The translations under genes were made by a program, and so were the position numbers. DNA of 64,000 nt. Origin: Acidimicrobiales bacterium mtb01 (GTDB taxonomy: Bacteria > Actinomycetota > Acidimicrobiia > Acidimicrobiales > Ilumatobacteraceae). Positions within the stretch are counted from its first letter, which is position 1; every line of letters begins with the position of its first letter. This document shows, in pieces, positions 1 through 64,000 of the stretch. The notes under the pieces were generated by a model. The model had not been told where the DNA came from, did no database searches, and saw nothing but the letters and a program-made list of their open reading frames with translations. The stretch lies in contig NBNI01000007.1 in assembly GCA_004379135.1 (NCBI GenBank), positions 793,501 through 857,500 on the forward strand. Direction: 5' to 3'.

Positions 1-380
1 GGCTTGGTCCAGCCCGGAACGAGACGCGGGATGTTGCTGCAGATGATCGGCTCGCGGAACACCACGCCGCCGAGGATGTTGCGGATGGTGCCGTTGGGCG
101 ACTTCCACATCTTCTTCAACTTGAACTCTTCGACGCGCGCCTCGTCGGGTGTGATGGTGGCGCACTTGACGCCCACGCCGTGCTTGAGGATCGCGTTGGC
201 GGCATCGATCGTGACCTGGTCGTCGGTCTGATCGCGGTACTCCATGCCGAGGTCGTAGTACTCGAGTTCGACGTCGAGGTACGGGAGGATGAGGCGGTCC
301 TTGATGAACTGCCAGATGATGCGAGTCATCTCGTCGCCGTCGAGTTCGACGACCGGGTTGTCGACTTTGATCTTGGCCAT
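1..380 (-). CDS. icd: NADP-dependent isocitrate dehydrogenase, N-terminal part
   Basis: Oxidatively decarboxylates isocitrate to 2-oxoglutarate in the TCA cycle, making NADPH. Only the first 126 residues are in the window; the C-terminus lies beyond base 1. The protein begins [20 protein letters not shown] and carries [19 protein letters not shown] and [13 protein letters not shown], hallmarks of the homodimeric eukaryote-like NADP-IDH family rather than the E. coli-type enzyme. The SPNGTIRN segment binds substrate in known members. The ATG at 380 has a good ribosome binding site (GGAGG, 7 nt upstream), so this gene has a leader, unlike many neighbours. It is transcribed away from the metallo-hydrolase gene that starts at 476. 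Confidence 0.95.
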
Positions 381-396
381 GGAGCGCCTCCGGGTA

Positions 397-416
397 ACTT
401 GTCTTTGACTTGTCTT
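397..416. repeat. Tandem 9-bp direct repeat in icd leader
   Basis: ACTTGTCTT occurs at 397-405 and again at 408-416, an 11-bp period that places both copies on the same DNA face. It lies between the icd start and its likely promoter, so it could bind a regulator or shape the icd leader. No known motif is recognised. Confidence 0.4.
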
Positions 417-475
417 ACCCTAGCCGAATCGGTGCCCCGACCAGCATCTGATGACCAGCAACTAGCGTCACCGTC

Positions 476-1825
476 ATGGCGGACCTGCTCGAACTGTCGG
501 CGCGCATCATCGACTCGGGGCAGGCCGACCAGCCCGTCAACCGGGTGACCAACGAGTTGTCCGAGATCGCCGAGGGCCTGGCCTTGGTGGAGAGCTTCAG
601 CCACGCCGCGGTGTGGGACGTGGGTGAAGGTCTCGTCACCTTCGACACCTCGGGTGCCCACACCGGAGCCGCCGTGGTCGAGTCGATCCGCCGCTGGCGC
701 CTGCGCACACCGTTCACGCACCTCGTGTACACACACGGCCACGGCGACCACGTGGGCGGCAGCGGTTTCTTCGCCGCCGACGCGGCGTCGCTCGGCCAGT
801 GCGCACCGCAGGTGATCGGCCACCACAACGTCGACCGTCGACTCGATCGGTACGAATCGATGGCCGGCTGGAACATCCTCATCAACGCCCGTCAGTTCGG
901 AGGACTGCGCGGTGAGCTGAACCTCACCGTCGGCGACACCGATTCCGGCGGCGCCTCGGTCGCCGTCAACCCGAACGCGCGTCGCTTCCTGCCCGCCTCG
1001 GTGCTTCGACCTACGACGAGCGTCGACGAATCGCTCGATCTCGACATCGCCGGACACCGTCTGGAGTTGCGCCACGCCAAGGGCGAGACCGACGATCACC
1101 TGTGGGGTTGGGTGCCCGAGAAGAAGTGGTTGTTCTCGGGCGACTTCGTGATCTGGAACTTCCCCAACGCCGGCAACCCGCAGAAGGTGCAGCGCTTCCC
1201 CATCGAATGGGCGGCCGCGCTGCGCGACATGGCGGCGGCCGGGCCCGAGTTGCTCGTTCCGGCCCACGGCCTTCCCATCGCCGGACGCGAACGGATCGCC
1301 CGCGTTCTCACCGAGATCGCGTCGGCGCTCGAGGACCTCGTTCGCGAGGTCGTCGACATGATGAACTCCGGCGCGACGCTCGACGAGATCGTGCACACCG
1401 TGCGGGTCCCCGACGACACTCTCGCCAAGCCGTACCTCCGGCCGTTCTACGACGAACCCGAGTTCGTGATCCACAACATCTGGCGCCAGTTCGGCGGTTG
1501 GTGGGACGGCGCGCCGTCGCGCCTCAAGCCCTCGCCCGATGCGCACCTCGCCCGCACCCTCGCCGAGTTGACCGGCGGAGCACTCGCCTTGGCCCGCCAC
1601 GCCCGCGCCATCGCCGACGCGGGCGACTTCCGACTGGCGTCGCATCTGGTCGACTTCGCCGGTTGGGCCGCACCCGACGATCCCGACGTGCACGAGATCC
1701 GCGCCGATCTCTACATCCGCCGCCGCAAGGCCGAATCGTCGCTCATGGCCAAAGGAATCTTCCTCGGCGCCGCGCGCGAGTCGCAGGCCGTGGTGGAGGC
1801 GTCGCGCCCGTCAGCGCCCGAGTGA
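476..1825 (+). CDS. MBL-fold hydrolase with alkylsulfatase dimerization domain
   Basis: A 449-residue metallo-beta-lactamase fold hydrolase of the alkylsulfatase (SdsA1/BDS1-like) group. The zinc signature HGHGDH is at residues 87-92, further metal ligands are expected around HAKGETDDH and LFSGDF, and the C-terminal helical part (about 340-440) fits the alkylsulfatase dimerization domain. No SCP2-like lipid-binding domain follows, and the protein is shorter than true secreted alkylsulfatases (about 600 residues). It has no signal peptide, so it is probably cytosolic. The substrate may be a sulfate ester or another ester and cannot be read from the sequence. The ATG lies 7 nt after TAGCGT (463-468), suggesting a leaderless mRNA. 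Its 3' end overlaps the convergent permease gene by 15 bp. Confidence 0.85.
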   Translation: MADLLELSARIIDSGQADQPVNRVTNELSEIAEGLALVESFSHAAVWDVGEGLVTFDTSGAHTGAAVVESIRRWRLRTPFTHLVYTHGHGDHVGGSGFFAADAASLGQCAPQVIGHHNVDRRLDRYESMAGWNILINARQFGGLRGELNLTVGDTDSGGASVAVNPNARRFLPASVLRPTTSVDESLDLDIAGHRLELRHAKGETDDHLWGWVPEKKWLFSGDFVIWNFPNAGNPQKVQRFPIEWAAALRDMAAAGPELLVPAHGLPIAGRERIARVLTEIASALEDLVREVVDMMNSGATLDEIVHTVRVPDDTLAKPYLRPFYDEPEFVIHNIWRQFGGWWDGAPSRLKPSPDAHLARTLAELTGGALALARHARAIADAGDFRLASHLVDFAGWAAPDDPDVHEIRADLYIRRRKAESSLMAKGIFLGAARESQAVVEASRPSAPE

Positions 1826-2650
1826 CACCAGGGCCAGCGCCAGACCGGCCAGCAGCATTCCGAGCACCTGCGAGTGGGTGACTCGTTCGCGGTCGATGCG
1901 CATGGCGAGAACGATCGTGCTCACCGGATAGAGCGACGTGATCACCGCGACGAGCGACAGCAGCCCCTCGCGGGTGGCCGCCAGGAACAGCAGATTCGCC
2001 CCCATGTCGAACACGCCGGCCACCAGCGCGAGCAGTGGAATCCGCTTCGCACTCGCACCGTCCGGCCGCGTGACGACCAATGCGATCGCGGCCAACGAGA
2101 TCGACGCGATGCGCACTCCGAGGAGTGGCCACATCCCCGAGTCGTCGCTCGTGCGATCGAGGCACACGTAGAGCCAACCGAAGCCCGCACCCGAACCGAT
2201 CGCCACCAACCAGATGAACGGACGTGTGGCGGTGTGCGGAGTTCCGATGGCTCCGGTCACGAGCACGACACCGGCCAAGGCGACCACCATGCCGACGTAG
2301 GCGAGACCGCTCGGACGTTCGCCGAATCCGAGACCGGCCGCGACCGGGACGATCGTGCTCACGACCGCGGTGAGTGGAGCCACCACGGTCATCGAACCGT
2401 TGGCCAACCCGTAATAGAGCAGCGTCAAACCGATGAATCCACCGGCTCCACCGACGGCACCCCACACCCAGTCGCTTGCACCGGGAACCGGATCACCCAA
2501 CGCGACCAGTGCGATGGCGAGCACGAGCAAGCTGAAGATCTGTCCGGCCAAGGTGACCGCCAGCGCCGGCAGACGACGGGCCGCGCGTCCACCGCAATAG
2601 TCGCCCAGGCCGTACACCGCGGCTGCCGCCGCCGCGAGAAGAATCTCCAC
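1811..2650 (-). CDS. EamA/DMT-family permease
   Basis: A 279-residue integral membrane protein with about ten hydrophobic helices arranged as two EamA repeats of five, the usual layout of drug/metabolite transporters (RhaT/YdcZ relatives). The N-terminus MEILLAAAAAAVYGLGDYCG enters the membrane at once, and short charged loops alternate with the helices. Family members export amino acids, nucleosides or other small metabolites; substrate cannot be inferred. It converges on the metallo-hydrolase with a 15-bp overlap and is divergent from the DUF3089 lipoprotein 55 bp away. Confidence 0.85.
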   Translation of the reverse strand: MEILLAAAAAAVYGLGDYCGGRAARRLPALAVTLAGQIFSLLVLAIALVALGDPVPGASDWVWGAVGGAGGFIGLTLLYYGLANGSMTVVAPLTAVVSTIVPVAAGLGFGERPSGLAYVGMVVALAGVVLVTGAIGTPHTATRPFIWLVAIGSGAGFGWLYVCLDRTSDDSGMWPLLGVRIASISLAAIALVVTRPDGASAKRIPLLALVAGVFDMGANLLFLAATREGLLSLVAVITSLYPVSTIVLAMRIDRERVTHSQVLGMLLAGLALALVSLGR

Positions 2651-2705
2651 GGCACATGGTTAGCAGGACAAAGCATCGCGACGCTCGTTTGCCTACGGTC
2701 GGTCC

Positions 2706-3953
2706 ATGCGCAATCGTCATCGGGTTCGACATTCGGCTCTCGCACTACTCGTGTCGCTGATCATCGCGTCGTGCGGAGGCGACGATTCATCCGGCACTTC
2801 GATCGAGTCGCCGGTGACGGACGCCCCCGCGGCCACCGATGCACCCGCGGTCACCGAGGCTCCAGCCACCGAACCACCCGTCGAGCCATACGTGAGCGAG
2901 GTGTACTCCGATCCGACCAATTGGACGTGTCGCCCCGACACCGTCGACACGTGCGACGACGACACGAGCGTCACGCTGGTGAACGCCGACGGTTCGACCG
3001 ATGTGCTGAACTTCGCCCCGGATCCCGACGCGCTGGTCGACTGCTTCTACCTCTACCCCACTTCGAGCGAGGACGCGTCGCTCAACTCCGACTACGCGGC
3101 CGGCAACGAGCGGGTCACCGCGTACGGACAGATCGCACGCCTCTCGAGCGTGTGCCGCATGTTCGCACCCACCTATCGCAGCGTCACCCTGGCCGGACTC
3201 TTCAACCCGTCGCTTCCGGGCGACCGGGCCCAGGCCTGGAGCCTCCCGTTCGAGGACGTGCAGGACGCGTGGAAGCACTACCTGGCCAACGACAACCAGG
3301 GTCGCGGCGTGATCCTGTTGAGCCATTCGCAGGGCACCGGCCAGATGACGCGGTTGATCGACGAAGTGATCGACGGCGACGAAGCGCAACGCTCGCTCAT
3401 CGTGTCGGGCGCGCTCCTCGGCGGCTCGATCGCGGTGCCGCGCGGCCAGGACGTCGGCGGTCGTTTCGACAATCTGCCGCTGTGTCGCAGTGCCGAGCAG
3501 ATGGGCTGCATCATGACCTTCGCGACGTTCCGCGACACCAAACCGCCGAGCCCCGATGCTTTCTTCGGCAAGGCGGCCGGCATGGGACAGACACCCGATC
3601 CGTCGCAGGAAGCGGGTTGCACCAATCCGGCTGCACTCGGCGGAGGCGCGGGCGATCTGCTGTCGGCGTTCTCCACCGCCGACTGGGCGTGGGCCGACGC
3701 TTCGAAAGGCTCGGCGATCACCACACCGTTCATGGGGTTCCCCGGACTGATCACGGCCCTATGCGTGAGCGAGGGCGACTTCTCGTATCTGCGGGTGACG
3801 ATGAACGCGGATCCCGCTGACCCACGTACCGATGACATCCGTGGCGATCTCGACGATCGCTGGGGACTGCACGCGGTCGACTGGGAGATCGGCGCACTCT
3901 CGATTCTCGACGTGATGCGCCAGCAGATCGCGGCCTGGCTCGCCGCTCGCTGA
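2706..3953 (+). CDS. DUF3089 alpha/beta-hydrolase-like lipoprotein
   Basis: A 415-residue exported lipoprotein. The N-terminus has a basic start, a hydrophobic stretch and a lipobox ending LIIASC (Cys about 22), followed by a low-complexity Thr/Ala/Pro linker of about 40 residues that would hold the domain off the membrane. The rest matches DUF3089: DCFYLYPTSS, the ARLSSVCRMFAPTYR block and a nucleophile elbow GVILLSHSQG, with Ser as probable nucleophile. DUF3089 proteins are predicted serine hydrolases (lysophospholipase-like); the natural substrate is unknown. ATG 2706 lies 6 nt after TACGGT (2694-2699), so the transcript is probably leaderless. Confidence 0.85.
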   Translation: MRNRHRVRHSALALLVSLIIASCGGDDSSGTSIESPVTDAPAATDAPAVTEAPATEPPVEPYVSEVYSDPTNWTCRPDTVDTCDDDTSVTLVNADGSTDVLNFAPDPDALVDCFYLYPTSSEDASLNSDYAAGNERVTAYGQIARLSSVCRMFAPTYRSVTLAGLFNPSLPGDRAQAWSLPFEDVQDAWKHYLANDNQGRGVILLSHSQGTGQMTRLIDEVIDGDEAQRSLIVSGALLGGSIAVPRGQDVGGRFDNLPLCRSAEQMGCIMTFATFRDTKPPSPDAFFGKAAGMGQTPDPSQEAGCTNPAALGGGAGDLLSAFSTADWAWADASKGSAITTPFMGFPGLITALCVSEGDFSYLRVTMNADPADPRTDDIRGDLDDRWGLHAVDWEIGALSILDVMRQQIAAWLAAR

Positions 3954-3972
3954 TCCCGTCTAGGGTCGAGCC

Positions 3973-4962
3973 ATGCATCACGTTCCGTTCGGCCGTACCG
4001 GCCTCAAGGTGTCGCGGCTGTGCCTGGGCACCATGACCTTCGGCTATCAGTGCGATGACGAGACGTCGTTCGCCATCATGGACGCCGCCGACGCGGCCGG
4101 CATCGACTTCTTCGACACCGCCGACGTGTATCCGGTGGGCGGGCCGCCCGAACTGTTCGGCCGTACCGAGGAGATCATCGGCCGCTGGATGAAGGGTCGC
4201 CGCGACGACTACATCCTGGCCACCAAGTGCTTCTTCCCCACCGGCCGCAAGCCATGGGACCAGGGCAACTCGCGCAAGAACATCATGCGCGCGATCGAGG
4301 CGTCGCTGCGCCGACTGCAGACCGACTACGTCGACTTGTACCAGGTGCACTTCTGGGACGATCACACGCCCGTCGACGAGACGATGCTGGCGCTCCACGA
4401 TCTCGTCACCTCGGGCAAGGTGCGCTACGTCGGATGCTCGAACTACCTCTCGTACCAGTTGGCCCGTTCCATCGGCCGCTCCGAAGTGCTCGGTGTGAGC
4501 CGTTTCGAGTCGGTGCAGCCGCGCTACAACGCGCTGTTCCGCGAGAACGAGCGCGAACTCTTCCCTCTCTGTCGCGACGAGAACGTGGCCGTCATTCCGT
4601 ACAACCCGCTCGCCGGCGGGTTCCTCACCGGCAAGCACAAGCCCGGCGCGCCCACGCAGGGCACGCGGTTCACGCTCGGCTACTCGGCCGAGCGCTATCA
4701 GGAGCGCTACTGGCACGAGCGGATGTTCGAGACCGTCGAGACGCTTAAGGGCATGGCCGCCGACTCGGGCGTGTCGCCGGCGACACTGGCCGTTCAGTGG
4801 GTGCTGGCCAATCCGATCATCACGTCGCCCATCATCGGTGCGAGCAAGCCCGAGCAATTGGCCGACGCGATCGCTGCCGTGTCGGCACCGATCGACGCCG
4901 AACTGAAGACGCGCATCGACACGCTCACGTACGAGTACCGCTTCGGCGACAACGCGCGTTGA
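3973..4962 (+). CDS. Aldo/keto reductase
   Basis: A 329-residue NADPH-dependent oxidoreductase of the AKR superfamily, (beta/alpha)8 barrel. Family signs are FGRTGLKVSRLCLGTMTFG at the start, FFDTADVYP (Asp and Tyr of the catalytic tetrad), the Lys of ILATKCFF, QVHFWDDHTP (catalytic His) and the C-terminal cofactor segment SPIIGASKPEQL. It resembles the YajO/AKR11-12 group that reduces aldehydes and ketones; the physiological substrate is not evident. The start is 6 nt downstream of TAGGGT (3961-3966), another likely leaderless start 19 nt after the lipoprotein stop. It converges on the carotenoid oxygenase gene. Confidence 0.9.
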   Translation: MHHVPFGRTGLKVSRLCLGTMTFGYQCDDETSFAIMDAADAAGIDFFDTADVYPVGGPPELFGRTEEIIGRWMKGRRDDYILATKCFFPTGRKPWDQGNSRKNIMRAIEASLRRLQTDYVDLYQVHFWDDHTPVDETMLALHDLVTSGKVRYVGCSNYLSYQLARSIGRSEVLGVSRFESVQPRYNALFRENERELFPLCRDENVAVIPYNPLAGGFLTGKHKPGAPTQGTRFTLGYSAERYQERYWHERMFETVETLKGMAADSGVSPATLAVQWVLANPIITSPIIGASKPEQLADAIAAVSAPIDAELKTRIDTLTYEYRFGDNAR

Positions 4963-4974
4963 ACGCGACAGTTC

Positions 4975-6339
4975 CTACTTCCGGTCGGGGCACCAGTTGC
5001 CGTGGAATCCGAACGGCACGCGCTGGGGCAATTTCACTCGCGCCACGTAACCGCGGCCGAAGTCCTGCGCGTCGAGGACCGCGAACTCGGCGGATTCGTC
5101 GTTGCCGTCGTGCACGAACGTGACCAGCCAGCCGTCATCCTCCACGGTGCTGCCCGGCCGGGCCACGAACACCGGCTCGCCGGCGGCACGACCCGGACCG
5201 TGGTCGAACACCTGGCGTTCGCCGGTCACGAGATCGTGCTTGATGGTGGGCCAGTGCATCGACGATGCATCGGCGTTGGCGCAGTAGCCGTAGCGGTACG
5301 GCTTGCCGGTGAGCGAACCGCGATGGCGCGGGAACTCGTTGAACGCGTCGTCGATCGTGGTCACGGACACGCTGCGCCTCGTGGGGTCGACCTCCCAGCG
5401 GGTGAGGCGCGGCGTGGAGTCGCCGAACGGTCCTTGGAGGTCGTCGCGCATCATCAGGTCGTAGAAGCACACGTCGAGCACGACCTTGCCGTCGGGCGCG
5501 TCGTAGGCGTTCATGGGGTGGAACACGTAGCCCACCGGCACGTCGATCCATACGATGTCGGCCGCGGTTCCCTCGCGCGGCATGAGACCGATCCGGTTCC
5601 CGTACTCGTCGTTCCAGCGGAACGGGAACCGACTGGCAAAGGCCAGGTCGAGGTCGACCAGCACCGGCTGGTCGTACACCACCACGTAGCGATCGGTGAT
5701 CGACATGTCGTGGACCATCGACATGCCCGGCAGCGGAATGTCGACCGTGCGATTGACGCGGCCGTCCTTGCCCACGCGCACGTACTGGATGTGATCCATC
5801 CACTCGGCCCAGGCATACACCATCGCGTGCATCTCGCCAGTCACCGGATCGACCTTGGGATGGGCCGTGAACGCTCCGGGCAACGTGCCGTAGAAGTCGT
5901 TGCGTCCGACGGTTTCGAGTTCGTCGGTCAATTCGACCGGGACACCCCCGGCTTCGACCATGGCCCACGTGGTTCCGGCGAACGTGCCCACGTTGGTGTT
6001 GGGTCCGCCCACGGAGTTGTTCCAGTTGCGTCCCGGAATGTCGGGGCAGCCGCGAACCTCGCTCACCTGAGACGAGCCGACGTAGCGATTGCGATACCAC
6101 TCGGCACGACCGTCGCGAAGACGGATGCCGTGCACCATGCCGTCGCCGATGAACCAGTGATGCGTGGCCGGATCGACCGGAGCGATCGGGTTCGGTCCGT
6201 TGCGCAGGTAGCGGCCGTTCAATTCCTTCGGGAGTTCGCCGATCACCGGAAGATCGGTTGCGGTCACTTCTTTCTCGACCGGTGCGTAATTGCCGACGAG
6301 GTAGCGATTGGCGGTGGGCGAATCGGATGTGATGCTCAT
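4975..6339 (-). CDS. Carotenoid cleavage oxygenase family protein
   Basis: A 454-residue member of the RPE65/carotenoid oxygenase family, which uses a four-histidine iron(II) site on a seven-bladed propeller to split double bonds in apocarotenoids, stilbenes or similar substrates. The family pattern is clear: GRYLRNGPNP, THHWFIGDGMVHG, histidines in HPKVDPVTGEMHAM, MVHDMSITDRYVV and VFHPMNAYD, and a final His in VPFGFHGNW. I chose ATG 6339, not the upstream in-frame starts, because a divergent promoter ends exactly there and the upstream residues would be encoded by the operator. It is likely repressed by the divergent TetR protein, whose ligand could be the enzyme's substrate or product. Confidence 0.9.
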   Translation of the reverse strand: MSITSDSPTANRYLVGNYAPVEKEVTATDLPVIGELPKELNGRYLRNGPNPIAPVDPATHHWFIGDGMVHGIRLRDGRAEWYRNRYVGSSQVSEVRGCPDIPGRNWNNSVGGPNTNVGTFAGTTWAMVEAGGVPVELTDELETVGRNDFYGTLPGAFTAHPKVDPVTGEMHAMVYAWAEWMDHIQYVRVGKDGRVNRTVDIPLPGMSMVHDMSITDRYVVVYDQPVLVDLDLAFASRFPFRWNDEYGNRIGLMPREGTAADIVWIDVPVGYVFHPMNAYDAPDGKVVLDVCFYDLMMRDDLQGPFGDSTPRLTRWEVDPTRRSVSVTTIDDAFNEFPRHRGSLTGKPYRYGYCANADASSMHWPTIKHDLVTGERQVFDHGPGRAAGEPVFVARPGSTVEDDGWLVTFVHDGNDESAEFAVLDAQDFGRGYVARVKLPQRVPFGFHGNWCPDRK

Positions 6340-6340
6340 G

Positions 6341-6391
6341 TGACATTGTCTAGTTGGGGACGTTGACATTGTCAAGGGGTCGACCTAGAGT
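6341..6391. promoter_or_regulatory. Divergent promoter with palindromic TetR-type operator
   Basis: A perfect 13-bp palindrome, TTGACA-T-TGTCAA, is centred at 6369. Its left half is the -35 box of the TetR gene (-10 TAGAGT 6386-6391, 17-bp spacer) and its right half, read on the other strand, is the -35 of the oxygenase gene (-10 TAGACA 6352-6347, 17-bp spacer). A second palindrome, GACATTGTC at 6342-6350, covers the oxygenase -10. Both starts sit 6-7 nt past their -10, so both mRNAs should be leaderless. Binding by the TetR protein would shut off both genes. Confidence 0.75.
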
Positions 6392-6397
6392 CGACCC

Positions 6398-6997
6398 GTG
6401 GCCCCCAAAACACTGCGCGAGACGGTTCTCTCCGCGGCGGTCGAGTACATCGCCGAGCATGGGCCCGATGGCCTGTCGTTCAGGCAAGTGGCCCAAGCCG
6501 CCGGTGTGAGCCACCAGGCGCCGTATCACCACTTCACCGATCGCAAGGGAATCTTCGAGGCCATCGCCATCGAGGGCTACCAGATGTTCACACAGGCCAT
6601 GCTCGATTCGCTCGCCTACGAGCCAGCCGATCCGGCCGTCGCTCTGTTGGAGAGTTACGTCGACTTCGCACTCGATCATCGCGGTCACTTCCGCGTGATG
6701 TTCCGACCCGACCTCTGCACCATCGCCGACAACCCCGAGCTGACCCGGGTCGCCGATGCGTCGTTCGATGTTCTGGTCGACCTGGTGAGCGAGTGGCTCG
6801 GACCCAAGGCTTCGGTGGCCGATATCCGCGCTCGGGCGGCCGGCATGTGGTCGCTCGCCCATGGTCTGGCCACGTTGCTCATCGATGGACCCCTCGAGAA
6901 CAAGGTCGGGCCGGTGAAGAACCGGCGCGCGCTCGTGCGAGCCATCGCCGAGCAGTCGGGTTTCGCGATGGCACCCAAGAAGCCGCGCGGTCGCTGA
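6398..6997 (+). CDS. TetR/AcrR-family repressor
   Basis: A 199-residue one-component regulator. Residues 1-55 form the TetR helix-turn-helix (LRETVLSAAVEYIAEHGPDG, then LSFRQVAQAAGVSHQAPYHHF), and the C-terminal helices resemble the WHG/TetR_C_33 ligand and dimer domain. It begins with GTG. It is divergent from the carotenoid oxygenase gene and shares one palindromic promoter with it, so autorepression plus control of the oxygenase is the simplest reading. Ligand identity is unknown. Confidence 0.9.
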   Translation: MAPKTLRETVLSAAVEYIAEHGPDGLSFRQVAQAAGVSHQAPYHHFTDRKGIFEAIAIEGYQMFTQAMLDSLAYEPADPAVALLESYVDFALDHRGHFRVMFRPDLCTIADNPELTRVADASFDVLVDLVSEWLGPKASVADIRARAAGMWSLAHGLATLLIDGPLENKVGPVKNRRALVRAIAEQSGFAMAPKKPRGR

Positions 6998-7023
6998 CGC
7001 GCATCGTCGGTCGGCCGACCTGT

Positions 7024-8295
7024 TCACACGGGCGTGAGCGGTCGCCCATCCGGGGTGATGACACGTGTCGACCGAGTGGCTTCGTCGTAGTGCGTGATGT
7101 AACCGTGCGTCTTCAGCCGGTTGTGCCGTCGACACAACGGATCACTGTTCTCGACATCGGTGCCACCGCCCTGTGCCCACGGGACCCGATGATCGACATC
7201 GCAGGTCAACACGTGGCAACCGGGCCAGATACATCGTCGCCGTCGTAGCAACGCCGCGGCCCGGGTTCCGCCGGTGAACAGGCGCGACCGGCGCCCCAGT
7301 CCGATGGGCACGCCGGCCGCAGTCACCACGACTCGCCGTACATGCGAGACGAGCGACGTCGCCACCACGTCGACCGGGTCGAGCAGTACTCCGGCGGTGG
7401 TTTCGCAACGCGTGTCCAGCAGGTTCTCACCCGGTTCGACGAGGGAACCGAGCCGACTGCCGGTTTCCATGGCCGACAACGTGCGTTCGTACGTGCGTTG
7501 ATCGATGACGATGTTGACCAAGGGTTCGGGTGCTGGCGCGAACCGAGTGGCAGCCGCCGCGAAGACCGCGTACAAGGCATCGGCGCGTCGTTGCTTCGGC
7601 GTTCGGCTGAGCGACGTGGGCGACAAACCGAGCGCATCGCGTTCGGCGAGGTCGCGCGACAGCTCGGCCTGCACGAATCGCTCGAACACCTCGGTGATCA
7701 GCGCGCCCTGACCGTTTCCGAGTCGGGCGTCGAGGTAAGTGGCGTTGCCCACCGGATTGACCGTGGCGTCGCGGTCGTCGTGCACCCTCTCGTGCGATCG
7801 ATGGGTGCCGTCGGCGTCGGCCAGTTGTTCCCACCGGGAAGCCAGGTGGGCGAAATCGTCGCAGGGCAGGGCTTGTGCGTACTCGACCATCGAGTCGATG
7901 AAGTCGGGCAACTGAGCGGTGACCCGCTTGTTGGCGTGCAGAGCGGCCAGCCGGGTGACCGGAGCCGAGGCCAGCAGGCCGTCGGCCATGGAAGCACCCA
8001 CCTGCGGATAGTGGTGCACGAAATCGGCCACCCGCACCATCCGCTTGGCCTCGGCCAGCGGCCAATTGACCGTGGTGCGGAGCCAGGTGGCGACCGACAA
8101 GCAGCCGTCTTCTTGGAAGCAGCCGCTCACCGACACCCGATCGACCAGACGGGCCGTGGTGACCTCGAGATGGCGCTTCAGACGTTCCAGCTCGGCCAGC
8201 AGTTCGCGTGCCTCGGCCGCCGACGACACCGACTCGGCCCGAGCATCGAGCTCGGCGAGCGTTTCGCTCGACACGGCGGACACGGACTTCACCAT
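7024..8295 (-). CDS. DUF222 / HNH endonuclease (13E12-type) protein
   Basis: A 423-residue protein with an N-terminal DUF222 helical region and a C-terminal HNH nuclease motif: CIWPGC, then CDVDHRVPWAQGG, then LCRRHNRLKTHG. This is the 13E12-repeat-type family common, often in many copies, in Mycobacterium and other actinobacteria; function is not established. A start at 8379 is possible, but ATG 8295 lies 7 nt after a minus-strand TACGGT (8308-8303), fitting the leaderless pattern here. In the pre-insertion chromosome this gene probably lay directly downstream of tRNA-Val. Confidence 0.85.
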   Translation of the reverse strand: MVKSVSAVSSETLAELDARAESVSSAAEARELLAELERLKRHLEVTTARLVDRVSVSGCFQEDGCLSVATWLRTTVNWPLAEAKRMVRVADFVHHYPQVGASMADGLLASAPVTRLAALHANKRVTAQLPDFIDSMVEYAQALPCDDFAHLASRWEQLADADGTHRSHERVHDDRDATVNPVGNATYLDARLGNGQGALITEVFERFVQAELSRDLAERDALGLSPTSLSRTPKQRRADALYAVFAAAATRFAPAPEPLVNIVIDQRTYERTLSAMETGSRLGSLVEPGENLLDTRCETTAGVLLDPVDVVATSLVSHVRRVVVTAAGVPIGLGRRSRLFTGGTRAAALLRRRRCIWPGCHVLTCDVDHRVPWAQGGGTDVENSDPLCRRHNRLKTHGYITHYDEATRSTRVITPDGRPLTPV

Positions 8296-8361
8296 GCGAC
8301 CGACCGTAAACAAGGGGTGTTGCACAGTTTCGGCGACGACACCGAAAATTTCCGACGACTC

Positions 8362-8367
8362 TGGTGG
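8362..8367. other. Candidate left attachment-site core (attL)
   Basis: TGGTGG here repeats TGGTGG at 29467-29472, the CCA end of tRNA-Val; over a 20-bp window starting at 8361 and 29466 about 14 positions agree. It lies just upstream of the promoter of the chromosomal DUF222 gene and just before the first foreign-looking gene. Serine integrases use short cores, but a 6-bp match could be chance. Confidence 0.35.
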
Positions 8368-8684
8368 ACCTGACCTCACTCTTCACTAACCACGGGCTGA
8401 CGGCGCCGACCCTTGATTTCAAGGTCTCTGACAGAGTCCGGGCCGGAACCACCTGCCGCGCTGAGATTCTCGCAGCCTTCAAACGGCTGGACGGAGACGG
8501 CCCGCCCCAGTGGCACGCTCGAGAGGAAGTCATCGCCGAGGTGCGACGGGTGAATGCGCGTTACCCATCGGGCACCGTCCGGCGCATCCTCGTGTACGAC
8601 CTTGTCGGCCGCTGCACGCTCAACCACGTGGCTTCGGAAGAGGTTGAGCGGAGGGAGAACCTATTTCGGCGCCGGTCGTCGTGA
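8364..8684 (+). CDS. Small DUF7669-like protein
   Basis: A 106-residue frame. Residues 30-106 (CRAEILAAFKRL, REEVIAEVRRVNARYPSGTV, then DLVGR and a C-terminal ENLFRRR) resemble the winged-helix-like DUF7669 family found near mobile and defence genes; this is a similarity from memory. The only good start is GTG 8364, which lies inside the suspected att core, and the frame across a TGGTGG junction is continuous with the serine recombinase gene. In an excised circle this segment could therefore be its C-terminal extension. Function is unknown. Confidence 0.5.
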   Translation: MDLTSLFTNHGLTAPTLDFKVSDRVRAGTTCRAEILAAFKRLDGDGPPQWHAREEVIAEVRRVNARYPSGTVRRILVYDLVGRCTLNHVASEEVERRENLFRRRSS

Positions 8685-8802
8685 CGACGCCGCGCCAATC
8701 ATCGGTCGTCTCGTCCCTGCTGAAGCGTCGGGCCGGCAGGTAGCAGCACGCGGAGTGCATCACTGCATGTCGGTTCCTGCCTTCGACATCCGTGCGGCGA
8801 GT

Positions 8803-9609
8803 TCATCGCCAGTCGAACACCTGGACACTCGCTCCCGGCTCATCGAGCAGTCGGGGCTTGGCGAGGCCGAGTATGTAGTCGGCATTCGAGTCGATGCCGA
8901 TGAACCTCCGACCGGTGCGGACGGCTGCGACCCCTGTGGTGCCAGAACCGGCGAATGGGTCCAGCACGACAGCGCCTTCGACGGACGTCGACAGGATGAT
9001 GCGCTCCATTAGCGACTCGGGCTTCGGAGTCGGGTGCTTGCCATATCGAGACTCCCAGTTGCGGGCACGGGCGAGCGACCACACCGTGCGCATCTGCCGA
9101 CCGGCCCGCTTGAGCATGTCCCCACGGTCATCGTCCTGCTTGGTCCACGCGTAGTTGAAGACGTAGGGCTCGTCTCGTCGCCGCACCCCCCATACGAAGG
9201 TCTCATGCGAGTGGGTGAAACTGCGTCCCCGTCGGTGTGGTGGAGCATTGCGCTTGAACCAAATGACGTCGGCAAGGAGGTCGAACCCGAGTTGTTGCAT
9301 AGCGTGGCCGACGGAGTGGATGTTGTGGTGGGTACCGCTCGCCCAGAGCGTCCCGCCAGGCCTCAGCAATCGCTGGCACTCGCTGAGCCATCGCAGGTCG
9401 AACTCATGGTCGGCCACAACGCCGGCTGAATGGTCCCAGTCGCCGTTGTCGAGTGGGACCAACTCCCCGGAGCGAACGGTCTCTTTTCCGGACAGTCTGT
9501 ACGGCGGGTCAGCGACCACGAGGTCGACGCTCCCTGATGGCATAGCAGCCATGACGTCGGTGCAATCGCCGATGTGGAGGGTCGCCGTTGGCGTCTCTGG
9601 TGCTCTCAT
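8803..9609 (-). CDS. Orphan site-specific DNA methyltransferase (N4-C/N6-A, beta class)
   Basis: A 268-residue SAM-dependent DNA methyltransferase. Motif IV DPPY is at residues 34-37 and the SAM-binding FAGSGTT comes near residue 228, after the target-recognition region; this order defines the beta class, which methylates adenine N6 or cytosine N4. The segment HPTPKPESLMERII is also typical. No cognate endonuclease gene adjoins it, so it may be a solitary modification enzyme that protects the element or adjusts its expression. It is divergent from the WhiB-like gene, 213 bp away; that gap shows no further gene. Confidence 0.9.
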   Translation of the reverse strand: MRAPETPTATLHIGDCTDVMAAMPSGSVDLVVADPPYRLSGKETVRSGELVPLDNGDWDHSAGVVADHEFDLRWLSECQRLLRPGGTLWASGTHHNIHSVGHAMQQLGFDLLADVIWFKRNAPPHRRGRSFTHSHETFVWGVRRRDEPYVFNYAWTKQDDDRGDMLKRAGRQMRTVWSLARARNWESRYGKHPTPKPESLMERIILSTSVEGAVVLDPFAGSGTTGVAAVRTGRRFIGIDSNADYILGLAKPRLLDEPGASVQVFDWR

Positions 9610-9822
9610 GGAGCGCCAATCGGCAACGAAGTTGTTCTTGCCTTCGGCCAGCCTCTACATGTCTTCGCAAGGGAGCACCATTTCGGGGCCGTGCGTCACG
9701 GGCAGTCGCCGTTGGGTGCGACAGACGAAGCGGCAGATGGTGCTCGGAGTGCTGGTCTGACGGCTGCTGAGGTGCTCGGACGGTCTCATCCGGCGTAGAG
9801 GTCGCTCCCGCGAATCGTCTCG

Positions 9823-10359
9823 ATGACTGGAGCCAGCAACTCGAGTGATGAGGTATCCATGAACACCGGATACCTCACCTCGGCCACATCCCTGCTTGGA
9901 CGGCTTCGGCCTTCGGACCGTCGACTCGTCTCCCGCCTCCTGCGGCGGGGGATGACTCTTCCACCAAGCCCGACCGAACTTCGGGCGATGAGTCTCCTCG
10001 CTCACCCCGCATCGGGGGTGGTGCAGGTAGTCCTCGAAGGCGACCCGCCGCTCGTCGGGCTTCCCCCGAGCGACCCAGACCCAACGCTCGACGTCGCCCG
10101 GCTCCGAGCTCGAGTGCAAGACATCGATGGATGGCAGCACCTCGGAGCCTGCCGCGGCATCGATCCGATCCTCGCCGTCCCCGAAGTTGATGACGTTGGC
10201 CCGGAAATGGCTGCCGCCTGCGGTGGGTGCCCGGTCCGCATCGACTGCCTTGCGTGGGCCGTGGAACGCATCGAGCAGCGCGGAGTCCTCGGCGGATACC
10301 CACTCAGCGACCGCCACAAGATGCGCTCGATGCTGCTTCGCGGCTGGAGCCAGCGATGA
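9823..10359 (+). CDS. WhiB-like iron-sulfur regulator with N-terminal extension
   Basis: A 178-residue protein whose C-terminal half is a Wbl domain: HLGACRGIDP (Cys110), CGGCPVRIDC (Cys133, 136, 142) and the turn GVLGGY (154-159). The C-x22-C-x2-C-x5-C spacing is the [4Fe-4S] ligand pattern of WhiB proteins, actinobacterial regulators that act by binding the sigma-A subunit. The N-terminal 100 residues are additional; residues 28-70 match the middle of the next protein (L-P-x-D, PPS, R-A, AHPA-G), so the two genes are paralogues over this part. The alternative start ATG 9859 is possible. Its stop overlaps the next start in ATGA, indicating one operon. Confidence 0.8.
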   Translation: MTGASNSSDEVSMNTGYLTSATSLLGRLRPSDRRLVSRLLRRGMTLPPSPTELRAMSLLAHPASGVVQVVLEGDPPLVGLPPSDPDPTLDVARLRARVQDIDGWQHLGACRGIDPILAVPEVDDVGPEMAAACGGCPVRIDCLAWAVERIEQRGVLGGYPLSDRHKMRSMLLRGWSQR

Positions 10360-11327
10360 GCACAGGGCGGGAACTGAGTGCGGAGACCGTCGAACGTGCG
10401 GCGCGGCACGAGCGCCTCGTGCGAGAGATGCGCCGTCAACGACGGAACTGTTGCGGCACCTGCATCACGCGCTCGGACAGGGTGCGCTGCTCAAGTCGCC
10501 GCGCTGCAGACCGGTGCCTCGAGCAGCTGATGCAGGAGCTCGAACCACTGCTTCGCTCGTTCTCTCGCGGCTATGTAGACCACTACAACGAACTCGACGA
10601 CCTCTTAGGTCACTCCCGCATCCATGCGCTTCGGGCCATCGAGCGCTGGATGCCAGGCGGCGCTGCCAGCGTCTCGACATGGGTCGTCATGTACCTGCGC
10701 TCGGAGCTCGCCCGTCTTCGCTCCCGCCAGCACCGCATGCGCGCCCATGCCGTCACCCTCATCGAGGGCATGGATCCGGCAGCACCGGAAGAACCCGAGC
10801 CGCACGATGGCCTCTATGAGGCCATCGCTCGACTGGCGGAACAACTTGAGCCCGAAGACGCCTTCCTGCTGTCAGAGACTGCTGCTGGGCGCCCGCCGAG
10901 CTCGCCGTGGGAGCGCGGCCGCATCAGGGCTTTGGTGGCCCATCCGGCCGCAGGCATCGCCCTGGCACACGTGGTGGGCGAGCCCAAGCCACGACCTGTC
11001 ACGCCTGTCGACCTCGCTGTCGACGCCGCGTCGCTCCGCTCTGGCGGTAAGGCGCAGCCTGGCTGGGAGCTACTCGCAGCGTGCACCGACATCGACATCG
11101 CAGATGTAATGCCTGCGCGCGGCGCGGTACACAGTGCAGAGCTCAGGCAGCGATGCGAATCCTGTCCTGTTCGCCTGGACTGTCTTGCGGCCGGCGTTGC
11201 TGCAGCGACGTGGCCGGGCATCTGGGGCGGCCACCCGCTCAAGGCGCGCTCGCGGATCCGGTCGATTCTCCGGTCCGAGCACGCCGGGCCCGACACGCCT
11301 GAAATGGAGCATGAACACACCGCATGA
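10356..11327 (+). CDS. Sigma-factor-like / WhiB-like fusion protein
   Basis: A 323-residue protein with an unusual layout. Residues 55-127 look like sigma-70 region 2 (NELDDLLGHSRIHALRAIER, then STWVVMYLRSELARLRSRQ). Residues 160-205 resemble the matching part of the upstream WhiB protein and may be a sigma region 4-like helical segment. Residues 238-305 are a Wbl domain with Cys243, 267, 270, 276 and GIWGG at 288-292. Extra cysteines (32, 33, 36, 45, 54) precede the sigma-like part. Ordinary WhiB proteins bind a separate sigma subunit; here both modules are covalently joined. ATG 10356 is chosen because it overlaps the upstream stop by 4 bp. The sigma assignment is by eye and needs profile comparison. 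Confidence 0.7.
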   Translation: MSTGRELSAETVERAARHERLVREMRRQRRNCCGTCITRSDRVRCSSRRAADRCLEQLMQELEPLLRSFSRGYVDHYNELDDLLGHSRIHALRAIERWMPGGAASVSTWVVMYLRSELARLRSRQHRMRAHAVTLIEGMDPAAPEEPEPHDGLYEAIARLAEQLEPEDAFLLSETAAGRPPSSPWERGRIRALVAHPAAGIALAHVVGEPKPRPVTPVDLAVDAASLRSGGKAQPGWELLAACTDIDIADVMPARGAVHSAELRQRCESCPVRLDCLAAGVAAATWPGIWGGHPLKARSRIRSILRSEHAGPDTPEMEHEHTA

Positions 11328-11745
11328 GCACCATGACCAGCCATTCACCATCACCCAGGCTCTACTCCACATCATGCGCCAGCTCGAGAACGCTGAGACC
11401 GCAAAGGTCGTCGACGAACTCCGCAGCGCATGGACCGATGCACAGCGGCCACCGTTCCCGTCGCCGACAGCGTTCACGGCGCGCGACCTCGCGCTCCTGG
11501 TTCGCCACACGGCCCTCGCCATCGCGGACCCCGAGACGTCGGTAGCGGATCGGCGCGACCTCCTCCTTCACGCCACCTCAGGGCTTCACGTCGTCACTGC
11601 TTCAACGGACGATGTGATGTGGGCAGCAGTCGCCGTCGGTCTCGACGCCAACGACGACCCGCTCGCAGTTGTCGCGCGCCTGCTGTGGGTGCTTGACGAC
11701 CTCGAGTCCATCGCCCTCGAACTCGACGAATCAATCGACACCTGA
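11311..11745 (+). CDS. Hypothetical helical protein, third gene of WhiB operon
   Basis: A 144-residue soluble, mostly helical protein without recognised motifs (ITQALLHIMRQLENAETAKV, then ARDLALLVRHTALAIADPE). ATG 11311 overlaps the 3' end of the sigma-WhiB gene by 17 bp, so translation is probably coupled and the product may work with those regulators. Longer in-frame starts would lie deeper inside the upstream gene. Confidence 0.55.
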   Translation: MNTPHEHHDQPFTITQALLHIMRQLENAETAKVVDELRSAWTDAQRPPFPSPTAFTARDLALLVRHTALAIADPETSVADRRDLLLHATSGLHVVTASTDDVMWAAVAVGLDANDDPLAVVARLLWVLDDLESIALELDESIDT

Positions 11746-11819
11746 GTTGGTTTGTTGTGTCGATCATTAGTCGCCACCTCATCTCTCAATCGGTGACCGG
11801 TGAGGCCGAAGTGATGCAA

Positions 11820-12560
11820 TCAGTCGTGACTTAGGAACGCACTCCATTGGTCGTAGTCCATAGCCGGCACCGTGCCAACCCTCTGCAGCGCGGATAGAAG
11901 CCGGAGATAGAAGAAGACGAGAGCGCGACTCGGAGTACTCGCCGCCCACCGTGGGATGTTGTTCTCGTACTTGACTTCCCAACCAATCTCACCAAGAACA
12001 CAGCCGAGATTGAGCAGCCCATTGCTGTTCTGGTCTTTCAGTGCCGCGCTAAACGCGTCACCCAGCGTTGGGCTCCAGCCTGCTCGGGTCGTGAGTAGCC
12101 CAGCGATGATCGGCGATGGTCTACGCGGTTCTTCGATAACGCCACGCGCATCCGTGATCGGCGCAGAGGTCCTAGCGAGGACACGGACGGACGCCGCCTT
12201 TTCGGCCGCATAAAGCACATTCTCTCTATTGAGTTCCGGCTTGACCTCGAAGACAGCGTACGCAGCCTCTGCTGGCACCACGGTTCGCGATTGCGATTCC
12301 AGAGCGAGTGTCGAGTACTGGCGGTCACACAGGGCGAGATCGACCTCCTGACTGAGCTTGCCGGTGTGGTCAACGAACATGCACTTCGGCACAACCTGGT
12401 AGCGGCGTGGTAGGTGTCCATCGAGAAGACGTTCCCAGCTGATCTCGGTCTCGTCTCCCTTTGCTCCCGGATGATCCAGCACGGCCGCCACCTTGATGGA
12501 AGCCTGAAGCCGATCCTGAAGGGCGGCAAAGTACGCCTCGAGCCCATTGGCCGGTGTCAC
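11820..12560 (-). CDS. DUF6602 protein with PD-(D/E)XK-like motif
   Basis: A 246-residue protein matching DUF6602 by its pattern HPGAKGDETEISWERLL, LPRRYQVV, EVDLALCD, AVFEVKPEL and AASVRVLARTSA. Glu43, Asp74 and the Glu105-x-Lys107 pair have the order and spacing of a PD-(D/E)XK nuclease core, so a nuclease-like role is plausible, though no activity is known to me for this family. The start overlaps the stop of the nucleotidyltransferase gene by 4 bp (ATGA), placing it second in a two-gene operon. Base composition looks lower in GC than neighbours, suggesting separate acquisition. It could be the effector of a nucleotide-signal defence pair. Confidence 0.7.
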   Translation of the reverse strand: MTPANGLEAYFAALQDRLQASIKVAAVLDHPGAKGDETEISWERLLDGHLPRRYQVVPKCMFVDHTGKLSQEVDLALCDRQYSTLALESQSRTVVPAEAAYAVFEVKPELNRENVLYAAEKAASVRVLARTSAPITDARGVIEEPRRPSPIIAGLLTTRAGWSPTLGDAFSAALKDQNSNGLLNLGCVLGEIGWEVKYENNIPRWAASTPSRALVFFYLRLLSALQRVGTVPAMDYDQWSAFLSHD

Positions 12561-13324
12561 CAGACGACGTCCTTCCAGTAGGCGGCATCGCGAGATGCCT
12601 TGGCCTGTCGTGCAATGGCAATCTTCTCGGTGGCGCTGAGCTCAGACGCAACGTTGTTGTTTGTATTCGCAGGGTCGATGAGCGCAGCGGCGGTGATGTT
12701 GTCTCGCAGCCACTCGACAACTGCCATCACTCTGGATGCACGTCCGGCAGCATTGCGGCCCGCGAGAGCCCGTAACGTAGCGAGCTCCAGAGCGAACGAG
12801 GGAAACTCGAGCCCGTGACACTGCTTCCACCGCTTCATCACGCGGATGACGTCAGTGTGTGACGATCTGGAAACAGTGTCGATATGTGTATCGATGTTTG
12901 TCTTCTGCCAGGTGTTCTGGCGCGAGACCCAGAGACTGTGATCGCGGGAGTTGAAGTTCTGGCGCTTTCCGGGCACTAGGTCGACCTGGTACCCGCCGTG
13001 CGAGATGCCGATGGAGACGTTCTGCTTGCGAGTTGAGTAGCCAGCTGCAGTCATGTAGGACGCAAGGGAATCGAAGATCTCTTTGAGCGTCGGAGATGTG
13101 TCCGGCTTCAGGGAGATGAAGATGTCAACGTCTGTGCCCCCACGGATTGCGGTTCCCTTGGCATATGAACCGGAGACCTTTAGCTCCGAATACTGTGTGC
13201 CTGCCCAGCGCCGAATCATCGGGTCCAGCGCCTGCCGCATCTTCTCTCCCGGGCCGAAGACACCCGTTGGCGCGGTGATCTTGGCGAGCAGTTGTTGGAG
13301 GTAGTCATCGCCAGACATCAGCAC
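12557..13324 (-). CDS. CD-NTase/OAS-like nucleotidyltransferase
   Basis: A 255-residue polymerase-beta-fold nucleotidyltransferase. GSYAKGTAIRGGTDVDIFI (residues 52-70) gives the GS motif and the metal-binding Asp65/Asp67; Asp115 in YQVDLVPGKR is the third carboxylate; KRWKQ then FPSFALELATLRAL matches the helical half of OAS/CD-NTase enzymes. CD-NTases make cyclic oligonucleotides that activate effectors in CBASS anti-phage systems. GTG 13324 follows a GAGGG site at 9 nt; ATG 13318 is an alternative. A -10-like TATTGT lies at 13350-13345 on the minus strand. It is co-transcribed with the DUF6602 gene. No Cap2/Cap3 genes are nearby, so CBASS membership is inference. Confidence 0.8.
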   Translation of the reverse strand: MLMSGDDYLQQLLAKITAPTGVFGPGEKMRQALDPMIRRWAGTQYSELKVSGSYAKGTAIRGGTDVDIFISLKPDTSPTLKEIFDSLASYMTAAGYSTRKQNVSIGISHGGYQVDLVPGKRQNFNSRDHSLWVSRQNTWQKTNIDTHIDTVSRSSHTDVIRVMKRWKQCHGLEFPSFALELATLRALAGRNAAGRASRVMAVVEWLRDNITAAALIDPANTNNNVASELSATEKIAIARQAKASRDAAYWKDVVW

Positions 13325-13579
13325 TTGTCTACACCCTCGGTGTTACAATAACCGCGGACGTCCCGCCGGGGCTTCTCATGTTTGGGGTGTTGTGCGCTCA
13401 AAGACCCGGGCGGGTTACTGCACCGCATCGCCGCAGCTGGAACCCGCACATTTCCTCTTGATCCCGTGCATGGCGACAGTCCGGCGCGCTGCCCCAACGT
13501 GCCGGTAGGGAAACGGAGCGCAGTTCCCAGTCGGACAGGCTCGGCAGTCGTCCCGTGTTCCGGGCGTACGCTAGGTGTA

Positions 13580-14203
13580 GTGCACGACGACAGAGCAGCC
13601 GATGTGGTGCGGGCGGTTGAACTGGCCTTTGGGCTCATTGGTGAGTTTCCAGGCGGCTCAGTGCTCGTGTCATTGCTGGAGCAGTGGCCTGCTCTTCAGC
13701 GAGTTCGAGCTCAGGCGCTGGTAAGCAGCCTCATCGACCTTCTCAATGACCCCGAACTCGGACTCATCCGCCGGATGAAGGAGGATCCGCGCGTCCTCCG
13801 ACTCGTCTGGTCTGCGGCAAACGCTGCGGCTAACTCTGACACGGAGGCAAAAATCAGGACCCTGGCCTACGTGGCGAGCGTTGGGCTGAATGATGACGCG
13901 AAGCTTGACGAATCGATGTTCCTCATCGACACAATCCGGGAGTTGGAGGTCATTGACGTTCGCCTACTGCTTGCGCTCGAGGCTGCGAACCTGGCACCCG
14001 AGTCGGGTCTGAAAACTTCGGAGGCCCTCGCTGTGTCGCAGGGAGTGGCCGAGTCGCTGAACGCGAAACTCCTCCGATTGGCCTTAGTCGAGACGCCGGG
14101 CATGTCATTTCGGGGCCTTCACTCCGAGGTCCGCCTCTCGCAGTTTGGTCGGGAGGTCCTTGTCGCCCTTCGACTGCACGGGAATGGCAACCCCCTGCGG
14201 TAG
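13580..14203 (+). CDS. Hypothetical helical protein, divergent from CD-NTase
   Basis: A 207-residue, largely alpha-helical soluble protein (LAFGLIGEFPGGSVLVSLLE, RIKED-like charged turns, C-terminal MSFRGLHSEVRLSQFGREVL that may form a small winged-helix-like end). I do not recognise a family. GTG 13580 is preferred over a longer frame from 13382 because a TACGCT -10 box (13567-13572) ends 7 nt upstream and the extra residues look noncoding. It is divergent from the CD-NTase gene; the 255-bp gap holds the opposed promoters and no other gene. It may belong to the same module. Confidence 0.5.
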   Translation: MHDDRAADVVRAVELAFGLIGEFPGGSVLVSLLEQWPALQRVRAQALVSSLIDLLNDPELGLIRRMKEDPRVLRLVWSAANAAANSDTEAKIRTLAYVASVGLNDDAKLDESMFLIDTIRELEVIDVRLLLALEAANLAPESGLKTSEALAVSQGVAESLNAKLLRLALVETPGMSFRGLHSEVRLSQFGREVLVALRLHGNGNPLR

Positions 14204-14302
14204 TCCGGAACTTCCGAGCTGATTGGCGCCGGGCATCACGAAGAACCTCACTGTCGCGGGCTTGTCAAGGAGTTGGCTTCTCATTGCGTCCGGTGGGAAC
14301 TC

Positions 14303-14332
14303 AACCCACGCAAGAGCGCATTCTCGTGGGTT
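14303..14332. promoter_or_regulatory. 8-bp inverted repeat upstream of HhH gene
   Basis: AACCCACG (14303-14310) and CGTGGGTT (14325-14332) are exact inverted copies with a 14-nt spacer. They cover the expected -35 area of the promoter at 14344-14349 (TACGGT), so an operator is more likely than a terminator; no T-run follows. Confidence 0.4.
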
Positions 14333-14355
14333 CACCGTCCCGTTACGGTTCGAGC

Positions 14356-15084
14356 ATGGCGGAGAACTTGGAACGAACGGTGACTGCCCTCGAGGCACTC
14401 ATCGCCGAAGCCGGGGGAGTCGACCGCCTCATCACGCCACGGGGTTGGCCGCACCTCGGCCTGGTCGTCCTCGACGCCGTGTTCTCGCTGCAGGCGGACT
14501 ACGACACGGTGGTGCAGCCACTTCTTGAGCGGTACTGCGATGCCGCACCGGACATCACGTGGGCGACAGCCTCCATGCCCCCACCGCCCGAGCACGACGC
14601 CCGGCGGCTCCTCGAGTTCCTCGAGCCGATGACGCTGGATCAGCGCTGTCAGCTCCTCACCTCGCAGGTCGGACCGGGTACCGCCAAGGGCGGCCAGGCC
14701 GGCTACCGCAAGGCACAGATGGTTGTCGACGTGGCTCGCATCCTCGTCGACACCGGGGCAGCCACACGCGCCACCTTCGTCGCCGCCGTCGCCAGCGACA
14801 CCGGCCTCGAGTGGAAGGTGCGCCGAGTACCCGGCGTGGGGTTCGCCTGCTGGAAGTACATGCTCAACCTGAGCGGGCTCGAGGCCAGCAAGCCAGACAC
14901 GATGGTCTTGCGTTGGCTCTGCGAGACGACCGGTGCAGAGCAGACGCAGCAGGCCGGGGCGAGCCTGATCGAGCAGGCCACAGCGGTCCTCCAGCGGGGA
15001 GGAGCGCCCGTGACTGTCCGCCAGATGGATCACTTGGTGTGGCGCAAGGTGACGGGTCGGCCGCTCGGTACCGACCCCCGGTAG
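14356..15084 (+). CDS. Hypothetical helix-hairpin-helix-like protein
   Basis: A 242-residue soluble protein. The segment RRVPGVGFACWKYMLNLSG followed by KPDTMVLRWL resembles the helix-hairpin-helix and following helices of HhH-GPD DNA glycosylase-like proteins in actinobacteria, suggesting DNA binding, but no catalytic residue can be assigned. ATG 14356 lies 6 nt after TACGGT (14344-14349), so the mRNA is probably leaderless. It stands upstream of the tyrosine recombinase in the same direction. Confidence 0.55.
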   Translation: MAENLERTVTALEALIAEAGGVDRLITPRGWPHLGLVVLDAVFSLQADYDTVVQPLLERYCDAAPDITWATASMPPPPEHDARRLLEFLEPMTLDQRCQLLTSQVGPGTAKGGQAGYRKAQMVVDVARILVDTGAATRATFVAAVASDTGLEWKVRRVPGVGFACWKYMLNLSGLEASKPDTMVLRWLCETTGAEQTQQAGASLIEQATAVLQRGGAPVTVRQMDHLVWRKVTGRPLGTDPR

Positions 15085-15134
15085 GGCCACCTGGTCGTCG
15101 GACTGGAGCCAGACGACCGGCGGGTGTCGTCTAC

Positions 15135-16061
15135 ATGACAAGGACCCACCTCATCCCTTCACTGACTGCCACCCGCGGCCCTTCCATCGGCCCGGTCGAC
15201 GCCTACCTCGCACAGCTCGGCAGCACCGAGTCGAACCGCACCCAACGAGCCGCACTCGACGCATCGGCGAAGCTTCTCGGCTTCCCCGACGCAGCTTCGT
15301 GCCCGTGGGAGATGCTCACCTACGCAGACCTTGTCCGGTTGCGCAGCGCACTCGCAACGACCCGGGCAACCGCAACCGCGGCCCGGTATCTCGGGGCGGT
15401 GCGCAGCGTGATGACGTGTGCTGTCGCGCTCGGTCTTGCCGACCCGCTGGAGGCTGCCCGTGCCGCCACCGTCGCAAACCCTCGGCTCGCTCAGCAACCC
15501 GTCGGCCGCGCTCTCGACCGGGGCGAGGTCGCCGCGCTCCTCGGTGCTGCCGGCGCACACCCGGTGCCCGCCATCGCCGAGCGGGACACGGCAGTCGTGG
15601 CGCTTCTCGCCGGCACAGCAGCCCGGCGATCCGAGGTGGCGGCCCTCGAGCATGCCGACTGGAACCCAGCAGACGCGGCGGTGTCGATCCGAGTCGCCAA
15701 ACGTGGTCACGCTCGAACGGTGTGGCTGCCCAAATGGGCCGCCGGGGCGGTCGATGGCTGGGCGAGCCGTCTTCCTGGCGGGCAGCTCCTGCGGCGCGTC
15801 ACCCGCACCGGTGCGGTTCTCGAGTCGGGGCTCTCGGGAGCCGCCATCGGCGAGATCCTGCAGCGCGTCGGACAGGTAGCCGGTGTGCAGTGCACCCCGC
15901 ACGACCTCCGCCGCACCGTCATCACCGACCTGCTCGCAGATGGCGTCGACCCGCTCGCGGTCGCCGCCGTGTCCGGCCACAGTCGCATCGAATCCCTACG
16001 TCGGTACGACCGTCGCAGCATCGACGCAGGCCGTGTGGCGACCCAGGCGAGAAGCCTGTGA
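15135..16061 (+). CDS. Tyrosine recombinase/integrase
   Basis: A 308-residue site-specific recombinase of the XerC/phage integrase type. An N-terminal core-binding helical domain (about 15-105, with VDAYLAQLGSTESNRTQRAA) is followed by the catalytic domain: Arg in ARRSEVAALEHADW, the HxxR box HDLRRTVITDLL, GHSRIESLRRYD with the His and nucleophile Tyr. All key residues are present, so the enzyme looks intact. It lies in mid-island, away from either edge, and probably belonged to an older or nested element, or resolves multimers. It starts 50 bp after the HhH-like gene. Confidence 0.9.
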   Translation: MTRTHLIPSLTATRGPSIGPVDAYLAQLGSTESNRTQRAALDASAKLLGFPDAASCPWEMLTYADLVRLRSALATTRATATAARYLGAVRSVMTCAVALGLADPLEAARAATVANPRLAQQPVGRALDRGEVAALLGAAGAHPVPAIAERDTAVVALLAGTAARRSEVAALEHADWNPADAAVSIRVAKRGHARTVWLPKWAAGAVDGWASRLPGGQLLRRVTRTGAVLESGLSGAAIGEILQRVGQVAGVQCTPHDLRRTVITDLLADGVDPLAVAAVSGHSRIESLRRYDRRSIDAGRVATQARSL

Positions 16062-16106
16062 GGGGCATGAGTGACTGGCCTCACACCACCGAGCGATACG
16101 CACTTC

Positions 16107-16355
16107 ATGAGTTACGAAGTCATCATGTCCACACCATCTGAGGACCGCAGCGAGACCGTCATCGAGGGTCTCACCATCGAGCAGGCCCGCCTCGCGCTCT
16201 ACACAATCGGGGCGCGCATGAAGACGAGTCTGGGAGCCGTCGATGTGGAGCACGACCTGTGGATCACGCCAGACGGCGAGCTCTGCGAAGGACTCCGGTG
16301 GACACTGCATCATCCCGACGAGGTGGAGTACACCGCCCACATCCCGCACAGGTGA
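16107..16355 (+). CDS. Small hypothetical protein
   Basis: An 82-residue acidic protein with no recognised motif (IEGLTIEQARLALYTIGARM, then ITPDGELCEGLRW). Starts at ATG 16107 and ATG 16125 are both possible. It is 45 bp downstream of the tyrosine recombinase and may be co-transcribed. Function unknown. Confidence 0.45.
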   Translation: MSYEVIMSTPSEDRSETVIEGLTIEQARLALYTIGARMKTSLGAVDVEHDLWITPDGELCEGLRWTLHHPDEVEYTAHIPHR

Positions 16356-16445
16356 ACGGGCACCCGGGCGCATGCCCAGGTGCCCCCAATACAGGGGGAT
16401 CCGCTCACACTTCGCCCGGAAAGCCTTGCAAACACTGGGCTCGGA

Positions 16446-16485
16446 GTAACGAACCAAAATCGTTACTCGTCCACGATTCGTAACG
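16446..16485. promoter_or_regulatory. Cluster of CGTTAC-type operator repeats
   Basis: GTAACGA (16446-16452) and TCGTTAC (16460-16466) form a perfect inverted repeat with a 7-nt spacer; CGTAACG recurs at 16479-16485. A related CCGTTACG occurs at 14340-14347 over the promoter of the HhH-like gene. They are spaced for a dimeric regulator, upstream of the gene that starts at 16532. The rest of the 176-bp gap shows no gene. Confidence 0.45.
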
Positions 16486-16531
16486 GTCGAAAACCTGCAC
16501 CCTTGGTCGCAACCACCCCAGGGTCGGGTAC

Positions 16532-17950
16532 ATGACCTGCCCACACCTCCTTCCCGACCGCTGTTTGCTCGATCCTGCGTACGTCGACGTCGATGTCGAA
16601 CTGTTCGTGCGACACCTCCTCGGCCATCGACGAATCACCGACGACCTCATCGACGTCGCCTGGTTCTGCCTCATGAACGACCACTTCCACGACACACGAT
16701 GGATGCACGACCTGCTCGAGGGCCAGCCGCTCCCGTTCGCCGAAGTTGCCTACGACGTCGTGCCCGGTGAGCCACCACAGCAGGGGCTCGTTCGATGGGC
16801 GATCACTCCGGACATGCTCACCGCAGTCGATGACTGGCTCGATGGAGGTGATGCCAATCGGCCCATCCGTGGCTACGACTCGACCCGGAAATCACTCGTG
16901 CTCCTCCTCTGGGGGCATGGCTGCGGGGTCGGCTCGCATGCCGAATGGCGGCGCTCGACCCGCCGTCGGCAAGCGCTCGAGTCGCTCATCCCCGACATGC
17001 CGCTCGCCGTCGACACGCTCGTCGGCACCAACGTCGCCGGCCTAGACCGACATCAGGTTCTCGTCGCTCTGAGACGCCTGCACGAGGTCGGCGGGATGGG
17101 GGTGCTCGGCCTCGGCACCAAACTGGTCGACGCTCAGGCTGTGGGCCAAGTACTACGTCACGCGGAGCGGGCTGATGCAATCAGGGCTGTGCGGCCGGTC
17201 GTTCTCGAGCGAACGAGCACCGTGGCCCGCATCGGTAGCCATGGCATCGGCGCCCTGCGCTCGAGCCTGCGTGCGGCCCGCCTCACCCGTGATTCCGCCC
17301 TCTTCGCCACCGTCCAACTCGGCCGCTCGGTGCACCGCAAGAGTCTCGGACTACGGCGACCTGCGACTGACCAAGGTGCCGCCGAGTTGGCCTCGCTGGC
17401 CCAGGTGCACCGGACCATCGGTGCGCTCATGCTCCACCATCCAGTGAGCATCGACCGATCTGCATCGCTCTATCCGATGACCGAGGTGCCGGTGTACAAG
17501 AAAGGCAACTACCGAGCCGGGCACCCGAGTGGACTGCCACTGCGGGACCTCGACGGGAGTATCCACCCGAGACTTCGGTCGGCGACCCGCACCCCAGACG
17601 GGGCCGTCTGGACGGCATGGGATGCTCCGCTCGAGCCCTCAATCCTCATCGAGTTCGAGGCTGCCCCGGGCAACCTGCAGCTCGAGTCGCACGTCGAGAC
17701 CGGGCTGTGGGCGTCATCGAAGTGGGGGAAGCCGATCACGCTGCTCATCGTGACGACTCCCCAGTCCCACACATCAGTGCGACGTGGACTCGACTGGCTC
17801 TACATCGACGACATCGCCAACAAGTACCGGTACGACTGGCCGGGAGCGGACCTAACCACCCGACTCGTCAAGGCGCACACCCTCGCTGATGAGTGCCCAC
17901 TCCACGGTGACAGTGCCGAGGAGTACCAGCTCCGCGTCGACCGACATTGA
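16532..17950 (+). CDS. Large hypothetical island protein
   Basis: A 472-residue protein I cannot assign. Visible are an acidic N-terminus, a central Arg-rich helical stretch (about 215-290), and a C-terminal part with alternating strands (SILIEFEAAPGN, PITLLIVTTP, GLDWLYIDD) that could be a nuclease-like or Rossmann-like fold. No membrane segments or signal peptide. ATG 16532 follows the operator cluster at 16446-16485. It converges on mcrC with only 3 bp between stops. Position beside the recombinase suggests an element maintenance or defence role, but there is no direct evidence. Confidence 0.55.
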   Translation: MTCPHLLPDRCLLDPAYVDVDVELFVRHLLGHRRITDDLIDVAWFCLMNDHFHDTRWMHDLLEGQPLPFAEVAYDVVPGEPPQQGLVRWAITPDMLTAVDDWLDGGDANRPIRGYDSTRKSLVLLLWGHGCGVGSHAEWRRSTRRRQALESLIPDMPLAVDTLVGTNVAGLDRHQVLVALRRLHEVGGMGVLGLGTKLVDAQAVGQVLRHAERADAIRAVRPVVLERTSTVARIGSHGIGALRSSLRAARLTRDSALFATVQLGRSVHRKSLGLRRPATDQGAAELASLAQVHRTIGALMLHHPVSIDRSASLYPMTEVPVYKKGNYRAGHPSGLPLRDLDGSIHPRLRSATRTPDGAVWTAWDAPLEPSILIEFEAAPGNLQLESHVETGLWASSKWGKPITLLIVTTPQSHTSVRRGLDWLYIDDIANKYRYDWPGADLTTRLVKAHTLADECPLHGDSAEEYQLRVDRH

Positions 17951-17953
17951 TAT

Positions 17954-19198
17954 TCACGCGACAGGCACGTTGCTCTGGTCCTTCCGAGTGAAATCGCCGG
18001 CGAGGGAGGCTTGATCCTCCGAGTCCAGGGGAGACCGGCAGAGATGCCCCAAGAGACGGGAGTAGGTCTCGTCTGTCTCACTGCGAGACAAATCGAGGTC
18101 GACATGATGAAGGTGCACCACGACGTCGCCAACTACAAGCCGGTTCTTCGGTGGCGGTACCGGGTAGATCAGATGTACCGCTGGCAGTCGGAAACGGTGG
18201 GCGTACGCGAGCACCTGGTAGAGGTCGCTTACGTCGACGCCCCGAATGTCGGGGAGCTTGTACTTCGTGTCGGCAATGGCGACGAGCTGACGGTGTTCGA
18301 GTACGGCGAGGTCCGGTCGGATTCCGACGTAGCCGTCCTCGTCCAAGGAGGCGGAGTACTGGGTTGCAAGCGTCACCCCCAGCCCACGCGCTGCATCCCG
18401 CAGTCGAGCCGCGACTTCGGCCTCGAAGACGGCGCTCATGTCAACCACGAAAGCACTTGCCCGGCTACCTCTGGACGCGGTGTCCTCGATCGTCGTCGCC
18501 TTCAGGACCAGGACCGCGAGACCGACGGAAGTCCGGTAGCGCTCGTTGAGCCGACTCCAGACGATGTTGTCGGCGGTACTGGCGCTGAAGGTGGGCGTCA
18601 CTTCGTGCAGCATCATTCCGATGCGTTGGAGCCGTCGACGGACCGAGCTGTCGAGTCGTGTGATGCGCAGGAGCCGCGCAGCCGCCCCGGCGAGAAGTTG
18701 GTTTTCGGCAATGTCGGGTGTGAAGTCGTCATAGGTGACTTCGACAGGTAGTGGGAGACCCGCTCGGGCGGCGACGTGGCGGCCCATGTCGATCCTGCCC
18801 CTGATGGTGAGCAGCGACTCGTCGACGGCTCTGTAGCCGTTGAGCAGTCCCTGGGCGAGCAACTTCTCGGTCTCTGTAGCGAAGGCAGCGGCGATCATCG
18901 AGGTGAGGTCGTCGTCGTCACCCCAGTCCACGTTGTCGGCAGCGAATGTGACCTGACCAAGGTGCCTGGAGAGCAGAGACAGCAGGCGTCGGAGGTCGAC
19001 CTTTGGTCGAATCCTGATTTCGAGACCGTCGAAGGAGACAGCTCCGACGTAGCTCTGTGCCGACACTTGCCACTTGCCGGCGCGCTGAGGATCGGGGGCG
19101 ACCTTGACGTACTTCGAGGCCGCCAGCATGGCAACGTGAGGCGCCGAAAGGTCGAGTTCCCTGGCCGTGCCCCACTCGGTGAGGTCGATGGTGGTCAC
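17954..19198 (-). CDS. mcrC: McrC, nuclease subunit of McrBC
   Basis: A 414-residue protein that partners the McrB motor to cut DNA carrying modified cytosine. The N-terminal part (WGTARELDLSAPHVAMLAAS, then VGAVSFDGLEIRIRPKVDL) is the conserved McrC start that contacts the AAA+ ring. The C-terminal PD-(D/E)XK nuclease shows IRPDLAVL followed by AIADTKYK, the Asp and Asp-x-Lys of the active site. GTG 19198 overlaps the mcrB stop by 4 bp (GTGA), so the two are translationally coupled. Confidence 0.9.
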   Translation of the reverse strand: MTTIDLTEWGTARELDLSAPHVAMLAASKYVKVAPDPQRAGKWQVSAQSYVGAVSFDGLEIRIRPKVDLRRLLSLLSRHLGQVTFAADNVDWGDDDDLTSMIAAAFATETEKLLAQGLLNGYRAVDESLLTIRGRIDMGRHVAARAGLPLPVEVTYDDFTPDIAENQLLAGAAARLLRITRLDSSVRRRLQRIGMMLHEVTPTFSASTADNIVWSRLNERYRTSVGLAVLVLKATTIEDTASRGSRASAFVVDMSAVFEAEVAARLRDAARGLGVTLATQYSASLDEDGYVGIRPDLAVLEHRQLVAIADTKYKLPDIRGVDVSDLYQVLAYAHRFRLPAVHLIYPVPPPKNRLVVGDVVVHLHHVDLDLSRSETDETYSRLLGHLCRSPLDSEDQASLAGDFTRKDQSNVPVA

Positions 19199-21408
19199 TG
19201 CGACACGGCCGAGCGAACGCTGTCGAAGCTGAACTCGTGCGGGTCCTGACTGGTGCCGTAGAAGCGTTCTTCGAGCAGCGGCAGGATCGAGTAGTCCCAC
19301 ACACGTCGGAGATGAGCTTCGTCGGCAACTTCGGTGCTCATCAGGTACGAGGGGCCGATGGCCAGGTCCGGTGTCGCCAGCCTGTCGTTCAGTTCGTCGA
19401 GGAGCCGTGCAGCCAGGTCTGGCAGCCCATTCCGTGCGAGCCAGCGATCGAGCAGCCCCTTGATCGGCGGTCGCTCGGGGCTGAGCTCGATGAAGTAGAA
19501 GCGGCGACGCATCGCCGCATCGACCAGAGCAATGGACCGATCGGCCGTGTTCATCGTTCCGATCACGTAGAGGTTTGGCGGCAGTGAGAACTCGTCGTCG
19601 GAGTACTGCAGCGTGATCGCCCGATCTCGGTACTCGAGGAGGAAGTACAACTCCCCGAAGACCTTGCCCAGGTTGGCCCGGTTGATCTCGTCGATGATCA
19701 GGACGTGCGGGACGCCGGGCTCGGCCATGGCCGCAGTGGCGATCCGTCGGAGCGGGCCGTGCTTGATCTCGAAGGCGACACCTGAACTGGTGGTGGACAC
19801 CGGCCGGTAGCCCTCGAAGAAATCCTCGTAGGTGTAGCTCGGGTGGAACTGGACCAGCTCGGTGGTCCCTCCGGCCGAGGAGATGTGATCCGCAAGGTGC
19901 TGGGCGATGAAGGTCTTACCGGTCCCTGGGGGGCCGTAGAAGACCAGCTGGCGCTTCGACTGCAGCAGAGCGATCACCTCGTCGAGCCACTCCCGGGTCA
20001 CCAGCAGTTGGTCGGCAAGTGTCTCGGTCGCGGCGGGAAGGCTCTCGACCGAGGTTGATCGAACAGCGGTCGGCGTCTCGTCGTCGAGGGACAGGAGTGC
20101 CTCGACCTCGTCAATCACCGAGGTGATGTTCGACAGAGTGAGCAGGGTCCGGAGCTTCGAGTAGAGACCTGCACCGATACGACTGCGCATGGCTGGGGAG
20201 TCAGCGTTGAGCCACTCGACCGATCGGTACGTTTCCTTGCGAGTGCGACCGGTGAGGTCGTGAGCATCCGATGAGACGAGACCGACATACACGGATTGCC
20301 CGTTGACTGTGACGACGTAGTCGCCCACCTCGACCGAGTTGACGAACCGCCACACCTGGCCGAGTTCGGCCCCGAAGCCTCCCGATGCGGTGTCGATGCC
20401 CTCCGCCTCGGCCTGTTCTCGCAGCTGCTCCCTAGTCGCGCCTCGGGTGAGTGCGAAGGGAAACGAGTCGTCGAACTGGATGGCGCAGACCCCGCGGCTC
20501 AGCCAGTCGGGAACCTGAGTCCCTCCGGAGCCACGTACCAGCCATGCGCTGCGCTCGATGTTTGTGGCGTCGAGTGCGTCGTCCTCGCCCGGTGACGTCG
20601 CGGTGTCGAGAACCTCGGCCTCAGCAGGGTTCCAGAGCTCCAGCACGTCCGGTTGGTAGAAGCTGAAGCTCTCGCCGTGTGTTCCCGACAAACGACGGCG
20701 GATGTTGGCCACCGTTCGGTCAAGGTTGTCGCCAACCTCGTCGGGCAGAGCGAGGGAGGCCATGAGCTTCTTGTGGCCCTGGCTGACGCAGTCCTCGAAG
20801 GTGTCCGGATGGATGAGATGAAGGAGGGCGTGCCGCTGCGTCTGGTCAGCGGATCCCTCGATGCTGAACACGAGGTCGTAGAAGGCCCACGGATCGTCGA
20901 GCCAGCGTTTCCGCTGGGCGTCATCGGCCCGGAGCCACGAGTCAGCGAACCGGACCAGGTAAGAAAGGAGGAACGGGCGATGCACGTTGAACGACACGCC
21001 TGAGTGGACGCGACCGCGGTGGAGTGCATCGTCGAACACGCCCGTCGGGCCAGTGATCGCTCCAAAGCCGAGGACCTCATCGAGCAGTCGACGCTTCGCC
21101 CCGTAGCTCAGTTGGCGGGAGATCACGAGGTGTAGCCATGTGAGTTCCTCCAGCAACTGGACCGCCGTCGGTGCCACGTCCGACAACTGGTCTGCCAGCT
21201 TCTCTTGGAAGGAGCGCTTCCCCGTATCCGGCCGGTCGACGAACGAGGTGATCAGCGCAGAGGTCGACGCAGTCGTCCACACCTCGCTGACTCGAGGGTC
21301 CGAGTCATCCAGGAAAGCCGACTTCAGTTGCTCGAGGCAACGCTGCCGGAACTGATCCACTGCCTCGAAGTTTGCTGCTGCCTCAGGGGTAGTAGTTCGG
21401 GTTCTCAT
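19195..21408 (-). CDS. mcrB: McrB, GTP-dependent AAA+ motor of McrBC
   Basis: A 737-residue protein. The AAA+ domain in the C-terminal half has Walker A GPPGTGKT (about 491-498), FHPSYTYEDFFEGYRP, Walker B VLIIDEINRANLGK (about 567) and the McrB-type GTPase motif MNTADRS. The N-terminal half differs from E. coli McrB: residues about 300-400 (CAIQFDDSFPFALTRG, VGDYVVTVNGQSVYVGLV) look like an EVE/PUA-type domain of the sort that reads modified bases. That suggests this system senses a modified base through a different reader. Its promoter faces hsdM across 168 bp. Confidence 0.9.
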   Translation of the reverse strand: MRTRTTTPEAAANFEAVDQFRQRCLEQLKSAFLDDSDPRVSEVWTTASTSALITSFVDRPDTGKRSFQEKLADQLSDVAPTAVQLLEELTWLHLVISRQLSYGAKRRLLDEVLGFGAITGPTGVFDDALHRGRVHSGVSFNVHRPFLLSYLVRFADSWLRADDAQRKRWLDDPWAFYDLVFSIEGSADQTQRHALLHLIHPDTFEDCVSQGHKKLMASLALPDEVGDNLDRTVANIRRRLSGTHGESFSFYQPDVLELWNPAEAEVLDTATSPGEDDALDATNIERSAWLVRGSGGTQVPDWLSRGVCAIQFDDSFPFALTRGATREQLREQAEAEGIDTASGGFGAELGQVWRFVNSVEVGDYVVTVNGQSVYVGLVSSDAHDLTGRTRKETYRSVEWLNADSPAMRSRIGAGLYSKLRTLLTLSNITSVIDEVEALLSLDDETPTAVRSTSVESLPAATETLADQLLVTREWLDEVIALLQSKRQLVFYGPPGTGKTFIAQHLADHISSAGGTTELVQFHPSYTYEDFFEGYRPVSTTSSGVAFEIKHGPLRRIATAAMAEPGVPHVLIIDEINRANLGKVFGELYFLLEYRDRAITLQYSDDEFSLPPNLYVIGTMNTADRSIALVDAAMRRRFYFIELSPERPPIKGLLDRWLARNGLPDLAARLLDELNDRLATPDLAIGPSYLMSTEVADEAHLRRVWDYSILPLLEERFYGTSQDPHEFSFDSVRSAVSQ

Positions 21409-21463
21409 CGGCGACCTCGGTTCCTAATAAGTGGCCGCCGTAACACTCTATTTGTCACCTATT

Positions 21464-21478
21464 CGGCCGGATCGGCCG
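21464..21478. repeat. Inverted repeat in mcrB-hsdM intergenic region
   Basis: CGGCCG, GAT, CGGCCG form a compact inverted repeat in the 168-bp space between the divergent mcrB and hsdM genes. It could bind a regulator of both systems. The rest of the gap holds only promoter-like sequence (TTGCCA 21486-21491, TAGTTG 21508-21513). Confidence 0.35.
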
Positions 21479-21576
21479 CCACGCCTTGCCAATCCTGTCA
21501 TCTAGCCTAGTTGCGACCGGGAAAGTGACGTTCGCTCGTCCCGGCAGCCACGAGAAGGCAGGGCGGTGGACGCAAG

Positions 21577-23121
21577 GTGATTACCGGCGAACTGAAATCG
21601 AAGATCGACTCAGTCTGGAACGACTTCTGGTCGGGCGGGATCTCCAATCCCCTCGAGGTGATGGAGCAGCTCACCTACTTGCTGTTCATCAAGGGCCTTG
21701 ACGAACGTCAGACCCTCGCTGAACGCAAGGCCCACCGGACCGGCAAGCCGATCGAGAACCCGGTGTTCCCAGACGGCTCGTTCACGCCGACCGGCGCTGC
21801 GAGCGGCAGGCCCTACGAGGACCTGCGCTGGAACCGGTTCAAGAACTTCGCTGCCGCCGACATGTACGACGTCGTCAGTCGCTACGTGTTCCCCTTCCTC
21901 CAGGCTCGGGCAGCGGACTCCACACACGCAGCCCACATGGATGGCGCTCGGCTCACCATCCCGACGCCGGCCCTGCTGCAAAAGGCGGTCGACGGGCTCG
22001 ACGCCATCCCGATGGAGGACCGCGACACCAAGGGCGACGTGTACGAGTACATGCTCGCCAAGATCGCTTCGGCTGGCCAGAACGGCCAGTTCCGCACCCC
22101 TCGCCACATCATCCAGTTGATGGTCGAGATGACCGCCCCCGTGCCCGGCGACACGATCTGCGACCCGGCGAGTGGCACCTGCGGCTTCCTTGTTGCGTCA
22201 GCGGAACATGTTCGACGTGAGCACTCTGCCGAGTTGCTCGACCCGAAGGTGCTCAAGCAGTTCGACGAGCGAATGTTCCACGGCTACGACTTCGACAACA
22301 CGATGCTCCGCATCGGGTCGATGAACATGCAGCTTCACGGCATTGCCAACCCGTCGATCAAGTATCGAGATTCTCTCGCCCAGGACCACGCTGGCGACAT
22401 CGAGGCCTACAGCCTCATCCTCGCCAACCCGCCGTTCGCCGGGTCACTCGACTACGAGAGCACCGCCAAGGACTTGCTCCAAGTCGTCAAGACCAAGAAG
22501 ACCGAACTGCTCTTCCTCGCCCTGTTCCTCCGGTTGCTCAAGCCGGGTGGGCGAGCGGCTGTGATCGTTCCCGACGGCGTCCTCTTCGGATCATCGAAGG
22601 CCCACAAAGAACTGCGGCGGATCCTCGTCGAGGACCAGAAACTCGACGGCATCGTCTCGCTCCCTTCAGGCGTGTTCAAGCCGTACGCAGGGGTGTCCAC
22701 CGCCATCCTTCTGTTCACCAAGACGAACTCCGGCGGTACCGACCACGTCTGGTACTACGACCTCCAAGCCGACGGACGAAGTCTCGACGACAAGCGCACC
22801 CAGCTCCTCCCCGACGATCGGGCCGGCGTACTCGCTGAGCTCTCAGCCGAGGAGCACGAAAAGAACAACCTCCCTGACGCACTCGCTCGCTGGCGAGACC
22901 GAGACGGGACCGAGCTGTCCCGGAGCCGAACCGAGCAGTCGTTCTGCGTACCCAAGGCTGAGATCGCGGCCAACGACTACGACCTCAGCATCAACCGCTA
23001 CAAGGAGATTGTTCACGCAGAAGTTGCGCACGAGTCTCCGCAGGCGATTCTTGATGAGCTCGCGGGACTCGAGGACGAGATCCAGCAGGGGCTCGAAGAT
23101 CTCAAGGCGATGTTGAAGTGA
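21577..23121 (+). CDS. hsdM: Type I restriction system methylase HsdM
   Basis: A 514-residue N6-adenine methyltransferase. The N-terminal helical HsdM_N domain (GELKSKIDSVWNDFWSGGI, YLLFIKGLDE) precedes the catalytic domain with DPASGTCGF (about 193) for SAM binding and NPPF (about 283). It also contains the GQFRTPRHIIQLMVEM block shared by type I methylases. With HsdS it protects host DNA, and with HsdR it forms the restriction complex. The start is GTG 21577. The stop overlaps hsdS by 4 bp. Confidence 0.95.
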   Translation: MITGELKSKIDSVWNDFWSGGISNPLEVMEQLTYLLFIKGLDERQTLAERKAHRTGKPIENPVFPDGSFTPTGAASGRPYEDLRWNRFKNFAAADMYDVVSRYVFPFLQARAADSTHAAHMDGARLTIPTPALLQKAVDGLDAIPMEDRDTKGDVYEYMLAKIASAGQNGQFRTPRHIIQLMVEMTAPVPGDTICDPASGTCGFLVASAEHVRREHSAELLDPKVLKQFDERMFHGYDFDNTMLRIGSMNMQLHGIANPSIKYRDSLAQDHAGDIEAYSLILANPPFAGSLDYESTAKDLLQVVKTKKTELLFLALFLRLLKPGGRAAVIVPDGVLFGSSKAHKELRRILVEDQKLDGIVSLPSGVFKPYAGVSTAILLFTKTNSGGTDHVWYYDLQADGRSLDDKRTQLLPDDRAGVLAELSAEEHEKNNLPDALARWRDRDGTELSRSRTEQSFCVPKAEIAANDYDLSINRYKEIVHAEVAHESPQAILDELAGLEDEIQQGLEDLKAMLK

Positions 23122-24284
23122 GGTCGGCTGCCCTCGCCGATGTGTGCGAGATATTGATGGGACAAGCACCGACTGGAGACACCTACAACACCTCTGGTAA
23201 GGGGCTGCCACTCATCGCAGGCGCTGGCGACTTTGGCGAGACGTACCCGAGCCCCAAGAAGTTCACGACGGGCTCAAACCTCAGAACTTCGCTCCCCGGT
23301 GATGTGGTCATAGGCATCCGTGCCTCGATCGGTGACAAGGTGCTCGCAGATGGCGTCTACTGCCTGGGACGCGGAGTTGCCGGGCTGCGCGCTGGACCTC
23401 AGCTAGATCCTCGCTACCTGTGGAACTGGATTTCACACGCCGCCCCGACGCTGGCGGCAAAGGGCCGCGGTGCGACGTTTCTGCAGGTGAACAAGAACGA
23501 CATCGCGGAACTTGTCATCCCGATGCCATCCCTGGAGGAGCAGCGGCGGATCGCTTCGATCTTGGACGCAGCAGACTTACTGCGGACCAAGCGACGTCAG
23601 GCGCTCGAGAAGCTCGACTCCCTCAGCCAGTCGGTCTTCGTCGAAATGTTCGGCGATGGTGCAACGACGCCTGTCGATCCGCACGGGCGAACTCCTACGC
23701 ATAATGCTGGCTGGGTACATCGCAGGCTGGTTGACGTCGCTGAGCTTGCGACGGGCCACACTCCTGACAGGAAGATTGAGGACTTCTGGAATGGCGATGT
23801 GTCTTGGGTGAATCTCAACGAGATTCGAGAGCATGATGGCCGAGTCTGCTCAGGCACAGAGGCGCGTATCACAGACGCTGGCGTAAGGAACTCCTCCGCG
23901 GTGGTGCTACCTGCTGGAACCGTCTGCTTCTCTCGAACTGCATCTATCGGTTTCGTGACGGTGATGGGTATGCCGATGGCTACATCACAGGACTTCGTCA
24001 ACTGGATCTGTGGCGATGAACTCAACCCGCGTTACTTGATGGACGCACTGGTGATGTCCCGTTCGGCGCTGCGGGCATCGAGTTCCGGATCCACACACAA
24101 GACGATCTACATGCGTGACGCTGAGCGGTTCACTGTCCTGCTGCCCCCACGAGAGTTGCAGGATGGATATGTGGCGCGCGTTGAGGCCATTGACAACGTT
24201 CGAGGGCAGTACTTGGACTCGAACGAGGATCTTGAGGAACTCTACGCATCCCTTCAGCACCGAGCTTTTCGAGGCGCGTTGTGA
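23118..24284 (+). CDS. hsdS: Type I restriction specificity subunit HsdS
   Basis: A 388-residue DNA-recognition subunit with two target recognition domains. TRD1 covers about 1-130, ending GATFLQVNKNDIAELVIPMP; a coiled-coil spacer LEEQRRIASILDAADLLRTK follows; TRD2 begins near GWVHRRLVDVAELATGHTPD and ends STHKTIYMRDAERFTVLLPP with a shorter final helix. The DNA, especially TRD2 (23.7-24.28 kb), looks lower in GC than hsdM and hsdR, as expected for exchangeable specificity domains. GTG 23118 overlaps the hsdM stop and its own stop overlaps hsdR (GTGA). Confidence 0.92.
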   Translation: MRSAALADVCEILMGQAPTGDTYNTSGKGLPLIAGAGDFGETYPSPKKFTTGSNLRTSLPGDVVIGIRASIGDKVLADGVYCLGRGVAGLRAGPQLDPRYLWNWISHAAPTLAAKGRGATFLQVNKNDIAELVIPMPSLEEQRRIASILDAADLLRTKRRQALEKLDSLSQSVFVEMFGDGATTPVDPHGRTPTHNAGWVHRRLVDVAELATGHTPDRKIEDFWNGDVSWVNLNEIREHDGRVCSGTEARITDAGVRNSSAVVLPAGTVCFSRTASIGFVTVMGMPMATSQDFVNWICGDELNPRYLMDALVMSRSALRASSSGSTHKTIYMRDAERFTVLLPPRELQDGYVARVEAIDNVRGQYLDSNEDLEELYASLQHRAFRGAL

Positions 24285-27200
24285 CCACCTCGCAGTTTTC
24301 GTTCCTGGCGGCCGAGTTTCCCGACGAGTTCGCTATGGCGGAGTGGGCGGAGCGGCATGCGTTGTCGGACTCTGGGCCGGCGGTGATCTACGCGCGAAAG
24401 GCGTTGGAGTCGGGCGTCAAGTGGATGTACCGCTTCGACCGGTCGCTTCCGCAGCCGTACGAGGACCAGCTGAACGCGTACTTGAACGAGCCGGCGTTCA
24501 AGGCGTTGGCGAATGGTCACGTGTTCAACGTGGCAAAGAAGATCCAGCTGGCGGGCAACCGGGCGGTGCACGATGCGAAGCCGCCGACGAAGCTGGAAGC
24601 TGTCGAGGTTCTGTCGGCGCTGTTCCAGTTCAGCTTCTGGCTGGCTCACACCTACGGTCGGGAGGCGAAGCCCGACCCGGGTCTGAAGTTCAACCCACAG
24701 CTGCTGACCGCGGCGAAGATGGCCGCCGAAGCAGCGACTCTCAAGCAGCGTCAGGAGCTCGAGGAGCAGCTCGCCACACAGGCAGAGCAGGCCGCTGGAG
24801 CGAAGCAGCGCGCGGCCGAGTTGGCGATGACGGTGCAGGAGTTGAAGGCGGAGCGGGCGGCGTTGATCGCCGAAGTCGCTGCAGCGAAGAAGGCTGCCGA
24901 GCAGATGCCGGTCGAGGCGCACGACTGGTCCGAGTTTGAGACACGCAAGTACAAGATTGACGCTCTGCTTGCCGAAGCCGGATGGAAGTTGTCTGATCCT
25001 CGGGACCGCGAGTTCGAGGTAACCGGGATGCCGAACGGTGCCGGGGTCGGTTACGTCGACTACGTGCTGTGGGGCGAGGATGGTCTGCCGGTCGGTTTGG
25101 TGGAGGCGAAGAAGACGCTCGTGTCGCCGGCGACGGGGCAGCAGCAGGCGAAGCTGTACGCCGACTGTCTGGAGAAGATGACCGGTCAGCGGCCGGTGAT
25201 CTTCTTCACGAACGGATACGAGCACTGGATGTGGGACGACACCCAGTTCCCTCCTCGCCGGGTGCACGGATTCATGTCTCGTGAAGAACTGGCGTTGATG
25301 ATCCAGCGCCGATCGACCCGTAAGCCGCTGGCGTCGTTGGAGATCGACAGCAAGATCGTCGAGCGCTACTACCAGACCCGTGCGATCCGGGCTATCGGCG
25401 AGCACTTCGAACATGACCGGCAGCGCAAGGCGCTCCTCGTCATGGCGACTGGGTCGGGCAAGACCCGCACGGTGATCGCTCTGGTGGATCTGCTGATGCG
25501 AGCGAACTGGGTGAAGCGGGTGCTGTTCCTTGCTGATCGAACTGCGCTGGTGAAGCAGGCGGTAAACAACTTCAAGGAGCATCTGCCGTCGTCGGCCCCT
25601 GTCAACTTGGTGACCGACGGTGATCAGGAAGGCCGTGTGTACGTGTCGACCTATCAGACGATGGTCGGCAAGATCGACGAGTACAAGCCGGATGGGACCC
25701 GCCGGTTCGGATCGGGCCACTTCGATCTGGTGATCATCGACGAAGCGCACCGCTCCGTGTACCGCAAGTACCGGGGCATCTTCGACTACTTCGACTCCTA
25801 CTTGGTCGGTCTCACGGCGACACCGAAGGACGAGATCGACGCCAACACCTACGACCTGTTCGACCTCGAGACCGGAGTCCCGACCGACGCTTACTCGCTC
25901 GAGGAAGCAGTCAAAGACGAGTTCCTAGTGCCGCCCCGTGGTGTGTCGGTGCCGTTGAAGTTCATCCGTGAGGGCATCCGCTACGACGACCTGTCCGATG
26001 ACGAGAAGGATGATTGGGACGAGATCGACTGGGGTGAGGACGAGGAGGGCAACCCGCTCGATCCACCCGAGGAGGTCGATGCAGCCAAGCTGAACACCTG
26101 GCTGTTCAACACCGACACCGTTGATCGAGTACTCGAGACGCTGATGACCGATGGGATCAAGGTCGCCGGCGGAGACCGCCTCGGAAAGTCGATCATCTTT
26201 GCCAAGAACCAGCGGCACGCCGACTTCATCTACGAACGGTTCATCGCTAACTACCCGCACCTCGACAACGGGAACTTCGCCCGGGTCGTCACCCACGCCG
26301 TGAAGTACGGGCAGAGCCTCATCGACGACTTCTCCAACAAGGACAAGGCACCGCACATCGCCATCTCCGTCGACATGCTCGACACCGGCATCGACGTCCC
26401 CGAGGTCGTCAACCTGGTGTTCTTCAAGCTGGTCCGATCGAAGACGAAGTTCTGGCAGATGATCGGCCGCGGCACCCGCCTGTCCCGTGACCTTTTCGGG
26501 CCGGGCGACCACAAGACAGAGTTCAAGGTGTTCGACTTCTGTCAGAACCTCGAGTTCTTCTCCCAAGCCCTTCCACCTGCTGAGGGGTCGGGCGCGATGC
26601 CGTTGAGCGAACGGATCTTCAAGAGTCGTCTCGAACTGCTCCAGGCGTTCGACGCGGCCAAGGTCAACGGGGCCGAGCGTGCCGACGTCGCTGAGACGCT
26701 TCGCGCGGCGGTGGAGTCGATGAACGGGGACAACTTCCTCGTCCGCCCGCACCTCGAGCTGGTCGAACGCTTCCGCGCCCCAGAACCGTGGGAGACGGTG
26801 ACCATCGGTGAACTCGCCGAGCTCAGCGACCGGGTAGCGAAGCTCCCCACGCAACTCGAACCGGAGCATGAAGACAGCAAGCGTTTCGATGTCGTCATGC
26901 TCGCTGCCGAACTCGGAGCCCTGCGCGGGGAACCCTTCGAACGACAACGACAAGTCGTGATCAAGGTCGCCGCAGCGCTTGAGGAACAACGGGCAATCCC
27001 AGCGGTTGCTCAGCAACTCGAGCTGATCCAGGACGTCCAGCACGATGAGTGGTGGGTGAACGTCAGCTACTCGATGCTCGAACAGGTTCGGAAGAACCTG
27101 CGCCTACTGGTGCCGCTCATCGAGCGGACGAAGAAGAACATCATCTACACCTCGTTCGTCGACGAGCAGGGGGTAGGCGTCGAGATCGAACTCCCCGGCA

Positions 27201-27691
27201 CTGGTGGAGTCGCTGAAGGTGCCGAGTTCAGCCAGTTCCGTAAGAAGGCCGAACACTTCCTGAAGGAGCACTTGGCCGAGGCAGCCATCGCCAAGGTCCG
27301 TTCCGGCGAACCTCTCTCGGCAAGCGACATCGCTGAACTGCAGCGCATCCTTGTGGCCGCCGGCATCGGCGACGATTCGACGTTCGAAGAGGCGAGCAAG
27401 AGGGCCGGGAGCTTCGGCAGGTTTGTCCGAAGCCTGGTGGGGCTCGACCGGGCGGCAGCCAAGGCAGCGTTCGCTGAGTTCCTCGACGACAAGCGCTACA
27501 GCAAGAACCAGATCCAGTTCGTCAGCCTCATCATCGACGAACTCACTGAGCGAGGCATCGTCGACATCGCTCGGGTGTACGAGGCCCCCTACGTCGGCCT
27601 CGCGCCCGAGGGACCGGAGGCGATCTTCGTGGAGGCGGATCTGGAGCGAATCTTCGGCGCCCTCGAGCAGCTGGTCTCAGCCGCCGCCTGA
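24281..27691 (+). CDS. hsdR: Type I restriction endonuclease HsdR
   Basis: A 1136-residue motor-nuclease subunit, translocating and cutting unmodified DNA. Order of parts: DUF4145-like N-terminus (1-125); Ala/Glu-rich coiled coil (about 145-215); PD-(D/E)XK nuclease with DYVLWGEDG and VEAKK (about 272); SF2 helicase with MATGSGKTRT (about 387), DEAH (about 486) and LTATP; later helicase motifs including SVDMLDTGIDVPEVVNL and GRGTRLSRDL; and a C-terminal EcoEI_R_C-like region. It is full length and all main motifs are present, so the system appears functional. It starts with GTG overlapping hsdS. Confidence 0.95.
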   Translation: MTTSQFSFLAAEFPDEFAMAEWAERHALSDSGPAVIYARKALESGVKWMYRFDRSLPQPYEDQLNAYLNEPAFKALANGHVFNVAKKIQLAGNRAVHDAKPPTKLEAVEVLSALFQFSFWLAHTYGREAKPDPGLKFNPQLLTAAKMAAEAATLKQRQELEEQLATQAEQAAGAKQRAAELAMTVQELKAERAALIAEVAAAKKAAEQMPVEAHDWSEFETRKYKIDALLAEAGWKLSDPRDREFEVTGMPNGAGVGYVDYVLWGEDGLPVGLVEAKKTLVSPATGQQQAKLYADCLEKMTGQRPVIFFTNGYEHWMWDDTQFPPRRVHGFMSREELALMIQRRSTRKPLASLEIDSKIVERYYQTRAIRAIGEHFEHDRQRKALLVMATGSGKTRTVIALVDLLMRANWVKRVLFLADRTALVKQAVNNFKEHLPSSAPVNLVTDGDQEGRVYVSTYQTMVGKIDEYKPDGTRRFGSGHFDLVIIDEAHRSVYRKYRGIFDYFDSYLVGLTATPKDEIDANTYDLFDLETGVPTDAYSLEEAVKDEFLVPPRGVSVPLKFIREGIRYDDLSDDEKDDWDEIDWGEDEEGNPLDPPEEVDAAKLNTWLFNTDTVDRVLETLMTDGIKVAGGDRLGKSIIFAKNQRHADFIYERFIANYPHLDNGNFARVVTHAVKYGQSLIDDFSNKDKAPHIAISVDMLDTGIDVPEVVNLVFFKLVRSKTKFWQMIGRGTRLSRDLFGPGDHKTEFKVFDFCQNLEFFSQALPPAEGSGAMPLSERIFKSRLELLQAFDAAKVNGAERADVAETLRAAVESMNGDNFLVRPHLELVERFRAPEPWETVTIGELAELSDRVAKLPTQLEPEHEDSKRFDVVMLAAELGALRGEPFERQRQVVIKVAAALEEQRAIPAVAQQLELIQDVQHDEWWVNVSYSMLEQVRKNLRLLVPLIERTKKNIIYTSFVDEQGVGVEIELPGTGGVAEGAEFSQFRKKAEHFLKEHLAEAAIAKVRSGEPLSASDIAELQRILVAAGIGDDSTFEEASKRAGSFGRFVRSLVGLDRAAAKAAFAEFLDDKRYSKNQIQFVSLIIDELTERGIVDIARVYEAPYVGLAPEGPEAIFVEADLERIFGALEQLVSAAA

Positions 27692-27808
27692 AGGCTGCCG
27701 AAGCAGAAGTTGAAGTCGAACGGCTGCCTGGTCTGGGGCTGCGGCGGAAATGCCGGCGAATGACGCCCAGATGCGGCCCCTGCGCCAGTTCGTTGCCGAC
27801 TGACATGG

Positions 27809-27982
27809 GTGGCCAGCCGACCGACCTCCAAGCGTTCGAAGGGAGGCCGTCGGCGACCCCTGGAATGGGACGTGGAGTTGATGGAGGCGACCACCGAGGA
27901 GGCAGAAGCGATTGTCACCCGTCTTACAGGTGCCATCCGGAAGGCGGAGTCTGAGGTCGGGGAGGTAGAGGGTGATGAGTAG
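27809..27982 (+). CDS. Small basic-acidic protein upstream of recombinase
   Basis: A predicted 57-residue frame from GTG 27809 to TAG 27982, with an Arg/Lys-rich N-terminus (RPTSKRSKGGRRRPLEW) and a Glu-rich helical C-terminus (MEATTEEAEAIVTRLTGAIR). It overlaps the recombinase start by 8 nt, suggesting translational coupling. Such position would suit a recombination helper or directionality factor, but no similarity supports this. The 117 bp between hsdR and this frame contains nothing I recognise. Confidence 0.45.
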   Translation: MASRPTSKRSKGGRRRPLEWDVELMEATTEEAEAIVTRLTGAIRKAESEVGEVEGDE

Positions 27983-29546
27983 TCGGAGCGGAGACAGCAC
28001 GGTGCGACGGAAGCGTGTCGTGGGTCTGGCTCGAATCTCGACCGACCAGGAGAACCAGCCCCACTCTTTGGAGAGCCAGCGCCGAAGCATCGAGAACTAC
28101 GCGGCTGCGTACGACTGGCATCTCGTGGAGTTGATCGAAGAGGAGATGTCGGGCGCAGCAGAGGAGAGGCCAGCACTCGAGAAGGTGCTCCAACTGGTGC
28201 GCTCACGGTCGGTCGATGTCCTCATCGTCTCACGTGTCGATCGGCTCTCCCGGTCCATTCGAGGTTTGATGGAGGTGGTCGAGGAACTCGACCGATGCAA
28301 TGTCGAGCTGGTCTCGGTCACTGAGTCCATCGACACCAGCTCGTCGAATGGGCGGATGTTCCTCCAGTTCCTCGGAATCTTCGCCGAGTTCGAGCGAAGG
28401 ACGCTCATCGACCGCATTCGGGCCGGCCTTCGAGTCAAGGCGGGTCGAGGGAACTGGGTCGGGGGAGCACCACCATTCGGATACCGGCTCGAGAACGGCG
28501 CCCTCGTCATCGAATCCATCGAGGCCTCGGTGGTGCGGCAGGTCTTCCAGCGGTACGCCGAGGGTGACGGTTCGAAGACCATCGCGAACTTCCTCAACGA
28601 CAGCGGCATTCGAACCGCTCGAGGAAAGCATTGGAGCGCAAAGGGAGTTCTCGACATGCTCGAGCGGGTCACCTACCGAGGGCAGATCCGGCATCTCGAG
28701 GACATTCACGAGGGTGCGCACGAACCCATCGTCGACCTCGCACTGTTCGAAGCTGCTCAGCAGCGGCGTGCTCCTCATCGTGCGGGCAAGGGAAAGCGGG
28801 AGAGTCGGAAGTACCTGTTGGCCGGGACCCTGCGGTGCGGACTCTGCGGCGGCGCGATGACTGGAAGCGTGGTCAAGGGCAACGGGGGCTGGTACCACTA
28901 CTACCGCTGTATCGCTGCAGACAAAGCGAAGGCGAAGTGCCCAGGAGTCTCAGTGCGGGTCGACGAGATTGAGGATGGCTTCATCACGAGGCTGGTTGGT
29001 GCGTATCGGTCGACTGGATTCTTCGAGGCCGCAGTCCGGGCGGCCCGCTCTGGAATGCCGAACGTCATCGAGCAACTCAAGGATGACCTGGCGGGTCTCG
29101 AGAGCCTCATGGCCGCCGACCGACAACGCATCGACCGCTACCTCGATGCGTTTGAACGCGGGCGACTCGATGCCGACCAGGCAGACGAGCGCATCAGGGA
29201 CCTGTCCGACAGCAAACGCTCGAAGGAGGTTCGTGCCGCTGAACTGAGGGAGCAACTTCTGCTGCTCGAGTCGGCGGGGGAACCGATTCCGGACCTCGCC
29301 AACGTGGCCGAGCTCGTGGAGCGAGTCCTCAGGGGGCCGATGGACCCGACGAAGCGGTTGTTCGTCGAGGCGGCGGTGGCCTCGATGACCGTCGATGCCG
29401 ACCGGAAGGTTCAGCTGATCCTTCGCATCCCGTCGCCTGGGACGACGGTTAGCGAAGGGTCACGTTTGGTGGGCGTGACGGGACTCGAACCCGGGACCTC
29501 CACCGTGTCATGGTGGCGCTCTAACCAACTGAGCTACACGCCCTGA
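27975..29546 (+). CDS. Large serine recombinase (integrase)
   Basis: A 523-residue serine recombinase. The resolvase domain has ARISTDQENQPHSLESQRR (nucleophile Ser about 22), VSRVDRLSR and FAEFERRTLIDRIRAG; the recombinase domain follows (GGAPPFGYRLENG, GSKTIANFLNDSGI); then a zinc ribbon CGLCGG with YYRC and KCPG, a coiled coil (EQLKDDLAGLESLMAADRQR) and a C-terminal part. SD sequence GGAGG (27961-27965) fits ATG 27975 or GTG 27972. The last 28 residues are encoded by the antisense of tRNA-Val, so the native C-terminus in the excised form would be different. It is the probable integrase of the island. Confidence 0.92.
   Translation: MSSRSGDSTVRRKRVVGLARISTDQENQPHSLESQRRSIENYAAAYDWHLVELIEEEMSGAAEERPALEKVLQLVRSRSVDVLIVSRVDRLSRSIRGLMEVVEELDRCNVELVSVTESIDTSSSNGRMFLQFLGIFAEFERRTLIDRIRAGLRVKAGRGNWVGGAPPFGYRLENGALVIESIEASVVRQVFQRYAEGDGSKTIANFLNDSGIRTARGKHWSAKGVLDMLERVTYRGQIRHLEDIHEGAHEPIVDLALFEAAQQRRAPHRAGKGKRESRKYLLAGTLRCGLCGGAMTGSVVKGNGGWYHYYRCIAADKAKAKCPGVSVRVDEIEDGFITRLVGAYRSTGFFEAAVRAARSGMPNVIEQLKDDLAGLESLMAADRQRIDRYLDAFERGRLDADQADERIRDLSDSKRSKEVRAAELREQLLLLESAGEPIPDLANVAELVERVLRGPMDPTKRLFVEAAVASMTVDADRKVQLILRIPSPGTTVSEGSRLVGVTGLEPGTSTVSWWRSNQLSYTP
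29467..29543 (-). tRNA. tRNA-Val (GAC), with encoded CCA; integration site
   Basis: The minus strand folds into a full cloverleaf: acceptor GGGCGTG/CACGCCC, anticodon stem CCACC/GGTGG with loop ATGACAC (anticodon GAC), T-arm with GGTTCGAGTCC, discriminator A and an encoded CCA end. The serine recombinase frame runs through its 3' end, and TGGTGG at 29467-29472 is the proposed att core, so integration preserved the tRNA. Confidence 0.95.
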
Positions 29547-29589
29547 ATGCGCTCCTACCCTACCGGCCCGCGCCGGGGCGGCCCACCCG

Positions 29590-30672
29590 TCAGGCGAGGC
29601 GCAGGGAGACTTCGTTGGCCATCAGGCGCCCGCGGCGGGTGAGCACCAGTCGGTCGCCGTCGGCCACCACCAGCCCGTCGAGTACCGCGAGATCGTGGTC
29701 GGAGAACGATCCGGCCGGAACTCCGTCGCGCATGCGAATCGCCAATTGCAGCCCTTCGACGCGCCGCTGTTCGTGGTCCAACACTTCGAACGACGATTCG
29801 GCCGACTGGCCGGATTCGATCAGATCGCAGAACCGATCGGGAGTGCGCACGTTCCACCAGCGGCGGCCGCTGCGGTGCGAATGCGCCGCCGAACCGAATC
29901 CGACGTAGTCGCCCTGCTTCCAGTACACGCGATTGTGCTCGCACTCGTGTCCGGGTCGGGCCCAGTTCGACACCTCGTAGTTGGCCAGACCCGCCGCAAC
30001 CAGCAGATCATCGACCACTTCGTACATCTCGGCCTGGACGTCGTCGTCGGGGTATTGCTCGGGGCGATCGGCCAGAGGAGTTCCCGCTTCCACCGTGAGC
30101 CCGTAGGCCGACACGTGCGGCGGATCGAGCGCGATCACACGCTCGACGGTGGTGCGCCAGTCATCGAGGCTTTCCCCGTGGGCGCCGTAGATGATGTCGA
30201 GGTTGAACGAATCGAAACCGGCTCGCCGAGCCAGTTCGACCGCTCGTTCGACGTTGCTCGGATCGTGGGTGCGCCCCAACGACGCCAGCACATGACCCAC
30301 CATGGACTGGACGCCGAAACTCAGACGATTCACACCGGCCGCGCGATACACCTCCAACGATTCGGCCGTGATGTCATCGGGATTGCACTCGACCGTCACT
30401 TCGGCCGCGGACGATCGTGGGATGTCGGCGATGACCGCCGCGAGCAGATCGGGGGCGAGGCGGGTGGGAGTGCCTCCACCCACGAAGATCGAGGTGGCCG
30501 TGGGCATCGCGGCTTCGACGGCCCGCGCCACTTCGAGGCGCAATGCCGATACGTAGCGCTCCATCAGATGATCGCGGTCGGTGAACGTCGCGAAGGCGCA
30601 GTAGTCGCAGCGGTGACGGCAGAACGGCACGTGCACGTACACGCCGAACTCGGAAACGGACGAGGTCGTCAC
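29590..30672 (-). CDS. hemW: HemW-type radical SAM protein (heme chaperone)
   Basis: A 360-residue radical SAM protein of the HemN/HemW group. The cluster motif CRHRCDYC (CxxxCxxC) starts near residue 18, preceded by GVYVHVPF; IFVGGGTPT, ECNPDD and LSFGVQSM are family blocks. HemW proteins bind heme and act as chaperones rather than as coproporphyrinogen oxidases. The gene lies in its usual neighbourhood near hrcA-dnaJ. ATG 30672 overlaps the upstream regulator stop by 4 bp. Confidence 0.92.
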   Translation of the reverse strand: MTTSSVSEFGVYVHVPFCRHRCDYCAFATFTDRDHLMERYVSALRLEVARAVEAAMPTATSIFVGGGTPTRLAPDLLAAVIADIPRSSAAEVTVECNPDDITAESLEVYRAAGVNRLSFGVQSMVGHVLASLGRTHDPSNVERAVELARRAGFDSFNLDIIYGAHGESLDDWRTTVERVIALDPPHVSAYGLTVEAGTPLADRPEQYPDDDVQAEMYEVVDDLLVAAGLANYEVSNWARPGHECEHNRVYWKQGDYVGFGSAAHSHRSGRRWWNVRTPDRFCDLIESGQSAESSFEVLDHEQRRVEGLQLAIRMRDGVPAGSFSDHDLAVLDGLVVADGDRLVLTRRGRLMANEVSLRLA

Positions 30673-31211
30673 GGGCGGAAGATCAAGCCGAGCTGATTGA
30701 GGCGACCCGTCACGTCCTCGAGCGGCACGTCGAGCATGGCTGCGATGGCTCGCACGTCATGGGCGCGCACGGTGAGCACCTTGCCGTTGAAGTCGCCGCG
30801 TTGGACCTGGATCATCGAGAAGAACCGAGCGAGCATCTTGGCGGCCGGAGTCTTCAACTCACCGAGACGCACCAGATCGATCGCCAACTTCTGCGGACGA
30901 CTGGCCACCGAGTCGGGATCGACGCCGGGGGCCGATTCGTCGAAGGGCAGCAACTGCCCCACCGGCACCGCGTACAGCGACGCCAGCCGCCGCAGACGTG
31001 GCAACGAAATCGCCCGTTCGCCGCGTTCGTACGCACCCACCACCGACGCCTTGAACTCGCCCTCCGACACTTCTTCCACGTCGTTGAGCGACAACTTCTT
31101 CTGCTGGCGAATGGCCCGCAGACGATCACCCACGCGCCGCCCGTATTCGAGGTCGTCAGCGTCGGACTCGTCGACCGCAACTGCGGATCGTGACCCCGAT
31201 TTCCTCGCCAT
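30669..31211 (-). CDS. BldD-like transcriptional regulator
   Basis: A 180-residue XRE-type regulator. The helix-turn-helix (about 24-85: GDRLRAIRQQKKLSLNDVEE, KASVVGAYERGERAISLPRL) and the C-terminal domain match BldD of Streptomyces. The c-di-GMP-binding signature RGD-x8-RxxD is intact: Arg138-Gly-Asp140 and Arg149-x-x-Asp152. In Streptomyces, BldD needs tetrameric c-di-GMP to dimerise and repress development genes. A 20-residue acidic N-terminal extension is present. It is sited between rsmE and hemW, co-directional with both, 42 bp after rsmE. Confidence 0.85.
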   Translation of the reverse strand: MARKSGSRSAVAVDESDADDLEYGRRVGDRLRAIRQQKKLSLNDVEEVSEGEFKASVVGAYERGERAISLPRLRRLASLYAVPVGQLLPFDESAPGVDPDSVASRPQKLAIDLVRLGELKTPAAKMLARFFSMIQVQRGDFNGKVLTVRAHDVRAIAAMLDVPLEDVTGRLNQLGLIFRP

Positions 31212-31253
31212 TCGGACACCCTAGGTGGGCACCGACCACTCTCCGTGGTCGGG

Positions 31254-34034
<2,781 letters not shown>

Positions 34035-34046
34035 GACGAGCGAAGT

Positions 34047-35414
34047 TTAGCCCTCGGTGACCGCCTTGTACCGGGCGAGCGCCTCGTCGCGCTCGACCGA
34101 GTGATCGACGATCGGTTCGACGTATCCGAGCGGTATTCCCTTGCCCTTGGCCCACGGCGCATGGATCTGCGCGGTGGGCAGATCGGCCAATTCGGGCACG
34201 AACCGACGCACGTAGTCGCCGGTCGGGTCGTAGCGCTCGCCCTGGAGCACCGGATTGAACACGCGGAAGTACGGAGCGGCATCGGTTCCGGTGCCGGCCG
34301 TCCACTGCCAGCCGTGAGAGTTGCTCGCGAGATCGCCGTCCACCAAATGCTTCATGAAGAACTTGGCGCCCCACTGCCACGGCAGATGCAGATCCTTCAC
34401 GAGAAAGCTGGCCACGATCATGCGCACGCGATTGTGCATCCATCCGGTAGTGGTGAGTTCGCGCATACCGGCGTCCACGATCGGGTAGCCGGTGCGACCT
34501 TCGCACCACGCGGCGAAGCGGGCCTTGGCCTTCGAGCCGCTGTCGAGCGCGATGCGGTCCATCTTGCGGTTGAGGTTCTTCCATCCGGTTTCGGGATGAC
34601 GGAACAGGACATCGGCGTAGAACTCGCGCCAGGCCAACTCGCTTCGATAGTGCGTGTGATCGGCGCCGTCGTGCAGATCGTTCAGCAGTTGGCGCGGATG
34701 CACGAGACCCCACCGCAGAGCGGCCGACATCCGACTCGAACCCGGCACCGACGGATCGTTGCGACGCTCCTTGTAGCCGTCGAGTCCTTCGGGGCCGCGA
34801 TCGCGGAACTCGGCCCACTGTTCGTGGGCGCCGTCCTCGGACGACGGCGGCAGCGGAAGGTCGACATCGGGTCGACGATGCGGACCTTCGCACGGCACCT
34901 GCGGCGCCCCCAGCCAAGTGGGCGAACGCGGAGCCTCCAGCGGGCCGTTCCAGCCCGTGGCCAGCCAACGTTTCGAGAACGGCGTGAACACCGAATACGC
35001 GGTGCCGTCGTCCTTGTTCACGCGTCCGGGCTCGACGGCGTAAGGCGAGCCCATGTGCACCAGCCGCTTGCCCTTCGCGTTCAATCTTTCGGCCACGGCA
35101 CGGTCGCGCCGCTGCCCGTACGGCGCGAAGTCGCGAGCGGCGTACACCGCGTCGGCCCCCACCTCGTCGACCAGAGCCGGGATCACATCGGCCGGGTCGC
35201 CGTGTCGATACACCAACGCACGGTTCATCGACTGGTCGAGTGCGGCCAGAGCATCGACCATGAACGCGACGCGCACGTCACCGGACCGACCGATCAGATG
35301 CGGGTCGAGAACGAACAACGGCACGACCTCGCGGTGTTCGGCGAGAGCGGCAAGGAGCGCCGGATTGTCGGCCAATCGGAGATCACGACGGAACCACATG
35401 ACGGCACGGGACAT
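34047..35414 (-). CDS. phr: Deoxyribodipyrimidine photolyase (class I CPD)
   Basis: A 455-residue flavoprotein that reverses cyclobutane pyrimidine dimers with light. N-terminal antenna domain (MWFRRDLRLADNPAL) then FAD domain with LAWREFYADVLFRHP, WCEGRTGYPIVDAGMREL, GWMHNRVRMIVASFLVKDL and the active-site run WTAGTGTDAAPYFRVFNP. Tryptophans of the electron-transfer path appear present. It lies 12 bp upstream of hrcA in the same direction, with a CACACT -10-like box 6 nt before its start. Confidence 0.93.
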   Translation of the reverse strand: MSRAVMWFRRDLRLADNPALLAALAEHREVVPLFVLDPHLIGRSGDVRVAFMVDALAALDQSMNRALVYRHGDPADVIPALVDEVGADAVYAARDFAPYGQRRDRAVAERLNAKGKRLVHMGSPYAVEPGRVNKDDGTAYSVFTPFSKRWLATGWNGPLEAPRSPTWLGAPQVPCEGPHRRPDVDLPLPPSSEDGAHEQWAEFRDRGPEGLDGYKERRNDPSVPGSSRMSAALRWGLVHPRQLLNDLHDGADHTHYRSELAWREFYADVLFRHPETGWKNLNRKMDRIALDSGSKAKARFAAWCEGRTGYPIVDAGMRELTTTGWMHNRVRMIVASFLVKDLHLPWQWGAKFFMKHLVDGDLASNSHGWQWTAGTGTDAAPYFRVFNPVLQGERYDPTGDYVRRFVPELADLPTAQIHAPWAKGKGIPLGYVEPIVDHSVERDEALARYKAVTEG

Positions 35415-35478
35415 GCGGCGAGTGTGTCAGGGGTGCGCCGGCGAATCCACCCGAGCCCGGTACCGCTCGTCACCGCCG

Positions 35479-36834
35479 TCAGGCGAGATCGGGGAAACGC
35501 AGGCGCAGAGCGTTCGCGTGGGCCGGAAAACCTTCCACGTCGGCCAAGGTCACGATGCTCGGGGCCAGCCGGCGCAACGCTCGCTCGTCGGCGCGGGCCA
35601 CGGCCGTGCGCTTCAGGAACGCCTCCACGGTCACGCCGCTCGTCACCCGCGCGAAACCGTTGGTCGGCAACGAGGCCGGGCAGCCGATGAGGAAGTTGGC
35701 GGCCGAGAACGGAGTGTCCTGTCCGATCAGGATCTCGCCGGCGTGCGCGATCAGATCGAGTACCTCGTTCTCGCGCGCCGGAGCAACCACCAGTTGGAGG
35801 TGTTCGGGCGCGAATTCGTTGGCCACTCGCGCGGCTTCTGAGAGGTCGTTCACGATCACGCAGCCGCCGTTGACGCCCAGCGATGCCCGCACCGCGGTGG
35901 CCCGCTCGGCGGGCAGCACGGCGATCTGCTCGACGAGTTGCGACTGCACCGCACCCACGAGCGCCTCGCTCGTCGTGACGAACAGCGTGCACGAATCGGT
36001 TCCGTGTTCGGCCTCGATCATGAGGTCGGCGGCCAGGCGACGCGAATCGGCCGTCTCGTCGGCGATCACCAGACTCTCGGTCGGGCCGAGCGCCATCTGC
36101 GTGGCGGTGCCCCAGCGCTGGATCTCGAGTTGCGCCACGGTCACCGGCAACGACCCCGGACCCATCACCTTCACAACTCGCTCGATCGACTCGGTTCCGA
36201 ACGCCAATGCGGCGATACCGGCCGGCCCGTTCACGCGGAAGACGTCGCGGATGCCGAGTTCGTCGGCCACCGCCAACACTACCGGATCGACCGCTCCCTT
36301 CGCACCGGGCTTGGGCGGCACGACCACTTGGAGCAACGGCACACCGGCCACCGTGGCCGGGCCGCCCAATTGAGCGAGAACGCTCGGGTAACTGGCCTTG
36401 CCACTCGGGCAGAAGAGTCCGGCCGACGCGATGGGCGACACGCGCTCGCCCACCACCAGACCCGGATCGGATTCGAACTGCCAGTCGCCGTGCCGCGCGA
36501 GCACTTCCTCGTTGAAACGGCGGATGTGATCGACCATGTCGCGGATCGCCGTGCGTACGTCGGCGTCCACCTGGCCGCGCGCCCGCTCGCGCTCGTCGTC
36601 CGACACGCGCAGTCCGTCGGGATCGATGTCCACCTCGTCGAATCGGGCCAGTGCGTCGCACACGGCCGCGTCGCCGCGCTCGCGCACGTCGGCCACCAGA
36701 CCGGCGATCTGCTCGCGCAGTTCGGGCGGGATGGACTTGTTGATGTCGCGGTCGACGAGGGACCGTCGCGACGCGTGGTCGAGCGACGACCACGTCATCA
36801 CCCGCAGAACATCGGCGCTCTTTGCTCCGGCCAC
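35479..36834 (-). CDS. HisD-family dehydrogenase with altered zinc site
   Basis: A 451-residue protein of the histidinol dehydrogenase fold. The general base pair Glu344-His345 (EFAPEHLQL) and zinc-ligand-equivalent His277 and His439 (AHANALRLRF) are kept. However, the ligand Gln259 of E. coli HisD becomes Glu274, Asp360 becomes Asn380 (ANFLIG instead of GDY), substrate-binding His367 becomes Ala387, and the canonical GPGNxYV loop reads GPGSLPV. It may therefore oxidise another alcohol, as HisD relatives such as HpsN do, or be a divergent HisD. There are no other his genes nearby. GTG 36834 is 6 nt past minus-strand TACCCT (36846-36841). Confidence 0.75.
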   Translation of the reverse strand: MAGAKSADVLRVMTWSSLDHASRRSLVDRDINKSIPPELREQIAGLVADVRERGDAAVCDALARFDEVDIDPDGLRVSDDERERARGQVDADVRTAIRDMVDHIRRFNEEVLARHGDWQFESDPGLVVGERVSPIASAGLFCPSGKASYPSVLAQLGGPATVAGVPLLQVVVPPKPGAKGAVDPVVLAVADELGIRDVFRVNGPAGIAALAFGTESIERVVKVMGPGSLPVTVAQLEIQRWGTATQMALGPTESLVIADETADSRRLAADLMIEAEHGTDSCTLFVTTSEALVGAVQSQLVEQIAVLPAERATAVRASLGVNGGCVIVNDLSEAARVANEFAPEHLQLVVAPARENEVLDLIAHAGEILIGQDTPFSAANFLIGCPASLPTNGFARVTSGVTVEAFLKRTAVARADERALRRLAPSIVTLADVEGFPAHANALRLRFPDLA

Positions 36835-36838
36835 GGAG

Positions 36839-38059
36839 TCAGGGTATCCGTGCGTCCACGGTGGTTCGGCGGGACGACAACGCGACCAGCGCGACCAACA
36901 GGGTCACGAACGCGATCACGCTGCCGTACGCCAACGACCATTCGGGACCGGCCCAGTCGGCCACCACACCCGTGATCGGCCCGCCGATGGGCGTGGAGCC
37001 GAGGAACGCCACCGCCGAGAGCGCGAGCAGTCGGCCACGCATCTCGGGCGGGCACTTCTGCTGGACCAGACCGTTGAACGTGGAGATGAAGCCGGCCCCA
37101 CCGATTCCGAGTGGGATCGCCGCGATGAACGCGATCGGCCCGCTGGGAGCCCAGGCCACCAGCGGGCCGGCCAGGCTCATGAGGCCGACGCTGCCGAAGA
37201 ACACCGTGATCGACGCGCGCTCGCGCGATGCCGTGTAGAGCGATCCGATCACATTGCCCACGCTGATGACCGCGAGCACCCAGCCGAACCACCGCTCGTC
37301 ACCCCACCGGATGTCGCTCAGCTTCGGCAACGACACCTGGTAGTTGTACGCGAACGTCGCCACCATCACCAGAACCACGTGGAAGATCAACAACTCGCGA
37401 TCGCGAGCGACGAAACGCAGCGAGTCGCGCACCGGAGTTCCACCTTGGGGCGCGCGCGGGCTGCGATACAGCTTGGTCGGATCGATGAGCGTCACGGTGA
37501 CGATCACGGCCGCGAACGAGAGCGCGTTGATCGTGAAGCACCAAGCCGTGCCGAGCGGACCAACGAGCGCCGCGGCCAACGCGGGGCCGAAGATGCGGGA
37601 CCCGGTCATGGTGGCGGTGTTGAGCGACATCGCGTTGCTGATGTCGGCCGGTTCGACGAGTTCGGCCACCAGGGCGCGTCGGGCCGGATTGTCGAAGGCG
37701 TTCACCAGACCGAGCACGAGCGACAGTGCGTAGATCACGCCGACGTCGGCCCAGCCCGCGAAGTCGACCAACGCGAGCACGATCGCCTGAGCGGCCAGCA
37801 GCCACTGCGTGATCAGGCACATCGCCCGCTTGTCGTACCGATCGGCAACCGCGCCGGCCCACGCTCCCAACAGCAGGATGGGCAGGAACTGGAAGGCGAC
37901 CACCAGACCCAGGCTGGTCGCGCGTCCGGTGAGGCGATACACGAGGATCGCCATGGCGGTGGACTGGATCCAACTGCCCACGTTCGAAACGAGCAAACCG
38001 CCGAAGAACAAGCGCGCGTTGCGCGTGCGGAGCGAGCGAAACGTTCCGGCCGACGCCAT
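36839..38059 (-). CDS. MFS transporter (MFS_3/EntS-like)
   Basis: A 406-residue, 12-helix major facilitator. The start FRSLRTRNARLFFGGLLVSNVG and the loop GAWAGAVADRYDKRAMCLIT are typical of the TMEM175/EntS-type MFS_3 exporters; FDNPARRALVAELVEPADISNAMSLN is its conserved cytoplasmic segment. The substrate could be a siderophore, macrolide or other small molecule and cannot be resolved. It lies between lepA and the HisD-like gene, 4 bp from the latter. Confidence 0.9.
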   Translation of the reverse strand: MASAGTFRSLRTRNARLFFGGLLVSNVGSWIQSTAMAILVYRLTGRATSLGLVVAFQFLPILLLGAWAGAVADRYDKRAMCLITQWLLAAQAIVLALVDFAGWADVGVIYALSLVLGLVNAFDNPARRALVAELVEPADISNAMSLNTATMTGSRIFGPALAAALVGPLGTAWCFTINALSFAAVIVTVTLIDPTKLYRSPRAPQGGTPVRDSLRFVARDRELLIFHVVLVMVATFAYNYQVSLPKLSDIRWGDERWFGWVLAVISVGNVIGSLYTASRERASITVFFGSVGLMSLAGPLVAWAPSGPIAFIAAIPLGIGGAGFISTFNGLVQQKCPPEMRGRLLALSAVAFLGSTPIGGPITGVVADWAGPEWSLAYGSVIAFVTLLVALVALSSRRTTVDARIP

Positions 38060-38076
38060 GTCAGCGGCCGTCCATG

Positions 38077-39861
38077 TCAGTCGTCGAGTTTCAGTGCCGA
38101 GATGAAGACGTCGCCCGGCACTTCCACGCGGCCGATGGCCTTCATCTTCTTCTTGCCTTCCTTCTGCTTCTCCAGAAGTTTGCGCTTACGGGTGATGTCA
38201 CCGCCGTAGCACTTGGCGAGAACGTCCTTGCGCTTGGCCTTCACCGTTTCGCGGGCGATCACCTTGCCGCCGATGGCGGCCTGGATCGGCACGTCGAACA
38301 TCTGCCGCGGGATGAGCTCCTTCAACTTCTCGCACATGCGGCGGCCGTAGTCGAAGGCCTTGTCGCGGTGGACGATCGTGGAGAACGCGTCGGCCGCGAT
38401 GCCGTTCAGCAGAAGGTCGACCTTGGCCAGACTGCTTTGCTGATACCCGTCGAGTTCGTAGTCGAGACTCGCGTAGCCCTGCGTGCGACTCTTCATCTGA
38501 TCGAAGAAGTCGACCACCACTTCGGCCAACGGGATCTTGTAGTGCAACTCCACGCGCTCGGGCGAGAGGTACTCGAGTTTCGACAGGTCGCCCCGGCGGC
38601 TCTGGCACAGCTCCATGAGCGTGCCCGTGTACTCCTTGGGCGTGATGATGCTCACGCGGAAGTACGGCTCCTCGATGAACTCGATGTTCTGCGCCGGCGG
38701 AAGATCGGCCGGATTGTCGACCTTCACCATCTCGCCGTTGGTCTTGGTGACGCGGTACTCGACGCTCGGCGCCGTGGCGATGAGCGCCAAGCCGAACTCG
38801 CGCTCGAGGCGCTCCTTGACGATCTCCATGTGCAACAGCCCGAGGAATCCGCAGCGGAATCCGAAGCCGAGCGCACCCGATGTCTCGGGCTCGTAGGTGA
38901 TGGACGCGTCGTTGAGCTTCAACTTCTGCAGGCTCTCGCGCAGGTTCTCGAATTCGTCGCCGTCGATCGGATACAGACCGCAAAAGACCATCGGCTTCGG
39001 ATCGCGGTATCCGGGCAGCGGCTCGGTGGCCGGACGGCTCGCCAACGTGACCGTCTCACCGGAGCGGGCTTCAGCCACGTCCTTGATGCCGGCGATGAGG
39101 TAGCCCACCTCGCCGGGACCCAATTCGGCCACCGGCGTGGTGGCGGGTCGGCGTACGCCGATCTCGATCGCCTCCTGCTGGGCGTTGGCCTGCATGAATT
39201 GGAGACGCGAGCCGCTGCTGATGCGACCGTTCATCACGCGAATGGACGACACGACCCCGCGGTACTGGTCGTACTGGCTGTCGAAGATGAGCGCCTGCAG
39301 CGGTGCTTCGGGGTCACCCTTCGGGGCCGGGATGCGCTCGCACACCGCGTCGAGAAGGTCGCCCACACCCTGGCCAGTCTTGGCCGAGATGCGCAGGATG
39401 TCCTCGGCCTTGATGCCGAGAACCGTCTCGATCTCCATCGCGTAGCGATCGGGGTCGGCGGCCGGCAGGTCGATCTTGTTGAGAGCGGCCACGATTTCGA
39501 GATCGCTCTCGAGCGCGAGGTAGCAGTTGGCCAGGGTCTGGGCCTCGATTCCCTGGGCGGCGTCGACCACCAGGATCACGCCTTCGCACGCGGCGAGCGA
39601 ACGGCTCACCTCGTAGCCGAAGTCGACGTGGCCGGGCGTGTCGATGAGGTGCAGAGTGTGCCCCTTCCACTCGACCCGCACGTTCTGGGCCTTGATGGTG
39701 ATGCCGCGCTCGCGTTCGAGGTCCATCGAGTCGAGGTACTGCTCGCGCATGTCGCGGGCGTCGACGGCCTTGGTGAGTTCGAGGATGCGGTCGGAGAGCG
39801 TCGACTTCCCGTGGTCGATGTGGGCGATGATCGAGAAGTTGCGGATGCGGGAGAGGTCCAT
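38077..39861 (-). CDS. lepA: Translation elongation factor 4
   Basis: A 594-residue GTPase. G1 [10 protein letters not shown], switch [15 protein letters not shown]3 DTPGHVDF, G4 NKID, and the LepA-specific C-terminal domain with [26 protein letters not shown]-type ending. LepA binds ribosomes and aids initiation and back-translocation under stress. Start [20 protein letters not shown] is standard. It is divergent from rpsT across 142 bp; both genes are classic neighbours in actinobacteria, together with holA and comEC. Confidence 0.97.
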
Positions 39862-39942
39862 GGGGGTCGGCCACCACCGCGCGATGACACGCGGAGACCC
39901 TCCGAGCCTACCCGCGACCCCTTTACGCTGGGATATTGGGCG

Positions 39943-39971
39943 TTGGACGAGCCCCCGGACGCTGGTACCCT
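39943..39971 (+). promoter_or_regulatory. rpsT promoter
   Basis: TTGGAC (39943-39948), a 17-bp spacer and TACCCT (39966-39971) form a good sigma-A promoter. Transcription would begin near 39978, leaving a short leader with GAGG at 39995-39998, 5 nt before GTG 40004. In contrast to many genes here, rpsT has a true ribosome binding site. Confidence 0.65.
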
Positions 39972-40003
39972 GCCAGGGCCGTTTCGGAGAGTTCGAGGAT
40001 CAC

Positions 40004-40258
40004 GTGGCCAATATCAAGAGTCAGAAGAAGCGCATTCGCACCAACGCCAAGGCCGCTGAGCGGAACAAGGCCGTCAAGAGCGAATTGAAGACGCGCATGA
40101 AGTCTGCTCGCACGAGCATCGGCTCGGAGAAGAACACCGAAGACGTCCGTCTCGCCGTGAAGCGCATCGACATGGCCGCCGCCAAGGGCATCATTCACAA
40201 GAACGCCGCGGCCCGTCGCAAGAGCCGCCTCATGAAGAAGGTCAACGCCGCCGGCTGA
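40004..40258 (+). CDS. rpsT: 30S ribosomal protein S20
   Basis: An 84-residue basic protein, ANIKSQKKRIRTNAKAAERN at the start and KGIIHKNAAARRKSRLMKKV at the end, the S20 signature. It binds 16S rRNA early in small-subunit assembly. It starts with GTG after a GAGG site. Its 3' end overlaps the convergent holA gene by 17 bp. Confidence 0.97.
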   Translation: MANIKSQKKRIRTNAKAAERNKAVKSELKTRMKSARTSIGSEKNTEDVRLAVKRIDMAAAKGIIHKNAAARRKSRLMKKVNAAG

Positions 40259-41213
40259 CCGTCGGCGCGAGCCTCGCGAGCCGCGCCACCAAGACGTCCA
40301 TCACGACGTCCTCTTCCAATCCGGTTCCGCCCCGCAGATCGCTGTCGGCGCGCGACAGCAATTCGAATGCTCTCCGCACACCGTCGTGCCCGATCGAGCG
40401 AAACGTGTTGTACGCCTTCTCGGCCGGGAATCCCTTGATGCCGAGCGCCGACTCGGCGTCGGCGAGGCTCGCGATGCCGCGATCGTCGAGTTTGGCCAGC
40501 CGGGTGTAGTGGTTGTGCAACTGGGCCAGGATCTGCAGCGGATGCCGATCGCCGGCCTGCATCATGCGACGCGCGGCGCGCAGCGCTTCGGTGGCGTTGC
40601 CCTTGTCGATCGAGTCGGTGAGATCCCACGGCAGCGCGTCTCCGCGCTGACCCAGGAACGGCTTCACCATGTCGGCCGTGATCTTCTTCGGGCCATAGGT
40701 GGCCATGAGGGTTTCGGCCAAGCCCTCGAACCGGGCGACGTCCTCGCCCAACCACTCGATCACCAGGTTCATGCCGGCGGCGTCGAACTGAAGCCCACGC
40801 ATCTCGACCTGGGTCTCCCACCACGCGCGACGTTCGCGCGCCTTGGTGGGCGGTGACGGGTCGACGATCTGGCCTCCCGCGGCTTTGATCGCCTTCTTGA
40901 GCGGCTCGGACACGCGTCCGGATCCCCACTCGACGACCAGGTCGGTGAAGTCGGCGGCGTCGGCGGCGTACGCGACGAGAACCTCGACATCGTCGGCCGA
41001 GAAGCCTCCGTCGCGGCGCACCACGATCACTCGGCGCTCGGTGAAGAACGGAGGCGTCTGAGCCGATTCGGTGACACCGCTCATCACGTAGTCACCGCCG
41101 AATTCCTCGAGCATCAACGAACGGTCGTTCTCGCCCACGAGTTGGCGCACGAGATCGGACACGTGCTCGCTGACGAGGATCTCATCGGATCCGTGAACGA
41201 GGAAGAGTCCCAC
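40242..41213 (-). CDS. holA: DNA polymerase III delta subunit
   Basis: A 323-residue clamp-loader subunit. LFLVHGSDEILVSEHVSDLV is the start of the AAA+-like fold (no Walker function expected); FSADDVEVLVAY and the C-terminal collar helices (HPLQILAQLHNHYTRLAKL, GIKGFPAEKAYNTFRSIG) fit HolA. It follows comEC with a 32-bp overlap, the common comEA-comEC-holA cluster. GTG start at 41213. Confidence 0.92.
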   Translation of the reverse strand: MGLFLVHGSDEILVSEHVSDLVRQLVGENDRSLMLEEFGGDYVMSGVTESAQTPPFFTERRVIVVRRDGGFSADDVEVLVAYAADAADFTDLVVEWGSGRVSEPLKKAIKAAGGQIVDPSPPTKARERRAWWETQVEMRGLQFDAAGMNLVIEWLGEDVARFEGLAETLMATYGPKKITADMVKPFLGQRGDALPWDLTDSIDKGNATEALRAARRMMQAGDRHPLQILAQLHNHYTRLAKLDDRGIASLADAESALGIKGFPAEKAYNTFRSIGHDGVRRAFELLSRADSDLRGGTGLEEDVVMDVLVARLARLAPTVSRRR

Positions 41214-42696
41214 GGCTCAAGGTTGCCACACGGGTGAGGTGCGCCCGTGGTGAGCGGATCAGGAGCAGCGTCACCACGAACAGCGGTGCCATCACATCGA
41301 GCCACGTGGGCAGACCCGCGCGAGCACCCCGCGAAGCGACCGCAGCAACCGCGCGCACGCCGAGATCGACGGGCAGAACAAGGATCGATCCGATCGTGTC
41401 GGGAACCAGTGCCGCAACGAGAACGATCGGAAGTCCGATGAGCATCACCGCTCCGGCGATGGGGCCGGCGATCAGGTTGGTGACGATTCCGATCGCATCG
41501 GGCCAACCGAACACCGCCGCCGACACCGGAAGCACCGTCACCTGCGCGCCGATCGTCGGCGCCACGAACGACGCGACTCGTCCACCGCCGAGCGCCCGTT
41601 CGACCAACGGACTCACCACCACCAGACCCGCGCAACCGCTCACCGACAACCACCACCCCACCGACCACACGAGGAACGGGTCGACGATCACGCCCACGAC
41701 CACCGCCGAAGACAGAGCGCGCAACGATCGGGTCGATGTTCGCGGAAGGACGAGGGCGGTGCCGGCCATCAACGCGGCCCGAACGACCGAGGGTTCGGCT
41801 CGGGTGAGGATCACGAAGACCGCAAGCACCCCGATCGACGATGCGATACGGGTTCGCCGACGCATGCGGCCCAGCAACGGTGCGAAGACCGCCATCACGT
41901 AGGCGACGTTCTGTCCGGACACCGCGGTGAGATGAGCCAGGCCGGCCCGGCGGAACTCGTCGACGACGTCGCGGTCGAGTCGACGATCGTCGCCGTAGAG
42001 CAACCCGGTCAGGAGATCGCGTCGATCGTCGGGCAGCGACGACGCGCCGTCGGCCAACACGTTTCGGAGGCGGTTGACCGATCGGTGAAGATGACCGGCC
42101 GACCGTCCGGTCACGACGATGTCGTCGACGCGAATGCGACCCACGATGTGCCGCAGCAGATCGCGACGCGGTCGCGACGACTCGACCACTCGGCCGGTGA
42201 CCAGCACTCGCTCGCCGGCCGACACCCGCTCGATTCGGCGGGCCATTCGCCCGTACAGCCACGCATCGACGCGGCGACCGTCGATCTCGAACACCGCATG
42301 GGTGCCGCGTTCGCTCGGGTCGGGGTCGTCGGCCAACGTGGCCACGACGGCGACCCGACCAGTTGACGCCGGAGTCGCACTCCACTCCACCACCCCCCGC
42401 CCGAAAGCCACGATCGACAGCAACGCGACGAACATCGCCGATCGATCGCGCGATGCGAGCACCGCCGCCGATGCGAGTGCCACGACGATGACGGCGAGAA
42501 CGACGACGATCGAGCGACCGGTCTGGACACGGCCATCCACCACCCAATCGGATGCCCACGCGCCGAGAGTCACGGCCGCGGCGGCCAGCGGGAAACGCCC
42601 CCAATGCCCATCGTGAACCGTCGCGACCTCGTACCGTGGAGAGTCGTGAGCGACCTGGCGCGTGTTCCGATCGTCCCCGACGGCGTCCGCTACCAC
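41182..42696 (-). CDS. comEC: ComEC/Rec2-family competence protein lacking MBL domain
   Basis: A membrane protein of about 504 residues: N-terminal helices with a DUF4131-like OB region (VLVTGRVVESS), then the competence domain (LTGLLYGDDRRLDRDVVDEF, LAHLTAVSGQNVAYVM) with about eight helices. It ends after the last helices (LFVVTLLLIRSPR) without the C-terminal metallo-beta-lactamase domain of full-length ComEC (about 750 residues). The family forms the channel for single-stranded DNA uptake. The start is uncertain: GTG 42696 overlaps the opposite gene, and GTG 42573 is the next choice. Confidence 0.85.
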   Translation of the reverse strand: MVADAVGDDRNTRQVAHDSPRYEVATVHDGHWGRFPLAAAAVTLGAWASDWVVDGRVQTGRSIVVVLAVIVVALASAAVLASRDRSAMFVALLSIVAFGRGVVEWSATPASTGRVAVVATLADDPDPSERGTHAVFEIDGRRVDAWLYGRMARRIERVSAGERVLVTGRVVESSRPRRDLLRHIVGRIRVDDIVVTGRSAGHLHRSVNRLRNVLADGASSLPDDRRDLLTGLLYGDDRRLDRDVVDEFRRAGLAHLTAVSGQNVAYVMAVFAPLLGRMRRRTRIASSIGVLAVFVILTRAEPSVVRAALMAGTALVLPRTSTRSLRALSSAVVVGVIVDPFLVWSVGWWLSVSGCAGLVVVSPLVERALGGGRVASFVAPTIGAQVTVLPVSAAVFGWPDAIGIVTNLIAGPIAGAVMLIGLPIVLVAALVPDTIGSILVLPVDLGVRAVAAVASRGARAGLPTWLDVMAPLFVVTLLLIRSPRAHLTRVATLSRGTLPRSRIR

Positions 42697-43080
42697 CGCT
42701 TCATGGTCCGTCGCAACGGACCGCTCATGGGTCTGACGATCCCGTTCGCGTGCGGCGTGTTGGCACTGCTTCTGCTCACCGGATCGGAGTCGACCTGGCG
42801 CGGTGTGCTCGGCTTCGTGCTGGCGATCATGGCGCTACCGACACTTCCTCTGATGGGAATCCCGGTGATGGGCGGCGCGGTGCGCTGGCTCCTGGCGATC
42901 GTCTCGAGTGCCCTCGTGTGGGCGCTCATCGGATTCGTGGCGGCGCGCCGTTCGACGAGCCGCGTGGCCACCAGTTGGCCCGAATGGCGGCGCGAGTGGC
43001 GGCGACTGGCCGTCGGCGTGTGGGTCGGGGCGCTGCTCGGCATCGGAGTGGCCGCGACTCTCCTGTCGGTCAGCCTCTGA
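42646..43080 (+). CDS. Small membrane protein opposite comEC
   Basis: A 144-residue protein with about three or four hydrophobic helices (PLMGLTIPFACGVLALLLLT, GFVLAIMALPTLPLMGIPVM, WLLAIVSSALVWALIGFVAA and VWVGALLGIGVAATLLSV). It reads against the flanking comEA and comEC genes. GTG 42646 is 8 nt after TACCGT (42632-42637), consistent with a leaderless mRNA and making the frame credible. No family is recognised. Confidence 0.6.
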   Translation: MSDLARVPIVPDGVRYHRFMVRRNGPLMGLTIPFACGVLALLLLTGSESTWRGVLGFVLAIMALPTLPLMGIPVMGGAVRWLLAIVSSALVWALIGFVAARRSTSRVATSWPEWRREWRRLAVGVWVGALLGIGVAATLLSVSL

Positions 43081-43083
43081 CGA

Positions 43084-43755
43084 TCAGACCGTCACGAGAC
43101 CGCGAATCGCCGCGACCTTGGCCGGTCCGAGCCCGGGAACGTCGAGCAGGTCGTCGACCGACACGAAGCGCCCGATCTCGGCTCGTCGCGCGACGATCGC
43201 ATTGGCGGTGGCCGGACCCACTCCGGGCAACTGATCGAGTTGCTCGACCGTGGCCGCATTGAGATCGAGCGGGAACGTCGACCCGGCCGGCGCCGAAGCA
43301 TTCGCCGGTGCGGCGACCACTTCGCCGATCGCCGGTACGTAGATCTGTTCGCCGTCGCGCAATGCAGCGGCGAGGTTGAGCGCATCGACGCGGGCCCGCG
43401 GCAGCGCTCCCCCGGCGGCCGCCACCGCATCGACCACTCGCGAACCAGTCGTGAGCGTGTACACGCCGGGTGCCGACACGGAGCCCGCGACATGCACCAC
43501 CACGTCGGTGGCCGGTGCGAGCGACGACGCCATCGCGACGGTCGAATCGACCGCGACCGTGGACGGATCATCGACACGCGAGAGGCTCGCGGTGACGTCG
43601 GGCGGATCGGGCTTCACAAACCACCAGCCGATGACCGCCACCGCCACCACCAAGCCGATGCTGGATGCGACTTTGCGCGGACCGATCCAGCGCAACCAGC
43701 CGATCACATCGGGAACGGAACGCTCGGACGGCGGACCAGGACGCCAGGAATCCAC
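43084..43755 (-). CDS. comEA: ComEA-family DNA-binding protein
   Basis: A 223-residue protein: short cytosolic N-terminus, one membrane helix (ASSIGLVVAVAVIGWWFV), an SLBB domain (VVVHVAGSVSAPGVYTLTTG) and a C-terminal helix-hairpin-helix pair (FPLDLNAATVEQLDQLPGVG, LLDVPGLGPAKVAAIRGLV) that binds double-stranded DNA outside the membrane. It normally feeds DNA to ComEC, whose gene lies downstream beyond the opposite-strand membrane protein gene. The GTG start lacks a clear -10. Confidence 0.93.
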   Translation of the reverse strand: MDSWRPGPPSERSVPDVIGWLRWIGPRKVASSIGLVVAVAVIGWWFVKPDPPDVTASLSRVDDPSTVAVDSTVAMASSLAPATDVVVHVAGSVSAPGVYTLTTGSRVVDAVAAAGGALPRARVDALNLAAALRDGEQIYVPAIGEVVAAPANASAPAGSTFPLDLNAATVEQLDQLPGVGPATANAIVARRAEIGRFVSVDDLLDVPGLGPAKVAAIRGLVTV

Positions 43756-43795
43756 GAGACCTCACAACTGTCGAAGGCCCGATGGGCCGGTTCGT

Positions 43796-45547
43796 TCAGG
43801 CGCGCGCCGGTGAGACGCGCCAATGCGAGTCGAGCGCGGCTCGACGATCGAGTTCGGCCCGGATCTCGAGGTCGCGGCGCGACTCGTCCCAGCCGAGCAG
43901 AGGAGCCGCGATGTGGGCGATGCGACGGATGGCCGCCTCCGGAACCCTCGACACGGTTCCGAGCACGAGGCGGCGATCGATGATGTCGGCGAGTGTGCGC
44001 GCCGCTTCGTCGACGACGGCGACGATCACCTGGGCCTCGACATCCCCCGATCCGGCGATCGGACTCGCCAACGCGGGATCGTCGGACACCAATTCGACGA
44101 TCTTGCGGTGATCGGTGCCGTGGAGACGCGCCACCAGTTCGGCCGACTGCGGGGACAGACCGACTTCGACGAGGCTCGCGGCCGCGGCGGCGAGGAACGG
44201 CTCGGCGTCATCGGCCCAGGCGAAGGTTCCGTGCGCGGCGGCGCTGCGCGTGTCGAACTCGCGCATCGGAATTCCGTTCAGTTCGTGAGCGGCCAATTCG
44301 TCGACCATCTCTTCGGCGGTGGCACGGGCCGTGGTCCACTTGCCTCCGCCGATCGACCACAGGTTCCGCACGCCGCGATCGACGTGGTGGTACAGCTCGT
44401 GCCGACGACTGGCCGAGTACGTGTCGGCTCCGTCGTCGGCCGAATCCTTCGCCGAATTCGTCGGATCGACCGTGGCGTCGGAGTCCTTGATGAGCGGCCG
44501 CACGCCGATCGTGGTGAGCTCGACGTCGTCGAACGTGAGCGGCGCCTCGCCTCCGGACATGGTGGAGTTCACGGTGTCGAGGATCAAGTCGACGTCGTCG
44601 GGAGCGACCGTCGGATCGGAATCGGTGATCGGAGTGTCGGTGGGACCGATGAACGACTTCCCCATCCACGGCGACACGATCACGTGGCGGCCCGACTGGG
44701 CGCGCGCGAACACCGCATCGCGCACAACTCCGCCACCGAGCGGCCGGGTGAGCACGTGAACGCCCTTCGAGCGGTCGACGCCCACCCCAGTGGAGCGTCC
44801 GAGGGTGGCGAGCACCTTGTCGATCCAGGGTCCGGCGGCGTTCACGACCACACGAGCCCGAACATCGAGCGAACGTCCGCCGAGACGATCGGTGGCCCGC
44901 ACTCCTTCGACGAGGAAGTCGCCCGACACGTCGCGACCGATGAACGAGTCGACCGCGACGTGATTGACGAGAACGGCTCCGGCCGCCGCGGCCGACTGCG
45001 CGTACGCGAGCAGCAGACGTTCGGGGTGGAGATTGAGCGTGTCGTGGTAGGCGAAACCACCCTGGAGTCCGTCGGCATCGAGCCACGGAACCCTCTTCAG
45101 CAACGCCGACTTCGACAACCACTTCGGATGAGGAATGCGAAGGCTGTCGGGTGCGGCCACGTTGCGGTCGAACGACAACGCGTCGTACAGGAGGACACCG
45201 GCACCGAGGAGCGGCGTGGGCGGCTTGCTCCATCGCCAGGCCGGCATGATGAATTGCGTCTGCTCGACCAGGTGCGGGGCGCCGAGGGCGAGGATGCGCC
45301 GCTCGCGAAGGCTCTCGCGCACGACCGCCACGTCGTACTGCTCGAGGTAGCGGATGCCGCCGTGGATGTACTTGGTGGTGGCCGAACTGGTTCCGGAGCC
45401 GAAGTCGTCGCGTTCGAGCAATGCGGTTCGCAGCCCGCGCGAGGCCGCTTCACGGGCGACGCACACACCCGTGATGCCGCCGCCGATCACGAGGACGTCG
45501 AAGAGCTCCGAGAGCCGTTCGATCGGGCGCTCGAGTCGGGCCGTCAT
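43796..45547 (-). CDS. glpD: FAD-dependent glycerol-3-phosphate dehydrogenase
   Basis: A 583-residue flavoenzyme that oxidises glycerol-3-phosphate to dihydroxyacetone phosphate at the membrane. DVLVIGGGITGVCVAREAAS is the FAD-binding Rossmann motif and SGTSSATTKYIHGGIRYLEQ is the GlpD signature; the C-terminal DAO_C domain completes it. ATG 45547 is preferred over 45586, which would overlap the thioredoxin gene. The two genes are separated by only 5 bp. Confidence 0.93.
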   Translation of the reverse strand: MTARLERPIERLSELFDVLVIGGGITGVCVAREAASRGLRTALLERDDFGSGTSSATTKYIHGGIRYLEQYDVAVVRESLRERRILALGAPHLVEQTQFIMPAWRWSKPPTPLLGAGVLLYDALSFDRNVAAPDSLRIPHPKWLSKSALLKRVPWLDADGLQGGFAYHDTLNLHPERLLLAYAQSAAAAGAVLVNHVAVDSFIGRDVSGDFLVEGVRATDRLGGRSLDVRARVVVNAAGPWIDKVLATLGRSTGVGVDRSKGVHVLTRPLGGGVVRDAVFARAQSGRHVIVSPWMGKSFIGPTDTPITDSDPTVAPDDVDLILDTVNSTMSGGEAPLTFDDVELTTIGVRPLIKDSDATVDPTNSAKDSADDGADTYSASRRHELYHHVDRGVRNLWSIGGGKWTTARATAEEMVDELAAHELNGIPMREFDTRSAAAHGTFAWADDAEPFLAAAAASLVEVGLSPQSAELVARLHGTDHRKIVELVSDDPALASPIAGSGDVEAQVIVAVVDEAARTLADIIDRRLVLGTVSRVPEAAIRRIAHIAAPLLGWDESRRDLEIRAELDRRAALDSHWRVSPARA

Positions 45548-45552
45548 CCGGT

Positions 45553-46257
45553 CTAGAAGAGTCGCGCGGTGAGCTTCTTGCGCCACTGCGCGGTGCGCGG
45601 GTCGTCGGGACCCATGAGTTCGAGGATGTCGACGAACTGCTGCCGGGCGTCGTCGTCGCCCTTCACCTTGTCGATCAGGACGCTCAACTGGTGGTCGTAG
45701 TCGTCAGCCGGGCGCGTCGACATGCGCGCGGCCGCGGCGGCTCGGCGAACGTCGTCGGTCTCGGGCACGCGCGCCAGCACCTGTAGCGCCTCGTCACCAC
45801 GACCGGACGCGGTGAGCACGTTGGCGAGCGCCACGACCGCGCTCTCGTCACCGGGCGACAATTCGAGAGCGCGCCGCAGACTCGCCTCGTCGCCGGCCCG
45901 CACAAGTGCGGCGATTTCCTCGTCGACGGCGGTGGGCAGCAACGTGTCGACGAACTGCTGCACGGCCTGTTCGGGATACGCGCCCTGGAAGCCGTTCACG
46001 ACGGCTCCCTTGTCGATCGCGAACACCGCCGGAATCGATTGCACGCGGAACGCTTGAGATATCGCCGGATTCTCGTCGACGTTCACTTTGGCCAGCACGA
46101 CTCGTCCGCCGGTCGCGTCGATGACCTTGTCGAGAATCGGGCCGAGCGTCTTGCACGGGCCGCACCACGGCGCCCACAAATCGACCACCACGGGCGTGGT
46201 CATCGAACGTTCCATGACCTCGGTTTCGAAGGTCGCGTCGGTGACGTCGATCGCCAT
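45553..46257 (-). CDS. Thioredoxin-TPR protein (CnoX-like)
   Basis: A 234-residue protein with an N-terminal thioredoxin fold (VVVDLWAPWCGPCKTLGPIL, active site WCGPC near 35-39) and a C-terminal TPR-like helical domain (SGRGDEALQVLARVPE, ending DDPRTAQWRKKL). This matches CnoX/YbbN-type co-chaperones that guard clients from oxidation and hand them to GroEL/DnaK. ATG 46257 gives a normal thioredoxin start (MAIDVTDATFETEVMER). It is directly upstream of glpD on the minus strand. Confidence 0.9.
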   Translation of the reverse strand: MAIDVTDATFETEVMERSMTTPVVVDLWAPWCGPCKTLGPILDKVIDATGGRVVLAKVNVDENPAISQAFRVQSIPAVFAIDKGAVVNGFQGAYPEQAVQQFVDTLLPTAVDEEIAALVRAGDEASLRRALELSPGDESAVVALANVLTASGRGDEALQVLARVPETDDVRRAAAAARMSTRPADDYDHQLSVLIDKVKGDDDARQQFVDILELMGPDDPRTAQWRKKLTARLF

Positions 46258-46326
46258 GGAAAAGACGATACCGCCGGTTGCGACCGCCGTTCGGAAGTGA
46301 GCCGAACCACCGATACCGTACGGACC

Positions 46327-47364
46327 GTGAGCGCCGACGTCGCCGGAGTCGATCTTCCCAAGGTCACCAGTTGGCTCGAATCCAACGTCGCGGGGGCCCG
46401 TGGCCCGTTCACCTTCGACCTCATCGCCGGCGGACACTCCAACCTCACGTACCGCGTCACCAGCGCCACCAGCGAACGTTTCGTTCTGCGTCGTCCGCCG
46501 CTCGGACACGTGCTCGCGAGCGCGCACGACATGAGCCGCGAACACCGCATCATCGCCGCACTGCGCGACACTCCGGTGCCGGTCGCTCCGGCAGTCGGAT
46601 TCTGCGACGACCCCGACGTGAACGGCGTCCCGTTCTACGTGATGAAGTTCGTCGACGGTTTGGTGATCCGCGATCGCGAAGCGGCCGAGAAGCTCCTCGT
46701 GCCCGACTCGCGCCGTCGCGCGAGCGAATCGATCGTCGACACCATGGCCGCCATCCACGCGGTCGATCCGTCCGCCGTCGGCCTGGGCGAACTGGGTCGC
46801 CACGACGGCTACATCGCGCGCCAATTGAAGCGTTGGTACGGCCAGTGGAACGCTCAGAAGACCCGCGATCTGCCGGCAGTCGACCGCGTGCATGACGAAC
46901 TGCTGGCCCGCGTTCCCGAACAGGGTCCGGCCACTCTCGTGCACGGCGACTACCGACTCGACAACTGCATGGTCGATTCGTCGGGCCAGGTGATCGCCGT
47001 TCTCGACTGGGAGATCTGCACGCTGGGAGACCCGATGGCCGACCTCGGACTCCTGATGGTCTATTGGACCGGGCCCGACGACGATCAGTCGTCGTGGACC
47101 AACGGTTCGTGCACCGCCCCGGGCTTCCTCAACCGCCAGGTGCTCGCCGAGCGATACACGAAGGTGAGCGGCCGCGACACCAGCCAACTCGACTTCTACG
47201 TCGCCTTCGCCTACTGGAAGTTGGCCTGCATCCTCGAGGGCGTGTACGCGCGCTACCTCGGTGGCGCTCTCGGCCAGCGCGACCCGGCCGAACTCGAGCC
47301 GTTCAATCAGCAGGTCATCGGTGCGGCCGCTCGCGCCGAACAGCTCTTGGACGAACTGCGATGA
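46327..47364 (+). CDS. APH-type phosphotransferase family protein
   Basis: A 345-residue kinase-like protein. GGHSNLTYRVTS is the nucleotide-binding loop, LVHGDYRLDNCMVD the catalytic HxDxxxxN segment, and VLDWEICTLGDPMADLG the metal-binding part. It resembles the ACAD10-type family that in actinobacteria accompanies acyl-CoA dehydrogenases; substrate unknown. GTG 46327 lies 7 nt after TACCGT (46314-46319), a likely leaderless start. It overlaps the PAC2 gene by 4 bp. Confidence 0.9.
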   Translation: MSADVAGVDLPKVTSWLESNVAGARGPFTFDLIAGGHSNLTYRVTSATSERFVLRRPPLGHVLASAHDMSREHRIIAALRDTPVPVAPAVGFCDDPDVNGVPFYVMKFVDGLVIRDREAAEKLLVPDSRRRASESIVDTMAAIHAVDPSAVGLGELGRHDGYIARQLKRWYGQWNAQKTRDLPAVDRVHDELLARVPEQGPATLVHGDYRLDNCMVDSSGQVIAVLDWEICTLGDPMADLGLLMVYWTGPDDDQSSWTNGSCTAPGFLNRQVLAERYTKVSGRDTSQLDFYVAFAYWKLACILEGVYARYLGGALGQRDPAELEPFNQQVIGAAARAEQLLDELR

Positions 47365-48272
47365 CGACTCCGTCGTCCGACTTCGAACTCCATGGCGAAC
47401 TGCCGTCCCTCGTCGACCCGGTCCTGATCGTCTCGCTCAAGGGTTGGATCGACGCCGCCGAGGCCGCCGACGAAGCCATGTCGGCCATCGAAGGACAGAT
47501 CGATCCGCTGCCGGTGGCCACGTTCGACACCGACGCGTTCATCGACTACCGCGCGCGTCGCCCCACGATGGAGATCCGCGATGGCCGCAACACCAACATC
47601 GACTGGCCGTCGATCGATCTGTATTCGGGCCGCGACGTCAACGGTCGCGACGTCCTGATCCTCACCGGTCACGAGCCCGATTCGGCCTGGAACCGCTTCT
47701 CGGCGGCCGTTCGCGAACTATGCGTGCGTCTGAACGTGAAGATGATGGTGGGTCTGGGTGCGTACCCCTTCCCCACGCCGCACACGAGGCCCAGCCGCCT
47801 GTCGTGCACCACGCCGTCTCCCGAGTTGCTGCAGCGAACCTCGTTCCTCCGCACGTCGGTCGACGTTCCGGCCGGCATGACCGCGGTCCTCGAACACGTC
47901 CTCCACCACGCCGGCGTTCCGTCCATCACGCTGTGGTCGCAGGTGCCGCAGTACATCCCGGCCATGAGCTACCCCGGAGCCGCCGTCGCCCTTCTCGACG
48001 GCATCAATCACGTGTCGGGTCTCCAGTTCGACCGTCGCGCCCTCGAACACGAAGCAATCATCCAACGCGATCGCCTCGACCGCCTGGTGGCGCGCAACGA
48101 CGAGCACCGCGAGATGGTGGCCAAACTCGAGTCGGCGTACGACTCCACTCTTCAGCCCACGCTCCCGCTCGAACCCCAGCCGGCCGCTCTGCGCGAGTCC
48201 GACATCCCGTCCCCCGAGGAACTGGCCGCCGAGCTCGAAGCGTTCCTGCGCAACGCCAACCCCGAGAGCTGA
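47361..48272 (+). CDS. PAC2-family (proteasome assembly chaperone-like) protein
   Basis: A 303-residue protein with the PAC2 fold (DPVLIVSLKGWIDAAEAADE, LILTGHEPDSAWNRFSAAV, VPQYIPAMSYPGAAVALLDG). PAC2 proteins relate to eukaryotic proteasome assembly chaperones and are linked in actinobacteria to proteasome/pup functions, but the role here is not proven. A C-terminal coiled-coil-like acidic part (EHREMVAKLESAYDS) follows. It starts ATGA-overlapped with the phosphotransferase gene. Confidence 0.88.
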   Translation: MTTPSSDFELHGELPSLVDPVLIVSLKGWIDAAEAADEAMSAIEGQIDPLPVATFDTDAFIDYRARRPTMEIRDGRNTNIDWPSIDLYSGRDVNGRDVLILTGHEPDSAWNRFSAAVRELCVRLNVKMMVGLGAYPFPTPHTRPSRLSCTTPSPELLQRTSFLRTSVDVPAGMTAVLEHVLHHAGVPSITLWSQVPQYIPAMSYPGAAVALLDGINHVSGLQFDRRALEHEAIIQRDRLDRLVARNDEHREMVAKLESAYDSTLQPTLPLEPQPAALRESDIPSPEELAAELEAFLRNANPES

Positions 48273-48336
48273 TCGATTCGGCCCGCGCCGACCCGCCTCG
48301 CTACGGTCGAAATCGAATCGAGCGAAGGAGACAGCC

Positions 48337-49356
48337 ATGAAGGTCGACGGTGGCATCAGCGCCAATCTGCACGAGACCATCGCGAGTGCGAAGGAAGTCG
48401 AGGCGGCTGGCTACTCGGGCGCGTGGACGGCCGAGACGAGCCACGATCCGTTCCTTCCGCTGTTGTTGGCTGCTGAACACACGCAGAGGATCGAACTCGG
48501 CACCTCCATCGCGGTGGCGTTCGCACGCAGCCCGATGACCGTGGCCAACACCGCGTGGGACCTGCAGGCGTTCTCGAAGGGACGCTTCGTTCTGGGCCTC
48601 GGCAGTCAGATCCAGCCGCACATCACGAAGCGATTCAGCATGCCCTGGAGCAAGCCGGCCGCGCGCATGCGCGAATTCGTGCTCGCCATGCGCGCCATCT
48701 GGGACTGCTGGCTCAACGGAACCAAACTCGACTTCCGCGGCGAGTTCTACACGCACACGCTCATGACGCCGTTCTTCACACCCCCGGCGTCCGATCTGGC
48801 CGGTTTCGGAACGCCCAAGATCTTCCTGGCCGGCGTGGGCGAACTCATGACCGAAGTGGCCGGCGAAGTGTGCGACGGATTCATCTGCCACGGCTTCACG
48901 ACCGAGAAGTACCTGCGCGAAGTCACGATCCCGGCCCTCGCGCGTGGTCGCGCCAAGGCCGGCAAGACCATGGACGGCTTCGAGATCGTCGGCCCGAGTT
49001 TCGTGGTGACCGGCAACACCGAGAAGGAGATGGCCGCGGCCGCCGCCGGTACCCGCCAGCAGATCGCGTTCTACGGCTCGACTCCGGCCTACCGCCCGGT
49101 GCTCGACATCCATGGTTGGGGCGATCTGCAGGAGCGCCTCAACACTCTGTCGAAGCAGGGCAAGTGGGTGGAGATGGGCGAACTCATCGACGACGAGATC
49201 CTCAACACCTTCGCCGTGGTGGGCGAACCCGAGAAGGTCGCTCCCGAACTGCACACGCGTTACGGCGACGTGATCCAGCGCATTTCGTTCTACGCGCCGT
49301 ACCGCACCGATCCCGATCGCTGGAGCCGAGTACTCGCCGATCTGCAGTCGGCCTAG
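48337..49356 (+). CDS. LLM-class F420-dependent oxidoreductase
   Basis: A 339-residue luciferase-like (beta/alpha)8 oxidoreductase of the TIGR03617-type group (MKVDGGISANLHETIASAKE; LGTSIAVAFARSPMTVANTAWDLQ; LGSQIQPHITKRF). This class uses coenzyme F420, common in actinobacteria. The substrate is unknown. A strong site AAGGAG (48325-48330) precedes ATG 48337 and TACGGT at 48302-48307 is a probable -10, so this gene has a short leader. It converges on the ligase gene with a 4-bp overlap. Confidence 0.9.
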   Translation: MKVDGGISANLHETIASAKEVEAAGYSGAWTAETSHDPFLPLLLAAEHTQRIELGTSIAVAFARSPMTVANTAWDLQAFSKGRFVLGLGSQIQPHITKRFSMPWSKPAARMREFVLAMRAIWDCWLNGTKLDFRGEFYTHTLMTPFFTPPASDLAGFGTPKIFLAGVGELMTEVAGEVCDGFICHGFTTEKYLREVTIPALARGRAKAGKTMDGFEIVGPSFVVTGNTEKEMAAAAAGTRQQIAFYGSTPAYRPVLDIHGWGDLQERLNTLSKQGKWVEMGELIDDEILNTFAVVGEPEKVAPELHTRYGDVIQRISFYAPYRTDPDRWSRVLADLQSA

Positions 49357-51059
49357 ACGAGTTCGAGCCCGCCCTCGAGGTACAACTCGCGGCACTTGGC
49401 CCGCTGCAACTTGCCGCTGCTCGTCTTGGGCAGGGTGCCCGGCTTCACGAGCATCACGTCGCGCGGCGGCAGACCCGACACTTCGAGGGCCGAGTGGTGG
49501 ATGTCGGCGCGCACGCGATCGAGGTCGACGTCCTTCACCTCGGCCACCACGATGACCGTCTCCTTGCCCTTGTAGCCGTCGATTCCGAACGCGATCACGT
49601 TGCCGGCGCGAACGCCGTCGATGCCGCCGACGGCTCGTTCGATGTCCTCGGGGAAGACGTTGCGGCCGCCGACGATGATGACGTCCTTGATGCGGCCGCA
49701 GATGACGAGTTCGCCGTCGAGCGTGTAGGCGAGGTCGCCGGTGCACAGCCAGCCCTCGTGGAACATGGCCGCGGTGGCCTCGGGTCGCTTGTAATAACCC
49801 GGGGTCACGCTCGTTCCGCGCAACAAGAGTTCGCCAACATGCCGTTCGGGCAGTTCGACCTTCGTCTCGGGATCGACGATCTTCATCTCCAGTCCGGGAA
49901 CGGCCCGACCGAGCAGTGGCAGTCGGCGCACGTGCACCTGGTCGTCGTCGTTCGGATCGACTTCCTTCGCGACGCGTTCGCGCTCGAGCACGATGCGATC
50001 GACCGAGTCGCACACGAGACCCCGATGACGTTTCGGGAAGGCGCCGCCGATCGCCACTTCGGCCATGCCGAACGCCGGGAACACGCTGCCGGCGCGGAAG
50101 CCGAACTTCGACGCTTCGGCGACGAAGGCTTCGACCGCAACCGGATCGACCGGTTCGGCTCCCGACAACGCGAGGGTCAACGACGAGAGGTCGATGTCCT
50201 TCATGCGCTTCAGCGCGCGCGTGGCCAGCACCCACGAGAAGTTGGGGCCGGCGGTGGCCGTGCCCTTCCAATCGCTGATCCAGTGCATCCACGAACCGGG
50301 GTGGGCCATGAAGTCCTGCGGTGCGGCCTGCACCAGTTGCACACCCTTCAACATGGGGATGGAGAGGAACCCGACCAGACCCATGTCGTGATACAGCGGG
50401 AGCCACGACACCATCACTTCCGACTGCGTGAGCTCGGCCGCCTCGCACGACGCGTCGATGTTCGCGCACAGGACCCGATCGGGAATCATCACGCCCTTCG
50501 GCTCCGACGTCGATCCGCTCGTGTACTGCAGGATGACGAGGCGCTCGGGATCGTCGTGCGGCAACTCGAGTCGATCGCCGGTCGGACGGCCGGCACCGGG
50601 CATCACCGAGGCCATCGGCTTGATGGGCGGGTCACCGGGTGCAGCGGAGTAGAAATCGGCGAGCAGATCGTCGATCAGGACGAGTTTGGCTTCGCCATGG
50701 CGGATACGGGCCCGTGTGCTGTCGACGAACGCGTCGAGTGACGCCATGCGCATCGGCAGGGGCAACACCATGCTCGCCGCACCGGCCAACCAGCACCCGC
50801 GAACGATGGTCATGAGTGCGCGACTGGTAGGACCGAGAATCGCGACGTGGTCGCCCGGCACGATGCCAAGCGATTGCAGCGTCGCCGCGACCGCCCGGGC
50901 CTCGTCGTGGATCTGACGCCACGCCATGAAGCCGGGGCCCTCGGCCGGCTTCACGCTCGCACCCACGAAACGGACTCCGGTGGGTGCGTCGGCGGCGCGC
51001 TCGAGCCGAGCGATCACCGAACCGCTGGACGGAACGAACGGCGAGATCGAGGCGTTCAT
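49353..51059 (-). CDS. Fatty acyl-AMP ligase (FadD32/FAAL-like)
   Basis: A 568-residue adenylate-forming enzyme. ATP loop YTSGSTSEPKGVMI, FAAL signature WLPLYHDMGLVG, LSGAEPV, FPAFGMAEVAIGG, TGDLAY and the C-terminal hinge GRIKDVIIVGGRNVFPEDIE. FAALs activate fatty acids as acyl-AMP for transfer to a carrier protein in lipid or polyketide assembly. No PKS/NRPS gene adjoins it, so its partner is elsewhere. The upstream stretch at 51080-51100 holds a small GAGCC tandem repeat. Confidence 0.9.
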   Translation of the reverse strand: MNASISPFVPSSGSVIARLERAADAPTGVRFVGASVKPAEGPGFMAWRQIHDEARAVAATLQSLGIVPGDHVAILGPTSRALMTIVRGCWLAGAASMVLPLPMRMASLDAFVDSTRARIRHGEAKLVLIDDLLADFYSAAPGDPPIKPMASVMPGAGRPTGDRLELPHDDPERLVILQYTSGSTSEPKGVMIPDRVLCANIDASCEAAELTQSEVMVSWLPLYHDMGLVGFLSIPMLKGVQLVQAAPQDFMAHPGSWMHWISDWKGTATAGPNFSWVLATRALKRMKDIDLSSLTLALSGAEPVDPVAVEAFVAEASKFGFRAGSVFPAFGMAEVAIGGAFPKRHRGLVCDSVDRIVLERERVAKEVDPNDDDQVHVRRLPLLGRAVPGLEMKIVDPETKVELPERHVGELLLRGTSVTPGYYKRPEATAAMFHEGWLCTGDLAYTLDGELVICGRIKDVIIVGGRNVFPEDIERAVGGIDGVRAGNVIAFGIDGYKGKETVIVVAEVKDVDLDRVRADIHHSALEVSGLPPRDVMLVKPGTLPKTSSGKLQRAKCRELYLEGGLELV

Positions 51060-51189
51060 GGGACCGGCGAGAACCTAGTCGTGACGAGCCGAGCCGAGCC
51101 GACTTGTCCCCCAAAGACCCAGCACACGAGGGGCGTTCCGCCTCGTGGAAACGGGGCTCGTCGGGGATCGACCATTACCCTGGGCAACC

Positions 51190-54057
51190 ATGTCCACGCC
51201 CATCGACGACGCCCCGCGCCACCGCTACAACGCGGCGCTCGCGCGGCGCATCGAGGAGGCGTGGCAGGACCGTTGGGATGCCGACGGAACGTTCCACGCG
51301 CCGAATCCGGCCGGCCCGCTGGCCGAACCCGACAAGGTGGCCGGTCGACCCAAGCTCTTCGTGCTCGACATGTTCCCCTACCCGAGCGGCGCCGGTCTGC
51401 ACGTGGGCCATCCCCTCGGCTACATCGGCACCGACGTGTACGGACGCTTCAAACGAATGATGGGCTTCAACGTCCTGCACGCGCTCGGTTACGACAGCTT
51501 CGGCCTGCCCGCCGAACAGCACGCGATCACGACCGGTGTGCATCCGCGAGTCAACACCGAAGCCAACGTGGCCAACATGCGTCGCCAGTTGCGTCGCCTG
51601 GGTCTGGCGCACGATCCGCGACGCAGTGTGAGCACCACCGACGAGGACTTCTACCGCTGGACGCAGTGGATCTTCCTCAAGGTGTTCAACGCGTGGTACG
51701 ACGCCGACCAGGGTCGGGCCCGCCCAATCGCCGAACTCGAGGACGAACTCGCAGCCGGTCGCCGACAGACCCCCGACGGCCGCGCCTGGAACGCGTTGTC
51801 GCGCGCCGAACAGCGCGCGGTGATCGACTCGCACCGCCTCGCCTATCTGTCGGAGGCACCGGTCAACTGGTGTCCCGGACTCGGAACCATTCTCGCCAAC
51901 GAGGAGGTCACGGCCGACGGCCGCAGCGACATCGGCAACTATCCCGTGTTCAAGAAGAACATGCGGCAGTGGATGATGCGGATCACGGCCTACGCCGATC
52001 GGCTGCTCGACGATCTCGATCGCCTCGATTGGCCCGAGCCCATCAAGTTGATGCAGCGCAACTGGATCGGCCGCAGTCACGGTGCGCGCGTGCACTTCGA
52101 ATCGCCTGCCGGCACGATCACGGTGTTCACCACACGTCCCGACACCTTGTTCGGCGCGTCGTTCATGGTGCTGGCCCCCGAGCATCCGCTCGTCGATGCG
52201 CTCACCACCGCCGAGCAGCGGACCGCGGTCGACGCCTACCGGGCCACCGCGGCCGCCATCAAGGACCTCGATCGTCAGGCCGAAGGACGCGAGAAGACGG
52301 GCGTCTTCACCGGTTCGTTCGCCGTCAATCCGCTCAACGGCGAATCGATTCCGGTCTGGATCGCCGACTACGTGCTCATGGGCTACGGAACCGGCGCCAT
52401 CATGGCCGTGCCGTGCGGCGACGAGCGCGACTTCGAGTTCGCTCGCAAGTTCGGACTCGCTATTCCCGCCATCCAGCAACCGCCGGCCGCCTGGTTCGAG
52501 GCCCGCTCGCTCGCATCGCAATCGGGAACCGCCGTCGACACGGGCTCGTGGCCCGAGGCGTTCGTGGGCGACGGCGTGTACATCAACTCGGCGCGGGTCG
52601 ATCTCAATCTGAACGGCGTCGCATCCGTCGACGAGGGCAAGCGCATCGTGAACGAGTGGCTCGAACGCAACGGTCGCGGTCGGGCCACCATCAACTACAA
52701 GCTCCGCGATTGGCTCTTCAGCCGCCAGCGCTACTGGGGCGAGCCGTTCCCGGTCGTGTACGACGCGGATGGGCATCCCGTGTCGCTGCCCGAGTCGATG
52801 CTGCCGGTGCTGCTTCCCGAACTGGAGGACTTCAAGCCACAGGCGCTCGATCCCGACGACGACGTGACCGATCCGATCCCGCCACTCGCGCGGGCGTCGG
52901 AGTGGACCACCGTCACTCTCGATCTCGGCGACGGCCCGAAGCAGTACCGCCGCGAGATCAACGTGATGCCGCAGTGGGCCGGGTCGTGCTGGTACGAACT
53001 GCGCTATCTCGATCCCACCAACTCGGAACACTTCGTCGATCCGGAGGTGGAGAAGTACTGGATGGGTCCGGCCGATGACGGCGACGGCCGAACCGGCCAT
53101 ACCGGTGGCGTCGATCTGTACGTGGGCGGCGTCGAGCACGCGGTGCTGCACCTGCTGTACGCGCGCTTCTGGCACAAGGTGTTGTTCGATCTCGGGCACG
53201 TGTCGAGTTCCGAACCATTCCACCGTCTGTTCAATCAGGGCTACATCCAGGCCTACGCGTATCGCGATCCGCGCGGTCAGCCGGTGCCGGCGGCCGAGGT
53301 GGAGGAGCGCGACGGCGCCTACTGGTTCGACGGCGAGAAGGTCGCGCGCGAATACGGGAAGATGGGCAAGAGCCTCAAGAACATCGTCACCCCCGACGAG
53401 ATGTACGACGAGTACGGCGCCGACACGTTCCGCCTGTACGAGATGAGCATGGGACCGCTGGAGGCCAGCCGACCCTGGAACACCCGCGACGTCGTCGGCA
53501 TGCAGCGATTCCTGCAGCGCGTGTGGCGCAATCTCGTCGACGAGGACTCCGGCGAACTACGGGTGTCCGACTCGGCGACGCCCGACGAACTGCGCCGCTT
53601 GCTGCATCGCACGATCGACGGTGTTCGCGCCGACATGGACAACCTGCGTTTCAACACGTCCATCGCCAAACTCATCGAGTTGAACAACGCACTCACCCAG
53701 GAGGTCACGCGCTCGGGTTCGACTCCGCGCGAGGTGGCCGATTCGCTGGTGCAGATGCTCTCGCCACTGTGCCCTCACCTCGCCGAAGAGCTCTGGAGCC
53801 GACTCGGACACTCGGGTTCGATCACGTTCGTTTCGTTTCCGGTTCCCGATCCGAGCCTGCTGGTCGACGACTCGGTCGAGTATCCGGTGCAAATCAACGG
53901 CAAGGTCCGCGCCCGCATCTCGGCCCCGGCCGATGCCGACCAGGCGACGGTGCAGGCCATCGCACTGGCCGACGACAGGGTGGTGGCCGCTCTGGCCGGC
54001 GCCGCTCCCAAGAAAGTGATCGTCGTTCCCGGCCGCATGGTCAACCTGGTCGTGTGA
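51190..54057 (+). CDS. leuS: Leucyl-tRNA synthetase
   Basis: A 955-residue class I synthetase. HIGH-box region [16 protein letters not shown], zinc/editing domains, CP1 editing motif [20 protein letters not shown], and KMGKS as the KMSKS loop. An insertion rich in charge (about 180-220) occurs in the catalytic core, as in actinobacterial LeuRS. ATG 51190 lies 8 nt after TACCCT (51176-51181), so the mRNA is probably leaderless. It is followed 4 bp later by the GH84-like gene. Confidence 0.97.
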
Positions 54058-54061
54058 TCCC

Positions 54062-55291
54062 GTGGCGCTGATCGCGGGGGTCATCGAAGGCTTCTACGGT
54101 CCGCCCTGGTCGCACGCCGAGCGCCTGGCCACCATCGATCTCATCGCCGAACACGGGGGCAACTCGTACGTGTGGGCACCCAAGGCTGCGCCCCGTCACC
54201 GCGACGCCTGGCGCGAGCCGTTCACAACGGAGGACATCGACGAGTTCGGCCAGTTGGCGGAACGGCGGCGCGAGGTGGACGTCTCGGTCGGCCTCACGCC
54301 GGGCCCGGACGCCTCGGCCGACGAAGTGATCGAGAAGTTGCGACCGGTGGTGGGCGCCGGAGTCCAGGGTCTCACGCTGTGCTTCGACGACGTGCCCGAA
54401 CTCGACGCGGCGTCACGTCATCGCGATCTCGCCAATGCGGTCGGGCGAGTGTTCGACGTTCCGGTCTGGCTCGTCCCCACTCACTACGCCGGTGGAGCCT
54501 CGTCGCCGTATCTCCAGCGACTGATCGACGGCCTCGACCGGGACGTGCTCGTGATGTGGACGGGCTCGCACGTGGTGTGCGACACGATCACCGCGAGCGA
54601 CGTGGCCGCAAGACGGCTCGCGGTGGATGATCGTCCACCGCTCGTCTGGGACAACACGCCGGTCAACGACGCGTTGATGACCGAGGCACTCCACCTCGGC
54701 CCGTACTCCGGACGCGACGCGGCCATCCGCTCGTCGATCGCAGGAGTGCTCGTGAACCCGATGGAGTTCGCTCGTGCCTCGTGGCCCACCATCGTCAGCG
54801 CGTTGGCGTGGTGCCGCGGCGACGACGCTCTCGACGCATGGGGGCGCGAGGTCGATCGCCTCGGAGTCCGCCGGCTCGCCGAGGCCACCGCGTTTCCCGA
54901 CGACGAGCACTGGCCGGGCGCGCGACCCGAACGCGCGTGGTGGTCGACCGTGGCCGCTCTCGACGCCCAGGCGATCACCACGTCGATCGGAGAAGGAGTT
55001 CGCCGGTGGGTGGACGCCGCTCGGGACGGAGCGAACCTCGCGTTGCGGGCCCTCGATCTGGCCGCACTCGACTCGAACGAACGACGCGCACTGGCGCAGT
55101 TCGGATTGGCCCTGGCGGCCCGCGAATGGGAACGCCGCCCCGCCCTCACCTTCGGCGGCGGGCCCCGCATCCGCCCGGTGGCCACCAACGACGGGGCCGG
55201 TCGGTTCGTGATGGACCCCCGATCGGTTGTCTGGTCGTCGTCCCTGGTCACCGACCTCGTTCGGCGGACCCTGGCCGCACCCGGGTTGTGA
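54062..55291 (+). CDS. GH84-like beta-N-acetylglucosaminidase
   Basis: A 409-residue protein with the GH84 (O-GlcNAcase/NagJ) catalytic-domain pattern: AGVIEGFYGPPWSHAERL at the start and CFDDVPELD with the paired aspartates that drive substrate-assisted catalysis, followed by TGSHVV and DNTPVND blocks. No signal peptide is seen, so it acts inside the cell, perhaps on GlcNAc conjugates or cell-wall fragments. Start GTG 54062 is 4 bp after leuS, so it is read with leuS. Confidence 0.85.
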   Translation: MALIAGVIEGFYGPPWSHAERLATIDLIAEHGGNSYVWAPKAAPRHRDAWREPFTTEDIDEFGQLAERRREVDVSVGLTPGPDASADEVIEKLRPVVGAGVQGLTLCFDDVPELDAASRHRDLANAVGRVFDVPVWLVPTHYAGGASSPYLQRLIDGLDRDVLVMWTGSHVVCDTITASDVAARRLAVDDRPPLVWDNTPVNDALMTEALHLGPYSGRDAAIRSSIAGVLVNPMEFARASWPTIVSALAWCRGDDALDAWGREVDRLGVRRLAEATAFPDDEHWPGARPERAWWSTVAALDAQAITTSIGEGVRRWVDAARDGANLALRALDLAALDSNERRALAQFGLALAAREWERRPALTFGGGPRIRPVATNDGAGRFVMDPRSVVWSSSLVTDLVRRTLAAPGL

Positions 55292-55414
55292 CCACTCCGA
55301 GTGGCCATCCCACCAGGTCAAAGGGTCATTTGACAGAAAATCCACCACCTTGTGCGTAAGTGCTTCATACCGTGCCCACGCGGCCACGGACCGCACCTAC
55401 CGAAAGGGGTTCAC

Positions 55415-55729
55415 ATGTACGTCATCGGACTCTTCATCGTGATGGCCATCCTTCTGGAAGCCGTCATGAAAGTCCTCCACTCGGTCCTCGGACTCGTCGG
55501 CGTCGGCGATCAGGTCGGCAAGTTGCCGGTGATCGGGGCCAACCTGACGCTGCTCGTGTCGATCCTCATGGTTTGGCTCTTCGGCGATTGGGGCATGGTC
55601 CTCGGTGGCTGGGGCTGGGTCCATGAAGACGAGTGGATCAACTACGTCGCCAACGGCGCGATCATCTGCGGCATGATTCCGCTCAAGGACGCGGTGTTCA
55701 ACGCGATCAACAAGGGCCTGCGCGCCTGA
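55415..55729 (+). CDS. Small membrane protein
   Basis: A 104-residue protein with two or three hydrophobic helices (YVIGLFIVMAILLEAVMKVL, LTLLVSILMVWLFGDWGMVL) and a C-terminal helix. No family recognised; a holin-like shape is possible but nothing phage-like is nearby. ATG 55415 follows an AAAGGGG ribosome site. A strong terminator follows at 55764. Confidence 0.6.
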   Translation: MYVIGLFIVMAILLEAVMKVLHSVLGLVGVGDQVGKLPVIGANLTLLVSILMVWLFGDWGMVLGGWGWVHEDEWINYVANGAIICGMIPLKDAVFNAINKGLRA

Positions 55730-55763
55730 TCTCGTCGCCCGAACGGGCACGATTCCTTCCCGG

Positions 55764-55806
55764 ACGGGGGGCTGGTTCTTCGGAACCGCCCCCCGTTCTC
55801 TTTTTC
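55764..55806 (+). terminator. Rho-independent terminator
   Basis: A GC-rich stem pairs 55764-55778 with 55783-55796 (one bulged T at 55773), closed by a UUCG tetraloop and followed by TCTCTTTTTCC. It ends the small membrane protein transcript. Confidence 0.85.
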
Positions 55807-55818
55807 CTCCCGCACTGT

Positions 55819-55873
55819 GAGGATCTGGTGACTGAAAGTCACCCTTTGGGTGACTTTCAGTCACCAGTTCCTC
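55819..55873. repeat. Long palindrome built of two small palindromes
   Basis: Arms 55819-55844 and 55848-55873 are inverted copies with one mismatch (T55824/T55868) and a TTT loop. Each half also contains its own palindrome, GGTGACT-nnn-AGTCACC, at 55827-55843 and 55849-55865. It may form one long hairpin or two adjacent ones. It lies between the terminator and the convergent DUF2855 stop; no T-run follows on either strand. Confidence 0.7.
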
Positions 55874-55895
55874 AGGGAAATCCTCGGGACGATCC

Positions 55896-56984
55896 TCAGG
55901 CCATGCGGCAGATGTGCCCGATGCGGGGATCGACGCGGCCAGCGAGCATCTCGCCGTACAACGTCTCCACGTTCTCGGCGGCCTGCGTGGTCTCGAACCG
56001 CAGCCAGCCACTGGCCCACGACGCGAAGCGATCCCAGGCCTCCCCCACGCGCTGGTCGAGCCCGTCGCGACCCCACTCCTTGGTGCGCAGCGCGATCTGC
56101 GACGGCGCGAAGAAGAACTCGGGCTTGGGTCCGGGCATCGCCCCACCGTCGCGCGGAGCCGACCAATGCGTTCCGCCCACGACCATGCTGTAGGCGAGGT
56201 CGTCCTCGAAGATCCGATGCACCCCGCCGGTGACGGCTTGATCGCCCGCGATGTCGACGTAGGCGGCGCGGCCCTCGGGCCACGACGCCGAGCCCTGCGC
56301 CACTTCGTCATAAGTGACGACCGATGAATAGCAACCGAGATCCTTCACGAACTCGGCGTTGCCGTTCGAGGTGATGCCGACGACGTTCACCCCGGGACGT
56401 GTCGCGGCCAAGTACGCCGCCCCGATCGCGGTCTTGCTCGACGCGCTCGACACCACCACGGTCGTGACATCCGAGTCGCCCAACACGCTCTGGCCCAAGA
56501 AGTCATCGATCATGAACGACGTCATGAACAACGGCCACAACACCATCTGATGCGCTTCGCGGTCGGCGCGATACGTGGGGTCGGCGGCGGTGTTGGAGTA
56601 GCGGTTGTACGCGGCGGCCATCGGCGAGCGGTGCTCGGCCAGATCGGTGAATCCGCGGGCATCGACGCGACCGGGTTGCACCACGAGCTCGGTACCCATG
56701 GGCAAGTAGCCATAGAAGCGTTGGCCGACCTCGAGAGCCGACTTCGACTCGACCACATCGGCGAATCCCCACACCGGAACCCGGCCCCAGGAGCCCTCGC
56801 CCACCGGGAAGAAGTCCCAGTAGCGCAGGCCGTCTCCGAACACGGCGTAGGTGATGTTGTTGGCCGTGAGCGCGAACGCGTCGATCGCCAACCGCGCCTC
56901 GCCGTCGGCCAGCGGTCGTGACGGAGTGCGGTTGAGGCGGCTGACGGACAGATTCGAACGATCGACATCAATGACGACGGACAT
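55896..56984 (-). CDS. DUF2855 protein
   Basis: A 362-residue protein of the DUF2855 family, related to MDR-type reductases (LADGEARLAIDAFALTANNI; VVVSSASSKTAIGAAYLA with a nucleotide-binding-like turn; DIAGDQAV). Likely a quinone-reductase-like enzyme, but substrate and cofactor are not established. ATG 56984 is chosen as the conserved start (MSVVIDVDRSNL). It is divergent from the selenoprotein-like gene. Confidence 0.8.
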   Translation of the reverse strand: MSVVIDVDRSNLSVSRLNRTPSRPLADGEARLAIDAFALTANNITYAVFGDGLRYWDFFPVGEGSWGRVPVWGFADVVESKSALEVGQRFYGYLPMGTELVVQPGRVDARGFTDLAEHRSPMAAAYNRYSNTAADPTYRADREAHQMVLWPLFMTSFMIDDFLGQSVLGDSDVTTVVVSSASSKTAIGAAYLAATRPGVNVVGITSNGNAEFVKDLGCYSSVVTYDEVAQGSASWPEGRAAYVDIAGDQAVTGGVHRIFEDDLAYSMVVGGTHWSAPRDGGAMPGPKPEFFFAPSQIALRTKEWGRDGLDQRVGEAWDRFASWASGWLRFETTQAAENVETLYGEMLAGRVDPRIGHICRMA

Positions 56985-57082
56985 TGCTCCCCCAAGATCT
57001 CTGCGGTGATTCATCCTCGCAGACCGCCGAGCGGGGCCGGGCAGCCACGTGTCCGCCACACATGTATCGCTACTGTGGGGAA

Positions 57083-58237
57083 GTGAACGGCGACCAGGCC
57101 ATGCGGGAAATGGGCAAGAACCTCCCGGTCCCGACCTTCGACACCACTCCGTGGGCATCGGCCCCTCGCCTGCGCGAGGCGACCGTGGCCATCGTGACAT
57201 CGGCGGCGATCCACCGCGCCCACGACGACCGCTTCAGTGCGGGCGACACCGGCTACCGGGTCATTCCCTCCGATGCGCGCGACCTGGTGATGGGTCACTG
57301 GAGCCCGAATTTCGACCACACCGGATTCCAGATCGACCCCAACGTGGTGTTCCCCATCGATCGCCTCCGTGAACTGGCCGACGACAAGGTCATCGGCCGC
57401 GTCGCGCCGCGCCACTTCTCGTTCGCCGGCAATCAGCCCGATGACGTGTCGACCATTCGCCTCGACAGCGGACCGGCGGCGGCCACCGAACTGAGGCGCG
57501 ACGGGGTCGACGTCGTTCTCCTCACACCCGTTTGACCGCTTTGCACGCGCACCGTGAGTGTGCTCGCGCATGTGATCGAATCGGCCGGGATCGCCACGGT
57601 GGTTCTCGCGTCGATGCGCCCGGTCGTTGAGAAGATGCGTCCGCCCCGAGCGCTCTATTGCGAGTTCCCCCTCGGTCGCCCGCTCGGCAAGCCCGGTGAC
57701 GCCGAGTTCCAGCACCGCGTGATCGCGGAGGCGTTCGCTCTTCTCGACACCCCCGCCAGCCACGGGCCGACCATCGCCGACTTCGACGAGGTGGTCGAGT
57801 CCGACGAGCAGCCGGTCGCCTGCGCGCTACCGCCGCGATTCGACCCGAATCTTCCCGCCTGCGTCGACGAAGCGCGCGGATTGCGCAACGCCTACGACCG
57901 CGCGGTCGCCAAGCGTGGACACACCGATGTGGGTCGGGCGATCGACGCCGACGCGGTCCCGGATGCGCTGGCGGCATTCCACCGAATCGCGTCGGGTGAC
58001 GACTGGAAGACGGTCACGATCCCCGGCAAGAACACGGTCGCCGTCATGCACGACATCCGCGCGTATTACGAGGAAGCCGCACTCGAACTCGTCGGCACGG
58101 CCGGGGCGCGCGGTCTCGAGGCGTGGTTCTTCGAATCGACCGAGGCCGGCAAGACGACGCTCGCCGCGCGGCAGGCGATCAAGGACGGTGGCGGACCGTT
58201 CCCGTTCTGGTTCTACATGGCCCCCGGCCACCGCTGA
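57083..58237 (+). CDS. Selenoprotein B (GrdB/PrdB)-like protein with in-frame UGA (probable Sec151)
   Basis: One reading frame of 384 codons is interrupted only by TGA at 57533-57535, flanked by LLTPV and PLCTRTV. In homologues known to me this spot is a CxxC or UxxC redox motif, so UGA would give U-P-L-C (Sec151, Cys154). Residues before ([32 protein letters not shown]) and after ([37 protein letters not shown]) belong to the glycine/sarcosine/betaine/D-proline reductase selenoprotein B family. A hairpin 12-28 nt after the UGA fits a bacterial SECIS. GTG 57083 follows TACTGT (57071-57076) by 6 nt. If UGA is not decoded, only a 150-residue fragment would be made. Substrate unknown. Confidence 0.8.
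57533..57563 (+). promoter_or_regulatory. Candidate bacterial SECIS with UGA codon
   Basis: UGA at 57533-57535 is followed by a 6-bp stem (57547-57552 with 57558-57563, one G-U pair) and a CGUGA loop (57553-57557). The loop G (57554) is 19 nt from the UGA, inside the 16-37 nt range of bacterial SECIS elements. Confidence 0.55.
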
Positions 58238-59110
58238 TCAGGTCGACGAGCGGCGCTCGCGCGCGGCCGGCATCCAGTTGGGTCCGGCGGTCTCGTCGAT
58301 GCGCGACAGCAGGCGTTCGCCCACCGGCTCGACCAAGTTCAAGAACCGCATCGTCGACTCGGCTCCCACGTTTCGCCACTGCACGACACAGATCTCATTG
58401 GTGCGAGCCTCAATCTCGTCGCGCAACGCGAGTCCGGCCGCGGTGACGACTCCGTCGTGGGCCAACCCACGCGCTTCGAGATCGGCGAACGCGGTCTTCA
58501 GCGCTGCTTCATCGGCGCCACGACTCTGGGCGATCCAACCGCCGTAGTTGAGGTGAGCGTCATGGAGGATCCCGGCCTGCACGCGATCGATTCCGTTCGC
58601 GAGGAGCACCGCGAAATGGGTGTCGCCCCGCCACTCGCGCAGGCAGTTCACCGCCAACCAGGCCGACACGACCGGATCCTCGACCCGAGGCGCCTGTCGG
58701 TGAACAGCGAAGAGCACTCGGCCCGAATCGGGTAGCGCATCAGCCGCCGACCACAGCGTCGGTCCGAGCGCGGCGAGCCCGTCGCAGATGTCCGGCGCGT
58801 AGCGGCGCAAACCGACTCCGACCGCCTCGTTGCGAACGCGGTAGATCGCCTCCCACGACGTGTGTTGGCCGGCCAGTTCGACCGCCATCTGGATGAATGC
58901 CGGGTGGATCGAGAAGAACGCCGCCGACACCGCCTGATGGCCTGCCGGCAACAACGGAGCTGCGCGACTGGTGACGTAATAGCCGAGGCCGTTCGGAACT
59001 CCGAGCTTCGAATACGCGTCGATCGCGTCGGGGTCCCAGTAGATCCAACCGACCAAGCGGTGCGATGCGAAGGCCGCGCGCCGAGTGAGTTCGATCCAAT
59101 CCGGTTCCAC
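58238..59110 (-). CDS. SCO6745-family protein
   Basis: A 290-residue all-helical protein resembling the Streptomyces SCO6745/SalK family (RRAAFASHRLVGWIYW, RNEAVGVGLRRYAPD, VHRQAPRVEDPVV). Function is unknown in this family; a winged-helix-like C-terminus (FADLEARGLAHDGVVT) suggests MarR-like DNA binding could be possible. Its stop abuts the selenoprotein gene stop. Confidence 0.7.
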   Translation of the reverse strand: MEPDWIELTRRAAFASHRLVGWIYWDPDAIDAYSKLGVPNGLGYYVTSRAAPLLPAGHQAVSAAFFSIHPAFIQMAVELAGQHTSWEAIYRVRNEAVGVGLRRYAPDICDGLAALGPTLWSAADALPDSGRVLFAVHRQAPRVEDPVVSAWLAVNCLREWRGDTHFAVLLANGIDRVQAGILHDAHLNYGGWIAQSRGADEAALKTAFADLEARGLAHDGVVTAAGLALRDEIEARTNEICVVQWRNVGAESTMRFLNLVEPVGERLLSRIDETAGPNWMPAARERRSST

Positions 59111-59183
59111 TTCCCCATCATCGCAGGGTGGATCGACCCGCGGGAGGAACGGTCGTCATGCAGACCCCCATTAGCGTGAAGGC

Positions 59184-60332
59184 GTGCCCGACCCGACGAC
59201 AGCGCGCTCCGTGCTCGTGTACCGGTCGCTGTTGGGCGCGCCCAGCGAACCCTGGCTGTTCACGCAGCACCGTGATGTTCCCGGTTGGGGAACGACGTAT
59301 CTCACCCACCAGATCGATGCGGAGGGCGACTTCGTCCACGAATGGGCCCGCTCACGAGTCGTTGCCAGTGCATGGGGAACGAGTGTCATGCGACGGGCCG
59401 CATTCAGTCGAGGGCACGACCCGGTGGCCAATCGCGCGATCGATCGAATCGAGCCGAGACTGCTGCACGCCCATTTCGGACCCGATGGTGCCTTCGCGCT
59501 TCGAACGGCAGACCGTCATCGACTTCCACTCGTCGTCTCGTTCCACGGGTACGACGCCGTGCGACCCGATTCGACCTTCACGACGCGCGGAGGTCGGTTC
59601 TGGCTGCGCCACCGAGCCGAGTTGTTCGGAAGGGCGTCGCTCCTCCTGGCCAATTCCGAATTCGTCCGATCGCACCTGATCGCCCTCGGAGCCGAATCCG
59701 ACAAGGTGCGAGTACAGCGAATCGGTGTCGATCTCGCCCAGTACTCGGCAACCGGCCCGCGACCCGACGCCAACGTTCTCTTCGTCGGACGGCTCGCCTC
59801 GGTGAAAGGCATCGACATCGCCGTGCGGGCCATGTCTCTCGTGACGAAGCAACTTCCGACCGCACGTTTCACCGTGGTGGGCGACGGCCCGCTCCGCCCA
59901 GACATGGAAGCGCTGGCTCGTGATCTCGGAATCGAGGTTCACTGGACCGGTGCACTGCCCATCGAACGAGTGCGGCAAGAGTTGGCACGAGCCACCATCG
60001 TCCTCGCCCCCAGCAACGTCTCACCGGACGGTCAACGCGAGGCGCTCGGACTCTCACTGGTGGAGGCGCAGGCTTGTGGCATCCCCGTGGTGGCATCACG
60101 TTCCGGCGGCATTCCCGAGACGGTGCTCGACGGCGTCACCGGACTGCTGGCCGCCGAAGGTTCGGTCGAGGAGACCGCCGAGCATGTGTTGCGACTCCTC
60201 CGCGACCCGGATCTGCGCCATCGATTGGGCGAGGCCGGTCGTGGGCACGTGTCGCGTGACTTCGATCTGCCGGAGCAATCACGGCGACTCGCACGCTTCT
60301 ACGACGACGTTTGTGGAGCTGAGGGGAATTGA
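59184..60332 (+). CDS. Group 4 family glycosyltransferase
   Basis: A 382-residue GT-B glycosyltransferase. The C-terminal nucleotide-sugar domain has LFVGRLASVKGIDIAVRAM, VGDGPLRPDME, EALGLSLVEAQACGIPVVAS (the EX7E-type motif) and GGIPETVLDG. The N-terminal acceptor domain contains HAHFGPDGAF. Likely builds cell-surface or extracellular polysaccharide; acceptor unknown. GTG 59184 is 6 nt past TAGCGT (59172-59177). Its 3' end overlaps the convergent tRNA-Ala gene by 19 bp. Confidence 0.9.
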   Translation: MPDPTTARSVLVYRSLLGAPSEPWLFTQHRDVPGWGTTYLTHQIDAEGDFVHEWARSRVVASAWGTSVMRRAAFSRGHDPVANRAIDRIEPRLLHAHFGPDGAFALRTADRHRLPLVVSFHGYDAVRPDSTFTTRGGRFWLRHRAELFGRASLLLANSEFVRSHLIALGAESDKVRVQRIGVDLAQYSATGPRPDANVLFVGRLASVKGIDIAVRAMSLVTKQLPTARFTVVGDGPLRPDMEALARDLGIEVHWTGALPIERVRQELARATIVLAPSNVSPDGQREALGLSLVEAQACGIPVVASRSGGIPETVLDGVTGLLAAEGSVEETAEHVLRLLRDPDLRHRLGEAGRGHVSRDFDLPEQSRRLARFYDDVCGAEGN

Positions 60333-60386
60333 ACCCCTGACCTCTTCCATGCCATGGAAGCGCTCTGCCAACTGAGCTACAGCCCC
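60314..60386 (-). tRNA. tRNA-Ala (GGC)
   Basis: Cloverleaf on the minus strand: acceptor GGGGCTG/CAGCTCC containing the G3-U70 identity pair, anticodon stem CTTCC/GGAAG with loop ATGGCAT (GGC), T-arm with GGTTCAATTCC, discriminator A. CCA is not encoded. The 3' 19 bp are shared with the end of the glycosyltransferase gene. Confidence 0.95.
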
Positions 60387-60433
60387 GAATGGGACGGCTG
60401 AACGATACCAACGGGCCGCGACGACCCCAAACC

Positions 60434-60727
60434 TCAGGTCGGACGTTCGAACCGTGTCCGCTGGCCGCACCCGCACACGAGCACGATCGACGAGTTGGGG
60501 GGCTCGGGCGGTGGCGGAAGCGGGTCGTACACACCCTTGTCCCGCCACTCGTCGGCGCGCTGGTTCACGACCTCCAGATCGGACCAAACATCAGTGGAGG
60601 CCGCGTCGACCACCGACTCCGAGAGATCCTCCACGCGCACATCGGTGCGCTTGGCCACCAGTCGCCACGACGAATCGGAAACATCGGCGGTCCAGGTGCC
60701 GCACGACGGACAGGTCAGTCGCGCCAT
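60434..60727 (-). CDS. Small zinc-ribbon-like hypothetical protein
   Basis: A 97-residue protein starting MARLTCPSCGTWTADVSD and ending VLVCGCGQRTRFERPT; the two Cys pairs could bind a zinc ion. No family assigned. It overlaps the rsfS 3' end by 13 bp and shares its direction, so it is probably the last gene of the nadD / LCP-like / rsfS operon. Confidence 0.6.
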   Translation of the reverse strand: MARLTCPSCGTWTADVSDSSWRLVAKRTDVRVEDLSESVVDAASTDVWSDLEVVNQRADEWRDKGVYDPLPPPPEPPNSSIVLVCGCGQRTRFERPT

Positions 60728-61077
60728 TCGATGCGCGGCGCGTCCTTGTACAGACGCTCGATCTCGTAGAAGTCGCGCGTCTCCTGCAGGAAGACATGCA
60801 CGATCACGTCGCCGTAGTCCACCAGGATCCACTGCTGCTCGCGATGACCTTCCACACGAATGGGTGACCGTCCGGTGGCTTCGCGCACCTTCTCCTCGAT
60901 GTCATCGGCGATGGCACGCACGAGACGGCGATTCGGTGCACCGGTGATCACGAACAATTCGGTGATGGCCAACACATGCCCCACCGAGATGACCGTCGTG
61001 TTGGTTCCCTGCTTGTCGTCGGCGGCCCGTGCGGCCACCTTGGCCAAGTCGATCGAATCGGTGGGCGCGGTCGTCAT
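60715..61077 (-). CDS. rsfS: Ribosomal silencing factor RsfS
   Basis: A 120-residue RsfS/Iojap protein that binds L14 on the large subunit and blocks subunit joining when nutrients are short. VISVGHVLAITELFVITGAP, AIADDIEEKVREATGRSPIRV and EQQWILVDYGDVIVHVF are its signature. It starts by overlapping the LCP-like stop by 1 nt (TGATG). Confidence 0.95.
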   Translation of the reverse strand: MTTAPTDSIDLAKVAARAADDKQGTNTTVISVGHVLAITELFVITGAPNRRLVRAIADDIEEKVREATGRSPIRVEGHREQQWILVDYGDVIVHVFLQETRDFYEIERLYKDAPRIEWRD

Positions 61078-62357
61078 CAGCCGGCCACGGTATCGGCCAC
61101 GGTGGCGTCGGTGGCCAGATCGGCGGCGTCAGCGAGCGCCGATGCGGCTTGGTCCTCGATCGAGGTTCCGGCTGTGGCCTTCAAGAAGGCGACGAACGAC
61201 TCACCGAGCGTCACGTGCAGATCGATGCCGGCCACGCGCTCGGTCGCTCTCTCCCACGCGACCTCGTCCAACAGGATCGTCAGCGGTTCGGCCATCCCGC
61301 GATCCATCTCGTCGGTGTATTCGATGGTCGTAACCGCGGGTGGAGGATCGTTGGTCGTGCGCACCAACATCACGTTGGCGCCCATGTAGATGAGACGGAA
61401 CACGGCCTGCCGCGTCACTTCCGCATCGGCGAACGGGCTGTCGACCTGCAGGCTCAAAGTCGGGAACACAGCGACCATGGCGCTCGGGGCGACGCTCGCC
61501 ATCACCATGATCACCTCACCGAAGTCGAAGCCATACAGGTCGATCCCGTCCGGATTGCGCTCGGTGTCGGTCACGAGCTGAAAGCCGATCTGCCACACGC
61601 GCACCGGCCCGGCGAAGAACGCCGACATGAACGACGCCATGTCGGCCGGAACCTGCGCGCCCACGTCCTGGATCACCGTGGCCGGCACGGTGCCGATCTT
61701 CCCGGCTCCCACCGCCTGGGCGATGGCCTCCCACGTGGTTCGCACATCGGGAAGGCGGGTGTTCTCCGGACGCTCGGGGTCGCGCGCGGCCAGAACGGCC
61801 GCGACCTGCAACGGAGTGAACGAGTTGGGGCCTCCCTTGCCCACGATGCGCATCTCGCCGTCGTCGTAGTCGAGAACGTCGGCACCGTACGTGACGTCGA
61901 TCGTGCCGGCACGAGCGATCAGATCACCGGTTCCGCGCTCGGGTTCGACCGCGATGAGATCGATCTGCGTGTTCGTTTGACTCTCGACGGCCAACTTCAA
62001 GGCCTCGATTCCGTCCGATCCGTACACGTCGGCCAGGCGCTGCGGATCGCCCTCGGGTCGGCCGTTCATCGTCATTCCGACCGGCAAGGAGAGAACGGTC
62101 CCACCGGCTCCATTGGGCGAGAGCGCGAGGATGCTGATGGACGCGAGATAGTTCTGCTCGTCGGTGGTGGCCAGGATCGCCGTGGGCGTGGTGGGAATGG
62201 CGATCGTGGGAAGTGACACCACCGCTTCGGCCGCTCGCGAGTCGCGCACGGCTCGCCAGGCGATCACCCCGGAGACCGGGAGAAGAGCGAGAACCAGAAC
62301 TCCCGACACGAACGCGACGAGCGTCCGACGGCGACGCTGCGACTTGAGATAACTCAC
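61077..62357 (-). CDS. LCP (LytR-CpsA-Psr)-like membrane protein
   Basis: A 426-residue protein with an N-terminal membrane anchor (TLVAFVSGVLVLALLPVSGV) and an extracellular domain. The segment ISILALSPNGAGGTVLSLPV, then ADVYGSDGIEALKLAVESQT resembles the LCP catalytic domain that joins wall polymers to peptidoglycan. Conserved catalytic Arg/Asp residues are not clearly all present, so it may be inactive or divergent. Between nadD and rsfS this is the normal place for an lytR-type gene. GTG 62357 overlaps the nadD stop. Confidence 0.65.
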   Translation of the reverse strand: MSYLKSQRRRRTLVAFVSGVLVLALLPVSGVIAWRAVRDSRAAEAVVSLPTIAIPTTPTAILATTDEQNYLASISILALSPNGAGGTVLSLPVGMTMNGRPEGDPQRLADVYGSDGIEALKLAVESQTNTQIDLIAVEPERGTGDLIARAGTIDVTYGADVLDYDDGEMRIVGKGGPNSFTPLQVAAVLAARDPERPENTRLPDVRTTWEAIAQAVGAGKIGTVPATVIQDVGAQVPADMASFMSAFFAGPVRVWQIGFQLVTDTERNPDGIDLYGFDFGEVIMVMASVAPSAMVAVFPTLSLQVDSPFADAEVTRQAVFRLIYMGANVMLVRTTNDPPPAVTTIEYTDEMDRGMAEPLTILLDEVAWERATERVAGIDLHVTLGESFVAFLKATAGTSIEDQAASALADAADLATDATVADTVAG

Positions 62358-62962
62358 CGCACACCTTCCGACGCGTACAAGCCGCGCTCGCGGATGACGG
62401 CGAGAACCGAATCGGTCACCAGGTAGTCGAGTGGCCTGCCATCGCGGAACCGCGCTCGGAGATCGGTGCTCGACACCTCGAGACGCGGCACTTCGACGCG
62501 CAACCAGTCGATGCCCGACGGCAACTCGACCGGTGCGCCCGGGCGATCGACGACGACGATGCGACTGAGATTCACCACGTCCTCGAATCGCTCCCACGTT
62601 TCGAGACCGGCGGCCGCATCGTCACCCACGATCGTGAAGAACTCGGCATCGGGATTCGCGACTTTCAACGCGGCCAATGTGTCGGCGGTGTAACTCGGGC
62701 CTCCGTGTTCGATCTCCCACGTTCCCACTTCGAGACCGGGGACTCCGCGCACCGCCGCGGTGACCATCGCCAGACGATCGGACGCCGGCGTGATGCTGCG
62801 CTGCCCTTCCTTCTGCCAGGGCACGTTGGCCACCATCAGAACGACCCGGTCGAGACCCAGAGCGTGGCGCACGTTGACCGCCGTGACCAGGTGCCCCACA
62901 TGGGGAGGATCGAAGGTACCTCCGAAGAGGCCGATCCGGGGGTTCGACGCGCGGCCCGACAC
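62354..62962 (-). CDS. nadD: Nicotinate-mononucleotide adenylyltransferase
   Basis: A 202-residue NMN/NaMN adenylyltransferase. GLFGGTFDPPHVGHLVTAVN is the nucleotidyltransferase motif (HxGH), and the C-terminal EVSSTDLRARFRDGRPLDYL has the ISxTxxR-like segment. It makes deamido-NAD. The start GTG 62962 is preferred: a minus-strand -10 TAGACT (62976-62971) lies 8 nt upstream and a -35-like TGAACA 17 nt further; longer frames begin outside the conserved part. Confidence 0.95.
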   Translation of the reverse strand: MSGRASNPRIGLFGGTFDPPHVGHLVTAVNVRHALGLDRVVLMVANVPWQKEGQRSITPASDRLAMVTAAVRGVPGLEVGTWEIEHGGPSYTADTLAALKVANPDAEFFTIVGDDAAAGLETWERFEDVVNLSRIVVVDRPGAPVELPSGIDWLRVEVPRLEVSSTDLRARFRDGRPLDYLVTDSVLAVIRERGLYASEGVR

Positions 62963-63283
62963 GTCTGCGGAGTCTACGGCCGGGCATTTCCCCTGTTCAG
63001 GCCCGGTGAGGACGAATTTCTCAAGTTCACGGGACGGCCGGCCGATACCCCTGCTGTCCCTGCCCACCCGTTCGACCCCGAACCGATTACGACACCCCAA
63101 AGAACTCTGATAACTTACGGGTCCCCTTTCGGGACCCCCCAGTTCCGATCCCGAGTTCTTGACCCCCACATACCAAGAGCTCCCGTTCGTTGTTGTTCAC
63201 GGACCGGTCACTGACGTGCCGGTGTCCGAAGTCACCGGCGGACATGGAACAACAGACGAAGACGAACAGTTGAGAAGAACATC
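62963..63283. other. Noncoding region between nadD and sigma factor gene
   Basis: No gene is apparent in these 321 bp. They hold the divergent nadD promoter and a probable long leader of the sigma gene with two hairpins: GGGTCCC-CTTTC-GGGACCC (63119-63137) and GCCGGTG/CACCGGC (63218-63239). A -10-like TAACTT lies at 63111-63116. The first hairpin has no T-run, so it is more likely a leader structure than a terminator. Confidence 0.5.
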
Positions 63284-64000
63284 ATGAATGACTCCATTGG
63301 CATCTACCTGAACGACATCGGCAAGGTTCCCTTGCTCACCGCCGAAGACGAGCGCGTCCTGTCGCGCGCGATCGAGAAGGGCCGCGAAGCCGCCGCCAAG
63401 AAGGCAGCCGGCGAGAAGAGCCCGGCCATCAATCGCGACATCCGCGAGGCCGCCAAGGCCAAGGACCGATTCATTCGTGCCAACTTGCGTCTCGTCGTGT
63501 CGATCGCCCGTCGCTATCCCCTGCCGCAGGGCATGGATCTCCTCGATCTCATCCAGGAAGGCAACCTCGGCCTCGAGCACGCGGTCGACAAGTTCGACTG
63601 GCGTCGCGGCTTCAAATTCTCCACCTACGCCACCTTCTGGATCCGCCAGGCCATCGGCCGCGCACTCGACCAGAAGGCCAGCCTCATCCGAATCCCGGGC
63701 GATCGTTCGGCCAGCCTGCGTGCCGCGTTGCGTCAGGCCAGCGGTGACGGCGAGACCCTCGACATGGCCAATGCCGAACTGCACCGTCTCACCACGCCGG
63801 TGTCGCTCGACAAGACCATCGGTGACGACGGCGACGCGACGTTGGGCGATCTCATGGCCAACGGCGACCCCACTCCCGAAGACCACATCATCGCGCAGGG
63901 CGAGACCGAGCAGCTCACCAAGTTGCTCGACACCCTCGACGCCCGTGCTCGTTACGCCGTCGAGGCCCGCTTCGGTCTCATCGATGGCGAGCGCAAGAGT
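63284..64000 (+). CDS. RNA polymerase sigma-70 factor, N-terminal part
   Basis: The first 239 residues of a principal-type (group 1/2) sigma factor; it runs off the window. Region 1.2 DSIGIYLNDIGKVPLLTAED, region 2 with NLRLVVSIARRYPLPQG, LDLIQEGNLGLEHAVDKFDW and FKFSTYATFWIRQAIGRALD. Region 3.0 usually carries the HMxE motif; here it reads IRIPGDRSASLR, lacking the His/Glu that contact the extended -10. The N-terminus has no long region 1.1. It may be a SigB-like second sigma factor rather than the main SigA. A leader of up to about 160 nt precedes ATG 63284. Confidence 0.88.
   Translation, partial: MNDSIGIYLNDIGKVPLLTAEDERVLSRAIEKGREAAAKKAAGEKSPAINRDIREAAKAKDRFIRANLRLVVSIARRYPLPQGMDLLDLIQEGNLGLEHAVDKFDWRRGFKFSTYATFWIRQAIGRALDQKASLIRIPGDRSASLRAALRQASGDGETLDMANAELHRLTTPVSLDKTIGDDGDATLGDLMANGDPTPEDHIIAQGETEQLTKLLDTLDARARYAVEARFGLIDGERKS

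What the first reader, a model, noticed from the sequence alone, without database searches (positions are those of the whole stretch)
57083..58237. Probable selenoprotein with in-frame UGA and SECIS-like hairpin
The frame continues uninterrupted on both sides of TGA 57533, the family motif calls for a redox residue there (U-P-L-C), and a 6-bp hairpin with a GU-containing loop is placed correctly downstream. Gene finders would split it into two proteins. If real, the host must have selA, selB, selC and selD elsewhere.
Basis: partly seen in the sequence, partly recalled or inferred. Interest (0 to 1): 0.8.

Follow-up and report, generated by a model that had tools for sequence, protein, structure and literature searches.

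The report
Selenocysteine PrdB-like enzyme, extended form
This gene very probably reads a stop codon as selenocysteine, giving a lone, lengthened relative of the selenium subunit of D-proline reductase that is widespread in a little-cultured group of bacteria and whose substrate is unknown.

Summary
Confirmed. One frame (57083-58234, stop 58235-58237) carries a single in-frame TGA at 57533. The host genome holds tRNA-Sec (anticodon TCA), selA beside selB, and selD. The codon is TGA in 30 of 30 best matches of the order, own copy included, and in 80 of 80 named loci, while the true stop varies. The hairpin at 57547-57563 meets published bacterial SECIS rules and shows both-side base changes in 5 of 6 pairs across 25 homologues. 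A full-length homologue has TGC there and no hairpin. The protein is a PrdB/GrdB relative (Pfam GRDB) but not PrdB itself: it scores under NCBIfam's PrdB cut-off, has an extra ~150-residue helical domain, and its genome lacks the PrdA/GrdE partner family, as do 67 of 68 genomes with a strong match. A DUF2855 gene lies nearby more often than a uniform-placement estimate predicts. Best guess: a partner-free selenol reductase cleaving a bond next to a carbonyl; substrate unknown. PrdB selenoproteins of surface seawater are in print since 2005, so this is a new variant of a known kind.

The parts
57083..58237 (+). Selenoprotein gene, 384 residues with Sec at 151; GTG start, stop TGA 58235-58237
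57533..57535 (+). In-frame TGA read as selenocysteine (U151)
   Evidence: TGA in 30 of 30 (own included) and 80 of 80 loci; TGC in L177 and in paralogue L163
57533..57544 (+). Redox motif U-P-L-C (U151, C154)
   Evidence: columns 151, 152 and 154 invariant in 39 aligned rows, Sec written as C
57547..57563 (+). SECIS hairpin: stem GCGCAC/GTGTGC, loop CGTGA
   Evidence: rules for bacterial SECIS from a passage of PMC13188914
57107..57754 (+). PrdB/GrdB-like domain (about residues 9-224)
   Evidence: hhalign to a Terrisporobacter PrdB over 211 columns, E 1e-29; Pfam GRDB 36.3 bits against cut-off 22
57779..58234 (+). Extra C-terminal helical domain (residues 233-384), with conserved Cys247
   Evidence: model mean pLDDT 92.8; best Pfam match in the window's copy under its cut-off, E 0.0085; C247 invariant in 39 rows
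55896..56984 (-). Divergent neighbour, DUF2855 family
   Evidence: PF11017 335 bits; within 3 kb of the selenoprotein gene in 6 of 29 genomes that hold both, own included
58238..59110 (-). Convergent neighbour, HTH_67 family; a link to the selenoprotein is not supported: of 80 named loci only L072 has it

Best explanation
A true selenoprotein (the confidence given is for this). The UGA at 57533 is decoded as selenocysteine by SelB and tRNA-Sec, directed by the hairpin that begins 11 bases after it (17 bases to the loop). The enzyme is a PrdB/GrdB relative that works without the usual partner family PrdA/GrdE. Likely mechanism, inferred, at about 0.35: selenolate 151 attacks a carbon next to a carbonyl and expels a leaving group (amine, halide or thiol); Cys154 then resolves the adduct as a Se-S bond, which a thioredoxin-type donor reduces; the added helical domain takes over substrate binding or assembly from the missing partner. 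Shown here by sequence: Sec decoding signals and machinery, family kinship, no PF09338 (PrdA/GrdE) match in the genome, association with DUF2855. Inferred: chemistry, substrate, electron donor, role of the C-terminal domain.
For: Machinery: tRNA-Sec 65.8 bits against cut-off 47, anticodon TCA; selB 298 bits against 242.25; selA 401.8 against 267.9, beside selB; selD 326 against 125. TGA at the site in 30 of 30 and 80 of 80 loci (the sets overlap and the 30 include the own copy), while the last codon of the 80 is TGA 58, TAG 16, TAA 6. Hairpin in 25 diverse rows: 95.3% of cells paired against 69.6% (sd 2.6) in shuffles and at most 58.7% when slid; 37 cells changed on both sides, 0 of 500 shuffles as high. 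Sec/Cys pair: L177, 48% identical over residues 9-381, has TGC with 2 of 6 hairpin pairs. Co-occurrence in 298 genomes: gene and tRNA-Sec 100, gene only 13, tRNA only 76, neither 109; Fisher p 5.7e-17, relatedness ignored. Family: PrdB model 137 bits. Partner: PF09338, which recognises both PrdA controls, has no match here and matches in 18 of 298 genomes, only 1 of them among the 68 with a match of 200 bits or more.
Against: No protein or selenium was measured. 13 of 113 genomes with a match show no tRNA-Sec at the threshold used; G173 among them has a Cys copy, the others were not examined. Some pair measures do not exceed shuffles: the number of pairs with a both-side change (448 of 500 shuffles as high in the close set, 47 of 500 in the diverse set) and, in the close set, the number of pair types (500 of 500). 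L164 and L187 do not form the stem in this register. The chemistry is carried over from PrdB, 35-37% identical, and the missing partner could mean a quite different reaction. Gene neighbourhoods vary, so the substrate is open.
Confidence: 0.96

Rival explanations
1. The TGA is an ordinary stop and the region codes for two proteins, the second starting at GTG 57554.
For: A mechanical ORF list gives these two frames, and a hairpin of six pairs nearby is common under synonymous recoding.
Against: TGA in 80 of 80 loci while the terminal stop varies; in L177 the codon is TGC at the site itself; compensatory pair changes; the split would fall inside the PrdB domain at its active-site motif.
Confidence: 0.02
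2. Pseudogene, sequencing error, or a general reassignment of TGA in this genome.
For: Little: one relative, L162, does look frame-broken.
Against: The same codon in the matches of 30 genomes of the order; protein-like conservation after the TGA; TGA still ends this gene and 58 of 80 relatives.
Confidence: 0.01
3. The protein is a D-proline reductase in the strict sense, using a diverged PrdA.
For: PrdB is the best NCBIfam model; 35 and 37% identity to two annotated PrdB.
Against: 137 bits against a cut-off of 300, while a Terrisporobacter PrdB scores 424.7; no PF09338 match in the genome; an extra domain of about 150 residues; the two PrdB controls lie in one cluster with prdA, a small gene between.
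Confidence: 0.07

Closest known systems
D-proline reductase subunit PrdB (TIGR04483)
   Same: Homologous over residues 9-224, with the Sec-x-x-Cys motif; both annotated PrdB controls fetched also have TGA there.
   Different: Under the family cut-off (also L072 and L177); motif U-P-L-C instead of U-G-T-C; extra C-terminal domain; no PF09338 match in the genome.
Glycine/sarcosine/betaine reductase protein B (GrdB, GrdF, GrdH; Pfam PF07355)
   Same: Same superfamily; Pfam GRDB over its cut-off.
   Different: Matches only the later part of the GrdB-type models and stays under their cut-offs; no PF09338 match in the genome.
PrdB selenoproteins of seawater metagenomes (PMC1088965, PMC2398784)
   Same: Called PrdB and Sec-containing: 42 Sec against 1 Cys in the Sargasso set, 235 Sec against 110 Cys in GOS (passages and tables seen).
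   Different: The passages seen assign no host group; their sequences are not held and were not compared, so the present clade may be part of theirs.
FarB, GrdB-like protein proposed to cleave the C-F bond of fluoroacetate in Synergistota (PMC10838667)
   Same: GrdB-type selenoprotein proposed to act on a non-amine substrate, with a FarE partner said not to be a proprotein (passages seen).
   Different: FarB has a partner, FarE; here no PF09338 match exists. Sequences not compared.

Membership tests
Bacterial selenoprotein | In-frame UGA conserved as Sec or Cys in homologues | tested here: met
   TGA in 30 of 30 (own included) and 80 of 80; distant set 21 TGA, 1 TGC, 1 not mapped of 23; phylum set 16 TGA, 1 TGC of 17
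Bacterial selenoprotein | SECIS: loop of 3-9 nt with G in the first two places, stem 4-16 bp, 16-37 nt from UGA to loop | tested here: met
   Loop CGTGA, 6 bp, 17 nt (rules from the passage; its energy rule was not checked); covariation
Bacterial selenoprotein | tRNA-Sec, SelA, SelB, SelD in the host | tested here: met
Bacterial selenoprotein | Selenium found in the protein | not testable with these tools
   needs mass spectrometry or selenium labelling
Pfam GRDB (PF07355) | Score over the gathering cut-off | tested here: met
   36.3 bits against 22
D-proline reductase PrdB (TIGR04483) | Score over the curated equivalog cut-off | tested here: not met
   137.4 bits against 300; control PrdB 424.7
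D-proline reductase PrdB (TIGR04483) | Sec-x-x-Cys active site | tested here: met
   UPLC
D-proline reductase PrdB (TIGR04483) | Pyruvoyl partner PrdA in the genome | tested here: not met
   PF09338 no match in G000 (97.66% complete); both PrdA controls match it
D-proline reductase PrdB (TIGR04483) | Reduces D-proline to 5-aminovalerate | not testable with these tools
   needs an enzyme assay
Glycine reductase selenoprotein B (TIGR01917/TIGR01918) | Score over the curated cut-off | tested here: not met
   49.5 against 602.2; 60.0 against 65.45

The most novel reading that the evidence does not exclude
A self-contained selenoenzyme class of oxygen-respiring Actinomycetota: a PrdB-like selenol reductase that carries its own helical partner domain in place of the pyruvoyl proprotein and, with a DUF2855 enzyme, reductively removes an alpha substituent (halide, thiol or amine) from carbonyl compounds during aerobic catabolism.
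Probability: 0.3. Interest if true: 0.75.

Novelty: new variant of a known kind. Interest (0 to 1): 0.5.

Why it matters
PrdB-type selenoproteins are among the most numerous in seawater metagenomes (PMC1088965, PMC2398784; passages), yet characterised PrdB comes from clostridia (passage), and a 2026 review states that aerobic bacteria rarely retain selenoproteins (passage). Here 176 of 298 genomes of one order have tRNA-Sec and 113 of 298 a match to this protein; the window's own genome also has a COX1-family (haem-copper oxidase) gene at 512.7 bits. The extended, partner-free form gives a defined protein on which the function of such selenoproteins can be tested. It also points to a gap in annotation: the three members scanned (window, L072, L177) pass no NCBIfam cut-off, so the gene may be called as two short proteins (deposited annotation not checked).

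Tried and rejected
Hairpin alone as proof: rejected, since 6,188 of 20,000 synonymous recodings make some 6-bp hairpin nearby. Conserved operon: looked for in 21 loci and 81 loci; none common to all. ORF clusters that look like AMP-binding ligases (20 of 81), enoyl-CoA hydratases (11 of 81) and acyl-CoA dehydrogenases (two clusters, 7 of 81 each) recur; three such neighbours from other fetched loci were named by Pfam, the clusters themselves by eye, and no background rate was measured, so I draw no function from them. Fold: the whole model (mean pLDDT 89.0) has no Foldseek match with E up to 0.001; the best VIA row is a LacI-family protein, Z 8.0, rmsd 3.6, 139 aligned, within the tool's stated noise. 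The C-terminal domain alone: best Foldseek E 0.61; best VIA row Z 3.8, rmsd 4.6, 94 aligned; this does not show a new fold. No PDB chain by sequence at E up to 1. Formate dehydrogenase as a second selenoprotein: 9 matches in the own genome, none over the cut-off, none with an inner stop; other selenoprotein families were not sought. Phages: 1 weak match in 50,697 records. Rows without an inner stop besides those read: one search lists 7 such rows, of which only L177 was read; some listed rows have two TGA or a TAG inside and were mostly not read (G094 as L164; G500, G470 and G480 as L178, L179 and L189 at the site only). Paper searches: no listed title or abstract, and no passage that I saw, describes this extended form or selenoproteins of Acidimicrobiia; two papers hold 'selenoprotein' and 'Acidimicrob', one 'selenocysteine' and 'Acidimicrobiia', each with one or two occurrences, seen as listings only. 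The library holds open-licence papers only.

Full report
Observation. The frame 57083-58237 holds one inner TGA, at 57533, between two conserved halves. Of 9 relatives printed beside it, 6 have ATG where the window has GTG 57083. Under the standard code the region splits into ORFs of 183 and 227 residues.

Selenocysteine. The genome (2,555,180 bases, 7 contigs, 97.66% complete) has tRNA-Sec with anticodon TCA, selB with its winged-helix domain, selA directly upstream of selB and selD. The codon is TGA in 30 of 30 best matches of the order, own copy included, and in 80 of 80 named loci (the best 80 of 278 that the scan confirmed); the two sets overlap in genomes. In a distant set of 23 loci, 21 have TGA, one TGC (L163) and one could not be mapped (L162). 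In a phylum-wide set of 17 loci, 16 have TGA and one TGC (L177). L177 is 48% identical over residues 9-381; only 2 of 6 hairpin pairs form there, although its genome has tRNA-Sec. On the tree L177 falls within the long-form clade, at support of only 86/64.

SECIS. The stem at 57547-57552/57558-57563 with loop CGTGA meets the published rules on loop, stem and spacing. Among the 30 close rows it is 99.4% paired, with one pair changing on both sides (C-G to U-A, 12 rows). Among 25 diverse rows, 5 of 6 pairs change on both sides; 95.3% of cells pair against 69.6% in shuffles and at most 58.7% when slid; the covariation score is 0.747 against 0.281 (shuffled) and at most 0.222 (slid), 0 of 500 shuffles as high. 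The plain number of pairs with such a change is less telling: 448 of 500 shuffles reach it in the close set and 47 of 500 in the diverse set, and pair types in the close set do not exceed shuffles (500 of 500). RNAalifold finds the same six pairs unasked. The shuffles do not remove relatedness, and L164 and L187 do not form the stem in this register.

Co-occurrence. Over 298 genomes of the order, 113 match the protein and 176 have tRNA-Sec; both 100, gene only 13, p 5.7e-17 without correction for relatedness.

Family. Pfam calls it GRDB. The best NCBIfam model is PrdB at 137 bits, under its cut-off of 300, while a Terrisporobacter PrdB scores 424.7. The match ends near residue 224; residues 233-384 form a confidently modelled helical domain with no Pfam match better than E 0.0085 (under that family's cut-off) in 37 members and no convincing structural relative. 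On a midpoint-rooted tree of about the first 235 residues the 16 long-form rows hold together at 100/93, apart from the two PrdB. PF09338, which recognises both PrdA controls, has no match in this genome and matches in 18 of 298; all 18 also match the protein, but only one (G285) is among the 68 whose match reaches 200 bits. The own genome has a single GRDB match.

Neighbourhood. DUF2855 lies divergently next to the gene. It occurs in 62 of 298 genomes. With the gene at 200 bits or more: both 29, gene only 39, DUF2855 only 33, neither 197; Fisher p 2.1e-6. Of the 29, 6 have the two within 3 kb (own, G107, G113, G262, G200, G170; read from the tables). Placing one DUF2855 gene uniformly in 3.5 Mb and allowing 8 kb gives p 6.5e-11, or 5.9e-9 for 5 of 28 without the own genome, which raised the question; relatedness is not corrected for. 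Among 80 named loci, 9 show DUF2855 in the held flanks, 5 of them divergent and adjacent as here; some are the same genomes. This hints at a shared pathway. DUF2855 looks to me like a medium-chain reductase (recalled, not tested); no paper in the library holds the name.

Mechanism. In the PrdB/GrdB family the substrate-binding subunit releases ammonia and the UxxC-type pair is the redox centre (passages in PMC13188914). That Sec attacks the carbon is the proposal for GrdB-like FarB, a precedent for a non-amine substrate (PMC10838667 passages). Without a pyruvoyl partner the substrate need not be an amine. That the C-terminal domain replaces the partner is inference.

Verdict. It is a new variant of a known kind: PrdB-like, extended, without the known partner, and widespread in Acidimicrobiales-type genomes. 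The group is inferred from the names of the nearest records, such as L072, an Acidimicrobiia MAG at 79% identity.

Noticed in passing
L163 (G173) and L177 (G322): Cys forms (TGC) of the family; L163 lies in a genome without tRNA-Sec at the threshold used, L177 in one with two matches to it.
   Followed up: partly
L170 (G087): Paralogue with motif U-P-L-D: TGA and a strong hairpin kept, but the second Cys is replaced by Asp.
   Followed up: no
L164 and L187: Subgroup with motif U-P-D-C-C whose downstream hairpin does not form in the register of the others.
   Followed up: no
G322, G462, G494; G091, G225, G276, G278: Genomes with two matches to tRNA-Sec over the cut-off; some may be split or repeated contigs.
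   Followed up: no
L162 (G189): A copy whose N-terminal half was not found in frame with its C-terminal half; possible pseudogene or assembly error.
   Followed up: no
L081, L091, L118, L122, L136: Record names (Bifidobacterium breve, Ferrithrix, Chloroflexi, Acidobacteria) that look odd for this clade: mislabelled bins or transfer.
   Followed up: no
order-wide: 76 of 298 genomes have tRNA-Sec but no match to this protein at the thresholds used, which suggests other selenoproteins in the order.
   Followed up: no
L190:2200-2922: A true PrdB gives a weak match (22.5 bits, cut-off 125) to NCBIfam's UGSC family, another seawater selenoprotein family.
   Followed up: no
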